Part shown: piece after piece, positions 1 to 50,577 of the stretch
Layout: each line of letters opens with the position of its first letter
Position numbering within the stretch: position 1 is the first letter of the stretch
NCBI GenBank assembly: GCA_014360055.1
Contig: JACIYH010000012.1
Coordinates: 1 to 50,577, forward strand
Direction of reading: 5' to 3'
From: Bacillota bacterium
GTDB taxonomy: Bacteria > Bacillota > Sulfobacillia > JACIYH01
Length of the DNA: 50,577 nt
Translations under genes and position numbers: made by a program
The notes under the pieces: model-generated
The model's database searches: none
The model's input: the letters and a program-made list of their open reading frames with translations, nothing else
Told to the model about the DNA's origin: nothing

Positions 1-13
1 GCGGAACCCCCGG

Positions 14-601
14 TCACCCCCGGCACAGCCGGGCAACAATCGCCTCCACCTGGCCCTGCGAAAGCGCCGGCCCGGGCAGGCGGCGCAGCTCGGAAAGCAG
101 ATCGCGGGACGAGGCGAAACAGGGCACGGAACAACCCCCGCCATAAAGCCTGGCGCCCCCGGCAAAGACCACCACGGGGTAAATCCAGGACCCCGCGGGT
201 AAACCCGGCACACCCTTGAGCCAGGCAATGGCCACCCGCACCTGGCGCACGGACTGCCCCGTGGGGCTCGGACAGGGTTCCCAGCCGCCGCGGTAAGCGC
301 GGTACCAGGCGTCACCCCTGCACATGAACGCGCCGTGCCAGTTCTTCACCTCCACCAGGACCAGGCCAGGAGGGCCCACGCAGGCGAAGTCCACCTGGAC
401 CACCCGGTCCCCAGCCCGGAAGCAGGCGTCGGGTACCACCACCCACGAAGCAGGGAGACCGTAGTGCAGGGCGTAACCCACGGACGACTCCCCAGCCCGG
501 CCAACGCCCCGCATCCTCGCGTCCCGCAAGTCGTAACTCACCGAAGCCAGGGGCTGAAGCAGAAGGCCCAGGAGCGGGAGCGAACGGCGGAAGCCCCGCA
601 T
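14..601 (-). CDS. NERD-domain (nuclease-related) protein
   Basis: A protein of about 195 residues whose central part matches the NERD domain. It has a GRAGESS start, then an Asp in VVQVDFACVGPPG, then the VEVKNWHG block, which together give the D...ExK pattern of restriction-endonuclease-like folds. The role is probably nucleic-acid cleavage or binding, but no partner domain (helicase, kinase) is attached. I place the start at the ATG at 601 because GGCGGAGG lies just upstream. The same frame stays open to 739 but that part overlaps the preceding gene. It is the last visible gene of the minus-strand surface-protein run. The fold assignment is good; the function is inferred. Confidence 0.75.
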   Translation of the reverse strand: MRGFRRSLPLLGLLLQPLASVSYDLRDARMRGVGRAGESSVGYALHYGLPASWVVVPDACFRAGDRVVQVDFACVGPPGLVLVEVKNWHGAFMCRGDAWYRAYRGGWEPCPSPTGQSVRQVRVAIAWLKGVPGLPAGSWIYPVVVFAGGARLYGGGCSVPCFASSRDLLSELRRLPGPALSQGQVEAIVARLCRG

Positions 602-614
602 GGCCTCCGCCTTC

Positions 615-953
615 TCACGAGCCGCCTTCACAACCACCCTCTGGCGGTGGGCAACCTTCAGGGACCCGTCCTGAAGCACCACCCGCGCCACGGTCAACAC
701 CCCCTTCCTGCTCGCCAATCTCCCGGGAATCCCGGGCAAGATCCACCGTCAACGCAGACTCCAACCTACGACCATCGGAACCGGCAACCACCCACACCAC
801 GGGCCGGTCGAGGGCATCCGAGAAAAAGCCAAGCACCACCGCCTCCTCGCCGGACACCAGCCGGACCGTGGAGCCGAGAGGATAGGACGCCACTACCCGG
901 CAGGAGACTTGAACCGCCCCCGGGGGGCACTCCCGACACGCACACGGAGACAT
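615..953 (-). CDS. Orphan domain like the C-terminal tail of HD-GYP proteins
   Basis: About 60 residues here (YPLGSTVRLVSGEEAVV, then DRPVVWVVAGSDGRRLE and VDLARD) closely resemble the small domain that follows the HD-GYP phosphodiesterase domain in many Bacillota proteins, including the tail of the HD-GYP gene at 13783-14720 (FPNGTFLRLSTGQLAVVV, ERPVVRLLADAGNRPIE). No HD-GYP catalytic domain precedes it. The start is uncertain; the ATG at 953 has GAGGTG very close upstream. The 3' part overlaps the longer open form of the NERD gene. It may be a small stand-alone protein or the last remnant of a lost HD-GYP gene. Confidence 0.45.
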   Translation of the reverse strand: MSPCACRECPPGAVQVSCRVVASYPLGSTVRLVSGEEAVVLGFFSDALDRPVVWVVAGSDGRRLESALTVDLARDSREIGEQEGGVDRGAGGASGRVPEGCPPPEGGCEGGS

Positions 954-1052
954 ACACCTCAGCAACAGCCAGAGGCTGGCCGGGGAAAATAGCCAGGAAC
1001 CCTCCAGCCCGCTGGAGTAAGCCACCCCCGTCCCAGCGCTCGCAACCCCGCC

Positions 1053-2333
1053 TCAGCGGATCAGCCTCACCCGGCAGAAAACGTCATAGCGACCGATCTG
1101 AAGCAACCTCACCCGGTCGACGGAGGGAGTAAGCGCAGCATCGGAAGTGGAAAGCAGCACGCGGTAGCACAGTGAAGGCCCTGGCGGCACGTCCAGGTTC
1201 TCGAACGGCTCTACGTCCACCCAGGCCGCACCCCCGTCCGTGCTTACCTGGAAAACGAGCACGCACCCCGACGGCACCTGGTACTCGGCCTCAAGCCTCA
1301 CCCTGTCCACGGGAACCTCAGCGGGAAAGACCGCCGAGCGGTACTCGGCGGAGGGACGGTACCCGCCCGACGCCCCCGGCAACGAACGAGCCGGGTCAGG
1401 AGCCCAGCCGGAACCGGACCAGGCAAGGTACCGGGCACCCCAAGAGGTGAGGACCACGAAGTCAAAGCCGCCCCAGAGAGACACCGCCCCGCCGTAGCCA
1501 TCCTCCGGAAGGGTTACATCCAGCGAGGGCAACCTCACCGCACCGGAGGGAGAAAGGCCATAGCACAGCACCCGCCGGCCGGACACCACTCCGTAGCCCA
1601 GGCCGTGCTGCGCGACAGCCACGGCGCCAGGAACCGAGGCCCCCAACGAGGGCAGCTCCCGGAAACCGGAACCGTCAAAACCAAAGCACCTCACCCGTCC
1701 CACGTCCAGCACGGCAAGCAGCTCCCGGGGCGCGTACCAGGAGGCAGACACCGCCCCGGAGAATGCAAGCCGCAACGCTCCGACCTCGCGCCACGAGGAA
1801 CCGTCAAAACCCAGATAGCGCGCCCACGAGGAGGCCACCACCCAGAAGTCCGCACCACGGGCCGGCTCGAGAGCGACGGTACCCACAAACCCGCCCAAGG
1901 AGGCCACCCGGCGCAAAACGCCCCCGGAATCCCGACCCCAAACACGCAGCTCCCCCGAAGAGGATACAGCCGCCAGGAAGCGGCCGTCCGAGGAAAACGC
2001 AGCGGCGAAGACGCCCGGAAAAGAGACGTCGAGCCTGGGGTCGCGCACCAGCCGGGAACCGTCAAAGCCGTACCCGCGCAAGTGGCCGGGGGCGACCGCC
2101 ACAAGGCTCAGCTCGGACGGTTGAAGGGCAACCCGGCCCCACTCGCGCGGCAGAACGACCAGTCCCGGCGGAGAAGTGTCCACTACCGCCGTCGTACGGG
2201 AGGAATCCGTCTTCGAGAGGTCCAGGTAGTGATCCTCCAGCCAAATCAGGGGCGGCAGGCCCTCAGCCCGGGCAAGGGGGAGGGCCGCAGCCAGGACCAC
2301 AACCAAAGCCGCAACAGCAAACACCCGGCGCAC
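1053..2333 (-). CDS. Exported beta-propeller-like protein
   Basis: A 426-residue protein with a Sec signal peptide (MRRVFAVAALVVVLAAALPL, cleavage near ARA). Residues 60-330 hold imperfect repeats built on the pattern YGFDGSxx...LDVSFPG...LAAVSS, like blades of a WD40/YVTN-type propeller. Residues about 335-426 look like a beta-sandwich of the 'STDGGAAW' type seen in surface adhesins. It starts at GTG 2333 behind AAGGAGGGGG. It lies 18 bases downstream of the giant FN3/PA14 gene and was probably co-transcribed with it. The precise function is unknown; an extracellular structural or binding role is inferred. Confidence 0.7.
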   Translation of the reverse strand: MRRVFAVAALVVVLAAALPLARAEGLPPLIWLEDHYLDLSKTDSSRTTAVVDTSPPGLVVLPREWGRVALQPSELSLVAVAPGHLRGYGFDGSRLVRDPRLDVSFPGVFAAAFSSDGRFLAAVSSSGELRVWGRDSGGVLRRVASLGGFVGTVALEPARGADFWVVASSWARYLGFDGSSWREVGALRLAFSGAVSASWYAPRELLAVLDVGRVRCFGFDGSGFRELPSLGASVPGAVAVAQHGLGYGVVSGRRVLCYGLSPSGAVRLPSLDVTLPEDGYGGAVSLWGGFDFVVLTSWGARYLAWSGSGWAPDPARSLPGASGGYRPSAEYRSAVFPAEVPVDRVRLEAEYQVPSGCVLVFQVSTDGGAAWVDVEPFENLDVPPGPSLCYRVLLSTSDAALTPSVDRVRLLQIGRYDVFCRVRLIR

Positions 2334-2351
2334 GACCCTCCCCCTCCTTCC

Positions 2352-5300
2352 TCACGGCACAAATATCCCCAGCGTCCTTTGCACCGCGTTCCCAGCCTGG
2401 TCCCTCACGACCAGCGCCACCGTCCGGTACCCCGAGCCGCCCAGCGACACCGGAATCTGGGAAGCGTAGGCCCGCCAGGTAGCCCCGCCGTCCAAGCTCA
2501 CCTGGAGATCTCCCTGGCGGGTGAAGTTATCGCGGGCGTCCAGGACCAACATGGCCTGACCCCCAGGGGCCACCGTGGCGCCACCCAGCCACTCCGCCCG
2601 CAGCTCGGGAGGAGTCCGGTCCAGGACAAAGTGAATCGCATACACATTGCCGTCCGGAAGCCGTGCATACACGGTCTTGTGCCCCTCCCAGTCGGGCAGG
2701 CTGAAGGTCTTCTGGGGCACGGCGGGTTCGGCAGAAAGCCACCTCATCCCGTCCAGGCTGTATTGCACCCAGGAAGCCCCGGGGGCGTTCAGCCTTACCA
2801 CCACCTGCGTCCCGGTCACAAACCGCGCCTGGTAGGCCTGGCCGGTGAAGTACGCTGTCCCACCATAGCCCGAGTCGGACCAGAACACGCCGGGTGCAAG
2901 CAACGCACCACCGCCCGACGTCTTGAGCGTGATCCGAGCGTAGGCCGTGCCGATGTTCCCCGACTGGTCCTTGACCTGCACGTACACGGTCTTCTGCCCA
3001 TCACCGGAAGGCAGCGTCCAGGACCGGTAGGGCTGATAGGGCTCCCAGGCCGTCCACAAGGAGAAGTCATCCGAGAACCGGGCCTCGAGCCCCGTGGCGG
3101 GGGTCAGGTCGTCCTGCGCCTTCACTTCAAGCTGCACCTGGCGGCTCGACGTGGTCTCCGCACCGCCATTGATCAGCAGGCTCACCTGAGGTGCCTGGGC
3201 ATCGACCAGGTAGTAATAGATGTCGTCGGAGAAAGTAGCGCTCACGTTCCCCGCCGCGTCCTTCACCTGGCCGTACACCGTCTTCTTGCCGAACCCGGAG
3301 GTCTCCAGCTTCCACTGGTAGGTCTGCTGGTACGCGACCCAGGAGGACCAGTTCGTCCCGTCGTTCGAGAACCGCATCTGGACGACGCCCGAGGCGTCAT
3401 CCGAGGGGTCGGAAGTGTAGTTCGACTGCGGCGGGTCCTGGGCGCTGATCCTCAGCACCACCGACGGACCGCCGGCCACCATCTGGTCCTCGTTTACGAC
3501 CAGGCTGCCCGCCGGGGCCTGGGTGTCAGTCCGGTTGGGAAGCGTGGGCTGGTAGCAGTTGGCCCACATGCTGCTCTCGCCGAAGGCGTTGTACGCGGAC
3601 ACCCGGAACCAGTAGTTGTGGGCCGAGTCGTAGGCAGTGCCCACCGTCTTCCGGTACAGCTTGTTCGGGGTGTCCCGCAGGTCAAGCCCCGAGCGGTCGT
3701 GCCGGAAGAGGTCCGAGGACACAGTGTTGTCACCGTAGGAGTCAAGCACGGACTCGGGCGGGTAGATCTTTTCCTCCCGGGAGTCCCAGTACGTCCGGTT
3801 GCCCACGTCAAACGCCCGGTAGGCGTTGCCGTCGAACACCCAGACTTTGTACCCGGCCGCGGCCTGCACCGGCTGCCAGGTCAGCCTCACCCAACCGCGC
3901 CCGGCCGAGTTCGACCAGCCAAGCGCCCCTGACTCGCCGCTCAGCGTCGTCACATCCGGCGGAGCCGTCACTACGGTGGCTGACGAGTACCCGGTAGGCC
4001 TGAGCTCCGCGTTGAGTGCCTGCACCATCACGTCGTAGGACGTGCCCGGAGTCAAGCCCCCGAATGTCACGGGCCCACCGCCCACGACGAAGCCGCCGAA
4101 GGCATCCCGCGGGATGACGCTGAAGGCCGAGTCGCCCGGCTTCTTCCAGGCAGCCCGGGCGGCCTGGCCGCCGTCGCCCTCCTCCATCCGGTAGACGAAC
4201 ACGTGCCAGCCGGCGGAGAGGTCAATCGAACCCGCATGCGACCAGTCACCGGAAGGCCCGTGCCCGCCGTACCAGCCCACCACCACCCGCCCGTCGATCT
4301 CGATCTCGGAGGCATCGTCCGAGTCGGTGGCAAACCAGTAGGTGCCGGAAACGGGGGCGTAGAGCAGCCCGCGGTGCTCGACGCTGAACCGGTCCTGCAG
4401 CGAAGAAGGCGGCGAGGTCCAATCCACGTTCGGCAACCCGGTCGCCGTGTAGAACGACACTTTGGCGGGGTCGAAGAACGCCATCAGCTCATCGTGCGTG
4501 TTCGGATGGCCCTTCGAGGCGTACCAGCTGGAGCTGTTAAACACCCGGGCGAGGACCCCGCCGCCCGGCGCAGCGCGCTCCGTCCAGCTGCCGGGAGCGT
4601 CCGGGGGCCGGGAGTCGAACTCCTCAACCACCACGTCGTCGTAGTCAATAGTCGTCCCGGCAGCACCCCAGTGGCCGTACAGGAACATCGCCCCCGAACG
4701 GTCGGCATCGGCCTGGAAGATCACATACGCGGTCCGCCAGCCGTCCGACGCCTTCAGGTCCGGCCAGACAAGCTGCGGGTTGAAGGAACCGGTGTGGATC
4801 GCATAGTCCGAGATCGTGATAGGCGAGGTGCTCGACGTCCGCGCCTTCGCCGTCACCCGGTACCACTTGCCAGCCCGGATGGACCAGCCGTTCGTGGTAC
4901 CCACCCACTTCCCGGTACCGTCCGAAACGAACCGCAGGAAGGTGTTGGAGCCTTCCTTCATGGCCAGCACCCGGGAAGCATTGTAGTGGGTCGCCGCGTT
5001 CCAGCCGCCGCCCAGGTACGTCCCCACGCTGTTCGGGTTCGCAGGGTTCCCGACGTGCTCACCATGGATGACGTCGAAGGTCCCGTTGCCCTTGAACGGC
5101 GAGGACGGGTGCATCCACACCTCGTACGCCACACCGGCAGGATTGGACCCGGGAGACCAGCTGACCTGGAAGGACGTCTGTGTGACGCCCGCGAAGCTCG
5201 GGGAACCCGGGGTATGCGCCAGCGGGGCCACGCGGTTGCCGCCAACCCACCAGTCGTTGCCGCCCTCCGAAAGAACCGGCGACAGGCAGACAACATAGAC

Positions 5301-6272
5301 CCTGCCCGGGTCAAGCCCAGTCAGCGTGTACGACAGCGCCGTGGTCGCCGTGTTCTGCCAGCCGCATCCCTCAGCAGCCCACCAGACCCGGTAAGTCAGG
5401 CCGTCCTTCACTTTTGGCCAGGACAGCGAGATGCTGCCAGCTCCCGGCATGACGGACGAAAAACCGGGAGCCGTCCAGTAGGAGGTCTCGGCGGAGAAGT
5501 TCGACCACTTGCCGTTGTAGTACGCGCGTACCCGGTACAGGTAGTACCGGCCCGAAGTCTGGTCCGTCGTCGTGAACTCCGTGGCGGTCCCGCTGTAAAT
5601 AGCCCTATCCTCGGCAACGCTGCCGTCAGGGTTCAGCGTCTTCCGCCATAGCTCATACTGCGTCCCCGAGGGGTTGCCGTTCGCGGACCAGCTCACCCGC
5701 ACGTTCCAGTACGAGGGCGAACCGCCGCCCAAGGAGGGCTTGCCGGGGACAGCGGGAAGCGGCTGTTCCATTTCCAGCAGAATATCGTCTACATATGCGC
5801 GGTCATCACCGCTGCTGACCGATCCGTCCTTCGTGTACTCCCAGCGGAAGGTGTAAGTTCCAGCAGCCAGGTTTTCCACATACTGCGTCCAGTTCACATA
5901 GCCAGAGACATGAACCTTCCTCTGGCCGTTGACGTAAAAGTTAAACCAGTCCCAACCCGATTCGGAACTGACATAGTACCAGAACGTCAGGCGGCCAGGC
6001 TGGGAAAGGGCGAACGTCCTTTCCATGTAAGCGGACTCGCTGTCTTCCAGATCCTGATAAGCAGAATAGGAACCAGAGTGGCTGCGGTACGTGCCCGCAA
6101 CCCAGCCGTCGTAGGTGTTGTCGGGGACACGGGTGTAACCTGAAACGCTCCCGGACTCGAAACCGTCCTGGAACACCACCTGCATCGCGCAGCGGGCCAC
6201 CGAGGCCGGATAGACCGACAGACCGGTAACCAGAATCACAACAGCTAGGAGCACAGCAAATCGCCTGAACAC
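2352..6272 (-). CDS. Giant exported FN3/PA14 multi-domain surface protein
   Basis: A protein of 1306 residues when started at the GTG at 6272, which has AGGAGGTGGTTTT directly upstream; an in-frame extension to 6410 lacks a ribosome site. Order of parts: signal peptide (FRRFAVLLAVVILVTGLSV); a jelly-roll, carbohydrate-binding-like module (about 30-170); FN3 domains 1 and 2; the first half of FN3 domain 3; a second jelly-roll module; a PA14 module (around GLLYAPVSGTYWFATDSDDA); the second half of FN3 domain 3 (LTPGTSYDVMVQAL); FN3 domain 4; then four Ig-like repeats of the kind MRFSNDGTNWSSW...KTVYGQVKDAAGN. Such architecture fits glycan binding or cell-surface adhesion. No anchor is visible, so it may bind the SLH protein encoded upstream or be released. 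Confidence 0.8.
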   Translation of the reverse strand: MFRRFAVLLAVVILVTGLSVYPASVARCAMQVVFQDGFESGSVSGYTRVPDNTYDGWVAGTYRSHSGSYSAYQDLEDSESAYMERTFALSQPGRLTFWYYVSSESGWDWFNFYVNGQRKVHVSGYVNWTQYVENLAAGTYTFRWEYTKDGSVSSGDDRAYVDDILLEMEQPLPAVPGKPSLGGGSPSYWNVRVSWSANGNPSGTQYELWRKTLNPDGSVAEDRAIYSGTATEFTTTDQTSGRYYLYRVRAYYNGKWSNFSAETSYWTAPGFSSVMPGAGSISLSWPKVKDGLTYRVWWAAEGCGWQNTATTALSYTLTGLDPGRVYVVCLSPVLSEGGNDWWVGGNRVAPLAHTPGSPSFAGVTQTSFQVSWSPGSNPAGVAYEVWMHPSSPFKGNGTFDVIHGEHVGNPANPNSVGTYLGGGWNAATHYNASRVLAMKEGSNTFLRFVSDGTGKWVGTTNGWSIRAGKWYRVTAKARTSSTSPITISDYAIHTGSFNPQLVWPDLKASDGWRTAYVIFQADADRSGAMFLYGHWGAAGTTIDYDDVVVEEFDSRPPDAPGSWTERAAPGGGVLARVFNSSSWYASKGHPNTHDELMAFFDPAKVSFYTATGLPNVDWTSPPSSLQDRFSVEHRGLLYAPVSGTYWFATDSDDASEIEIDGRVVVGWYGGHGPSGDWSHAGSIDLSAGWHVFVYRMEEGDGGQAARAAWKKPGDSAFSVIPRDAFGGFVVGGGPVTFGGLTPGTSYDVMVQALNAELRPTGYSSATVVTAPPDVTTLSGESGALGWSNSAGRGWVRLTWQPVQAAAGYKVWVFDGNAYRAFDVGNRTYWDSREEKIYPPESVLDSYGDNTVSSDLFRHDRSGLDLRDTPNKLYRKTVGTAYDSAHNYWFRVSAYNAFGESSMWANCYQPTLPNRTDTQAPAGSLVVNEDQMVAGGPSVVLRISAQDPPQSNYTSDPSDDASGVVQMRFSNDGTNWSSWVAYQQTYQWKLETSGFGKKTVYGQVKDAAGNVSATFSDDIYYYLVDAQAPQVSLLINGGAETTSSRQVQLEVKAQDDLTPATGLEARFSDDFSLWTAWEPYQPYRSWTLPSGDGQKTVYVQVKDQSGNIGTAYARITLKTSGGGALLAPGVFWSDSGYGGTAYFTGQAYQARFVTGTQVVVRLNAPGASWVQYSLDGMRWLSAEPAVPQKTFSLPDWEGHKTVYARLPDGNVYAIHFVLDRTPPELRAEWLGGATVAPGGQAMLVLDARDNFTRQGDLQVSLDGGATWRAYASQIPVSLGGSGYRTVALVVRDQAGNAVQRTLGIFVP

Positions 6273-6333
6273 AAAACCACCTCCTGAAAGAGAGGGGCGG
6301 GGCCTTTCAGCCGCCAGCCCCGCCCCCAGCCGT

Positions 6334-7527
6334 TTACGGACTTTGGTACTCCGGCGGAGTCCACCAGTCGGGCTCCTCGCCGGGAGCGGGAGGAACCGGC
6401 CCACCGTCACCGCCGCCCTGCGCCTGCACCGTCAGCACGCCGGACACAGTGAACAGCCTGTCCGCATAGCCAACCTGGCCGACCACCGCCTCAAACACCA
6501 GTGGATACACGCCCGGGCGCGCGTTCACCGGGACCTGCAGCACGCCACGGAACTTGCCGTCCGCGGACGGCTCCAGCACGGCCGAGCCGCCCCAGCCGGC
6601 AAAGGCCGTGACCTGGCGGCAGATGCCCGTCACCTCGGCCACCAGCGGCACCATCCCGCCCACCTTCACCACCGGAAGCTCTGGATAACCCGCAAGCTTC
6701 CGGGTGTCAGGAGACAGGACGTAGGAACTGGGGGGCGGCGTGTAGGACCCGCCACCGGAGGACCCGCTGCTTGAGGATCTGCCCGAGGACGGCAACGTAA
6801 TGTTGATCTGTCCACCCAGCGGGTTCGGCTCGTCCGGGCGGGCCGACACCATGGAGAAGCTGGGGCCTGTCTCACCGGGAGTCCAGCCCACCGTAGCACC
6901 CGAGGCTCCATAGTGGATCAGTACCCAACCGCCACTGACCTGGAAGCCGGCATCCGCCAACTGCCGGCCAATGTCCGAACTCGCCGGGATGGCCGAATAC
7001 GCGATGGACCTCTGCTGAACCGGGTCCCAGACCTCGTAGCAGTTGGCATAGCCGGTCATCTCCTGCCCGTCAGAAAGCGTCACGCTGACAGGCTGCATGC
7101 CGGCATACGTCATACCAAGGTGGGAGTAGGGGTTGGTGGAAGCAGTGCTCTGTTGTGCACCGGACGAACCGCTGCTCGAGGAAGAACCCCTCTCTCCCCC
7201 CGGCCTGGAACCACCCAGGCCGATGGTCTCAGAGGGGTGGCGCTCGAGTTCGTCCTGAGTCACACTGTCCCGCACACGGCTTCCCGAACCACTCCCCTGG
7301 TTAGAGGTCCCATCCCAGATCAACCGGTCGTTGCCCTGGGAGTCCTGCGTGAGCGTGCCGGAACCCTCGTACACCACGTTGCCGCTGGAGTCCGTCACTA
7401 CGATGTTCGTGCCGCCGGCCCAGTGGACGGTGTACCCGTCATCGGTCGTATAGTCGGCCAGCACCGGAACGGCCATACCCAGCAGCAGGACAAGAGCCAG
7501 AGCCGCTGCAACAAGGGCTTTCCACAC
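6334..7527 (-). CDS. Exported protein with Ser/Gly-rich linkers
   Basis: About 397 residues: signal peptide (WKALVAAALALVLLLGMAVP, cleavage after VLA), a short region YTVHWAGGTNIVVTDSSGN, a Ser-rich linker (RGSSSSSGSSGA), a central domain of unknown family, a second linker (SGRSSSSGSSGGGSYTPPP), and a C-terminal Ig-like domain (GVYPLVFEAVVGQ). There are two Shine-Dalgarno copies, each GGAAAGGAGGTGATT, 42 bases apart. One serves GTG 7527 (chosen, giving a compact signal peptide) and the other GTG 7569 (14 residues longer). It lies between the SLH gene and the giant FN3 gene in one operon. Product function is unknown. Confidence 0.72.
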   Translation of the reverse strand: MWKALVAAALALVLLLGMAVPVLADYTTDDGYTVHWAGGTNIVVTDSSGNVVYEGSGTLTQDSQGNDRLIWDGTSNQGSGSGSRVRDSVTQDELERHPSETIGLGGSRPGGERGSSSSSGSSGAQQSTASTNPYSHLGMTYAGMQPVSVTLSDGQEMTGYANCYEVWDPVQQRSIAYSAIPASSDIGRQLADAGFQVSGGWVLIHYGASGATVGWTPGETGPSFSMVSARPDEPNPLGGQINITLPSSGRSSSSGSSGGGSYTPPPSSYVLSPDTRKLAGYPELPVVKVGGMVPLVAEVTGICRQVTAFAGWGGSAVLEPSADGKFRGVLQVPVNARPGVYPLVFEAVVGQVGYADRLFTVSGVLTVQAQGGGDGGPVPPAPGEEPDWWTPPEYQSP

Positions 7528-7649
7528 ACAAATCACCTCCTTTCCGCCAATACGACGTCGCCTGTTCACGGCAATCACCTCCTTTCCAAAAATGGGTCTG
7601 CAAAAGGGAAAAGGGCCGCCTGCGAAGAGGCGGCCCGATGCCAGGGCGC

Positions 7650-8858
7650 CTACTTGTGCAGGCCAAAGCCGCGCTGCAAAAGGCGCGCCTCCGGCTCATC
7701 GCACAGCTTCCACCTGTCCCCGTCAAGGCGCAGGCAGAAGACGCCCTCCCACCTCACCTGGCCCAGGTTGGCGCCGTCGTAAGTGTGCGGCTCGTTCACC
7801 CACACCACCTTCACCACGGCCCAGCGGTCACCAAGCCAGACGGGCTCCACGGACTCCACCCACATGGTGCCGTACCACAACATGCGGTCATCAACCCGCA
7901 GGTTGACGAAGCCGCTGGGAATCGAGACGCCACCACCAAGGAAATTACCCAGTCCGCGGGTAACCGGCACACCTTCCATCCCGGGATACCCGTACCACTC
8001 CAGGTTGGGAGCCGTGTACCACTGACCCAGTTCCCGCTTGAAGGTGGCAGGGCCATCCTCCGGCCAGCCCGTGTGCTCCTTCAGGAAGGCGCTGACGGCA
8101 TCGAACGCTTCCTGGACGACGGGCTTCAGGTCCTCCGCCTTCGGGGGGTTACCGTCCAGCTTCCGCACCAGCCGCATCATCATGGCCGCGGCCTCGGCAC
8201 GGGTGGCCTTCTCCTCGGGCCGGAAGGTCATGTCGGGATGGCCCCGGACGATTCCCAGGCCCGTAGCCACGCTGATCTCACGGAAGTACCGGTGGTCAGG
8301 CGGCAGGTCGAGAAACGCGGCCTGGGTCCCCGGGTCCTCAATCCCCTCCGCCAGACCGGCGCGCGCAACCCAGGCCGCAATCTCCGCCCGGGTGATCGGC
8401 GCGCCGGGCACAAGCTTCTCATCCGGGTATTCGGCAGGCACCACCACACCCCGGGAAACCAGAGCACCCACGTAGGGGCCAAACCAGTCCTCCGCCTTAA
8501 CGTCGGAGAACCCCTCGACGGGGCCGGCCCAGCCTTCATGGCCCAGCACCCGGGCCAGCGCAGTGGCGAACTCCGCCCGCGTGATCTCGCCGCCGGGACG
8601 GAACTCGGGACCTTTGGGACGGGTCCACTCCTTGCCCAACCACTCGAACGTGTGCGTCCCCGTGGGACACCCAAGGAACACCTCAAACGAGATGGCATCA
8701 TTGATGTCCTGAGCGGCCCAGCGGAACGGACCATCCTCCTTCTGCCACAGGTCACAATCCACCATCGCCTCCGGGTTGAAGGCAAACGCAGGGCCCGGAA
8801 GCACAACCGCGACGGCCAGGACGGCCACGCACAGAACAGCCAGCCTCTTCAGCAACAA
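7650..8858 (-). CDS. SLH-domain exported protein
   Basis: About 402 residues with a signal peptide (LKRLAVLCVAVLAVAVVLPG, cleavage after AFA) and three SLH repeats between residues about 60 and 240. The TRAE marks are at ITRAEFATALAR, ITRAEIAAWVAR and ATRAEAAAMMMR, and 'FSDVKAEDWFGPYV' is a typical SLH start. SLH repeats bind pyruvylated secondary cell-wall polymer, so this is a wall-anchored protein. The C-terminal 150 residues are of unknown family. The GTG at 8864 sits inside the AGGAGGTGA ribosome site, so a TTG at 8858 or 8855 is the more likely start. It is the first gene of the minus-strand surface operon. Confidence 0.82.
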   Translation of the reverse strand: MLLKRLAVLCVAVLAVAVVLPGPAFAFNPEAMVDCDLWQKEDGPFRWAAQDINDAISFEVFLGCPTGTHTFEWLGKEWTRPKGPEFRPGGEITRAEFATALARVLGHEGWAGPVEGFSDVKAEDWFGPYVGALVSRGVVVPAEYPDEKLVPGAPITRAEIAAWVARAGLAEGIEDPGTQAAFLDLPPDHRYFREISVATGLGIVRGHPDMTFRPEEKATRAEAAAMMMRLVRKLDGNPPKAEDLKPVVQEAFDAVSAFLKEHTGWPEDGPATFKRELGQWYTAPNLEWYGYPGMEGVPVTRGLGNFLGGGVSIPSGFVNLRVDDRMLWYGTMWVESVEPVWLGDRWAVVKVVWVNEPHTYDGANLGQVRWEGVFCLRLDGDRWKLCDEPEARLLQRGFGLHK

Positions 8859-9274
8859 CTTCACCTCCTATTTGGAATTTCGGCATTACACAAACGCACA
8901 GCCTCCTACATCCCTTGAACATCACCTCCCCATGTCCTGAAATCGAGGCGGACCGCACGGAAAGAAGTCCGAAGGCCCACAACTCGCACTGAAGTGGCAT
9001 AAGCCAGATCACTACGCCTGCAACACACCAAGTCCACTCTTACCACAAGACTAGGCGTACCTCCACAGCCCGAAGATACGGGCGCGGGCACTCGCTTACA
9101 CGCAATCACCCGAACGAACCCATCAAGCCACAATAAAGCGAATCGACTGCCGTTCCCCCCACCAAATACCAGACAACGGCTCAGGTAGACCACGCAACAA
9201 CAGGGACCGCTGCCGCGAGCAAGCCACCGCTCTCACCAGTGCAGTGGCGCCCTCACCGGAAATCCAACACACCA
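8859..9274. other. Intergenic leader of the surface operon
   Basis: About 420 bases without a convincing gene, upstream of the minus-strand SLH gene and more AT-rich than the rest. On the minus strand it holds two extra AGGAGG-like sites (around 8902 and 8932) ahead of the real one at about 8870. A weak promoter candidate (TTGCAG, 16 bases, TATGCC) lies near 9000-9025. An open frame at 8906-9193 shows no family features and is not supported. Confidence 0.4.
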
Positions 9275-9304
9275 CTACAAACAAAGGCCGGCCGCGTGCC
9301 GGCC
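9275..9304 (-). terminator. Intrinsic terminator after the IMPase-like gene
   Basis: On the minus strand a perfect 7-bp stem, GGCCGGC/GCCGGCC, with a five-base loop is followed at once by TTTGTTTGTA. It lies about 80 bases beyond the stop of the inositol-monophosphatase-like gene and separates it from the surface operon. Confidence 0.7.
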
Positions 9305-9381
9305 CGGATTCGAATGCCAGTCCAAGGAAAACCCCGCCATGACGAAGGCCTCCCGCAATAAAGAAAACACCGTGGAAAGCA

Positions 9382-10200
9382 TCAACCAGGATCTGGTACT
9401 TCTTCCTCCCAACGGATGCCGAACAGCAGCCCCAGCAGAGCCTCCGCTAGGACAGGAGTCGCCGCGGTCAGCAGGCCCTGGCTTTCACCTGTCCGGTAGG
9501 GCCTCCCGTCGAAACCCAGCACGCCGCAGCCCGCCTGCCGGGCCACCAGCGCAGCCGCGGCCGCGCCGAGCGGCACCGGAAACGGGCACACACAGGCGTC
9601 CAGCTTCCCCGATGCCACACAGCACAGCTCCAGCGCCACAGAACAGAATACGCGCACACCCCGCACCCTCGGGCCAACACGACGCACGCACTCCGAAACG
9701 GCGGCTGCCCCGGCCGCCGAAAGGCCCGGAGGCACGGCCACGGACACTATGGCGTCTTCGGGGGCGCTGACAGCCGAGGGACGGATACCCGAGCCGCCGC
9801 GCAACGCGGGGCCGCCGGCCCACGCCGCGTGGAGAACGTCGGGCGGAACCCACACCGCCCCAGCCACCACCTCGCCTCCCTGGACTGCGGCTACCGAAAC
9901 CGACCACAGGCCAAGGCCCAAAACGAAGTTCAACGTACCACCCAGGGGATCCACCAGCCAGGTACGGCCGGAGGACGGCAGACCTGCGGGCACCTCCCTG
10001 TCCAGAACAGAGTCCAGGGGAAAGTAATTCCCTATCACCCGCCGCACGGCGGCACGCGAGGCCTCAATAGCCTCCGCCCCCACGCCCGGGCCCCCTCCCC
10101 GCCGCGCCCTCCCGCCCCGGCACCCGGAAGCTGCCACGCCACCAGACCCAGCGGCAAACTGCGCCACGTCCGCAAGGAAAGCAGGCTCCACCAGCTCCAC
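9382..10200 (-). CDS. Inositol-monophosphatase-family protein lacking metal ligands
   Basis: A 272-residue protein of the IMPase/SuhB/CysQ fold: the N-terminal helix ends at NYFPLDSVLDREV, then TWLVDPLGGTLNFVLGLGLW, then ALELCCVASGKLDACV and VPLGAAAAALVARQAGC. In active enzymes the motifs read DP(I/L)DGT and WDxAA. Here the second Asp of the first and the Asp of the second are both Gly, so two of the usual Mg ligands are missing. It is therefore probably catalytically dead or repurposed. The start is GTG 10200, eight bases after GGGAGG; a longer open form to 10275 lacks a site. It is monocistronic, ending in the hairpin at 9275-9304. Confidence 0.7.
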   Translation of the reverse strand: MELVEPAFLADVAQFAAGSGGVAASGCRGGRARRGGGPGVGAEAIEASRAAVRRVIGNYFPLDSVLDREVPAGLPSSGRTWLVDPLGGTLNFVLGLGLWSVSVAAVQGGEVVAGAVWVPPDVLHAAWAGGPALRGGSGIRPSAVSAPEDAIVSVAVPPGLSAAGAAAVSECVRRVGPRVRGVRVFCSVALELCCVASGKLDACVCPFPVPLGAAAAALVARQAGCGVLGFDGRPYRTGESQGLLTAATPVLAEALLGLLFGIRWEEEVPDPG

Positions 10201-10554
10201 CCCGGACACCTCCCTTCTCCGGCCCTGGGCGCGAGCCCGGTAACCTCGGTCAACACACTCCACCGGCCCACCCACCTACACCACGACACCCAGGCAGCCA
10301 CCGGCCACGCCAGCCCGGAGCCGGCCAAATACGTCCCGACCGCCACTTGGCCAAACGATGCAAAACCCCCGCTCCCGTTCGGCTAAGCCCGGGAAGCGAC
10401 ACCAGCCTGTATACGCGCCGGCCAAGGACACCGAGGAGCGACCCCCACACGCCCGGAACCCTCCCACCTGCAGCGCAAGCGCGTCAGAACCGCTCCACGG
10501 ACCGTAACCGGCGGCCACAATAACACCCAGGCCCACGACAGCACACGGACACAG
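10201..10554. other. Non-coding stretch
   Basis: Open frames exist on both strands, as expected at this GC content, but none shows a domain, a signal peptide or a credible ribosome site. It probably holds the promoter of the IMPase-like gene and deleted sequence downstream of the recombinase fragment. Confidence 0.4.
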
Positions 10555-10950
10555 CTACACTCCCGGCACACCGCCACCCCAGCCCTCGGCAAGCGACAAG
10601 AACGGCTCCACCACGACCGCCCTCGGGGATACGTCCCCGCCACGCACCCCCGGAAGTTCCAGGGCAACGTCCACCTCAACAAGCCCGCGCCGCCTCAGCC
10701 AGTCGAAAAACCCGGCTGCCGCCGCACGATAGACCCGGTACATCCCCGGCGTGCGGGCAAGAAACCGGACCGCACGCGCGACACCAGACGCGCTAACCTG
10801 CCGGGGATCCGAGGGCAGCCACGCAATCAGCTTACCCAAAGCCAGCCGCTTGGCCTTCAGCGTGGGAAGAGCAGCACCCCTCGCAGCCAGATCCGCCAGG
10901 TACAGCGGGAGAAAATCCGACAGGCACGCGGGCGGATTGCCGGGCTTCTC
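10555..10950 (-). pseudogene. Fragment of a tyrosine recombinase (core-binding domain)
   Basis: The translation contains a SAM-like core-binding domain of phage/XerC-type integrases: LSDFLPLYLADLAARG, LPTLKAKRLALGKLIAWL, then YRVYRAAAAGFFDWLRRRGL followed by VDVALELPGVRG. The C-terminal catalytic domain (R..HxxR..Y) is absent: the frame stops at 10555 in unrelated sequence. The N-terminus has no start codon before a TAG at 10972-10974 apart from an internal TTG at 10839. It is thus broken at both ends, and abuts an XRE fragment on the other strand. Confidence 0.6.
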
Positions 10951-11245
10951 TAGACATTCGACAATTAGCGCCTACGAGCGGGGTACCCGCAATCCCAGCC
11001 AGTCGGCACTCAGCAGGCTGGCCCAGCTCTACCAGGTTTCCGTTCCGTTCCTGGTATGCGACGGCGGTGACCTGGTCCGGATGTTGCCGCCCGAGATGAG
11101 AGAGTTGTTCCACGTCGCCTCGCAAAGGACGGACGTGGCCCAGATGGCCCTCCGGGCGGCCCAGTGCCGGCGTGAAGTAGTTCGCCACATAGACGGCCTG
11201 CTATCCCTGCTACAGAGCGCAGCGGACCCTGTTTCTGGCGAGTAG
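10938..11245 (+). pseudogene. XRE-family regulator, N-terminus missing
   Basis: The frame reads GFSRHSTISAYERGTRNPSQ followed by SALSRLAQLYQVSVPFLV, the recognition helix and last two helices of an HTH_3/XRE domain, then a helical tail of about 65 residues (MLPPEMRELFHVASQ...) ending at 11245. The first two helices of the HTH are missing. Upstream in this frame is only the antisense of the recombinase fragment, although the frame itself stays open to 10751. No ribosome site is visible. It looks like a truncated phage- or island-type repressor joined end-on to the recombinase fragment. Confidence 0.6.
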
Positions 11246-11599
11246 GCTTGCCTTCACAGCAGGTGAAACCTTTACATTCCCATGGTGCCCCACCGGCAGG
11301 CACGCCGGCCGTACATATCGAGGGGGCGGGCAGCGGGCGCGGCAGAGGCCGCGCCTCGCCTTTCCGGCCCGCCCGCGACGTCGCCCGGCCGCGACGTTGC
11401 CCGCCCGCGACGCCGCCCGGCCGCAGGGGTCCCAAGGGGGCCAGGCTTGCGGCAGGCCCCTGCCCCAGCCCGCACCAGGGCCCGGACCCCTTCCGGTTCC
11501 TCATTGGGCGATTCGAAGGCTCAACCCACCCCAGTGTCATGCTTTCGGTTGGAAACATAACGTATTCTAGAACAAACCCGGAGGGAGGACAAAAACCCC
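11246..11599. other. Intergenic region before the multicopper oxidase
   Basis: No supportable gene. It contains the 16-bp tandem repeat at 11375-11422 and, close to 11600, an AT-richer patch (around 11545-11575) with a weak -10-like TATTCT at 11564. This is the likely promoter zone of the plus-strand oxidase gene. Confidence 0.4.
11375..11422. repeat. Three imperfect 16-bp tandem repeats
   Basis: Three head-to-tail copies: GCGACGTCGCCCGGCC, GCGACGTTGCCCGCCC and GCGACGCCGCCCGGCC. They differ at two or three positions. They lie about 180 bases upstream of the multicopper oxidase gene in non-coding DNA. They could be a protein-binding array or simply a GC-rich microrepeat. Confidence 0.7.
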
Positions 11600-13147
11600 A
11601 TGCCCAAACGGTTATTCTACAACCTGTTTGCCACGGACGGGTTCATTCACCTACCCACAGACCCCACAGGTACCAGTCGACGGGAGCGGGTCTACGTCTT
11701 TGGCTTCGTGGGGGGGCTGTTTGCAGAGCAGCCCATCACAGAAGCAGGTGCTCCGGAGGGGCCCGTGAGGGTCGTCAGCCCCTACCTCGATATACGGATT
11801 CCCGCGAACCTGGACGCGTTGAGGGGCACGGCGGTAATACCTTCCCCCAGGATCGACATGGATTTGGGTGACGAACTCTACCTCACACTTGTCAACCTCG
11901 GCCTGTATCAGGCGGCGACCCCGATCCTGGACGTGCACACGATCCACATTCATGGAGGCCACGTGGCGACGCAGGTCGATGGCGTACCCGAGACGTCCTT
12001 CGGGGTCCCCGTGACCCCACCGGGCCACCCCGCCATCAGCGTCACCTACTACTTCAAGCCCGAGAAGCCCGGATCTTACTTCTACCACTGTCATGAGGAA
12101 GCATCAGAGCATGTGCAGATGGGGATGTACGGAGCCCTCATAGTGTATCCCTCCCGGCAAAGCCTGGCCGCGGCAGGTATAACTCAGGATCCCGCAACAG
12201 GTCGATGGTTCTTCAGAGGAGTGTGGCAACCTCAGATCCCCGCTTCGGCCACCAACCGGAATTTCGCATACAACGACGTCAATACGTTCTTCAATAGCGA
12301 TTGGGTACTGCTCCTGTCAGACATCGACTCGGCGTGGCACCAGGCAGTATTCGATCAGACGGCGTTTAACGCCGTCAACTACAGGCCCAACTACTGGCTC
12401 GTCAACGGCCGCGCCTTCCCGGACACGCTCTTGCCAACCACCCTACCACCGGACCTGGTGCCCAACTCGGGGTACAGCATCCCCCCTGGCTACGATGCCT
12501 ACGTGAGGGTATCCACCGGAGTCACCAGGCGCCCGTTTGCTCCCATCAGGCCCGGCGGACTGCCCGACAGGTTTCTGCTCAGGCTGATCAACATCAGCTA
12601 CCAGCCCGTACCGTGGCACGTCCACGGTTGGCACGGCCTCATAGTGGGAAAGGACGCCAACCCCAGGGTCGCTGACGTGAGTAACCCGGCTCACGAAATG
12701 AATTTCACGACCCTCGTGGGCTCCGGGGAAAGCTATGACGTCCTGTACTCCGCGGACGACAAGCGGCCCCTTTACGCAGACTACATTTTCCGCGGCAAAG
12801 CAGGCTTCCCGTCTCTCATGCAGCAGGTAGCTAAAGCAACGGCTGATGCCAAGGCGGCCGGCACCTTCATCCCCCCGTTCCCCGGCGCCAAAGACCTGTG
12901 GGCCAACATCGTCCTCAAGACCGGGCTGCGGAAGGGGGACTTTATCCCCCCTTACAATTGGGCAGTGTGGAACTACGGATCTCCGGTGGCCGGCAACCAC
13001 TTCTTCCCGCAGTTCTACCTCGCGCACAACCACGACGACTACAAGGTCACCAACAATGGGGTCTACCCTGGGGGCCAACTCATCCTGATCGAGACCGACT
13101 TTCCGGGAGCCGATTACACCGCCACGCCTCCGCCAGCGGGCAACTGA
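11600..13147 (+). CDS. Multicopper oxidase with type-1 copper site in the first domain
   Basis: A 515-residue cupredoxin protein. Copper motifs: HTIHIHGG (first His pair); YFYHCHEEASEHVQMGM, which carries the His-Cys-His together with the later His and Met of a type-1 site; VPWHVHGWHG (third pair); and AHNHDDYKVTNNG near the C-terminus (fourth pair, with no Cys). The four pairs can form the trinuclear cluster, but the type-1 Cys is in domain 1, not the last domain as in ordinary laccases. No Sec or Tat signal is visible. Start ATG 11600 follows GGAGGGAGG. Downstream of recombinase/XRE fragments, it may be an acquired gene. Substrate (metal, phenol or other) is unknown. Confidence 0.85.
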   Translation: MPKRLFYNLFATDGFIHLPTDPTGTSRRERVYVFGFVGGLFAEQPITEAGAPEGPVRVVSPYLDIRIPANLDALRGTAVIPSPRIDMDLGDELYLTLVNLGLYQAATPILDVHTIHIHGGHVATQVDGVPETSFGVPVTPPGHPAISVTYYFKPEKPGSYFYHCHEEASEHVQMGMYGALIVYPSRQSLAAAGITQDPATGRWFFRGVWQPQIPASATNRNFAYNDVNTFFNSDWVLLLSDIDSAWHQAVFDQTAFNAVNYRPNYWLVNGRAFPDTLLPTTLPPDLVPNSGYSIPPGYDAYVRVSTGVTRRPFAPIRPGGLPDRFLLRLINISYQPVPWHVHGWHGLIVGKDANPRVADVSNPAHEMNFTTLVGSGESYDVLYSADDKRPLYADYIFRGKAGFPSLMQQVAKATADAKAAGTFIPPFPGAKDLWANIVLKTGLRKGDFIPPYNWAVWNYGSPVAGNHFFPQFYLAHNHDDYKVTNNGVYPGGQLILIETDFPGADYTATPPPAGN

Positions 13148-13278
13148 CTCACCCCACCCGGGGCCGACAACCGAAGCCCTGCTTGGTCCCCCCAAGTTAT
13201 CGTCAGAAGGCACCGGCTACCGAATCCGTGCTGAACGGCACGCTCGTAAGGTCCCCGCCCGGTCCCTCTGCCTCGGCT

Positions 13279-13458
13279 TCAGCCCTGCGTCCCCGCCGCA
13301 CGCCTCCTCTTCATAAGCTCGACCAGCAGGGAATCGAGCCTGGCGCTGACCTCCTGTACCACCTGCGGTTCTGCCTTACCCGTTTTCAGTCTGTAGAGTT
13401 CCTGCCGCAACTCCTCGATCTCCCGCAGCAGCGCGTCTTCGCTTGGGCCTTTCCCCAC
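13279..13458 (-). CDS. Spo0E-like aspartyl-phosphate phosphatase
   Basis: A 59-residue helical protein: EDALLREIEELRQELYRL, a short loop, then VSARLDSLLVELMKRR. The two-helix shape and the (S)xxLDxL signature belong to the Spo0E family, which dephosphorylates Spo0A~P and so delays sporulation. The usual SQELD is changed to SARLD, keeping the Asp. The start is GTG 13458, preceded by AAAGGGGGG. It is consistent with a spore-forming host. Confidence 0.65.
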   Translation of the reverse strand: MGKGPSEDALLREIEELRQELYRLKTGKAEPQVVQEVSARLDSLLVELMKRRRAAGTQG

Positions 13459-13782
13459 CGAATCCCCCCTTTCGCCCGGACCGGGCGGGGCCCTCGGGCC
13501 TCCCGACAGAAGCAGGGGCGTGCCACCCGGGCTCAGACCGGGTCGCGGCCGAGTCACGAAAACCTTCCGCTGCACCCATGAACCCGCACGCAGCACGGAT
13601 TGCCCGCCCGCTGACAGTGAAAAGGTAGGGGCGCCACGGCCATGGCCGGGGGCGGGCGGGCTGGGCCGGAAAGCCGCGGCGCCCCAAACCTGTCCTCTCC
13701 GTCCATCCGACTGCGGGTCGCCGGGCCCGGTGCAGCCGCCGGCGACACCAACACCCCGCTCCGCCTGAACCGGGCCCCCGCA
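13459..13782. other. Intergenic, holds a terminator-like hairpin
   Basis: 324 bases between the HD-GYP pseudogene and the Spo0E-like gene. Apart from the hairpin at 13618-13685 and the ribosome site of the Spo0E gene nothing is recognised. Confidence 0.4.
13618..13685 (-). terminator. Terminator-like long hairpin downstream of HD-GYP
   Basis: On the minus strand GGGGCGCCGCGGC (13685-13673) pairs with GCCGTGGCGCCCC (13640-13628), 13 bp with one G-T wobble and a loop of 32 bases. It is followed by TACCTTTTCA. The loop is long, so confidence is moderate. Confidence 0.45.
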
Positions 13783-14720
13783 TCACTCTGCTCCCCCCCG
13801 AGCCGACAGAGCCCGGCGCACGTCCTCCGGGATGTCGTCGAGCACAAGGGCCACGCCCAGGTCCGACGCCTCGGCAAGCGCAACCTCGACCGGCTCAATG
13901 GGCCGGTTACCCGCGTCGGCGAGGAGCCTGACAACCGGCCTCTCGGTGTTGCGGGGGTCCTGCCTTACCACCACCGCAAGCTGGCCGGTGCTGAGCCTGA
14001 GGAAGGTGCCATTGGGAAAGGCGGCCACGCGGAGCGCGAGCCGCCGTACAAAACGCTGGTCGAACTTGTCCGCAGCCGCCTTGAGGTACCGAACGGCCTC
14101 CCTGGGCAGGACCTTACGCCGGTACACTCTGTCGGTGGTCATGGCGCACAACACGTCCGCCACGGCCACTATCCTGCCGATCTCCAAAATCTTCTCTCCC
14201 CGCAGGCGGCGCGGATACCCGCTCCCGTCAAGCCGCTCGTGGTGCTGCAACAGAATCTCCGTAGGAATCTTCACCTTGCCCACGTCGTGCAACAGCGCGC
14301 CCGCACCCAGCTCGCGCAGCCTCGTGCGGTCGTAGCCGGAAGCAAGCCCTATCAACATCGAAACAACCGCCACGTCCACGAGTGGACAAAGGTGTAGTCA
14401 TGGTAGCTGCGCACGGCAGCCAGAGTGAAGGCAAGGTCGCCACGGGTCCACAAATCATCGATAATTCTGTCTACAGCCTGGAAGAGTCTGGTGCCCCCCG
14501 TCGCCACAAATTTCTGAAGCGCCTGGGTAACCGCTGCCGTGGCCTCTACCCGCGTCATCTCACAAAGCGCGTCGTCAATCACCACGTCGTCAAGGAGGCC
14601 ATCATGCACGATGACCCACTCGTAACCCCTGCGCGCAAGCCCCTCCACCATACCCTCCGTCAGCACTACCCCTTCTTTTACGAGCGCCCGGCCATCTGCC
14701 GTGTATACCGCCCTGGCCAC
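13783..14720 (-). pseudogene. HD-GYP phosphodiesterase gene with a frameshift
   Basis: The first frame (14720 to about 14372) gives the N-terminal region (ARAVYTADGRALVKEG) up to HDYTFVHS. The sequence then continues only in the next frame as VDVAVVSMLIG, LLHDVGKVKIP, HHERLDGSGYPRRL, VADVLCAMTTDRVYR and the C-terminal tail domain, ending at 13783. Intact relatives read through HS-V(D/N)VA. Here CAC TC GTG lacks one base near 14372. Both the HD and the GYP motifs are present, so an unbroken gene would hydrolyse cyclic di-GMP. The GTG start at 14720 has a stop just upstream and may itself be shortened. Either a true mutation or a sequencing error. Confidence 0.75.
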
Positions 14721-15560
14721 TCTCGCCCCACTGCCTCAGCAACCCTCACCCGCCGCAACGCCTACCTTCCCCCCGCAAGGCCTCTTGTGCGACCCCAAAG
14801 TCCGGCAGAACCCCGGGGCAAATGAGACGCACGCCCCCTCTCTGCTGCGGTCTACCAGCCCCCTGGTGCCCGCATCCCCCCCTCCCACCCCTCGGCCTCT
14901 TTGCCGCCATCGATATAGATATCGTGGCCAACCGCTCTGCGAAGCACCCTTCGAACAGGCACAGAGTTGTTCAGCCTGCGGGCCGCGTCCGGCTGCGTTG
15001 CCGGGGGTCCCCAGACCCCGATCTCCCCTGTGAGCGGTCAACCGGCCGGGCCGACTTCTCCCAACAAGTCTGCGTTGGGGTGATAGGACCTGCCGACACG
15101 GTGGCCCACGCCACCGGCGTTGCCGAAAGCATGCCCGGGGTACGGGTCCTGCGCGTCCCCCCTTTAGGTTCCCTATTTGGCCATGTGGCTGTGCCCTCCC
15201 TGTCCCGGATGGCTCCCCGATCCCGAGCAGGTGGTCGGGTGGCTGCGGGCCTCACGGGTGGGGATGGTCTGCGGTACGGTGGCGGAGACGAGCATCAGTT
15301 TGTCGGGGGCGGCCATCTCACCTGCGGCGCAGGCGGCTGAGTGGCAGGCGGCGGCGATCTCATCCCGGGGACAGGCGGTCTTCTCTGGCGGGGCGGCAGG
15401 GTGGTCTTCGGTGGAGGTGTGGGGATGGGGCAGGGTGGCCGGGGCAGCGGCCAGGCAAGTTTTCGGGTACGAGTGCAAGGTGGAGCACCACACCCTGGAA
15501 GGGTGGGTATTACGTGATCCGCGCTGACGGACAGGTGGCATTTTCGGGGAGGTGAAGGAT
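14721..15560. other. Gene-poor region with a decayed coding remnant
   Basis: 840 bases between the HD-GYP gene and the purine permease. On the plus strand, about 15056-15165 translates to CVGVIGPADTVAHATGVAES and MPGVRVLRVPP, which resembles the opening of a family of Bacillota regulators that begin 'vGViGPaDSv', but the frame then loses similarity. No purine riboswitch core (conserved loops with TATA-type P1) was found before the permease, which would have been the expected regulator. Confidence 0.4.
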
Positions 15561-16877
15561 ATGCAGGGCGGTTGGCTGGAGCGTAAGTTCGCCCTGTCGG
15601 CAAACCGCACCACGATGCGCACAGAAGTCCTGGCCGGGCTCACAACCTTCATGACCATGGCCTACATCATCTTCGTCAACCCCTCCATCCTCAAGGATGC
15701 GGGCATGGACTTTGGTGCGGTCATGGTAGCCACATGTCTTTCCTCGGCGGCAGCCTGCTTGATCATGGGTCTTTACGCCAACTACCCCATCGCGCTCGCT
15801 CCGGGCATGGGCATCAACGCCTTCTTCGCCTACACCGTGGTTAAGGCCATGGGCTATTCGTGGCAGGCGGCGCTGGCCGCCGTCTTCGTCGACGGTGTCC
15901 TCACCCTGCTGCTGCTGACCATGACCGGTGCGCGGGAAGCCATCATTAATTCCGTTCCCATGTCCCTCAAACTCTCCATTTCGGCAGGCATTGGCCTCTT
16001 TCTTGCGCTCATCGGGCTGCAGAATGCCGGCATCGTGGTGCCCAACCCCGTCACCCTGGTTCAACTGGGCGATTTCTCCAAACCGGAAGTGCTGCTGGCG
16101 GCCATCGGCCTGGTGATAACGGGAGGTCTGGTGGTGCTGCGGGTGCGGGGGGCACTGCTCCTGGGCATCATCGCCACCACCCTCATCGGCATCCCCATGG
16201 GGGTGACGAAGACGGCCGGGTTCCGACTGGTGAGCCTGCCCCCCAGCCTGGCTCCCACCTTCGGGGCTTTCGTGTACGGGCTGAAGGACGTGCTCACCGT
16301 CGGGATGATCACCATCGTCTTCACCTTCATCTTCGTAGACCTTTTCGATACGGTGGGAACCATCATCGGCGTCACCAGCAAGGCGGGCATGCTGGACGAG
16401 AAGGGACGGCTCCCGCGGGCCAACCGCGCGCTCTACTCAGACACCCTCGGTACGGTCATCGGGTCCATCCTGGGAACCAGTTGCGTGACCTCATACATCG
16501 AGAGCGCCTCCGGGATGGCCGAGGGCGGGCGTACCGGGCTCACGGCGGTTGTGGTGGCCATCCTCTTCATCCTGGCCACCTTCTTCGCTCCACTGGTGGG
16601 CATCGTACCGGCGGCGGCCACGGCTCCCGTGCTGGTCATAGTGGGCGTGTTCATGATCGAACCCATCATGAAGATAGACTTCGGAGACTACCTGGAGGCC
16701 ATTCCCGCCTTCCTGGCACTGGCCATGATGCCTTTCACGTACAGCATCGCCGAGGGGATCATCTGGGGCGTTCTTTCCTACGTCATCCTGCACGCCGTCG
16801 CCCGCCGGTTCGAGAAGATCAGCGTCACCATGTGGATCCTGGCGGCGGTTTGCCTGTTGCGGTTCTTCGTCCACTAG
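15561..16877 (+). CDS. NCS2-family purine permease (AzgA/PbuG type)
   Basis: A 438-residue polytopic membrane protein. Family marks: EVLAGLTTFMTMAYIIFVNP near the N-terminus, ALAPGMGINAFFAYTVV, VFTFIFVDLFDTVGTIIGV, and GTSCVTSYIESASGMAEGGR followed by TGLTAVVV. These are typical of adenine/guanine/hypoxanthine proton symporters with 12-14 membrane segments. The ATG at 15561 is eight bases from GGGAGG; the GTG at 15552 lies inside that site and is rejected. The next gene is adenine deaminase, so adenine is the most likely substrate. Confidence 0.9.
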   Translation: MQGGWLERKFALSANRTTMRTEVLAGLTTFMTMAYIIFVNPSILKDAGMDFGAVMVATCLSSAAACLIMGLYANYPIALAPGMGINAFFAYTVVKAMGYSWQAALAAVFVDGVLTLLLLTMTGAREAIINSVPMSLKLSISAGIGLFLALIGLQNAGIVVPNPVTLVQLGDFSKPEVLLAAIGLVITGGLVVLRVRGALLLGIIATTLIGIPMGVTKTAGFRLVSLPPSLAPTFGAFVYGLKDVLTVGMITIVFTFIFVDLFDTVGTIIGVTSKAGMLDEKGRLPRANRALYSDTLGTVIGSILGTSCVTSYIESASGMAEGGRTGLTAVVVAILFILATFFAPLVGIVPAAATAPVLVIVGVFMIEPIMKIDFGDYLEAIPAFLALAMMPFTYSIAEGIIWGVLSYVILHAVARRFEKISVTMWILAAVCLLRFFVH

Positions 16878-16885
16878 GGGCGAAG

Positions 16886-16914
16886 GGGGCGGGCCGGTAC
16901 CCCCGGCCCGCCCC
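16886..16914 (+). terminator. Strong GC hairpin between permease and adenine deaminase
   Basis: GGGGCGGGCCGG (16886-16897) pairs perfectly with CCGGCCCGCCCC (16903-16914) across a TACCC loop. It is followed by TCTGTG, a poor U-tract. It could end permease transcripts partially or protect the upstream message, lowering deaminase expression relative to permease. Confidence 0.45.
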
Positions 16915-16960
16915 TCTGTGATGGGAGCCGGGAAAGTGGAGCCGGGGGTGGGGTGGTCTG

Positions 16961-18751
16961 GTGAGACCGGTGGGATCTCTTGCCGACGTCGCGGTGGACC
17001 TGGTGAAGGTGGCGATGGGGGTGGCCCCGGCGGACACGGTCATCCGGGGCGGTCGCGTGGTCAACGTGTTCACCGGGGAGGTGCTCAAAGCTGACGTGGC
17101 CGTGGCCCGCGGGCGGGTGGCCTTGGTGGGGGACGCCGCCCACACCCTGGGTCCGGATACCGCGGTGATCGACGCCTCCGGCCTCTACCTGGTACCTGGC
17201 TTCATCGACGGGCACGTGCACGTGGAGAGCAGCATGCTCTCGCTGACCCAGTTTTGCCAGGCTGTCCTCCCCCGGGGCACCACTGCCATCTTCATGGATC
17301 CGCACGAAATAGCCAACGTCCTGGGTCTGGACGGAGTCCGCCTGCTGCTGGCGGAAGGGGAAGGTCTCCCTCTGAAGGTTTTCGCCACCGTACCCTCGTG
17401 CGTGCCTGCGGCGCCGCGGTTCGAGGATGCGGGTGCCTCTCTGGACCCCGCCGCGGTGGCACGGGCGCTGGCCTGGCCCCAGGTGGCGGGGCTGGGGGAA
17501 GTGATGGACTTTCCGGCGGTCATCGAGGGGGACGAGAGGATACACGCGGAGATCGGCGCCGCCCTGCGGCTGGGGAAGCCCGCCACCGGCCACTATGCCC
17601 ACCCCGACCTCGAGCGCGGCCTGGTGGCCTATGCCGCCAGCGGCGTGTCCTCCGATCACGAAGCGACGGACGCCGACGACGTGGTGGCACGCCTGCGGCT
17701 GGGGATGTGGACCATGCTGCGGGAGGGATCGGCGTGGCGCGACGTCAGGGAGACGGTGAAGGCCATTACCGAGGCGGGCCTGGATGCCCGCCGTGCGGTG
17801 CTGGTGACCGATGATTGCCACCCCCACACCCTGCTGGCGGAAGGGCACATGGACCGGGTGGTGAGGACGGCCATTTCCGCGGGCCTGCGGCCCGTGACGG
17901 CCATCCAGATGGCCACCCTGAACCCGGCGGAGTACTTTGGGGTGGACGCGGAGATGGGGGGCATTGCCCCCGGGCGGCGGGCGGACATCGTCTTCCTCAC
18001 CGATCTGGCAGCCGTCGAGGTGCACCAGGTCATGGTGGACGGGGAGGCGGTGGCAAGGGAAGGCAGGATGCTGAAGGCGCTGCCCGATCCCCGGTATCCG
18101 GAGTTCGTGCGCCACTCGGTAAAGCTGGCCCGGCCGCTGGCCCCGCGGGACTTCGCCGTCCACGCGCCGGCAGGGGTGGGCGGAGGCGAGGTGACGGTGC
18201 GGGTGATCGAGGTGGTGGAGGCCAAGGCCCTAACCCGTCACCGGACGGTGACCCTACCCGCTGACGGCGGGGTGCTGCAGGCACAGCCGGAGCGGGATAT
18301 CGCCAAAGTGGCGGTGGTGGAGCGCCACGGCGGGGGAGGGGGGATGGGCCTGGGCTTTGTGCGGGGGTTTGGCCTGCAACGCGGGGCGGTGGCTTCCACG
18401 GTAGCCCACGACAGCCACAACCTCCTCATCGTGGGTGTAGACGACGGCGACATGGCCGCCGCCGGCAATGCCCTGGCCGAGTGCGGAGGGGGGATGGTGG
18501 CGGTATCGGGAGGAAGGGTGATGGCGCGGGTGGAGTTGCCCATTGCCGGGCTCATGTCCCCTCGCCCCGCCCGCGAGGTGGCGGCGGCCGTGGCCGAACT
18601 GGAGCAGGCGTGGCGCAGCCTGGGGTGTCACCTGGTGTCCCCCTTTATGACCATGTCCCTCCTGGCCCTGCCGGTGCTTCCGGAGCTGCGGGTGACCAAC
18701 CGCGGCCTGGTGGACACGGTGCGGTTCCGCCTCGTGGACGTGGTCGCATAG
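16961..18751 (+). CDS. ade: Adenine deaminase
   Basis: A 596-residue amidohydrolase converting adenine to hypoxanthine and ammonia. Visible motifs: GFIDGHVHVESSMLS (metal-binding His pair), MDPHEIANV, PATGHYAHPD, SSDHEATD, and VTDDCHPH. The C-terminal half carries the adenine-deaminase-specific domain (FVRGFGLQRGAVASTVAHDS and HNLLIVG). Length and order match bacterial Ade (about 570-600 residues). It starts at GTG 16961. With the permease upstream it forms an adenine salvage unit. Confidence 0.93.
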   Translation: MRPVGSLADVAVDLVKVAMGVAPADTVIRGGRVVNVFTGEVLKADVAVARGRVALVGDAAHTLGPDTAVIDASGLYLVPGFIDGHVHVESSMLSLTQFCQAVLPRGTTAIFMDPHEIANVLGLDGVRLLLAEGEGLPLKVFATVPSCVPAAPRFEDAGASLDPAAVARALAWPQVAGLGEVMDFPAVIEGDERIHAEIGAALRLGKPATGHYAHPDLERGLVAYAASGVSSDHEATDADDVVARLRLGMWTMLREGSAWRDVRETVKAITEAGLDARRAVLVTDDCHPHTLLAEGHMDRVVRTAISAGLRPVTAIQMATLNPAEYFGVDAEMGGIAPGRRADIVFLTDLAAVEVHQVMVDGEAVAREGRMLKALPDPRYPEFVRHSVKLARPLAPRDFAVHAPAGVGGGEVTVRVIEVVEAKALTRHRTVTLPADGGVLQAQPERDIAKVAVVERHGGGGGMGLGFVRGFGLQRGAVASTVAHDSHNLLIVGVDDGDMAAAGNALAECGGGMVAVSGGRVMARVELPIAGLMSPRPAREVAAAVAELEQAWRSLGCHLVSPFMTMSLLALPVLPELRVTNRGLVDTVRFRLVDVVA

Positions 18752-18870
18752 GTACTGGTGCAGGAGCAGGGACACCCGCCAGTCGAGGTGAGCCAGCTGG
18801 CGCGCGGCGTGGGGCTGGTGTTTCAGGACTCCTGCCTACACCTTCCAGAGACCGGCCGGGGCGAGAGGCG

Positions 18871-20376
18871 TCAGGCGGCACTGTGCTTGAGGGTGCGTAA
18901 CAGCCGGTACACGCCGGGCAGGCGGTTCTGCAGGGCGTAGCGCAGGCGTCCCAGCAGGTGGCGGGTGAGGTCCGCCCCGCGTACCAGGGCCCGGGCGGGC
19001 AGGTGCCGCCAAAGCAGGGCCCGCTCCACCATGCGGCCGGGCGCACTGTCGGGGCCGAAGAGACGGTAGAGGCGCACCAGGGGGCGGAAGAAGAGGTGCA
19101 GGAGGAGCACGTCCTGCCTGGGCAGGCCGGGCTGGTCCAGGAAGGTGCGGGCGCGGTAGTCGAGGGGCGGGTGCACGTAGCCCTCCCGCACCGAGATTTC
19201 ATACAGGTCGGTGCCCGGGTAGGGCGAGAACACGCTCACCACCACTGCCGAGGGGCGGGCGCGGGCGTTCAAACGGGCGGTGGCCAGCACGCTGCTGCGG
19301 TCTTCCCCGGGGACGCCGATCATGTTGTAGGCCACCGTGCTCATACCCACTTCGCGGCAGGTGCGAAACGCTTCCACGATGCGCTCGTCGCTCACCGCTC
19401 TGCCCAGGACCACCCGCCGGATCTGGGGGTCGCCCGACTCGATGCCTATGTACACCGTGCGGCATCCCGCCGCCGCCAGGAGGGAGGCCCGGTTGCGGTC
19501 GAGCAGGTCGGGCCGCTGGTTGCAGGCGAAAGGAAGGCCGATTTCGCGGCGGTACAGATCGCAGAACTCCTCCAGCCAGTCCTGACGCAGGCCAAACACG
19601 TTGTCAAGGAAACGGATTTCCCTGGTCCCCGGCGACCAGGTCAGCAGCTTGCGCAGGTAGGCGACGGCGCCGGGGGGACTGCGGAAGCGCGGGTAGCGGT
19701 GCGCGTTGGGATAGACGGCCCGCTGGCGGTGGTTTGAGCAGTAGCCACATCGGAAAGGACATCCGCGCGACACCATGGCGGTGGCGGCACGGGCACGGGT
19801 GGCCTGCAGGCGCGAGCGCTCGAATATCCCGAAGTCCGGCAGGGGCAGGAGGTCCAGGTCCTCCACCAGCGGGCGCACGGGGTTGCGCACGATGCCCGCA
19901 GGGGCGTGGAACCACATGCTCCTCACCCGGCTGGGATCTCTGCCCCCGGCCAGGGCGTCGGCGAGTTCCACCACCGCCTCGTCGCCTTCTCCCAGGCAAA
20001 CCCCATCCACCCCCGGAAAGGCCATGCATTCCTCCGGGGCCAGGGTGGGGTGGTAACCGCCCCAGACCACGGGCACCCGTAAGACTTCCTTCACCCAGGC
20101 CGTGTACTGGGCGCAATAGGACAGGGCACTGGAACGCACGGTAAGGCCCACCAGGGCGGGGTCGTACCGCCCGAGTGCCTCCAAAAACTCCTCCCGGGAC
20201 GGGGGGCGGGTCAGGTGAAGCAGGGCCACCCGGTGTCCGGTGTGCTGCAGCGAAGCGGCCATGGCCGCCAGGCCTTCGGCGTACCAGCCCCCCTCCTCCA
20301 CCTGGTACCGCCCGGGCCGCAAGGCCACCTCGGTCACCGTAAAGTCCGGATAGACGAAAAGGATTTCAATACCCAT
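18871..20376 (-). CDS. Cobalamin-binding-type radical SAM protein
   Basis: A 501-residue protein. The N-terminal 170 residues form a B12-binding-like Rossmann domain (ILFVYPDF, LVGLTVRSS, VVWGGYHPT, VDGVCLGEGDEAV) without a clear DxHxxG cobalt-ligand motif. The radical SAM core has the cluster motif SRGCPFRCGYCSN (CxxxCxxC), then YIGIESGDPQIRR and NMIGVPGEDRSSV. It belongs to the broad BchE-like class that catalyses methylations, cyclisations or similar reactions; the substrate cannot be read. It starts at ATG 20376 after GGAGAGGTAGG and seems monocistronic. Confidence 0.85.
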   Translation of the reverse strand: MGIEILFVYPDFTVTEVALRPGRYQVEEGGWYAEGLAAMAASLQHTGHRVALLHLTRPPSREEFLEALGRYDPALVGLTVRSSALSYCAQYTAWVKEVLRVPVVWGGYHPTLAPEECMAFPGVDGVCLGEGDEAVVELADALAGGRDPSRVRSMWFHAPAGIVRNPVRPLVEDLDLLPLPDFGIFERSRLQATRARAATAMVSRGCPFRCGYCSNHRQRAVYPNAHRYPRFRSPPGAVAYLRKLLTWSPGTREIRFLDNVFGLRQDWLEEFCDLYRREIGLPFACNQRPDLLDRNRASLLAAAGCRTVYIGIESGDPQIRRVVLGRAVSDERIVEAFRTCREVGMSTVAYNMIGVPGEDRSSVLATARLNARARPSAVVVSVFSPYPGTDLYEISVREGYVHPPLDYRARTFLDQPGLPRQDVLLLHLFFRPLVRLYRLFGPDSAPGRMVERALLWRHLPARALVRGADLTRHLLGRLRYALQNRLPGVYRLLRTLKHSAA

Positions 20377-20501
20377 AAGAACCTACCTCTCCCGTCGATC
20401 TTTCCCGTCCCTACGTTACAGAAGACGGTTATGACCCCCCAGGTGTTGCAATCGCTTGCCGGCAACCGTGCGCCCCGTCGCCACACGTGCATGGGCCACC
20501 G

Positions 20502-20894
20502 TTACACAGCGTCGGGCCTGCGCCTGCCCCTCAATCTGCCCCTCAATAGGGAAATGCCGGCCGCCACGAGAAGGGCCCCTACCGCGGTCACCAAGAGCGC
20601 CCAGAGGGAACGCTCGAACCCCGCAACGGCCAGACCCATCAGACCCGACACGAGGTAAAACACCCCCACCACCCGCCGGTACGGCGAGGACCTCAGTTTG
20701 CGTACCCAGAAGCCGGTCTGGGCGCGGTACAGGCCCACGGCCGGCGTGATGGGCGGCTGCTGGTCTTCCTCGAGCTGGGCAAGGTATCTGCGCAGCCCGT
20801 CGGGGTCGCCGGCAAACGGTGCCCGGCGCCGCGCGCCGTGTGTAGCCGCCCGCCGCCGGCGAGCGGTTCTGGACCGACGGTCCCCACTCTCCAT
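20502..20894 (-). CDS. Small membrane protein with two C-terminal TM segments
   Basis: About 130 residues. A basic N-terminal half (SRTARRRRAATHGARRR) and a predicted cytoplasmic helix (LRRYLAQLEEDQQPP) are followed by two hydrophobic segments, VVGVFYLVSGLMGLAVAGF and LWALLVTAVGALLVAAGI, and a basic end. The ATG at 20894 follows GTGAGGG. No family is recognised. It sits alone between the radical SAM gene and the SLH fusion gene. Confidence 0.5.
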   Translation of the reverse strand: MESGDRRSRTARRRRAATHGARRRAPFAGDPDGLRRYLAQLEEDQQPPITPAVGLYRAQTGFWVRKLRSSPYRRVVGVFYLVSGLMGLAVAGFERSLWALLVTAVGALLVAAGISLLRGRLRGRRRPDAV

Positions 20895-20998
20895 CCGGAT
20901 CCCTCACCATCACCGGCCTCGGGCCTACCAATCAGCACCCCGCCACGGAGCGGCCCGGTCCGGGGCCCTTCCAGACGCCCGGGGCCAGGGATCGCGGG

Positions 20999-23812
20999 TC
21001 AGGGTGCCTCCGCCAGCCGGCCCAGGATGGTGGCCACCTCGGCCCGCGTAGCGGGGGCCAGGGGGCGGAAAAGGTACTTCTTTCCTTGAGAAGTTCCCTT
21101 CAAGAGCCCTTCTTCCTCCATGGCGGCGATGTAATCTCGGGCCCAACTGCTCCCTACGTCGGCGAACCGGCTGGTGAAGCCAGGTGAGGGGGCAGTGGCA
21201 CCCCGGATACGCGCCAGCAAGGTCGCCAGTTCCGCCCGGGTCACGGGGTCATCGGGCCGGAACTTCACCGTACCATCGCTCATGGGTTCGCCCTGTACGA
21301 GGCCCCGTTGCTCCAGGGCCAGGATATGCGGTCGCGCCCAGTGCTCCCCTACGTCCGCAAACCGGGTGACGTACCCCTCCCCGGGGCCGGTCGCCACCAG
21401 GTAGCGGGCCAGCACGGTCGCCAGTTCCGCCCGCGTGATGGGAGCCGCGGGGAGGAAGGTGCCATCCCCATACCCCTGCATGAGGCCCAGGCGCGCCACC
21501 GCGGCCACGCTTTCCCGTGCCCAGTGCCGGGACACGTCCGTGAAGGGCGCCTCGGCAGACGGGAGCGGCGAAGGGGCCACCTTCAGGGCATACAGGTAGC
21601 CATCCATGGAGGGGGCGAGCACGTACCCGTGCCCGGCCGCCGCCCGAGCGGCCAGCAACCGGAACCCCAGGCGGTAACGCCAGACCTCCTGCCCGGTCCA
21701 GCCGTTGCAGGCCACCACCTCCCCCCACAGTCCGCCCAGGACCGTGTCTCCGCCGTATGGCACTGCAGGGGAGTCGTACACGGTGAGATCCGTGGGCAGT
21801 TCCCACCACACGTCACCGCTCAGGGGGTGCAGCGCAGTAACCCTGCCCCCGGCGGTGTTCACCAGCACGCCCAGATTCTGCACCACGGGTGAGGACAGTC
21901 CACCGGGCACGGTGCTCTGCCACACGATCTCACCCGTGGCGGCATCGAGGGCATGCACCCCCAGACGGCCGGCGTGGGCATCGGCGGGGGTGGTCACGTA
22001 CACCTTGTCCAGGTAATACAGGGGGGCGCCCCCGCTGGGCGCATAGTAGATCTGCCGGGCCAGGTTGCGCTTCCACACCAGGCGACCGCTGGCAGCGTCG
22101 AGGGCATAGACGTGACCGTCCCAGGACCCAAAGTAGACCATGCCGCGCCCCCAGGTTGCGCCGGCGCGGATGAGTCCCCCGGTGGGGAAGCGCCATCTCT
22201 CCGCACCCGTGGAAGCATCCACGGCGTGAAACACGCCTTCTCCGTCCCCGAAGTACACCGTGTTCCCGACGCACAGGGGCGAGGCCACCACCGGCCCGCC
22301 CGCGGCAAACTCCCACTTCACCCTGCCGCTGAGGACGTCCACGGCCCTGAGCAGGCCGTCGGAGGAGCCGAAGTAGAGGGTGGCGCCGACGAGGCAGGGG
22401 GCCCCGAGCAGCAGTCCTCCCGTCCCCACCTGCCACCTGAGCTTGCCATCAGCCAACCGGACGCAGCGCAGGACCCCGTCGTTGGAGCCGAAGTACACGA
22501 AGCCCCGGGCACCGTCGATGAGGGGCGTGGACTGGACGCCCCCGCCCGTACGGTACCTCCACGCCAGCGACACCGCCCGGGTGGCGGTGCCGGCCGTCGG
22601 CGCCGGGGGCTCAAGACGTACGCGTACCTCACGCGTCCAGACGTCACCACCCACCGTGGCCCGCACGGTGAGGTCGTGAAACCCGGGCGCCAGGCCGGCG
22701 ATGGGGACGGTGGTCGTGCGCACGGCCTGCCCGGGGTCGCCCAGGGGAACCCAGGTCCCCCCATCCATCCGGTACTCCACGGTTGCCTCGGGCGGGGACA
22801 GCCGGACCCGCAGCGTGAAGTCACCCTTCCACCGCGAACCGGGCTGGGGTCCCAGTATTCTCAGGCTGGCCGACGGGGCTGCCGGGGCGTCCAGGGGCAC
22901 GGCGGCCGCGAGGACCGCCTCCTGGCCCACCGTCTTCGTCCACACCGCGAGCGCCCCCTCCGCCACGCGCACGATGGTATATCCGCCCTCCATGGCCGCC
23001 TTGGTCATGAAGAAGGGGATGCCGTTCCGGCGCCAGGCCGCATGGATGTGACCGTGTCCCGTGAACACGGCCACCACCCGGTATCCCTCCACTGTCTCCA
23101 GGAAATCCTGCTCGTTGTCCAGAAAGCGCTGTCCGGGGTATCCCACCGGGTGGTGCATGAAGACCACCACGGGGGCCTCTTTACCCCAGGCAGCCAGCCG
23201 CCGCCGCAACCAGTCCAGCATGGCGGGCTCGAAGTGGCCATGCGTCTGATTGCTCACCGAGGTGTCCAGCACCGCAAAATGGATGCCCCCGTATGCGAAA
23301 TCGTAGTACCTGGAGTGGTACCGGGTCACGAACTGGCCCTTGCCCGCGTCCAACCACCTGCTCTCGTGGTTTCCCGGGGTCGAGTACAGGGGCAGCCCCA
23401 GGGGTGCCAGGGTGGCGTCATAGACATCATACTGGTCCCGGCCCCCCAGTTCGGTGAGGTCACCCCCCACCACCACAAAGGCTGGCCTTTCGGGCAGGGT
23501 CGCGATCTCGCCCACCACCTGCGGGGTGGCCCGGTTGCCCGCCGCCGACCCCATGTGGGGATCGGCTATGTGCACGAAGGTGAACGCCGTCGGCTGCCCG
23601 GCCAGCCCCTGTGCCCGTGCCTCCGGGCCACCCCACCCGGTGCCACCCCACACCGAGCCAGGCCCCCCGGCACCAGGCCAAACCGGTGACGGGGCCACCA
23701 CCACCACCAGGAAGGCCACAAATGCCAGCAATACCCCCCGCAGCAACCGCCGCCTCTGCCGCTGAGCTTTCCTGATCCCGTCCCAAGGCTGCAATACGGT
23801 AAACCTCCCCAT
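20999..23812 (-). CDS. Metallophosphoesterase-PQQ propeller-SLH fusion, surface anchored
   Basis: About 937 residues. Order: N-terminal hydrophobic signal segment (LLRGVLLAFVAFLVVVVAPS); calcineurin-like phosphoesterase with HIADPHMG, VVGGDLTELG, STPGNHE, VFMHHPVGYP and FTGHGHIHAAW, all metal ligands present; an Ig-like module; seven or so PQQ-type propeller repeats (GFVYFGSNDGVLRCVRLADG, LRAVDVLSGRVKWEF, VYALDAASGRLVWK); and three SLH repeats at the end (ITRAELATVLARYL, VTRAELATLLARI, ATRAEVATILGRL). It is thus a wall-bound phosphohydrolase. ATG 23812 is used; a TTG at 23794 with GGGGAGG upstream is an alternative. Last gene of the lipoprotein-GH18 operon. Confidence 0.85.
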   Translation of the reverse strand: MGRFTVLQPWDGIRKAQRQRRRLLRGVLLAFVAFLVVVVAPSPVWPGAGGPGSVWGGTGWGGPEARAQGLAGQPTAFTFVHIADPHMGSAAGNRATPQVVGEIATLPERPAFVVVGGDLTELGGRDQYDVYDATLAPLGLPLYSTPGNHESRWLDAGKGQFVTRYHSRYYDFAYGGIHFAVLDTSVSNQTHGHFEPAMLDWLRRRLAAWGKEAPVVVFMHHPVGYPGQRFLDNEQDFLETVEGYRVVAVFTGHGHIHAAWRRNGIPFFMTKAAMEGGYTIVRVAEGALAVWTKTVGQEAVLAAAVPLDAPAAPSASLRILGPQPGSRWKGDFTLRVRLSPPEATVEYRMDGGTWVPLGDPGQAVRTTTVPIAGLAPGFHDLTVRATVGGDVWTREVRVRLEPPAPTAGTATRAVSLAWRYRTGGGVQSTPLIDGARGFVYFGSNDGVLRCVRLADGKLRWQVGTGGLLLGAPCLVGATLYFGSSDGLLRAVDVLSGRVKWEFAAGGPVVASPLCVGNTVYFGDGEGVFHAVDASTGAERWRFPTGGLIRAGATWGRGMVYFGSWDGHVYALDAASGRLVWKRNLARQIYYAPSGGAPLYYLDKVYVTTPADAHAGRLGVHALDAATGEIVWQSTVPGGLSSPVVQNLGVLVNTAGGRVTALHPLSGDVWWELPTDLTVYDSPAVPYGGDTVLGGLWGEVVACNGWTGQEVWRYRLGFRLLAARAAAGHGYVLAPSMDGYLYALKVAPSPLPSAEAPFTDVSRHWARESVAAVARLGLMQGYGDGTFLPAAPITRAELATVLARYLVATGPGEGYVTRFADVGEHWARPHILALEQRGLVQGEPMSDGTVKFRPDDPVTRAELATLLARIRGATAPSPGFTSRFADVGSSWARDYIAAMEEEGLLKGTSQGKKYLFRPLAPATRAEVATILGRLAEAP

Positions 23813-23853
23813 CCCCGCCCCTGTACACAGAAGCCGCCAGGTCGACGACATCC

Positions 23854-24462
23854 TCACCGCCCCGCCGGGCGCGGGCCCAGCAGATCGTTCCAGAGGACCT
23901 CCGGGATGATCCCGAGGCGCCACAACGACACCCCGGCCAGGCCGTACCTGTGCACGATGGCCATCTTGGCCCGCATACTCCTGGCATCCTCGTACCAGAC
24001 CACGTTCTCCTCGTACTGGCCCTCATCCCTGACGTAGCCGAACACGGGCAGGTGGGCGACCGGGTCAAACCGCACGGTCCCCGCCTGTTCCCCGGGGCCG
24101 CTGCGCTGCTGGATGGACCGATATACTGTTTCGAGCAGGGGGGTGTAGGTACGCACCACCTTGCCCTGGCGATCCAGCACCCACTGGTGCGCGGAGAGCG
24201 AGAGACCGAGGACGAGACGCCCACCGCCGGACCCCGGAGGCAGGGCCCGGTCCAGTTCCGCCCTCACCGTCTCCAGGAAGCGCACATAGCGGGCTGCCAG
24301 CCCCGAACGGCCTTCCCCCGTGGAGTCCCGCAGGTGCTCGAAATCTAGCAGCAACCCGCTCAAGCCGAGCTTGCGTACGGCAGCCACCGCTTCGGCGACC
24401 AGGCAACCGGGCAGTACCACCAACCGGTAGAAACGACGCATAAACCCTCTCTCACCCTTCAT
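23854..24462 (-). CDS. Shortened GH18-like protein
   Basis: About 200 residues with blocks of the glycoside hydrolase 18 (chitinase/SleL-like) fold: LGLSGLLLDFEHL holds the catalytic DxE pair, GGRLVLGLSLSAHQWVL matches the late strand before the YGYDW region, and EENVVWYEDARSMRAKMAIV plus YGLAGVSLWRLG match the C-terminal strand pair. The first barrel strands and the segment with the usual MxYD motif are missing, and a family member would normally exceed 300 residues. The frame is nevertheless open. Start is uncertain between 24462 and 24441. It is probably a deletion derivative, flanked by two extracytoplasmic protein genes in one operon, and has no signal peptide of its own. Confidence 0.55.
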   Translation of the reverse strand: MKGERGFMRRFYRLVVLPGCLVAEAVAAVRKLGLSGLLLDFEHLRDSTGEGRSGLAARYVRFLETVRAELDRALPPGSGGGRLVLGLSLSAHQWVLDRQGKVVRTYTPLLETVYRSIQQRSGPGEQAGTVRFDPVAHLPVFGYVRDEGQYEENVVWYEDARSMRAKMAIVHRYGLAGVSLWRLGIIPEVLWNDLLGPRPAGR

Positions 24463-24518
24463 GTCCATCTTCCCACCGCCCCAACACGACTGAGCACGGC
24501 GCCCCCGGCACCAACCGC

Positions 24519-26981
24519 TCACCAACTTGGCGGCAAAGGCAGGAGGTGAACGTAGGTTCCCCCCGGTGAGGTGCCGTAGGGTTCCCTCCATTCCACCAGC
24601 GTGAGGTAACCGTGCTCTACCCGCGGTTCGCATCGTGCCGTCTCGTACTGGAGCAGGACAGTCTCATCGTCCCCTCTCCTGGCCACCACCTCGCCGCGGT
24701 CCCGCCCTGCGACCCGTGCTATCACGATGGCACCTTTCCACTCTCCCACCAGGCATTCTCCGCGGTACATCCGCAGATCTACGATGGGCCGGGAATCTCC
24801 CCGGGGAGAGACCTCCAGGCCTTCTCGCCGGGTGTCCGATGGCGCCGGGCGATACCAGGCCCGGATGAGAGAGGGGACCGGCCACTCCACCTGCTCTACC
24901 TCCCCCCGCAGGTCGGCCAGCTTCCGGTACTCGTCGCGGGTCTTGTCCCACAGCCACAGTTCCCGCGAGAGGTGGCGTGGAGCTCGCCCGACAACCACCT
25001 CGGTGTTCTCTCGTCCGGGGAGTACCTCTACTGGACCCACGGCAAACACCAGTGCCGAACCGTCGGGCGCCCACGCAAAGGGCCCGATGCGCTCCGCCCG
25101 GCCTCCCGGGGATCTCACGCAGAACCTCTCCCGTCCCGCCGTGTCGTACAGGTGGACGGCCAGGGCCCCGGCCGGCCAGGAGGAGTCCACTCCGAGCACG
25201 ACCTCCTCCTCGCGCGCCGTCACCGCCACCAGCAGGCCATCCGCGGTCCACCCGGCCGGCCGGGCCCACTCTGTCCCCTGGGGTCGGGGGATCTCACGCC
25301 TCGAACCGGCACGGAGATCAAACAACTGCCAATCATCGCCGGCCGCCCACCAGCCGTCCGGGGAAAAGGCCAAGCCATACATCCCATCCCAACTGGGCAG
25401 GTCCCCGGCCAGGTGGTCCACATGCCCGCTTTCCAGGTTCACCCGGTAGAGGTCGGGCCCGCGGTGAAGGAACAGCGCCTTGCCGTCCGCGGTCACCCGC
25501 ATGCCGCGGACCATGTCCGCCCTGCCCGCAGCGAGGAAGGCGATGGTGGACACTTCTCCCCCGGACGCGGGAACGGATCCCACCCACCAGCCCTGCTCGC
25601 CCCGGTGCGGGCCCCAGGCCTGGTACCCCGCCACCAGGAAGAGTAGCCGGCAGTCTCCGGACCAGCCCAGGAAGTACAGAGTCTGCTCCGTGCCGTTGCC
25701 GCCGTCTCTGCTCACGGGGAGCGACAAAACGCACCGGCCCTCCCGTCGGGCCGCATCTACCACCCAGAGTTCTTTCCGGTCCCGGTCCGAGTTCACGAAA
25801 GCCAGCATCTGGCCGGAAGGATCCCAGGCCATGCCCTGGTAGCAGTTCACGTCACCCAGGCGTCCGCACGTCAATTTCTCTCCGTCCCAGGTGACCCGAG
25901 TCGCCCAGCCGGGGGCCCTCGCCCTGTCCGCGGCAGTGGGCTCACCCACCCGACTGAAACGGGAAATGCGCCAGCGGTCGCCTTCCCGGCGCAGGTGGTA
26001 TTCCTCCCGGAAATCGCAGCGGATGGCATCCGCGGCCAAGCTTTCCTGCAGCGCGACCACGTATTGGGCCTCGACGCGGGCAAAGCTGCCATCTTCGCGG
26101 ACGACCAGGTCTTGCAGTCGGAAGCTGGGCTCTCCCTGCAGGGATCGCCGTGGCCCTGCCGCCCGCCAGAGGATATAGTCCCAGGGCGAGGTTTCGTGCA
26201 CCCCGAAGATGGTGAGCCGCGAGGTGTCCACGCCGAACGCCCTCGCCCGCAGCACCTGTTCGTCCCACAGGCTGTCGGCTGCCTTCTCGTCTCCCGCCCA
26301 GGTGGCGGTGAAGAAGCGACGTACCACCTCTACAGGACCAGCGGGTTCGCCCGCCCCGCTTCCCTTCCCCGCCCCCACACCCACACGGGCCATCGTTCCC
26401 GGAGGCAGCACGTGCACGCGCAGGTAGTACACGGCCCAGGCCTGCGGCCCCCAGGTCACCCGCAGCCGCAGCACATATGCTACCTGGTACTCCCCGACGT
26501 CTCGCCGGGGCGAAGCCAGCCCCGGCACCTCCCACGTCCAGCCAACGCCATCCTGGCGCTGAGACAGCGCCGGAGCCTCCACATCCCACCCCGACAACGG
26601 GAGCCCCGGCCCCTCCGCCTGCTGAAATGCCATGTCCCTAAACAGTTCCGCCTGCACCCGCTGTGGAAGTCTCGACACCCCCCTCAACGACAGGCTGACA
26701 ACCTGCCCGGGTTCCGCCAGTATGTGCTCCGAGGGCAGCAACGGCGGCCAAACATCACTGATGCTCCTGGAACCAACTCCGCCCGTGGGCCACACGTATG
26801 CCCCCACCCTGCCCTCTGCAAGCATCTCCCCCCAGCGGGCCTCCAGAGGCGGTGGCTCAGCCGGCAGGGCGTCGTGTCCCTGCTCCGGTGTCACCCCCGC
26901 GCATCCGGCGGTCGACAGGACCGCGGCCGCGAGCAGCCAGACCACCAGCCAACCTGCCGGTCTGCTCCCCCTCCCCGACAT
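24519..26981 (-). CDS. Lipoprotein with NTF2-like and beta-propeller domains
   Basis: About 820 residues. The signal ends in a lipobox, VLSTAGC, so the mature protein is lipid-anchored outside the membrane. Residues about 70-200 form a beta-sandwich (VVSLSLRGVSRLPQRVQAEL); about 215-370 look NTF2-like (VEVVRRFFTATWAGDEKAAD ... LRREGDRWRISRFSRVG); the rest is a TolB/WD40-like propeller (MAWDPSGQMLAFVNSDRDRK, YGLAFSPDGWWAAG, FAWAPDGSALVFAVG). ATG 26981 is used, ten bases after GGAGGG; an upstream ATG at 27017 is possible. It heads the operon with the GH18-like and SLH phosphoesterase genes. A role in envelope sensing or wall turnover is inferred only. Confidence 0.75.
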   Translation of the reverse strand: MSGRGSRPAGWLVVWLLAAAVLSTAGCAGVTPEQGHDALPAEPPPLEARWGEMLAEGRVGAYVWPTGGVGSRSISDVWPPLLPSEHILAEPGQVVSLSLRGVSRLPQRVQAELFRDMAFQQAEGPGLPLSGWDVEAPALSQRQDGVGWTWEVPGLASPRRDVGEYQVAYVLRLRVTWGPQAWAVYYLRVHVLPPGTMARVGVGAGKGSGAGEPAGPVEVVRRFFTATWAGDEKAADSLWDEQVLRARAFGVDTSRLTIFGVHETSPWDYILWRAAGPRRSLQGEPSFRLQDLVVREDGSFARVEAQYVVALQESLAADAIRCDFREEYHLRREGDRWRISRFSRVGEPTAADRARAPGWATRVTWDGEKLTCGRLGDVNCYQGMAWDPSGQMLAFVNSDRDRKELWVVDAARREGRCVLSLPVSRDGGNGTEQTLYFLGWSGDCRLLFLVAGYQAWGPHRGEQGWWVGSVPASGGEVSTIAFLAAGRADMVRGMRVTADGKALFLHRGPDLYRVNLESGHVDHLAGDLPSWDGMYGLAFSPDGWWAAGDDWQLFDLRAGSRREIPRPQGTEWARPAGWTADGLLVAVTAREEEVVLGVDSSWPAGALAVHLYDTAGRERFCVRSPGGRAERIGPFAWAPDGSALVFAVGPVEVLPGRENTEVVVGRAPRHLSRELWLWDKTRDEYRKLADLRGEVEQVEWPVPSLIRAWYRPAPSDTRREGLEVSPRGDSRPIVDLRMYRGECLVGEWKGAIVIARVAGRDRGEVVARRGDDETVLLQYETARCEPRVEHGYLTLVEWREPYGTSPGGTYVHLLPLPPSW

Positions 26982-27152
26982 AGCCCACCAGCCCTCCGCC
27001 ATGCCACACGTCGGCATCGCGCCCCCCTCCCTACAGACGGGACGTCCACCCTAAGCGTTCCACCGCAGGCCAGCAATGTGTTGCCAGTTCCGACTGCCGA
27101 CCAGTGCGACCAGTTGACCAAGTGAGCATAGCCAAGCCATCCCCAGTTGGCT

Positions 27153-27158
27153 TATAAT
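27153..27158 (+). promoter_or_regulatory. -10 element of the ABC transporter gene
   Basis: A perfect TATAAT stands in the intergenic region between the divergent lipoprotein and ABC genes. The matching -35 region is poor (AGCCAA at 17 bases). It is 115 bases before the chosen ABC start codon. Confidence 0.4.
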
Positions 27159-27273
27159 GCTGGCATGGGATTCCATCGGGGTGGCATGCGCAATGGCGGG
27201 TTCACAGGTCACCCGAGGTATTCGAACGCGAGGAATTGAACTGCCAGGGAAGGGGTCAAGGAAGCGCAGAAGG

Positions 27274-28935
27274 ATGAGAGAGCGGTACAGCCGCGTCGTC
27301 CGTTTCTGGCGTGGGCATGTGTTCAGGTACCGTGCGATGTGGGGGCTTGCGCTTGCTTTGCAACTTTTGTTCTTCGCTGTCAGTGGGGTCCTCCCGTTCT
27401 TCTTCAAGCGGGTGATCGATGCCCTGACCGCCCTCGAGGTCAGGCTCTTCGCCATCTGGATTGTCGTGTTCCTCGGCACGGAGATCGCGCAGGTGTTCCT
27501 GCTCTACGGTCGCGGTTACGCCATGCGGCGCCTCGAGCTCAAGGTGGAACAGGACGTTCAGGTCGCCATGTACAGGCGATTCCATACCGTGCCCTACGAG
27601 CAGGCGCTCAAGACGAAGACCGGGGAGGCGCTGCAGCGGCTCACGAGCGACGTGCCGCGCTGCTCTCCGCTCATCATCAAGAGTTTCTCCGAACTCCTCG
27701 GGCACATCGTGCTCGCGTTGATCGTGCTGGCGCTCATGTTCGTGATGGCCCCGCTCCTGGCGGGGATCTCGGTGGCGTTCGTAGCTCTCTACACAGTGGG
27801 CTTCCGGATGTACGGGAAACGGGCTGCGGTAGCCGCCACCCGCAGGCAGGAGGCCGAGGCCCGGTACATCGCCGAGGCCGAGGAGGGCCTGGGCGCCCTG
27901 TACTCGGTGCGCGTTCAGGCTGGCCTCCGCGGCGTGATGCGCCGCTTCTCCCGGGCGCTTTCCGCCTACCTTCGGGAGGGTTTTGCCCTCTATAAGCTGA
28001 ACCTCCTGTTCCAGGGCGGTTTCACCACCTCGATCACCGTCGCCTCGGAGGTGGCCATCCTCCTCACCGGGGCGTGGCTCATCTTCCGGGGGGAGAACAC
28101 GGTGGGGACGCTGGTCGCCTTCAGCCAGTACATTAACTGGCTGCACGTGTTCGTCAACTTCATGTCCGGCTTCGCCGCGGAGATCGAGCCGGCGCTCGTG
28201 TCGCTGGGCCGGGTTCAGGAGGTCCTGGCCTGGACCGAAGATTGGACGGTCGAGGAGCCCACCGCCCCGACCGCACTCCCCGACCACCCGCACGCCATCG
28301 AGGTGCGTGACCTCGATTTCAGGCTCGGTGACGTCCCCATCTTCCGAAGGTTGTCCCTGCAGATCGAGCGCGGAGTCACTACGGCCGTGGTCGGCCGAAG
28401 CGGCCTGGGCAAGAGCACGCTTCTGAACATCATCCTCGGTCTCTACCCCGTCCCGCCGGGCAAGGTGTTCCTCTTCGGCCGGGACGTGGCCACGATGCCT
28501 CTTCCCGAACGCATGGGGTTCTTCGCCGTGGTGGAGCAAGAACCGAGGTTTCTGAGCGGGGGTCTGGACACGGACCTCGCTTTTTCCCGCACAGAAGCAG
28601 ACCTTGTCGGCGTGGCACAGAGCCTTGGGCTGGGCGAGTTTGTGGAGGCCCTTCTTTCGCGCCAGATCTCGTCGGCAAAGCTCTCCGAGCTTTCGGGGGG
28701 CGAACGCAAGCGGCTCGGCATCCTGCGGGGCCTTTTACGCGAGGCTCCGGTGCTCCTCCTCGACGAACCCACCGCGTTTCTGGACGAGGAAACGGCGGAA
28801 CGAATCCTGGCCCGGATCAGCACAAACCTCTCTGGGAGGACAATAGTGGTGTTCTCCCACGATCCCCTGGTCTTACGGTACTGCCAGGCGGCGGTGGACC
28901 TGGCGGCCACGCAGGAGCACGGAGGGAGTTCTTAG
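27274..28935 (+). CDS. ABC exporter half-transporter (TM domain fused to ATPase)
   Basis: A 553-residue protein of the ABC-B type. The N-terminal half has about six membrane segments (ALALQLLFFAVSGVLPFFF, FAIWIVVFLGTEIAQVFLLY, and others). The C-terminal ATPase has Walker A GRSGLGKST, signature LSGGERKRLGI, Walker B VLLLDEPTAF and the switch His in VFSHDP. It would export lipid, peptide or drug as a homodimer or with a partner; no second subunit lies next to it. ATG 27274 has only a weak AGAAGG upstream, and the frame is open to 27157. It is followed by an MFS fragment. Confidence 0.85.
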   Translation: MRERYSRVVRFWRGHVFRYRAMWGLALALQLLFFAVSGVLPFFFKRVIDALTALEVRLFAIWIVVFLGTEIAQVFLLYGRGYAMRRLELKVEQDVQVAMYRRFHTVPYEQALKTKTGEALQRLTSDVPRCSPLIIKSFSELLGHIVLALIVLALMFVMAPLLAGISVAFVALYTVGFRMYGKRAAVAATRRQEAEARYIAEAEEGLGALYSVRVQAGLRGVMRRFSRALSAYLREGFALYKLNLLFQGGFTTSITVASEVAILLTGAWLIFRGENTVGTLVAFSQYINWLHVFVNFMSGFAAEIEPALVSLGRVQEVLAWTEDWTVEEPTAPTALPDHPHAIEVRDLDFRLGDVPIFRRLSLQIERGVTTAVVGRSGLGKSTLLNIILGLYPVPPGKVFLFGRDVATMPLPERMGFFAVVEQEPRFLSGGLDTDLAFSRTEADLVGVAQSLGLGEFVEALLSRQISSAKLSELSGGERKRLGILRGLLREAPVLLLDEPTAFLDEETAERILARISTNLSGRTIVVFSHDPLVLRYCQAAVDLAATQEHGGSS

Positions 28936-28947
28936 CCCAACTTCACC

Positions 28948-29085
28948 CCCGGCACGACCGGCTGCGGTGGCTTCATGGCAGACCGGCTTGGCCCCCGGGC
29001 GGTGTTCCTCTGCGCGGGCATCCTGTGCCTCGCGTGTGGTGCTGCGTCGCTGCCCGTCTTGCGCCCACGCAAAGAACACCGCTAA
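28948..29085 (+). pseudogene. C-terminal remnant of an MFS transporter
   Basis: The reading GGFMADRLGPRAVFLCAGIL then CLACGAASLPVLRPRKEHR and a stop resembles the MFS loop motif G(x)laDRLGpR followed by a last membrane helix and a basic tail. Nothing upstream in any frame supplies the other helices; the ABC gene ends 12 bases before. It is a deletion remnant. Confidence 0.45.
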
Positions 29086-29519
29086 TCCACGGGGAACTGC
29101 CGGTTCGTTCGTCGCCAGTCCAGGAGCGAACACGTAAGCAGCCCCCCGAAGAGGATCCACCCCGCGGTGCGCAGCACACTGCTCGACAGAACGATCGCCA
29201 GAGTCTGGCTGGGGATGACCGCGCAGACACGACCCACCAGTGGAATCGGAATCCCCGCCAGGATGAGGCCCAGGAAAGCGGGAGCGAGAGTTGCCACCCA
29301 ATCGTAACGGGTCCGGACCGGGCTGCGACACACGATGGCCAGAGCAACGCCAAGTAGTGATATCAGCACACCGCCGGCGTAACCAAGCGCTATTACTTCC
29401 GGGGGGAACCCCAATTCCCGGCGGATCATCCGCTCGGCGATGGGTCTCATCTCGACCTCGAAGAGGCACACGGCAAGCAGCACAGCGAGCAGAACCAGCA
29501 GGCTGCGGACTCGTGACAT
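29082..29519 (-). CDS. Four-TM membrane protein of unknown family
   Basis: About 145 residues with four hydrophobic segments: SLLVLLAVLLAVCLFEV, VIALGYAGGVLISLLGVALA, LAPAFLGLILAGIPIPLVG and LRTAGWILFGGLLTCSLL. ATG 29519 is ten bases after GGAGG, and ATG 29528 is closer to the same site; both are possible. It is the last gene of the long minus-strand run from 40204, separated from the coiled-coil gene by about 120 bases. No function is recognised. Confidence 0.6.
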   Translation of the reverse strand: MSRVRSLLVLLAVLLAVCLFEVEMRPIAERMIRRELGFPPEVIALGYAGGVLISLLGVALAIVCRSPVRTRYDWVATLAPAFLGLILAGIPIPLVGRVCAVIPSQTLAIVLSSSVLRTAGWILFGGLLTCSLLDWRRTNRQFPVD

Positions 29520-29638
29520 CGGGCCCATTCCTCCTCCGGGTGCCGGACCGACCTCAGGGTTGGTTTGCGTGCTTCTTCCCGGTCCCCTCTATCTCTGACG
29601 TCGCCAGGGGCGCAGGTGTGGCGCGAGCGGGAAGTTGA

Positions 29639-30586
29639 TCATGGTAGCCGGGCGTGCTCAACCAGGCGGTGCCTCTTGGCGCGAACATCCTCTCTGAGTG
29701 TGGCGGTCCGGCGCGACTCTTCTTCCAGCCTGCGCTCCACCGACTCCACCGCCGCCCGCTGTTCTTCGGCCCGGCTCCTGGCCTCGCTGATCCTGGACTG
29801 CACGACCCAGTCGACGATCAGACCGTCGAAGAAGTAATCGGCGAAGGCGAGAAAACCGCCCACGTTGACGTCGATATCCACCCGGCCTCCCACGTCCGCC
29901 AGTTCCCTCTGCAACCGACTCAACGACTGCTGGACGAGGGCTGCCTTGTTCCGGGCCTCGTCGATGCGAGAATGCTTGATGGCCGTCGTGATGAGGCCTC
30001 CGCCCACCATGTCCCAGACGCCCCAGTTGGCGGCACTACCCAGGGCGGCGAGCAGGTCGTCCAGGGAAGCCAGGGCCTCCCAAGCCGCGGCCAGTGCCTC
30101 CTGCAACTCCTTGGCCGATGCTGCGAGGCGGCCCTCTTCCTCGGCCAGTTCCAGGAGAGCCGTGGCCGCTTCACCCCCTGCGCGCTTGAGCACCTCTTCT
30201 TTCTGCCGCAGCAGCCGCAGGTACTCTTCCTCAGCCTGCCCCAGAGAAGCAAGCCGTTCCTCCAGCGTGGCGACCTCCTCTTGGAGGACCTCTACCTGCC
30301 GCCGGCACGCCTCGTACTTCAACTGGGCCGCTGCCAGCTCCTGTCTCTCCCGGTCCAGCCGCTGTTCCCTGGTCCCGAGAAGGCTGGAAAGGAGTGCGGT
30401 GAGGCTCAAGCCCTGCAGTCTCTCCACGTCCCGCTGTTCCCTGGCCAGCCCCCGTTCCAGTTGGCGGCACCTCTCCCGGCACCGGGTCAACTCATCGCGG
30501 GCAGCCTGCAGCTTGCGCTGCAACCGGGCCGCCAGGTCCCGACGTTCCCGCGCGCACTCGAGTTCCGCTTCCAAAGTGCGGTTCAC
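29639..30586 (-). CDS. Long coiled-coil protein (conserved, unknown function)
   Basis: A 315-residue protein. Residues about 1-190 are almost unbroken coiled coil (ARERRDLAARLQRKLQAARD, LRQKEEVLKRAGGEAATALL). The C-terminal third carries the conserved block GGGLITTAIKHSRIDEAR and then FADYFFDGLIVDWVVQSRI, followed by another short coil. This block recurs in many bacterial proteins of unknown function. GTG 30586 follows AAAGGAGG by eight bases; the frame extends to 30682 without a site. No membrane segment or signal peptide. Confidence 0.7.
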   Translation of the reverse strand: MNRTLEAELECARERRDLAARLQRKLQAARDELTRCRERCRQLERGLAREQRDVERLQGLSLTALLSSLLGTREQRLDRERQELAAAQLKYEACRRQVEVLQEEVATLEERLASLGQAEEEYLRLLRQKEEVLKRAGGEAATALLELAEEEGRLAASAKELQEALAAAWEALASLDDLLAALGSAANWGVWDMVGGGLITTAIKHSRIDEARNKAALVQQSLSRLQRELADVGGRVDIDVNVGGFLAFADYFFDGLIVDWVVQSRISEARSRAEEQRAAVESVERRLEEESRRTATLREDVRAKRHRLVEHARLP

Positions 30587-30719
30587 GCACCGTGCCTCCT
30601 TTCCCGGTTTCCGCAGCCGGATCTGCCGTCGGTGGGTGGGCCCCGAGCGTACGGTCATCCGGCCAGGCGGCCGGCCGGTCAAGACAGCCCCTCCGATGGC
30701 CTGGTGACGGGCGGGCAGG

Positions 30720-32576
30720 TCAGCGGGGGTACGCTACCCCCGCCGCTTCGTAGATGCCGGGGAAGTAGCGCTCGTAAAGGGTCGGGTTGAATGCCCGGCG
30801 CACACCGCGCTCCCGGCGTAGCCGGTGCAGGGCTCCCAGGTCCAGGTCGGCCACCACCACATCTTCCCCCTGGGGATCTTCGGTCTGGGCAAGCACGCCA
30901 TCACCCGCCGGGGTGAGTTCCAGAGGGCCGAATACACCGGCCCGCCCGGTGAGGGTGAGACCGAGCAGGTTGCCCACCAGGCACGACTGGACGCCGTAGA
31001 CCTGGGATTCCTGTACCCGTGGCCAGATGCCCCGCAGGGCTTTCCACCAGTTGTACTCCTCCGGGTTGGCACTGGGGATGACGACCACATCGGCGCCGCG
31101 CTGGGCCAGGATGCGGAAGGTCTCGAAGTAGGTGGCGTCCATGCACACGGGGGCGCCGAACCACCCCCAGGGGGCAGCGAAGATGGCCAGGTCGTCACCG
31201 GTCTGGAGCCCCCAGGCCACTTCCATGGGGATGAAGTGGCACTTTTGCTGCTCGCCCAGCCTGCTCCCGTCCGGACCGTACACGTGGGCCACGTTCACCA
31301 TGCGGCCGCGGGCATCGGGCAGGATGGCGCTACCGGCAACCACATACACGCCGAACCGGCGTGCGGCCTCCGAGAATGCCCCCTCGTGGACCTGCTGAGC
31401 CACCGGGGCCAGTGAGCGGAAGACGTCGGCCACTGTGGCCTCAGGGCCCAGGCTCCTCACCGCCTGGCCCAGGCCGCCCGTGGCCATGAGCTGGTCGATC
31501 CCGGGTAGCAGACCCAGGAGGGAGGTGGCCACGTCCTCGGGGAACGCCACCAGTCGGGCGCCCCGCTCTGCCGCCCGGGCGGCAAAACCCAGGATCCTGC
31601 CCGCGTATTCCTCGGGGGACCGCACCAGTTCCAGGCGCATCTGCACCGCCGCCACCCTGACGCGGGCCTCCCGCGAAGCAGCGCCGGCGCGGGCGTCCCC
31701 GGCCGGTACCTCCGCCTCAGCACGGGGGCGCGCGGCCTCCCCCGTCGGCAGCGGGGGACCGGCCTCCGCGGCGGGGTCGAGGGTGTAAACTGCCGGCAGG
31801 TAGCGGCGGTACAGCCCGGGATTGAGCAGACCCAGTACGGGGTATTGCCGGATGACCTCTTCACGTGCCGCGAAGTCCAGTCGGGCGAGCACCAATCCCG
31901 CCTCGTCAGGCCCCTCCTTCAGGATGCCGGTCTGCCCCGGGGTCATCTCGCAGGGGGCGAAGATGGCCGTCCGCCCCTCGAACTCCACATCGCCCTCCGG
32001 GAGGGCCAGGCGGCCGTGGAGGCAGCTCTCGACTCCGAAAGTCTGGTTCTGCTGCACCTCCTGCCAGATGCCGGCCAGCTGGCGCCAGGAGGAATAGGGA
32101 CGGCGTACCGCCTGCAGGGAGAGGAGGACCTGGGCGCCCTGCAGGGCAAGGATACGGCTCACCTCGGGGTACCAGGCGTCGTCCCCCACCAGCATGCCGA
32201 GATGCCCGACTTCCGTCGGGAAAACGAACAGCTGGTCCCCCGGAACCAGGCCGGCACTCCTCTCCTCCGGGGGCATATGGGTCTGGCGCTGTTGCCCCAG
32301 CACCTTCCCGTCCGGCCCCAGCAGCACGCCCACGCACCCGCGCTCAGGCAGCCCCAGGGCCAGGTACACACCCGCCTCGCGAGCCACTTCCCCGGCGACC
32401 GCGGTCGGGTAGCGCAGACCGGGGCCGGCGATCAGGTCGCGGAGATACGGGAGGACCACCAGTCTCGCCCCGGCCCGGGCGGCCCCCTGCACGGGTCCGC
32501 GCAGGAGATCCGCCACCTCGCCCTCGCTACGGCACCGCCGGGCCTCAAGCTGTACAGCAGCCACCAGGACGTGCAA
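30720..32576 (-). CDS. Tandem nitrilase-superfamily protein, first domain inactive
   Basis: A 618-residue protein with two carbon-nitrogen hydrolase domains joined by an Ala/Pro/Glu linker near residues 270-310. The second domain has the full catalytic triad: Glu in VAFPEDVA, Lys in EQQKCHFIP and Cys in GAPVCMDATYFE, so it can hydrolyse an amide or nitrile. In the first domain the corresponding places read VVLPYLRD, GQQRQTHMPPE and GMLVGDDAWYPE: the Glu, Lys and Cys are all gone. TTG 32576 is nine bases after AAAGGAG. It follows the lipoate ligase gene by five bases. The substrate is unknown. Confidence 0.85.
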   Translation of the reverse strand: MHVLVAAVQLEARRCRSEGEVADLLRGPVQGAARAGARLVVLPYLRDLIAGPGLRYPTAVAGEVAREAGVYLALGLPERGCVGVLLGPDGKVLGQQRQTHMPPEERSAGLVPGDQLFVFPTEVGHLGMLVGDDAWYPEVSRILALQGAQVLLSLQAVRRPYSSWRQLAGIWQEVQQNQTFGVESCLHGRLALPEGDVEFEGRTAIFAPCEMTPGQTGILKEGPDEAGLVLARLDFAAREEVIRQYPVLGLLNPGLYRRYLPAVYTLDPAAEAGPPLPTGEAARPRAEAEVPAGDARAGAASREARVRVAAVQMRLELVRSPEEYAGRILGFAARAAERGARLVAFPEDVATSLLGLLPGIDQLMATGGLGQAVRSLGPEATVADVFRSLAPVAQQVHEGAFSEAARRFGVYVVAGSAILPDARGRMVNVAHVYGPDGSRLGEQQKCHFIPMEVAWGLQTGDDLAIFAAPWGWFGAPVCMDATYFETFRILAQRGADVVVIPSANPEEYNWWKALRGIWPRVQESQVYGVQSCLVGNLLGLTLTGRAGVFGPLELTPAGDGVLAQTEDPQGEDVVVADLDLGALHRLRRERGVRRAFNPTLYERYFPGIYEAAGVAYPR

Positions 32577-32581
32577 GGACC

Positions 32582-33265
32582 TCAACTCCTTTCTTCCCGC
32601 CCGGGATGCCCGCAACCCGCGCCGCAGCGAGTGGTCAGGAGCGACCAGAGGGCCCCACCCAGGCAGTGCCCCAACTGGCGCGGAGAAAGACGAAAACCTT
32701 CCGCCCACAGGCTCGTCACGAACTCCCGGTGGGGCCGTCCCCGGCGGTACGCGGGCTCGCGGGGGGGATGACGCAGGAAACGGTCAAACAGGGACAGGTC
32801 GGGGTTGACCAGCAAGGAGGCACCGTACACGGCGGTGTCGGCACCCACGTAAAGGCACGCTCCCATCACCTTGCGGTCTCCCAGGGTGAGATCACCCCCC
32901 TTGCGTACCTCCAGCCCCGTTATCCCCGCTCCCTGTAAGGCAAGGCCCACCTTGCCACTCATGTCCTCCATCCAGTCCACCGGGTAGGGCGGCCGGTAGC
33001 CGGTCCAGGTGCAGGACACGACCAGCACTCCCGGCCCCACCACCACCGCGCAACCCCCACCCCGCCGGCGGCTCACCGGTACGCCGGCAGCCTGTACCCG
33101 ATCCAGATAAACCTCCTGATCGGCCCGGCTACACCGGCCCAGCACGACCTCCACCTGCCGGGGTTCCGTCACGCGCAGGGTGAGGCCGCTCCCGGACCCC
33201 TCCCAGCAGACGTCCTGACCGGACTCCAGGGCGCCAACCAAGGTCACCTGGGTAGAAGCAGTCAA
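32582..33265 (-). CDS. Lipoate-protein ligase A family protein
   Basis: A 227-residue member of the biotin/lipoate ligase fold. Motifs: VSRRRGGGCAVVVGPG (the RRxGGGxV loop) and GDLTLGDRKVMGACLYVG, whose Lys binds the acyl-adenylate. It would attach lipoate (or octanoate) to the E2 lipoyl domain encoded two genes upstream. The N-terminus is shorter than in most LplA/LipM, and the early Asp helix is hard to see. The TTG start at 33265 overlaps the stop of the E3 fragment (TTGA), so translation is coupled to it. Confidence 0.8.
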   Translation of the reverse strand: MTASTQVTLVGALESGQDVCWEGSGSGLTLRVTEPRQVEVVLGRCSRADQEVYLDRVQAAGVPVSRRRGGGCAVVVGPGVLVVSCTWTGYRPPYPVDWMEDMSGKVGLALQGAGITGLEVRKGGDLTLGDRKVMGACLYVGADTAVYGASLLVNPDLSLFDRFLRHPPREPAYRRGRPHREFVTSLWAEGFRLSPRQLGHCLGGALWSLLTTRCGAGCGHPGREERS

Positions 33266-33828
33266 CGCCCTGCACCCGCCCGCATCCGGTGGGCCGCCAT
33301 GGCCACGGCCTCACCTATGGCTTCGCTCAGGGTGGGATGGGGGTGGATCACCTTCTCCCACTCCAGGATGGTGCCTTCCGCCTGCATCATCCCTGCCACC
33401 TGTGAGACGAGTTCGCCGGCGTGCGGCCCCACCAGGTGGGCCCCCAGGATTTCACCGTAACGCCCATCAGCCACCACCTCGACCCAGCCCTCCTCCTCGC
33501 CTGCAGCCAGTGCCCGGGGGTTCCCTCCCATGGAGGCGCGCCCAACCACCACGGCATACCCCCGTGCTGCTGCTTCCCGGGCGGACAACCCCACCCAGGC
33601 CACCTCCGGTCGCGTGTAGAGGCAGGCCGGCACCGCCCGGTAATCCATACGCGCATCGCCACCCAGGGCGTTTTCCGCGGCCACCGCGCCCTGCCGGGCG
33701 GCCACCTGGGCGAGGAGCATGCGTTCGGTGACATCTCCTGCCGCGAAAAGACCCGGCACACTGGTGCGCTGGTGGTCGTCCGTCCACACCCAACCGTTCT
33801 CCAACCGCACCTCCGGGACCTTCTCCAC
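33262..33828 (-). pseudogene. Dihydrolipoamide dehydrogenase (E3), C-terminal part only
   Basis: About 188 residues that begin inside the E3 sequence. It keeps RTSVPGLFAAGDVTERMLLA (the second FAD motif), then the dimerisation domain with YTRPEVAWVGLS and the active-site HPHPTLSEAIGEA. Missing are roughly the first 270 residues: the GxGxxG FAD-binding start, the redox-active CxxxxC disulfide and the NAD domain. The loss begins ten bases after the E2 stop codon. Only a GTG at 33828 without a ribosome site could start it. It cannot work as E3; it may be silent or just serve to carry ribosomes to the ligase gene. Confidence 0.8.
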
Positions 33829-33835
33829 CGCCGTC

Positions 33836-35140
33836 TCAGAGCAGCAGCAGGGCCGGGTTCTCGAGGGCGGACTTGATCCACCGGAGGAAACGGGCAGCGG
33901 GTGCACCGTCCACGATGCGGTGATCGAAGACCAGACTGAGCGTGCATACGGGGCGCACCACTACCTGTCCCGCCTGCGCCACCGGCCGGTCCTCGATGGC
34001 ACCCACCCCCAGGATGGCCGCCTCGGGCAGGTTGATGAGCGGGGAGAACACCTCGATCTCGTACATCCCCAGGTTGGTCACCGTGAAGGTGCCGCCCACC
34101 AGGTCGTCCGGCGAGATGGTGCCCGCACGTGCGGCCTCGGTCAGCCGGTGGCGGGTTGCAGCGATGTCGCCGAGACCTCTCCTGTCGGCATCCCGGATGA
34201 CGGGCACCACGAGACCTTGGTCGGTGTCCACGGCCACCCCGATGTGCACCCCCCCGTGCTGTACCACGGTCTCGCCGTCCAGGGAGGCGTTCATGTAGGG
34301 GAACGCACGCAGGGCGGCCGCGGCCACCCGCACCACGATATCGGTGAAGGTAAGCCTGACGCCGTGGCTGGCTTCCACCCGGGGGAGCAACGCTTCCCGC
34401 AGTTCGCACGCCTTCGTCATATCCGCGTGCACCGTGAGGGTGACGGCGGCGGTCTGGGTCGCGCTGGCGGCCATGCGCTCCGCGATCACCCGGCGCCTGC
34501 CCGCTAAAGGTACCCGGGTCTCACCCTGCCGCGGCGTCGAAACCGCCCCTGGCGGCGCCATTTCCGCAGGCGCCGCTGTCGGGGGCACGGTCTCGGCCGA
34601 CACTTCCTGGCGCGCCCTGTGCGCAGCGCGGACATCTTGCTCGGTGACGAGGCCATCGGGGCCGGTACCCGTGACCGCGGCAAGGTCAAGCCCCAACTCA
34701 CGGGCCAGGCGCCTTGCGGCAGGGGTGGAGCGTACCCACTGCCCCGGGGCACCAGATCCCGTTGCGTCCGCGGCGGCAGGCCCAGGGGCGGAGGGCGTGG
34801 CTGGGGCGGCTGCGGCAGCAGCGGCGACCAGGGCGGCAACGGGGGTGCCGACGGGGACCGACTGGCCCGCAGGGACGAGAATCCTGAGCACCCCGTCGGC
34901 AGGGCTGGGGACGGTGGCCGTGACTTTCTCGGACAGGACCTCGAGAAGCGGTTCCCCTTTGCTGACGGTCTCACCGTCACGCCGCATCCACTTCTCCACC
35001 CGGCCCTGCTTCATGGTGAGACCCAGGCGGGGCATCACCACCTTCACCGCGCCTGTGCCCACCCCTTCCGCGACTCCGGCGGCGGGGGTCGGGGAGCCCC
35101 CGGGGTTCGGCGCGACAGCCCCGTCAGTCACCGGGATCAC
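33836..35140 (-). CDS. Dihydrolipoamide acyltransferase (E2) of a 2-oxoacid/acetoin dehydrogenase
   Basis: About 430 residues with the complete E2 layout. Lipoyl domain at about 30-105, with the lipoylated Lys in LEVLSEKVTATV; an Ala/Pro-rich linker; peripheral-subunit-binding domain (STPAARRLARELGLDLAAVT); a second linker; catalytic domain from about 205, ending with VFDHRIVDGAPAARFL, which holds the active-site His and Asp. The GLTM form of the lipoyl domain start is frequent in acetoin-dehydrogenase E2. The GTG at 35140 overlaps the E1 stop; GTG 35131, eight bases from GGCAGG, is also possible. Confidence 0.9.
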   Translation of the reverse strand: MIPVTDGAVAPNPGGSPTPAAGVAEGVGTGAVKVVMPRLGLTMKQGRVEKWMRRDGETVSKGEPLLEVLSEKVTATVPSPADGVLRILVPAGQSVPVGTPVAALVAAAAAAAPATPSAPGPAAADATGSGAPGQWVRSTPAARRLARELGLDLAAVTGTGPDGLVTEQDVRAAHRARQEVSAETVPPTAAPAEMAPPGAVSTPRQGETRVPLAGRRRVIAERMAASATQTAAVTLTVHADMTKACELREALLPRVEASHGVRLTFTDIVVRVAAAALRAFPYMNASLDGETVVQHGGVHIGVAVDTDQGLVVPVIRDADRRGLGDIAATRHRLTEAARAGTISPDDLVGGTFTVTNLGMYEIEVFSPLINLPEAAILGVGAIEDRPVAQAGQVVVRPVCTLSLVFDHRIVDGAPAARFLRWIKSALENPALLLL

Positions 35141-36624
35141 CTGCCCAGCACGCGGCGGACGGCGGCCGCGATCTTTCCTTCGTCCGGCGGAACCAGGCTC
35201 TCCAGGGCTGGCGTGAAGGGGATGACCACGTTGGGCGCTGCCACCCGCACGATGGGGGCGTCCAGGTACTCCACCGCCCGCTCCGCCACCCTGGCCGCAA
35301 TCTCGGCACCGATCCCCCCCGTAAGGGGCCCCTCCTCTACCACCACCAGCCGGTGTGTCTTGCGCACGGAGGCCAGGATGGTCTCCTCATCAAGAGGGAC
35401 CAGAGTGCGTGGGTCCAGGACCTCGACAGAAATGCCCTCCGCAGCCAGGTCCTCCGCCGCACGCAGGGCCACCGGCACGCTACCCAGGATGGCCACCACG
35501 GTGACGTCCGTGCCCACCCTCTTGACGTCGGCCACGCCGAAGGGGATGAGGCACTCCCCCTCCGGCATTTCCCCGCCCTCGTAGTAGAGAGCCTTGTGCT
35601 CGAAAAAGAGTACCGGATTGGGGTCGCGGATGGCCGTCTTGAGCAACCCCTTCATGTCGGCGGGAGTGGACGGGCAGGCCACCTTGAGGCCCGGGTAATG
35701 GATGAAGGTGGCCTCCAGGCTCTGCGAGTGCTGGCCACCCGCCGACAGACCGCATCCCCCCGGCACGCGGATCACCAGGGGAATGGTGGCCTGGCCGCCC
35801 GTCATGTAGCGCTGCTTGGCCACCTGATTCAGGATGGCATCCGCGCACACGAGCAGGAAGTCCTCGAACATGATCTCCACCACCGGGCGCATACCCGTCA
35901 TGGCCGCCCCCAGGGCGCAACCCACGATGGCGCTCTCCGAGATGGGGGTGTTACGCACCCGCTCCGGTCCGAATTCCTCAAAGAGGGGTGTGGTCACCCC
36001 GAAGACAGCCTGCCGCAGGTCTTCACCCATGAGGAAGACCCGCTCGTCCCGCCGCATCTCCTCCCGCAGAGCCTCCTGGATGGCGGCCACCCCGTTGAGC
36101 AACCGCGTGGGCCTCGCCGCGGGAGGAGGCGACCCGGTGGCAGCATGTGAGGGGGGTAGTACCAGGTCGGGCGGGGGCTGGTAGGCGGGCGCGAAGAGGT
36201 CCCGGTCCAGGGTTTCCGGGTCGGGGAAAGGGCTGCCCTGGGCCTCCTCGACGGCCGCTTCCACCTCGGAGGCCACCTGCACCTCGATCTCGTCCAGCAC
36301 ACCGGCCTCCACCCCCTGCTCCAGCAGGTGGGCCCGCAGCCGGGCGATGGGGCACTTATTCCTCCACTCTTCGACCTCGTCAGGAGAACGATAAGTCTCC
36401 GGGTCGCCCTCGTAATGCCCCCGCCAGCGGTAGGTCAGACACTCCAGCAGGCTGGGCCCCTCCCCGGCCCGGGCGCGGGCCACCGCCTCGGCGGCCGCCT
36501 GACGTACGGCCAGCACGTCGTTTCCGTCCACCTGTCTCCCGGGAATCCCGTAGGCGGCAGCGCGCTCTGCAACGGGGACGGGCGGGGCGCGGTGAGGTGC
36601 AGGCACCCCGACCGCCCGTGGCAC
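35137..36624 (-). CDS. E1 fusion: C-terminal part of E1-alpha joined to complete E1-beta
   Basis: Residues about 15-165 match the last third of E1-alpha (VAERAAAYGIPGRQVDGNDV, LLECLTYRWRGHYEGDPETY). Residues about 170-495 are a full E1-beta (IQEALREEMRRDERVFLMGE, FEEFGPERVRNTPISESAIV, GGQHSQSLEATFIHYPGLKV, VVEEGPLTGGIGAEIAARVA). There is no stop between them, so the ancestral gene was probably an alpha-beta fusion of the kind known in some bacteria. The E1-alpha part upstream of VPVAERA is out of frame and internally deleted, see 36585-36893. The thiamine-diphosphate GDG...N motif is absent. The start is undetermined. Confidence 0.8.
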   Translation of the reverse strand: MPRAVGVPAPHRAPPVPVAERAAAYGIPGRQVDGNDVLAVRQAAAEAVARARAGEGPSLLECLTYRWRGHYEGDPETYRSPDEVEEWRNKCPIARLRAHLLEQGVEAGVLDEIEVQVASEVEAAVEEAQGSPFPDPETLDRDLFAPAYQPPPDLVLPPSHAATGSPPPAARPTRLLNGVAAIQEALREEMRRDERVFLMGEDLRQAVFGVTTPLFEEFGPERVRNTPISESAIVGCALGAAMTGMRPVVEIMFEDFLLVCADAILNQVAKQRYMTGGQATIPLVIRVPGGCGLSAGGQHSQSLEATFIHYPGLKVACPSTPADMKGLLKTAIRDPNPVLFFEHKALYYEGGEMPEGECLIPFGVADVKRVGTDVTVVAILGSVPVALRAAEDLAAEGISVEVLDPRTLVPLDEETILASVRKTHRLVVVEEGPLTGGIGAEIAARVAERAVEYLDAPIVRVAAPNVVIPFTPALESLVPPDEGKIAAAVRRVLGR

Positions 36625-36893
36625 ACGCCTCCTTCCCGTCCCAGCAGTTCGGCAAACATGGGACCCAGCCGGGCACCCCGGGCGATGTGGTGTCCGTGGC
36701 CCCGGTGGGTGGTAGAGATCCAGTCACCCGGGCGCAGCACGGCGCACACGCCCACCGCAGTGGCCTCCTGCCCGATGCACAGGTGCACCATGCCGGGGAT
36801 CTGGCCCTCCGCATAGAGTTGGGCTACCCTCTCCTCGAAGCGGCGGATGCGTACCATCCGCCGGTAAAGGTCCAGCAGGTCGTCCGCAGTCAT
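36585..36893 (-). pseudogene. E1-alpha N-terminal fragment
   Basis: From ATG 36893, behind GGAGGAGG, about 103 residues match the start of E1-alpha: YRRMVRIRRFEERVAQLYAE, MVHLCIGQEATAVGVCAVL, DWISTTHRGHGHHIARGARL, and GGVCHGRSGCLHLTAP. Then about 100 residues that normally follow (the GDGA...NN thiamine-diphosphate and Mg region) are missing, and the reading frame shifts by one relative to the remaining alpha part. The join lies around 36575-36600 in the C-rich run CCCCGCCCGTCCCCG. Translated alone the frame ends at 36435 in nonsense. Confidence 0.8.
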
Positions 36894-36927
36894 CGACGCA
36901 CCTCCTCCGATGGCCGGCGATGGGGGT

Positions 36928-37335
36928 TTACGACCACAGCCCCTTCTGCCTGAGGTAGTCCTTATAGAGCTTGATGTTCTTCGGGAGCAGGAAGGATAGC
37001 TTCATGATGCCGGCGATGTTCCCCTCCGTGCGCACCTGGCGCCGCCCGAAGGCCACCATCACGTTGAGACGTCCCGTGAAGATGTCGTGGAACACGTCGG
37101 CGTTGAGCTTCATGGCGCAGCCCGGCGGCTCTTCCGGGTAGCGATCGAGAATAACCACGTCCCGGCCACTGGTGCAGTCCAGGGTGTACCCCAGACCCAG
37201 GTCTTCGATCTTCACCCCCACCACCATGCCGAGGTTCTTCCAGGCCTCGAGCAACTCCGGGTCGGTCTTGGTGAGTTCGAAGTACTCCAGCAGGAAAGGC
37301 CGGGCCTGTTCCGGATCCCGGTAAGGAAACGGCAT
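36928..37335 (-). CDS. SCP2 sterol-carrier-domain protein
   Basis: About 135 residues with the SCP2-like fold: YRDPEQARPFLLEYFELTKT, GYTLDCTSGRDVVILDRYPE, ADVFHDIFTGRLNVMVAFGR and GNIAGIMKLSFLLP. Such single-domain proteins bind lipids or acyl-CoA-like ligands. ATG 37335 is seven bases from GGAGGG. The IclR gene upstream ends three bases before, and the E1 gene starts 35 bases after, so it is in the same transcription unit as the dehydrogenase complex. Confidence 0.75.
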   Translation of the reverse strand: MPFPYRDPEQARPFLLEYFELTKTDPELLEAWKNLGMVVGVKIEDLGLGYTLDCTSGRDVVILDRYPEEPPGCAMKLNADVFHDIFTGRLNVMVAFGRRQVRTEGNIAGIMKLSFLLPKNIKLYKDYLRQKGLWS

Positions 37336-37337
37336 GT

Positions 37338-38129
37338 TCATCCCTCCGCATTGTGCTGGTGTTCCTGCCAACCCAACTGAAGGGAAATCCCCCGGGCAGC
37401 CTCCCGCACGAGAGCAGCAAGGTGCGCCCGGTCAGCCTCCACGCGCTGGGAGGGACCCGCCACCGAGATGGCCGCCACCACGGCGCCCGCGCCGTCCCGT
37501 ACCGGTGCGGCCACACAGGAGAGGCCGGGCAGGCTTTCCTCCCCGTCGTTCGCCACACCCTCCCGGCGCACCCGCTCCCACTCCCTGAGCACCGCCTCCC
37601 GGTCGGTGATTGTGTTCTCCGTGAAAGCGGGCGTTCCCCACAGGTCCAGCAGCGTCCGTTGTCGCTCCGGAGCCAGATGGGAGGCCAGAACCTTGCCCAG
37701 GGCGGACGAGTGGAAAGGCAGCGGAGTGCCCACCGGCAGCACCGCCACCAGGGGCACCAGCGGCTCCGCCTTCTCGATAAGCACGGCCTTGTCACCCACC
37801 AGGGTGGCCAGGTAAGCGGGCATACCCGCCCGGTCACACAGGGCACCCAGATGGCTGCGCGCGATCTCGCGCAGGTCCGTGCCCCTCACCACGGCCACAC
37901 CCAGACGGCGGGCTTCCCGGCCCAGGCGGTAGCGCCGGGTGAGCCCGTCCTGCTCTGCAAATCCTTCTTCCTCCAGCACCTTGAGCAGGAGGTGGACGGT
38001 CCCCTTGGCCAGCCCGGACCGCTCCGCCAGTTCCGTCACCCCGAGGCCCCGGCTGTTCTCGGCCAGGACGCGCAGGATGCCGAGCGCCCTTCTCACCGAA
38101 CGTCCCGTGACTGCGTTCTCGTCCCGCAC
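37338..38129 (-). CDS. IclR-family transcriptional regulator
   Basis: A 263-residue protein. Winged helix at residues about 12-70 (RALGILRVLAENSRGLGVTE, ERSGLAKGTVHLLLKVLEEE), effector domain afterwards (YLATLVGDKAVLIEKAEPL, LPFHSSALGKVLASHLAPE, GLSCVAAPVRDGAGAVVAAI). GTG 38129 is used because of GGAGGGGG four bases away from it; a longer form to 38231 lacks a site. It probably controls the downstream SCP2-E1-E2-lplA genes, with a small carboxylic acid as effector. Confidence 0.88.
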   Translation of the reverse strand: MRDENAVTGRSVRRALGILRVLAENSRGLGVTELAERSGLAKGTVHLLLKVLEEEGFAEQDGLTRRYRLGREARRLGVAVVRGTDLREIARSHLGALCDRAGMPAYLATLVGDKAVLIEKAEPLVPLVAVLPVGTPLPFHSSALGKVLASHLAPERQRTLLDLWGTPAFTENTITDREAVLREWERVRREGVANDGEESLPGLSCVAAPVRDGAGAVVAAISVAGPSQRVEADRAHLAALVREAARGISLQLGWQEHQHNAEG

Positions 38130-38252
38130 GGATCCCCCTCCATCGACCACGCCCGTCCCGCGATTCATCCCTGCTACGGCCCCGGCCCCTTCGCCGCTGC
38201 CGACCCGATCGTGGCGCGCAACTGCCCGCACAACCCGGCACCATGCGGCCGC

Positions 38253-38861
38253 TCACAGCCGCCGGGGCCCGCCGAACACCACCGAACCGGGCCCGTATTC
38301 CATCACCAGCAGGCAGAGCGGCCGCCTCTCCACGACCGATCCCCCGGGTGCCGTCCAGACCAGGGTCCCCCGCCGGGGCGCCAGGGAACGCCGGCAGGGC
38401 GCCCGCACGTGCATGTAGTCCGCGAGGGCTTCCCTGCCCAGGCGGCTAAAGAGCCGGTAGCGCCTGTCCTCCCGCGTGGTCGCCCGGCCGGGGGCAGGCA
38501 CTGCCACACGTACCCGGAGGCCGGGCGGTCCCTCCAGGTGGGCACGCAACTCCACCATTCTGCGGCCACCTCCCTCGTCCGCCACCGCCTTCACCCCACC
38601 GGTGAAGGCGGGCTCGCCCCACAAACGGCGCGAATATGTTACCGCCTCCGGGGTGCTGGCCACCAGCAGGACGACCGCCATCCCCAGGGTGGGGAACAAC
38701 GGGCGGGAGCCACCCAGCGATTGCGGAACGCCGCGGGCCGGCTCCGCCTCCAGCACCAGCAGGTACGACTCACTCTCGTTCTTCGCCAGCCGCCGGTATT
38801 CCGCGTCCGCATTGGTGGCCTCCTTCATGGCCTCCAGGTACTCCGGGCTTCCCAGCTTCAC
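38253..38861 (-). CDS. Possible SCP2-like/acetoacetate-decarboxylase-like chimera
   Basis: About 202 residues. The first 45 (MKLGSPEYLEAMKEATNADA, YLLVLEAEPARGVP) look like the beginning of another SCP2-like protein. From about residue 60 the text changes (VTYSRRLWGEPAFTGGVKAV, MVELRAHLEGPPGLRV, ending LLVMEYGPGSVVFGG) and recalls acetoacetate-decarboxylase-like proteins, lacking their catalytic-lysine region. It may be two genes fused by deletion. I am not certain of either family. It precedes the IclR gene by about 120 bases. Confidence 0.4.
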   Translation of the reverse strand: MKLGSPEYLEAMKEATNADAEYRRLAKNESESYLLVLEAEPARGVPQSLGGSRPLFPTLGMAVVLLVASTPEAVTYSRRLWGEPAFTGGVKAVADEGGGRRMVELRAHLEGPPGLRVRVAVPAPGRATTREDRRYRLFSRLGREALADYMHVRAPCRRSLAPRRGTLVWTAPGGSVVERRPLCLLVMEYGPGSVVFGGPRRL

Positions 38862-38960
38862 ACCCTTCCCTCCCTCTTCCCATCGGCCCGAATTGCCCCG
38901 CCCTCCTGCGCCGCTGGCCTGCGCTTCCCCGGGAGCGGCCCCGGGGCTGAACCGGGCGGC

Positions 38961-39974
38961 CTAGGGCTGGACGATGATCTTCATGGCGCGAGCATCGCGC
39001 CTGGTGAGTACGGCGAACCCCTCCTCCACCACCTGTTCGAGGGGGATGGTGCCCGTCACCAGGGGCAGGGGCCTGATCCTGCCTGCCGCCAGCAGGGCGA
39101 TGGCCCGGTCATACTCGTCGTAGCTGGCGTAGCTCCCCCTGACCTCCAGTTCCGACATGACCAGGGTGAGGAAGTCGGCCGGCACGGGATCGTGGCAGAT
39201 GCCCAGCACCACCATCTGCCCGCCTTTCTTCACCAGGGTGAACGGCTCCGCCATGCTCTCGGCACTGCCGGCACACAGGAAGGCCACATCGCACCCCTGT
39301 CCTCCCGTCAGGGAATCCATGAGGTAGGCCAGGTTCTCCCGGGAGGGATCTATCACCCTGGTGGCACCCAGTTGCCGCGCCAGTTCCGCGCGGTAGGGGT
39401 TCACCTCGCTCACGTACACCTCCGCCGCTCCGGCCAGGAAAGCGGCCATGGCGGTGAAGAGACCGATGGGTCCGCCCCCCAGCACCAGCACGCGGTCGCC
39501 GGGGCGCAGGCGGGACAGGTTCACCCCGTGCAGGGCCATGGCCAGGGGGTCTACCAGGGCCCCCTCGATGTCGCTCATCCCCTCTGGTAGCCGGTGCAGG
39601 GCGCGGGCGGGGGCCTTCATGAACTCGGCCATGCCCCCGTCCATGGTCAGGCCCGTCATGACCACGTTTTCACACAGGCTGGGACGACCCGCCCGGCAGT
39701 AAGCACAGGTCAGGCAGGGGATGACGCCGTTCACCGTGGCGCGGTCACCGGGCAGCCAGCCCTCCACCCCCTCTCCCACCTCCACCACTTCCGCTGCCAG
39801 TTCGTGCCCTATCACCACCCCCGGCTCGTAGATCCCCACCTGGTAGGCCTCCACGTCCGACCCGCAGATGCCGCACGCCTTCACCCGCAACAGCACCTCA
39901 TCCGGGCCCAGCTCGGGCACGGGCCTCTCTTCCACACGGGTGTCGCCCGCACCATAGTAGACCGCTGCCTTCAT
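38961..39974 (-). CDS. Zinc-dependent alcohol dehydrogenase (MDR family)
   Basis: A 337-residue medium-chain dehydrogenase. Catalytic zinc site: KACGICGSDVEAY and IGHELAAEV. Structural zinc loop with four Cys: CLTCAYCRAGRPSLC. NAD(P) site: VLVLGGGPIGLF. Length and order fit the threonine/sorbitol/butanediol dehydrogenase group. The neighbouring acetoin-type dehydrogenase genes make a butanediol or acetoin substrate attractive but unproven. ATG 39974 overlaps the stop of the preceding small membrane protein gene and follows GGGAGG. Confidence 0.88.
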   Translation of the reverse strand: MKAAVYYGAGDTRVEERPVPELGPDEVLLRVKACGICGSDVEAYQVGIYEPGVVIGHELAAEVVEVGEGVEGWLPGDRATVNGVIPCLTCAYCRAGRPSLCENVVMTGLTMDGGMAEFMKAPARALHRLPEGMSDIEGALVDPLAMALHGVNLSRLRPGDRVLVLGGGPIGLFTAMAAFLAGAAEVYVSEVNPYRAELARQLGATRVIDPSRENLAYLMDSLTGGQGCDVAFLCAGSAESMAEPFTLVKKGGQMVVLGICHDPVPADFLTLVMSELEVRGSYASYDEYDRAIALLAAGRIRPLPLVTGTIPLEQVVEEGFAVLTRRDARAMKIIVQP

Positions 39975-40204
39975 GGTCTCCGCCTCCCCGCCGCTGACTG
40001 ACCCTCCCACTCGCGGAAGAGATGGCGCCGCTTCCACAGGAAGGGGATGAGGAGGGCGCCCAGGCCCAGGGTCCACACGTTGATGAGGGCCTCGAAAACC
40101 ATCTTGTACACCTCGGAGGTCTCTGCCTGCACCGCCCCGGTGGTGAAATAGAGCACCCAGTACAGCACCGTCGTCCCCGCCGTAAAGAAGAGGACTCCCG
40201 CCAT
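39971..40204 (-). CDS. Small two-TM membrane protein
   Basis: About 77 residues with two hydrophobic segments (GVLFFTAGTTVLYWVLYFTT and LINVWTLGLGALLIPFLW) and a basic/aromatic end (KRRHLFREW). ATG 40204 has only AGGTG before it; the frame is open to 40303 but that part is low complexity. It overlaps the alcohol dehydrogenase start by four bases (ATGA), so both are co-translated. No family recognised. Confidence 0.55.
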   Translation of the reverse strand: MAGVLFFTAGTTVLYWVLYFTTGAVQAETSEVYKMVFEALINVWTLGLGALLIPFLWKRRHLFREWEGQSAAGRRRP

Positions 40205-40804
40205 CACCTGTACTTCGCGTCCCGCCGGGCCCCCCCGGCCGCGGCTGTCACGCCCTCCTTTACCCGCGGCGCGGGACCGGCCCGGACTCCCGCCCCGGCT
40301 CACCCCGCTTCACCCCCCAACACCTCTCGCCGGCAGGTCGGGCAGGTCTGTGCCCCCAGATCAGGCCTGCGGCTTACTCGGCTCTGTCTGCGGTCGGCCC
40401 CGTCCAGGTCCTCGGCTTCTGTCCGTGGTAGGGGCTGGGGTTTCGCTTGTTCGGTTCTATCGAACCCCGTTCAGCAGGCCATGTCAAAGATACCAGTAGT
40501 TTCTTCCATTGTCAACCGTCCCTCAGGCGGGCTATGCCCCTGCGCGGCGGCCGACAACGCCACGGGGGCGGGGCTGGTCCTCACCCTTGCTCAGGAGTTC
40601 GCCTCAAACCCCCTGCCGGGATGCCGGGTGTGGTTCGTCTGCTCGGGATGCGAGGAGGCGCTCCATGAGGGGGCCAAGGCCTTCTTCACCGCCCACAAAC
40701 ACGGGATGGTGGAGCCGCGCGCAGTAGCCTTCGAGATGCTGCGTCGAGGCTATTGCAAGCGCCCCGGGCCCTTCGCACCCGGGCTCGCTCGACTCGCCCC
40801 CGTC
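40205..40804. other. Divergent intergenic region with a peptidase remnant
   Basis: Between the minus-strand run ending at 40204 and the plus-strand FadR promoter. Apart from the M28 remnant (40481-40740) no gene is recognised. The promoter of the long minus-strand run should lie in the first part, but I could not point to a convincing hexamer pair. Confidence 0.4.
40481..40740 (+). pseudogene. Fragment of an M28-type aminopeptidase
   Basis: The frame reads ADNATGAGLVLTLAQEFASN, VWFVCSGCEEALHEGAKAFF and HKHGMVEPRAVAFEML. This is the core of M28 peptidases: the metal-binding D-N-A-S/T-G and the EE pair. The earlier His motif, the later Asp and His ligands and both ends are missing; similarity fades past about 40740. 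There is no ribosome site. Confidence 0.5.
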
Positions 40805-40833
40805 TTGACAGCCAGGAAACGGATGGCAATAAT
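40805..40833 (+). promoter_or_regulatory. Sigma-A-type promoter of the FadR-like operon
   Basis: TTGACA at 40805-40810, exactly 17 bases, then AATAAT at 40828-40833 (five of six matches). It is the best hexamer pair seen in the window. It lies 155 bases before the start of the FadR-like gene; transcription would begin near 40840. Confidence 0.65.
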
Positions 40834-40844
40834 GGCAGGGGACG

Positions 40845-40857
40845 TGGTCAGACCTGG
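40845..40857 (+). promoter_or_regulatory. FadR-like operator
   Basis: TGGTCAGACCTGG contains the perfect inverted repeat GGTC-A-GACC. It matches the enterobacterial FadR consensus CTGGTCnGACCTG at 11 of 12 informative positions. It lies at about +5 to +17 of the predicted transcript, where a bound repressor would block initiation or elongation. The downstream gene encodes a FadR-like protein, so autoregulation released by long-chain acyl-CoA is a reasonable inference. Confidence 0.55.
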
Positions 40858-40987
40858 TGGGCTGCGCGGTCTTACCTCAACCCCGCCCCGCGGTAACTGC
40901 CTAAGTATCTCGGTGTCCTACTGCCCCTTGCGGGAGGAATCCACTGCGCCACACCCGGTGCCATCATCCTCGGGGAGGGAAGAGCCG

Positions 40988-41737
40988 GTGCAAGAGACGG
41001 CGCGCCGTGCCTCCGACCGGGTGGAGGAACGCCTGATAGGCGCCATCCTCGGGGGTGCCTACCCGCCGGGCGCCGCGCTGCCGCCCGAGCGGGAACTGGC
41101 CGTCAGTCTGGGGGTAGCCCGCCCCACCCTGCGGGAAGCCATGCAGAGGCTGGCACGGGACGGGTGGATCACGGTGCGGCCCGGGCAGCCCCCCGTGGTC
41201 AACGACTTCTGGCAGGAAGGCAACCTCAACGTCCTTGACGCCTTGGTCAGGTTTGCGGAAAGCCTTCCACGAGAATACGAACACCTCCCCCGGGACCAGT
41301 TCATCACCTGGCTCCTCGAGGTACGGGCGGCCCTGGCACCCGCCTTCAGCCGGGCCGCCGTGCTCAGCAGTCCCGCCCGGGTGGTGGCGGCCTTGGCGGG
41401 GTACGAGGACCTGGCTGATGACCCCGCCGCCTTTGCTGCCTTCGATTGGGAACTGCAGCGCTCCCTGGCCCGATTGTCGGGCAATCCCGTTTTCGTGCTC
41501 ATGTTGAACAGTTGCACCCGGCTGTACGGCCGCGCGGCCGAGCGTTACTTCGGGTACCCTGAGAACCGCGCGGCCTCGCGCAGGTTCTACGCCCGGCTGC
41601 TGGAGGCAGCTATGGCCCGGGATGCTGAGGGGGCGGCCGCCAGCGTCACCGAGGCCATGCAGGAAAGCATCGCCCTGTGGCGGGAAACCGCCTCTGAGGG
41701 GGAATCGCTCACGACGGGCCGGCGGGAGGGCGGGTAG
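40988..41737 (+). CDS. FadR-type GntR-family regulator
   Basis: A 249-residue protein. Winged helix: RVEERLIGAILGGAYPPGAA, LPPERELAVSLGVARPTLRE. The C-terminal helical domain follows enterobacterial FadR rather than the commoner FCD type: LNVLDALVRFAES, then SLARLSGNPVFVLMLN, LYGRAAERYFGYPENRAAS, matching the acyl-CoA-binding region in order and spacing. GTG 40988 is nine bases after GGAGG. The flavoprotein gene begins two bases past its stop. It probably controls this operon through the operator at 40845-40857. The FadR subfamily is inferred from reading, not from a search. Confidence 0.78.
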   Translation: MQETARRASDRVEERLIGAILGGAYPPGAALPPERELAVSLGVARPTLREAMQRLARDGWITVRPGQPPVVNDFWQEGNLNVLDALVRFAESLPREYEHLPRDQFITWLLEVRAALAPAFSRAAVLSSPARVVAALAGYEDLADDPAAFAAFDWELQRSLARLSGNPVFVLMLNSCTRLYGRAAERYFGYPENRAASRRFYARLLEAAMARDAEGAAASVTEAMQESIALWRETASEGESLTTGRREGG

Positions 41738-41739
41738 CC

Positions 41740-43329
41740 GTGAGACGCTGGAACGGCTGGGGGGACGAGGCGATCACCTATCCGGTGTCGCCGGGAGCGC
41801 AGCGCTATCTGGAGGCGGCGCTGGGACCGGGCACGCCGCCGCGGGACGCGGCCCTGGCGGAGGTGGTGGCCCGGGTTCCCCCCTCACGCCTGCCAGCCCA
41901 TCCCCTGGTGAGCACCGATCCCGAGCAACGGGTGCGCCACGCGCTGGGCCAGAGCCTGCCCGACTGGATCGCCGCCCGCAGCGGCACTATTGCCGCATTC
42001 CCCGACGGGGTGGCCTTCCCCTCGGGGAACGAAGAGGTGCGCGAACTCATCCGATATGCCCGGGACACCGGTATCCGCATCATTCCCTACGGGGGAGGAA
42101 CCAGCGTGCTCGGGCACCTGGCGGTATCACCAGGCGATCCCCCGGTACTCTCCGTGGACCTGGGGCGGATGAACGCCCTCATCCACCTGGACGAGGCAAG
42201 CCACCTGGCAACCTTCGGAGTTGGCGTGAGGGGTCCCGAGTTGGAGGGGGCTCTCAGGGGACGGGGGTTCACTCTCGGGCACTTCCCGCAGTCCTGGGAG
42301 TACTCCACCCTGGGCGGCTGGGTGGCCACCCGCTCCGCCGGCCAGCAGTCCCTCGGGTACGGGAGGATCGAGGACCTCTTCGCCGGGGGCCGTCTGGAAT
42401 GCCCGGCGGGAACGCTGGTGATACCGCCCTTTCCCGCCTCGGCGGCCGGGCCCGACCTCCGCCAGCTGGTGTTGGGGTCGGAAGGCCGGCTGGGTATCCT
42501 GACCGAGGTGACGGTGAGAGTAAGCCCCCTGCCTGCCCGCGAGAGCTTTCCCGCCGTTTTCTTCCCCGACTTCGAGTGCGGGATGGTGGCCGTGCGGGAG
42601 ATGGTGCAGGCGGGCCTTCCCCTGTCCATGTTGCGCCTCAGCACCGCCCGGGAGACCACCACCAATCTGGTCCTGGCCGGCCGGGAGCGGCTCGTCGGAC
42701 TCCTGGAGCGGTGGCTGTCCCTCCGCGGGCTGGGGCCGGACAAGTGCATGCTCCTCATCGGCCTCTCGGGAAACCGGGTGCTCATGCGGCAGGCCCGCCG
42801 CCTGGCCCTGGAGGCGGCGCGCTCCCACGGCGGCGTGCCGGTGGTGGAAGCGTTTGGCCGCGAATGGGTCAAGCATCGTTTCCGCACCCCGTACCTGCGT
42901 AACACCCTCTGGGAGATGGGTTATGCCGTGGACACCCTGGAGACGGCCACCACCTGGAGCAAGGTCCCCGCCCTGCTGGAAGCGGTGGAGCGGGCGCTGC
43001 GGGAGGGGCTGGCCCCCATCGGTGAAAAGGTTTATGTCTTCACCCACCTGTCCCACGTCTACCCTGATGGCGCGAACATCTACACCACCTACCTGTACCG
43101 GCTGGCGGCCGATCCCGCCGAATCGCTGCGCCGCTGGCAAATCCTCAAGGAAGCCGCCAGCCGGGCCATCGTGGACGGGGGCGGGACCATCAGCCACCAG
43201 CACGGCGTCGGCACCGACCACCGGCCTTACCTGGAGGCAGAAAAGGGGCCCCTCGGTATGGAGGTGCTGCGGTCCGTGTGCCGCACCCTGGACCCGGCCG
43301 GCATCATGAACCCGGGCAAGCTGCTCTAG
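41740..43329 (+). CDS. FAD-linked oxidase, alkylglycerone-phosphate-synthase-like
   Basis: A 529-residue flavoprotein of the VAO/PCMH fold. FAD-binding: RIIPYGGGTSVLGHLAVSP; substrate-domain start: GHFPQSWEYSTLGGWVATRS; LVLGSEGRLGILTEVTVRVS; and the C-terminal active-site loop ISHQHGVGTDHRPY, comparable with SHHHGVG of alkyl-DHAP synthase. It ends with GIMNPGKLL as in the GlcD/AGPS group. If it is a true AGPS it would exchange the acyl chain of acyl-DHAP for a fatty alcohol, giving ether lipids. A D-2-hydroxyacid or glycolate oxidase is the alternative. The GlpD and kinase genes beside it favour a glycerol-phosphate role. Confidence 0.82.
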   Translation: MRRWNGWGDEAITYPVSPGAQRYLEAALGPGTPPRDAALAEVVARVPPSRLPAHPLVSTDPEQRVRHALGQSLPDWIAARSGTIAAFPDGVAFPSGNEEVRELIRYARDTGIRIIPYGGGTSVLGHLAVSPGDPPVLSVDLGRMNALIHLDEASHLATFGVGVRGPELEGALRGRGFTLGHFPQSWEYSTLGGWVATRSAGQQSLGYGRIEDLFAGGRLECPAGTLVIPPFPASAAGPDLRQLVLGSEGRLGILTEVTVRVSPLPARESFPAVFFPDFECGMVAVREMVQAGLPLSMLRLSTARETTTNLVLAGRERLVGLLERWLSLRGLGPDKCMLLIGLSGNRVLMRQARRLALEAARSHGGVPVVEAFGREWVKHRFRTPYLRNTLWEMGYAVDTLETATTWSKVPALLEAVERALREGLAPIGEKVYVFTHLSHVYPDGANIYTTYLYRLAADPAESLRRWQILKEAASRAIVDGGGTISHQHGVGTDHRPYLEAEKGPLGMEVLRSVCRTLDPAGIMNPGKLL

Positions 43330-43443
43330 CGCAGGGGAGGACCGGGCCGGCCCCGGGCGCTGGCCCACCGGGGGGGCGGGCCTGCGCGGTCGGAACACAG
43401 GTCATGCGGTGCGAGCGACACCATGCGGTTGGGGGGCGATACC

Positions 43444-45180
43444 ATGGGCGATCCGGACTGTACCGTCTGCAGGGCGCCCGGGCACGAGACCGCAGGGGAT
43501 CGCGCCCGTCGCTGGGGGACACTGGACCAGCCCTGGGACGTGGTGGTGATCGGGGGCGGGATCACCGGCGCCGGGATTTTCCGGGAGGCGGTGCGGCAAG
43601 GATACCGCACCGTACTCCTGGAACGCGGCGACTTCGCTTCCGGGACCTCCAGCCGTTCCGGGAAGCTGGTGCACGGCGGCCTGCGCTACCTCAAACAGGG
43701 CCAGGTGAGGGTTACGTGGCACTCGGTACGGGAGCGGGAAAGGCTCCTGCGCGAACTGCCCGGCCTCGTCACCCCTCTGGACATCCTGCTACCCGTTTAC
43801 AGGGGGGACCCTGTGGGAGGCTTCCTGCTCAAGGTCGGCCTCGTAATCTACGACTCCATGGCCATGCGCCGCGGGCACGAGTATTATCCCGCACCCGCCT
43901 TCCTGGGGATGGCACCCCTCGCCCGCAAGGAGGGCCTGCTGGGCGGGTTCCGGTACCGGGATGCCCTCACCGATGATGCCCGGCTGGTCCTGCGCGTAAT
44001 ACGTGAAGGGGTGGATGCGGGCGGGGTGGCGCTCAACTACGCGCCCGTCGAGGAACTCTGCTTGCCGCGCTCGGGACGAGAGAGGGGCCGGGTTGAGGGC
44101 CTTGTCGTGCGGGACGCGGTCACCGGCAGCACGGTCGAAGTGCGGGCACGGGCGGTCGTCAATGCCGCCGGCATCTGGGCGGACCGGTTGCGTGTCCGCC
44201 TGGGCAGGCGGCCCCGCCTGCGCCTCCTGCGCGGCAGCCACCTCATCTTCCCGGAGGCCCGCCTGCCCGTGGCCCGGGGGATCAACGTGTTTCACCCCGC
44301 CGATGGCCGACCCCTCTACGTGCTGCCCTGGGAAGGAGTCACCCTGGTGGGCACCACCGACGTGGACCACGGAGAGGATCCCGAGGGCGAACCCCGCATC
44401 AGCACGGTGGAGGCTGAGTACCTGCTGGAGGCCGTGCGCCACCAGTTCCCCTCTCTGGATCTCGGGCCCGACGACGTGCTCTCCACCTTCGCCGGGGTGC
44501 GGGCCGTGGTGGGCACCGGAAAGAAGGACCCCTCCCGGGAGTCGCGGGACTACGCGGTTTGGAGGGAAGAGATGCTCACCGTGGCCGGGGGCAAGCTCAC
44601 CACCTTCGGGGTGCTGGCCCGCAGTGCCCTGCGCCGCCTGCGGGCGCAACTCCCGCCCGCCCGCGAACCGGCTACCCGCGGGTCGGCCGCCCGAGAGGCC
44701 GCCACCAGGGAACACGCTGCGCCGGGGGCCGCCTCCCCGGCACCGGCGGCGCGAGCGGATGCCGCCCCGGGTACGGTCGGCGGGGCACCCGCGCTGGACC
44801 CGGCGGCCTGGTTGCGCCTGCAGGGGCGGTATGGCCCGGAAGCGCCCGACCTGGTCAACAAGGCGGGACCCGGAGAACTGGAACCCGTACCCGGGACGGC
44901 CACCCTGTGGGCGGAACTACGGTGGGCGGCAGCCCGCGAGGACGTCGTGCACCTGGACGATCTCCTCCTGCGCCGCGTACGCCTGGGGCTCCAACTTCCC
45001 CAGGGGGCCATCCCCCTGCTCGACCGCATCCGCCCCCTGGTACAAGGGGAACTGGGCTGGGACGACACCCGCTGGCAGCAGGAGGTCGACCGCTACGTCG
45101 CGCTGTGGGAGTCGTCGTACAGCCCCGCCCTCGCCGGCGCATCCCCTTGCCGAAGAAAGGAGGGAGGCCATGGGCGGTGA
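43444..45180 (+). CDS. glpD: Glycerol-3-phosphate dehydrogenase, FAD-dependent
   Basis: About 578 residues: VVVIGGGITGAGIFREAVRQ (FAD), SGTSSRSGKLVHGGLRYLKQ (the GlpD signature), LYVLPWEGVTLVGTTDVDH, FAGVRAVVG and VAGGKLTTFGVLA; the C-terminal helical domain spans about 460-570. It oxidises sn-glycerol-3-phosphate to DHAP at the membrane, reducing quinone. Unusual is an insert of about 45 residues made of Ala/Arg/Glu/Pro (REPATRGSAAREAATREHAA and onward) between the oxidoreductase and C-terminal domains. The N-terminus holds CTVC, which is not typical. ATG 43444 is chosen after a G-rich site. It overlaps the kinase gene by 11 bases. Confidence 0.9.
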   Translation: MGDPDCTVCRAPGHETAGDRARRWGTLDQPWDVVVIGGGITGAGIFREAVRQGYRTVLLERGDFASGTSSRSGKLVHGGLRYLKQGQVRVTWHSVRERERLLRELPGLVTPLDILLPVYRGDPVGGFLLKVGLVIYDSMAMRRGHEYYPAPAFLGMAPLARKEGLLGGFRYRDALTDDARLVLRVIREGVDAGGVALNYAPVEELCLPRSGRERGRVEGLVVRDAVTGSTVEVRARAVVNAAGIWADRLRVRLGRRPRLRLLRGSHLIFPEARLPVARGINVFHPADGRPLYVLPWEGVTLVGTTDVDHGEDPEGEPRISTVEAEYLLEAVRHQFPSLDLGPDDVLSTFAGVRAVVGTGKKDPSRESRDYAVWREEMLTVAGGKLTTFGVLARSALRRLRAQLPPAREPATRGSAAREAATREHAAPGAASPAPAARADAAPGTVGGAPALDPAAWLRLQGRYGPEAPDLVNKAGPGELEPVPGTATLWAELRWAAAREDVVHLDDLLLRRVRLGLQLPQGAIPLLDRIRPLVQGELGWDDTRWQQEVDRYVALWESSYSPALAGASPCRRKEGGHGR

Positions 45181-46750
45181 GTTGATCCTTTCCCTGGACG
45201 CAGGGACCCAGAGCGTACGCGCCCTGGTCTTCGACCCGCGGGGTAACCTGCGGTACCGCGCCCGGGCGCCCATCGATCCCCCCTACCATTCGCCGCAGCC
45301 GGGTTGGGCCGAACAGGAACCGGACACCTACTGGGAAGCCCTGGCCCGTGCCTGCCGCCTGCTGTGGGAACAGGGGGCACGGCCCCAATCCCTGGCCGCA
45401 GTTGCCCTGACCGGCCAGCGCGCCACCGTGGTGAATCTGGACCGGCAGGGCCGGCCCCTGCGCCCTGCCATCCTCTGGCTGGACGGGCGGCGGGCGGAGC
45501 GGTTCCCCCGGGTGGGAGGCCGTTGGGCGCTCCTCTTTGCACTGGCCGGGCTGCGGGGCACTCTTGCTTACCTGCAGGCCGAGGCCGAGGCCAACTGGCT
45601 GTGGGCCAACCAGCCCGACGTCTGGGAGCGCACCGCCCACTACCTGCTGCTGTCCGGCTACCTAACCTACCGGCTGACGGGCCGCTACGTGGACTCGGTG
45701 GGGTGTCAGGTGGGGTACATCCCCTTTGACTACCGGCGCCTTACCTGGTCGGCCCCTACGGACTGGAAGTGGCAGGCCATCCCCGTGCGCCGGGAGACCC
45801 TGCCCGATCTGACCCCACCCGGAGGGCAACTTGGCGAGGTGACGGAGCTCGCCGCACGGGCCACCGGGCTCCCCCGGGCGCTGCCCGTGGTGGCAGCCGC
45901 CGCGGACAAGGCCTGCGAGGTGCTGGGGGCCGGGTGCCTCGACCCTTCCCTGGCCTGCATCGGTTACGGAACTACCGCCACCATCAACGTGACCTCGCCC
46001 CGCTACCTGGAACCCATCCGCCTCATCCCGCCCTACCCCAGCGCGGTGCCCGGTGCCTACAACCTGGAGTTCCAGGTCTACCGCGGTTTCTGGCTGGTTT
46101 CCTGGTTCCGGGACCAGTTCGGCCGGGCCGAGACGGCGGCCGCGGAGGCGGGGCAAGGGTCATCCGCGGAGGCACTGCTCGACCGCCTGGCCGGGCAGGT
46201 CGCCCCGGGCAGCCAGGGCCTGGTGCTGCAGCCCTACTGGTCGCCCGGCCTGCGCTACCCGGGGCCCGAGGCCCGAGGGGCGGTGGTAGGCTTCGCCAGC
46301 TTCCACAACCGGGCCCACTTTTACCGGGCCCTCCTGGAAGGACTGGCTTATGCCATGAGAGAAGGGAAGGAACGGATCGAGCGGCGCACCGGGGTCTCCG
46401 TACGAGAACTGCGCGTGTGCGGGGGCGGGTCACAGAGCGACCTGGTCATGCAGATCACCGCCGACGTCTTCGACCTGCCCGCTTGCCGCCCGCACGTGGC
46501 CGAGGCATCCGGTCTGGGCGCAGCCGTGCTGGGGGCGGTGGGCGCCGGGTTGCACCGCGACCTCCCCACGGCGGTGCAGGAGATGACGCGCACCGGGGGG
46601 CGATGGGAACCGCGGCGGGAGGCAGTGGCCGTGTACGACCACCTCTACCGCAGGGTTTACCGCCGCCTCTATCCCCGGCTCCGCCCCCTCTACCGGAACC
46701 TACCGCCGGCCACCGACGGCGCGACCGGCGGGGGGCGACCGGTGAGGTGA
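45170..46750 (+). CDS. FGGY-family carbohydrate kinase
   Basis: A 526-residue kinase with the two FGGY actin-like domains: LILSLDAGTQSVRALVFDPR (phosphate-1), AALTGQR-like VALTGQRATVVNLD, LWLDGRRAERF, YGTTATINVTS and RVCGGGSQSDLVMQITADVF (adenosine motif). It lacks the close glycerol-kinase signatures seen in the remnant downstream (GDQQAALFGQ), so it is a different subgroup. Given the operon with GlpD, glycerol or another polyol is a probable substrate. ATG 45170 follows AAAGGAGGGAGG and overlaps the GlpD end. Confidence 0.85.
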   Translation: MGGELILSLDAGTQSVRALVFDPRGNLRYRARAPIDPPYHSPQPGWAEQEPDTYWEALARACRLLWEQGARPQSLAAVALTGQRATVVNLDRQGRPLRPAILWLDGRRAERFPRVGGRWALLFALAGLRGTLAYLQAEAEANWLWANQPDVWERTAHYLLLSGYLTYRLTGRYVDSVGCQVGYIPFDYRRLTWSAPTDWKWQAIPVRRETLPDLTPPGGQLGEVTELAARATGLPRALPVVAAAADKACEVLGAGCLDPSLACIGYGTTATINVTSPRYLEPIRLIPPYPSAVPGAYNLEFQVYRGFWLVSWFRDQFGRAETAAAEAGQGSSAEALLDRLAGQVAPGSQGLVLQPYWSPGLRYPGPEARGAVVGFASFHNRAHFYRALLEGLAYAMREGKERIERRTGVSVRELRVCGGGSQSDLVMQITADVFDLPACRPHVAEASGLGAAVLGAVGAGLHRDLPTAVQEMTRTGGRWEPRREAVAVYDHLYRRVYRRLYPRLRPLYRNLPPATDGATGGGRPVR

Positions 46751-46915
46751 CCTGATCCACGGTCGGTACGGCGAATGCGTAGCCCGATGCGGGCGAGGAA
46801 GGTGATTGCCGTGGCGAGCGCGCAACTGTGGTCGCCGGCCGGGCTGACCTTCCCCTGCGCCGGGCCATCTTCTTCTCCCGTGTCCTGCAAGAACACCGCC
46901 TGTTCAAATTCTGGA

Positions 46916-47270
46916 CGGTGAGTTGATCGTAGGCCCGTGGCGGCGGCTTCCCGCCCTCTCCCGCAGATCTACCCCCGCCCCGCCTGGGTGGAACATGATC
47001 CGCTCAGCATTTGGGAGATCCAGCTGGAGGCCGCGCGCGAGGCCGTCTCCCTGAGTCGTGTCCGGCCGCAGGAGGTCGCGGCCATCGGCATCCCCGTGGC
47101 CGGCTGTGCCGAAGACCAGCGGGCGGCACTCTTCGGGCAGGCCTGCCTGGAGCCCGGCATGGCCAAGAACACTCCATCCAGTGGTTGCGGGACGGGCTGG
47201 GCGCGGTGGAGTCCGAGACCCTGGCCCGGACGGTACCTGACAACCTGGTCGGCGGGATGAACGCGCGAAG
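46916..47270 (+). pseudogene. glpK: Glycerol kinase remnant with multiple deletions
   Basis: Blocks of GlpK follow one another with the regions between them lost. [20 protein letters not shown] and EVAAIGIP (family residues about 35-85) run directly into [20 protein letters not shown] (about 245-265). After a frame change comes [17 protein letters not shown] and VPDN (about 310-340), and nothing after. The first ~25 residues are also missing. CGGTGAGTTGATC at 46916-46928 equals the start region of the intact kinase gene (45175-45187) and may mark the old beginning. The 165 bases before 46916 hold no recognisable gene. Confidence 0.75.
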
Positions 47271-47277
47271 TCCGGGC

Positions 47278-47390
47278 TCACCACCTGGCCAGATGGTCCT
47301 CTGCCCAGCCCACCATGTCCTCCACTGAAATCACTTCGCCGTCGTCAGTGGTCTCAAGGTTCCCGCACAGTACCCGCGGCCGTTGCCCGG
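47278..47390 (-). pseudogene. Gene tail fragment of unknown family
   Basis: In a frame different from the SLH gene the minus strand reads RVLCGNLETTDDGEVISVED and MVGWAEDHLARW then a stop at 47280-47278. The acidic, well-formed helix suggests the true C-terminus of a former protein. Its beginning would lie within the 3' end of the SLH gene, so it is a fragment or a chance frame. Confidence 0.3.
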
Positions 47391-49173
47391 AGTTCCACGT
47401 CGGGGTTGGACCAGAGGCGCGCTACAGCCGTGTACACATAGGTCCCGGGCACCGGTGGTATGAAGCGGAAGGTGGCGACCCCGTGAAGAACGGTCCGGGG
47501 CCATTGGCTCACAGGCTCTGTAACGGTCTGGGGAGGGACGGAAACCGTGCTACCGTCGGGCTGCCCGATCAGGAGCATGGGGCCGGGGAGGTATTCGCAC
47601 CAGTCCACCAGCCGCCCCCGCCGATCGAGGACCCGCAGGGTGATGACTTGCTCCTGCCCGGCGGCCACCTCCGGGAGGGGGTCAAAGGCCAAGCGATAGG
47701 GGCGGTGGTCGGCCACGGCAACTTGTACGACCAACGGCGCATATCCGGGTGAAGTGATAGTGAGATTGTAGGTCCCCTCTGGCACTGGGTCTTCCTCAGC
47801 AGCCCTGAGGTAGAGGTCCCAAAACGGCTGCGTGAAGGGGTCCCGGGTGAAGGTGAAGGATTTCATGGGCTGCCCATCCGTCCCCAGCCGCAAGCGCAGG
47901 GGACTGCCGGGCTCCACTTCATACCGCCAGGATAAGGGCCGGACAGGGTCCACCTCGCGCCCTTTGGCGTCGACCATTGCTATTCCTGGAATTGACAGGA
48001 ACATCCCCGGCTCCAGCTTCAGGGGTCCGCCTGCGCGGAGGAGTAGCCGCACTTCCGCGGGGCTGGCACGCAGGTGGTACCCCGGCCAGTCCGGGCTGAT
48101 GTCCACCCTCACAATCGCCGCCTGCGCGTCGAAGTGAACCTGGGCGTAGGGGAGCATTCCCTCGCCACCTATCCTGGCCGCAGGCACCATCAGTTCGCCG
48201 TAGAGCAGGTACGACGGGCCCAGAAGGGACCCCTGGCTGCTGGTGCTCTCCCCTGGCTTCCACCATTCCCGCAGCCGCCAAAAGGGCGCCCCAGCCGGGA
48301 ATTCCAGGCGCAAAGAGCTGGCCCGGAAGGCATCGTTGCCAGGGTACAGGACGTATTGGGCGCCCTGTGGGTCGTTGCCCACGTACACGCCCCAGCTGCT
48401 GCCGAAAGCCTCGTACACCGCCCGAACGGGTACGTACACCAGCCCGTCCTGGATGGCCAGTGGGACCGGGAGGGTCACAGGCTTGCCGCTCACCTCAAGC
48501 CTTAGCCCCGGTTGGATGCCCGCTGTCATCACGTCCAGGGTGCGTAGCACCGCCGCCACCGCCTCCGCCCGGCTGCTGCCCTCGTGCCCACGGAAGGTAC
48601 CATCCGGGTAGCAGGTGATGATCCCGTCCCGCACCGCCAGACCGACCCAGCCCCGGGCCCGCTCCGGGATACCCGCCGCGTCCAGGAAGGGCAGGGGCGC
48701 GCCCACCTCGGCGGCAGCCTGGTAGCCACGCCCCAGCAGGCGCTCGGCCATGACCGCCATCTCCAGGCGGGTGATGGGCTCATCCGGCCTGAGGAAGTCC
48801 TGTGGGTAATCATTCACATCCACAACCCCGTACCAACTGGCGGTGCACAGATAGCCTGCCGCTTCCAGCCAGTGGCCACCGGTGTCGCGGAAGAGCGGCC
48901 CCCCGATGAAATTCCCGGGCCGGAGGCGACCAGCAGCTTGATGTACTCCGCCCGGGTGACGGGGGCGTCGGGCCGGAAGGTGCTGTCCGGGTACCCGTTC
49001 ACGATCCCCGCCTCCGCAGCCTCCGCCACTATGGCCTCCGCCGGGTGGCTGGCCAGGTCGGGGAACCCACCCGAGGCTTTTGCCGGCACCGAAAACGCCG
49101 CTGCGCAGAAAAGAAGTACAGCAAGGCCCGCTGCGACCAGGGGAGGTCCGGGCCGACGCTTCCGGGAGGCCAT
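47354..49173 (-). pseudogene. SLH-domain exported protein with a frameshift
   Basis: The first frame (from ATG 49173) gives a signal peptide (VAAGLAVLLFCAAAFSVPA) and SLH repeat 1 (GIVNGYPDSTFRPDAPVTRA, EYIKLLVAS). At about 48905-48915, in CCGGCCCGGGAA, reading must change by one base to continue with GNFIGGPLFRDTGGHWLEAA, SLH repeats 2 and 3 (ITRLEMAVMAERL, GIITCYPDGTFRGHEGSSRA), a copper-amine-oxidase-N-like module (LAIQDGLVYVPVRAVYEAFG) and a long beta-rich C-terminus. An unbroken gene would make a wall-anchored protein of about 605 residues. One-base indel in a GC run: mutation or sequencing error. A longer start at 49251 is possible. Confidence 0.75.
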
Positions 49174-49338
49174 GCCAGACCATGAGGATCGCCGCCGTGA
49201 GGTGACCGCGCAGACCTCGGGATCGACCGTCATTCGTTCAAACAGTTCCATGTCCTAGCACCTGCCCCCTACCCCCGGGGGCTCTTTCCAATTCTACCAT
49301 GCGACCCGGCCCCATTCACCGACGCAGCGCACAGGAAA

Positions 49339-49366
49339 TTGAGCCGGCCCCGCGCGGGGCCGGCTC
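49339..49366 (-). terminator. Intrinsic terminator of the 54-residue membrane peptide gene
   Basis: GAGCCGGCCCC (49341-49351) and GGGGCCGGCTC (49356-49366) pair perfectly, 11 bp, with a GCGC loop. On the minus strand the hairpin is followed by AATTTCC. It lies 24 bases beyond the stop of the small gene. Confidence 0.7.
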
Positions 49367-49389
49367 CGTCGGTTGGGGTACTTACTGGC

Positions 49390-49554
49390 TCACACCCACC
49401 ACACAGCCAGCACGGCGATCGTGAAGACGGCCAGAATGATGAGCCAGTGCCACCAGTGTCCCGGACCCGGAGACTTGGTTTCCACTTCTTCCACCTCCTT
49501 CTTCTCGGGCACAGAATATGACGGCATGCGGATGGGGGCGAACCGTCTCCTCAT
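49390..49554 (-). CDS. 54-residue single-pass membrane protein
   Basis: A short gene with a good site (AAGGGGGTTGAGAT before ATG 49554) and its own terminator. The product starts basic (MRRRFAPIRMPSYSVPEKK), has an acidic patch (EVEEVETK), a short HWWHW stretch and one C-terminal membrane helix (LIILAVFTIAVLAVWWV) ending at the stop. It looks like a tail-anchored or small cytoplasmic-membrane peptide. The divergent neighbour is yitT. Function unknown. Confidence 0.6.
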   Translation of the reverse strand: MRRRFAPIRMPSYSVPEKKEVEEVETKSPGPGHWWHWLIILAVFTIAVLAVWWV

Positions 49555-49625
49555 ATCTCAACCCCCTTCTGCTTCACATAATATGCACGCCTGGTAAGTG
49601 GTGACGCTGTCCGTGGGGGGCTGCG

Positions 49626-49634
49626 TGCTATAAT
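49626..49634 (+). promoter_or_regulatory. Extended -10 promoter of the YitT-like gene
   Basis: TGCTATAAT combines a perfect TATAAT (49629-49634) with the upstream TG of extended -10 promoters. A -35 hexamer is not evident. It is 42 bases ahead of the chosen start codon. Confidence 0.6.
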
Positions 49635-49675
49635 GACCCTGACCGGAAGAGCTTCCCGCGAAGGTGGAAGGCCAC

Positions 49676-50533
49676 GTGCGCTCTCCCGACGACATTGTCC
49701 CGACTCCTTCGACCCCGCGCACACCCGGCCGGGAGGGAGCCGACCTTCGCAGCGGCCTCATGCTGGTGGCGGGCGCCGCCATATTCTCCCTGGGGCTGAA
49801 CGGCCTGGTGGTGGCCAACGGGCTGGCCGAAGGGGGCCTTTCCGGCATCTCCGTGATCATACACTACTTCACGGGCTGGCCCGTGGGGGTCCTCTACCTG
49901 CTCCTCAACGTCCCGCTGCTCGTGCTGGGCTACGTCTCCCTGGGCGGCCGTTTCACCCTGCGCACGCTGGTGGGTGCGGGTCTGGTCACGGGGGCACTCA
50001 TCCTGACCCGGTCGGTCAGGTTTCCCATGGACGACCTTCTCCTCGCCTCCCTGTACGGGGGCGTGATCAACGGTACCGGGCTGGGGCTCATGTTCCGCGC
50101 CGGTGGCTCAAGCGGGGGCCTGGACATCCTGGCCCAGCACCTCCGCCACCACCGCGGCCTCACCGTGGCGGAGACCTACCTGGTGGCGGACGGCATCGTG
50201 CTCGCGGCGGCGGGGCTCCTGCTGGGGGCCGACACCGCCCTCTACGCCCTCATCGTGACCTTCGTGGGGGGACGGGTGGCCGACCTCATACAGGAGGGGC
50301 CCAACCGGGCCAAGGCGGTGCTCATCATCACCGACCGGGTGGAATCCCTCACCCACTACGTCACGTCCGTGCTCGAGCGGGGGGCCACCGTGTTCGACGT
50401 GCGCGGTGCCTACACCGGGCGGCCCAGGGGCCTGGTGATGACCGTGCTCAGTCGCGACTTCGACAGTTTTGTTGCCCCCTGTGCCAGACCCGTTGAGCCC
50501 CAACGGGATGGGGCCCCTGGCTTGCAGGGATAG
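49676..50533 (+). CDS. YitT-family membrane protein, 3' end replaced
   Basis: About 285 residues. Five membrane segments (MLVAGAAIFSLGLNGLVVAN, VLYLLLNVPLLVLGYVSLGG, LVGAGLVTGALIL, IVLAAAGLLLGADTALYALI) with the family core AEGGLSGISVIIHYFTGWP and GLMFRAGGSSGGLDILAQHL. The cytoplasmic DUF2179 domain begins (AKAVLIITDRVESLTHYVTS, ERGATVFDVRGAYTGRPRGL) but after MTVLSRD the usual last 40-50 residues are replaced by an unrelated tail. GTG 49676 is eight bases after AAGGTGG; a GTG at 49664 is possible. Confidence 0.8.
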   Translation: MRSPDDIVPTPSTPRTPGREGADLRSGLMLVAGAAIFSLGLNGLVVANGLAEGGLSGISVIIHYFTGWPVGVLYLLLNVPLLVLGYVSLGGRFTLRTLVGAGLVTGALILTRSVRFPMDDLLLASLYGGVINGTGLGLMFRAGGSSGGLDILAQHLRHHRGLTVAETYLVADGIVLAAAGLLLGADTALYALIVTFVGGRVADLIQEGPNRAKAVLIITDRVESLTHYVTSVLERGATVFDVRGAYTGRPRGLVMTVLSRDFDSFVAPCARPVEPQRDGAPGLQG

Positions 50534-50577
50534 TGGCAATGATGTTCAGAATGTGAACGCTTGACTTGGAGATAGGC

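What the first reader, a model, noticed from the sequence alone, without database searches (positions are those of the whole stretch)
40805..46750. Acyl-CoA-controlled (FadR-type) operon joining AGPS-like flavoprotein, GlpD and a kinase
A FadR-like regulator, a near-consensus FadR operator placed at the start of its own transcript, and genes for alkyl-DHAP-synthase-like, glycerol-3-phosphate dehydrogenase and FGGY kinase enzymes form a coherent lipid-glycerol unit. Classical FadR with this operator is best known from gammaproteobacteria, so its use in a Bacillota-like genome would be notable.
Basis: partly seen in the sequence, partly recalled or inferred. Interest (0 to 1): 0.62.

Follow-up and report, generated by a model that had tools for sequence, protein, structure and literature searches.

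The report
FadR-controlled AGPS–GlpD–kinase lipid-glycerol operon
In a spore-former-lineage bacterium, a fatty-acid-sensor-type repressor (FadR, described in the literature as confined to relatives of E. coli) sits beside its own double DNA switch and three enzymes of glycerol-lipid metabolism; the same cassette recurs in distant bacteria, which makes an untested bacterial ether-lipid or glycerolipid pathway open to experiment.

Summary
The regulator is FadR_C-type (108 bits against 50 for FCD; closest solved structure E. coli FadR). It is followed by tightly packed AGPS-like, GlpD-like and FGGY-kinase genes, with a TTGACA-17-AATAAT promoter and TGGTCAGACC just downstream. New: a second, weaker operator lies exactly 22 bp further on. 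This 22-bp tandem is the best spacing at six of ten related regulator loci, and its pattern occurs once in the 2.7-Mb genome, here. The four-gene cassette recurs in other classes of the same phylum and in MAGs labelled Chloroflexi and Acidobacteria. All five strong FadR_C hits in a 398-genome phylum sample (besides this one) precede it. Triads without FadR lack the operator.

Qualifications: the operator is not FadR-specific (an FCD/LldR-type locus uses the same 22-bp tandem). The enzyme triad is already known in Pseudomonas (PA3026–PA3024, function unproven). Acyl-CoA as ligand is inferred (Ser219, Trp223 kept, Gly216 not). The kinase lacks two of five glycerol-kinase signature residues; the AGPS-like protein keeps all three tested catalytic residues.

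Most likely: a dedicated, probably horizontally transferred, acyl-CoA-relieved autorepressor of a lipid-glycerol module; direction (ether-lipid salvage or synthesis) unresolved.

The parts
40805..40833 (+). sigma-70-type promoter TTGACA-17-AATAAT of the operon
   Evidence: 11 of 12 consensus positions; 3 such sites in the 7-kb region against 0.2 expected; the same TTGACA...operator layout is seen upstream of the regulator in L016, L017, L041, L042, L018, L019
40845..40855 (+). operator 1, TGGTCAGACCT (9 of 10 to TGGTCnGACCA), about 11 nt after the -10 box
   Evidence: kept in L016, L017, L019, L041, L042, L044, L045, L071 (L016)
40867..40877 (+). operator 2, weaker: cGGTCTTACCt (7 of 10), exactly 22 bp from operator 1
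   Evidence: GGTnnnACC-N13-GGTnnnACC occurs once in the whole genome, here, with 0 control matches
40988..41737 (+). FadR_C-type GntR repressor (249 aa, GTG start)
41740..43329 (+). AGPS-like FAD enzyme (529 aa) keeping Arg419, Arg515 and Tyr578 of guinea-pig AGPS
43423..45180 (+). GlpD-like FAD glycerol-3-phosphate dehydrogenase (585 aa as called; homologues start ~24 residues later)
45170..46750 (+). FGGY kinase (526 aa), distinct from GlpK: Glu84 to Ala, Phe270 to Thr
46928..47188 (+). remnant of a canonical glycerol kinase gene (glpK), internally deleted; no intact glpK found elsewhere in the genome
   Evidence: TIGR01311 positions 22-76 and 234-266 adjacent in the DNA

Best explanation
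This is a self-contained regulatory cassette. The FadR_C repressor binds two operators on the same face of the helix (22 bp apart) at the start of its own transcript and so represses itself and the downstream AGPS-like, GlpD-like and FGGY-kinase genes [regulator type, operators, gene order: shown; repression: inferred from placement]. Long-chain acyl-CoA binding to the FadR_C domain releases it from DNA [inferred from E. coli FadR], so the enzymes are made when fatty acids or lipids are being broken down. The kinase phosphorylates a glycerol-type substrate, GlpD oxidises the sn-glycerol-3-phosphate product to the dihydroxyacetone-phosphate form, and the AGPS-like flavoenzyme works at C1 of that product by AGPS-type covalent flavin chemistry [inferred from families and residues]. 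I think use of lipid-derived glycerol or alkylglycerol is likelier than ether-lipid synthesis. Probabilities: FadR-type autoregulation of this operon 0.9; acyl-CoA-type ligand 0.65; lipid-glycerol metabolism in general 0.8; direction not settled.
For: FadR_C 108 bits against FCD 50; nearest solved structure E. coli FadR. DNA-contact Arg35, Arg45, Arg49 and ligand residues Ser219 and Trp223 are invariant in nine regulators plus E. coli FadR (residue roles from PMC4259882). 22-bp tandem operators are the best of all spacings 11-44 at six of ten regulator loci, each reached by 0 of 1000 shuffles; unique in the genome. Four-gene order conserved in other classes of the phylum and in MAGs labelled Chloroflexi and Acidobacteria. 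Two FadR-less triads lack the operator and nest inside the FadR-linked AGPS tree. FadR_C occurs once in this genome, next to the triad, and the strong hits of the phylum sample are triad-linked. Six acyl-CoA dehydrogenase hits in the genome. AGPS catalytic residues conserved in 12 of 12. In Pseudomonas the same kind of triad is co-regulated with phospholipase C and a YegS lipid kinase (PMC8151288); in Actinobacteria the AGPS and GlpD relatives sit with a YegS/Rv2252-type lipid kinase under TetR.
Against: Gly216, named for acyl-CoA binding in E. coli, is not conserved; scores fall below both NCBIfam FadR equivalog cut-offs. The operator is shared by an FCD/LldR-type regulator. One FadR locus (L043) has no operator within 300 bp and L018 only a partial one. 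Two relatives carry broken fadR genes beside the enzymes. No expression or biochemical data. In P. aeruginosa, deletion of the triad gave no phenotype (PMC8151288).
Confidence: 0.62

Rival explanations
1. Ether-lipid synthesis: FGGY makes glycerol-3-phosphate, GlpD makes DHAP, an unlinked acyltransferase makes acyl-DHAP and the AGPS-like enzyme makes alkyl-DHAP; FadR tunes it to acyl-CoA supply. This is the direction proposed for P. aeruginosa PA3026-PA3024.
For: Closest solved relatives are true AGPS; Arg419, Arg515 and Tyr578 conserved; same proposal in PMC8151288.
Against: DHAP is available from glycolysis, so a kinase and GlpD are not needed for synthesis; no acyltransferase, fatty-alcohol-forming or alkyl-DHAP-reductase gene was recognised in the cassette at the loci read; His616 of the AGPS HHH motif is Gln in 12 of 12.
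Confidence: 0.25
2. Plain glycerol catabolism under lipid control: the FGGY kinase replaced the decayed GlpK and GlpD feeds DHAP to glycolysis; the AGPS-like enzyme oxidises an unrelated small substrate.
For: The only intact glycerol-kinase-like gene found in the genome is this one, next to a decayed glpK; GlpD keeps family features.
Against: The kinase lacks Glu84 and Phe270 of the GlpK signature in all 11 homologues (signature from PMC3245297); the AGPS-like enzyme carries the AGPS Tyr and Arg residues; the P. aeruginosa triad deletion grows normally on glycerol (PMC8151288), although that strain has other glycerol kinases.
Confidence: 0.3
3. The regulator senses something other than acyl-CoA (for example a phosphorylated glycerol or alkyl-DHAP) although its fold is FadR_C.
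For: Gly216 replaced; below FadR equivalog cut-offs; FCD-type relatives with the same operator are known to act on small acids (general knowledge; LldR-like locus).
Against: Ser219, Trp223, Arg105 and Tyr179 positions invariant with E. coli FadR; lipid-type neighbours.
Confidence: 0.3

Closest known systems
FadR of E. coli and other gammaproteobacteria (TIGR02812, PF07840)
   Same: Domain architecture, HTH arginines, Ser219/Trp223, GGTCnGACC-type operator
   Different: Outside the Gammaproteobacteria; apparently one dedicated target operon including its own gene; 22-bp tandem operator; Gly216 not kept; below equivalog cut-offs
P. aeruginosa PA3026-PA3024 operon under GliR/PA3027 (PMC8151288)
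   Same: FAD-oxidoreductase (AGPS-like), GlpD-like, FGGY kinase in one operon
   Different: AraC-type activator instead of FadR; extra YegS lipid kinase and phospholipase C in the regulon; no sequence comparison with PA3026-PA3024 made here
Actinobacterial GlpD-TetR-AGPS-YegS/Rv2252 cluster
   Same: AGPS-like (38-43% identical) and GlpD-like genes adjacent to a lipid-type kinase
   Different: TetR regulator, divergent arrangement, DAG-kinase type instead of FGGY
Alkyl-DHAP synthase (AGPS) of guinea pig and Dictyostelium
   Same: Fold family, Arg419/Arg515/Tyr578 and N-terminal WNGWGD motif
   Different: His616 replaced by Gln; operon context; reaction untested
LldR/PdhR-type FCD regulators
   Same: Same operator core and the same 22-bp tandem (L074)
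   Different: FCD ligand domain; lactate-permease target

Membership tests
FadR (FadR_C, PF07840) | FadR_C domain above the curated cut-off and better than FCD | tested here: met
   108.2 bits (cut-off 23.6) against FCD 50.2
FadR (FadR_C, PF07840) | NCBIfam FadR equivalog cut-off (TIGR02812 249.2 bits; NF003444 189 bits) | tested here: not met
   171 and 175.9 bits: FadR_C family member, not an equivalog of gammaproteobacterial FadR
FadR (FadR_C, PF07840) | DNA-contact residues R35, T44, R45, T46, T47, R49, H65 | tested here: inconclusive
   R35, R45, R49 invariant and T47 nearly so; T44, T46 and H65 vary
FadR (FadR_C, PF07840) | Acyl-CoA residues G216, S219, W223 | tested here: inconclusive
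   S219 and W223 invariant, G216 replaced (Met in the window and most relatives)
FadR (FadR_C, PF07840) | GGTCnGACC operator in the controlled promoter | tested here: met
   not diagnostic, since an FCD/LldR-like locus shares it
FadR (FadR_C, PF07840) | Released from DNA by long-chain acyl-CoA | not testable with these tools
   needs a binding assay
Alkyl-DHAP synthase | Catalytic Arg419, Arg515, Tyr578 (guinea-pig numbering) | tested here: met
   conserved in 12 of 12; the Dictyostelium residues R352, R447, Y508 are reported as important for catalysis in PMC3509576, correspondence of the two sets inferred
Alkyl-DHAP synthase | HHH motif (His615-617) | tested here: not met
   HQH in 12 of 12
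Alkyl-DHAP synthase | Makes alkyl-DHAP from acyl-DHAP and fatty alcohol | not testable with these tools
   needs enzyme assay
Glycerol kinase GlpK | Signature residues Arg83, Glu84, Tyr135, Asp245, Phe270 | tested here: not met
   Glu84 is Ala/Ser/Gly and Phe270 is Thr in all 11; the other three are kept (Tyr135 in 10 of 11); TIGR01311 158.5 bits against cut-off 590
Glycerol-3-phosphate dehydrogenase GlpD | DAO and DAO_C domains; NCBIfam equivalog cut-off | tested here: inconclusive
   domains met; best equivalog 281.6 against 360 bits

The most novel reading that the evidence does not exclude
The cassette is an oxygen-independent ether-lipid salvage pathway. The kinase phosphorylates 1-O-alkylglycerol, GlpD oxidises alkyl-glycerol-3-phosphate to alkyl-DHAP, and the AGPS-like flavoenzyme runs in reverse, freeing the fatty alcohol and leaving acyl-DHAP or DHAP, with acyl-CoA from the freed chains inducing the operon through FadR. 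It would explain why all three enzymes are kept together, why the kinase lost part of the glycerol signature, why lipid kinases replace it elsewhere, and why the Pseudomonas deletion is silent on glycerol.
Probability: 0.28. Interest if true: 0.85.

Novelty: new variant of a known kind. Interest (0 to 1): 0.55.

Why it matters
Published work states that fatty-acid-responsive FadR is exclusive to gammaproteobacteria (PMC4259882). Here FadR_C regulators occur in Bacillota-type genomes and in MAGs labelled Chloroflexi and Acidobacteria, tied to one operon. The link gives a testable inducer (acyl-CoA) for the AGPS-GlpD-kinase triad, whose function is unproven in Pseudomonas and elsewhere. [quoted passage not shown] It also warns that a TGGTCnGACC site alone does not identify FadR.

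Tried and rejected
FCD-type regulator: rejected on domain scores and residues. 'Operator alone shows FadR': rejected, same tandem at an LldR-like/lactate-permease locus. Global fatty-acid regulon: no support; 16 TGGTCnGACC matches genome-wide against 74 for the reversed control; of the other matched loci checked, most sites fall in apparent coding sequence, with sites in L026, L027/L028 and L025 in or near gaps between ORFs and not followed up; the tandem pattern is unique. AGPS-like protein as a metal-dependent 2-hydroxyacid (GlcD/D-lactate) dehydrogenase: less likely, because it aligns over most of its length with AGPS and keeps the AGPS Tyr/Arg set, while D-lactate dehydrogenase aligns only in two pieces. 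Searching whole phyla around the Chloroflexi and Acidobacteria MAGs was not possible. tblastx for an intact glpK in relatives gave only low-complexity noise. Literature searches on alkylglycerol breakdown and on FadR with this triad found nothing beyond PMC8151288. No structure was predicted: the sequence match to solved FadR was judged sufficient.
Full report
Observation. The stretch 40805-46750 holds a promoter, an operator and four same-strand genes, as described. The regulator (40988-41737) matches Pfam FadR_C with 108.2 bits against 50.2 for FCD and, of all solved structures, E. coli FadR best (1hw1, E 1.5e-41). The next gene matches solved alkyl-DHAP synthases best (2uuu E 2e-71; 4bby), the third is GlpD/alpha-glycerophosphate-oxidase-like, the fourth an FGGY kinase scoring highest to XylB and GlpK models but below every curated cut-off. 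The genes are 2 nt apart, ~93 nt apart and overlapping by 11 nt. The genome has Spo0A, so a Bacillota-type lineage is right; FadR_C occurs once in it.

Operator. TGGTCAGACC (40845) is the only exact match to TGGTCnGACC in the window and sits 11 nt after the -10 box of a TTGACA-17-AATAAT promoter. A second, weaker site (cGGTCTTACCt) starts exactly 22 bp later. Scoring 300 bp upstream of ten regulator loci against TGGTCnGACCA, the best of all spacings from 11 to 44 is 22 at six loci (window, L017, L044, L042, L045, L071), each pair score being reached by 0 of 1000 dinucleotide shuffles; L016 has the pair at 23. L041 and L019 have one perfect site, L018 a partial one, L043 none. Genome-wide, GGTnnnACC-N13-GGTnnnACC occurs once, at this promoter, with no control match, so the regulator is probably dedicated to this operon. 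The important caution is L074: an FCD, LldR-like regulator gene and a lactate-permease gene with the same TGGTCAGACC in the same 22-bp tandem (names read from the sequence, not profile-searched). Operator sequence and spacing therefore belong to the wider FadR/FCD group, consistent with the subfamily consensus in PMC4494728.

Conservation. FadR-AGPS-GlpD-FGGY order recurs in L017 (same genus), L044, L041, L043, L045 (other classes of the phylum), in L018 (MAG titled Chloroflexi) and L019 (MAG titled Acidobacteria); in L042 only the first three genes were found. In a 398-genome phylum sample all five strong FadR_C hits other than the window (116-146 bits) are followed by the AGPS gene; the remaining hits score 53 bits or less, and the one examined (G527) is not triad-linked. 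Two triads lack FadR (L069, L070) and also lack the operator; on the AGPS tree both nest among FadR-linked ones, so loss is the simpler reading. In G030 (L016) fadR is truncated and frameshifted though promoter, operator and enzymes remain; G512 has a second, decayed cassette with only the regulator's DNA-binding part. G512, from another class, has an AGPS as close to the window's (76%) as a same-genus relative (75%), and within the class only this genus carries a strong FadR_C: horizontal transfer is likely but was not formally tested against a species tree.

Regulator residues. In nine triad-linked regulators plus E. coli FadR, Arg35, Arg45 and Arg49 (DNA) and Ser219 and Trp223 (acyl-CoA) are invariant; Gly216 is not kept (residue roles from PMC4259882). 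Acyl-CoA as ligand is therefore likely but open.

Enzymes. Arg419, Arg515 and Tyr578 of guinea-pig AGPS are conserved in 12 of 12; the middle His of HHH is Gln in 12 of 12. The kinase keeps Arg83, Tyr135 (10 of 11) and Asp245 but has Ala/Ser/Gly for Glu84 and Thr for Phe270 in all 11, two of the five GlpK signature positions listed in PMC3245297. The genome has no intact glpK, only a deleted remnant right behind the operon, and six acyl-CoA dehydrogenase hits.

Mechanism. Shown: components, order, operators, conservation. Inferred: repression at the transcript start, two dimers on one helix face, release by acyl-CoA. For the enzymes, the order kinase, GlpD, AGPS makes sense as successive steps on one substrate. 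For synthesis the first two steps would be redundant with glycolytic DHAP, and no acyltransferase or reductase was recognised in the cassettes read. In Pseudomonas the triad is co-induced with phospholipase C and a YegS lipid kinase, and its deletion has no phenotype on glycerol (PMC8151288); in Actinobacteria the AGPS and GlpD genes sit with a lipid kinase. I therefore lean to use of lipid-derived (perhaps alkyl-) glycerol, with moderate confidence at best. That AGPS runs in reverse is hypothesis only.

Novelty. The triad itself is known (PMC8151288). The FadR_C link outside gammaproteobacteria and the 22-bp tandem operator at this triad were not found in the library searched, and PMC4259882 states that such FadR is exclusive to gammaproteobacteria. 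The library lacks most subscription journals, and I did not survey FadR_C across all phyla. Verdict: new variant of a known kind.

Noticed in passing
window 46928-47188: Decayed canonical glycerol kinase (glpK) gene joined across an internal deletion, right behind the FGGY kinase; no intact glpK found elsewhere in the genome.
   Followed up: partly
L016 7754-8069: In a same-genus genome the fadR gene is truncated and frameshifted while promoter, operators and the three enzymes remain, a natural regulator-loss state.
   Followed up: partly
L071 6655-9500: G512 carries a second, decayed copy of the cassette: regulator reduced to its DNA-binding part, AGPS joined to the C-terminal half of GlpD, tandem operator kept.
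   Followed up: partly
L074 740-1530: FCD/LldR-like regulator and lactate-permease genes with TGGTCAGACC in a 22-bp tandem: the same operator logic in a different subfamily.
   Followed up: partly
L019 9940-9990: In the Acidobacteria-labelled MAG the likely GTG start of fadR lies at the operator, a few nt after a TAGATT -10 box, suggesting a leaderless or near-leaderless transcript.
   Followed up: no
window 33836-40076, minus strand: Neighbours on the other strand: 2-oxoacid/acetoin-dehydrogenase-like E1 and E2 genes, an IclR regulator (37338-38231) and a zinc alcohol dehydrogenase (38961-40076).
   Followed up: no
L089 3723-8525 and L090 2779-7417: Actinobacterial clusters GlpD-TetR-AGPS-YegS/Rv2252-type lipid kinase on large replicons: the same lipid-glycerol enzymes under another regulator and another kinase type.
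   Followed up: partly
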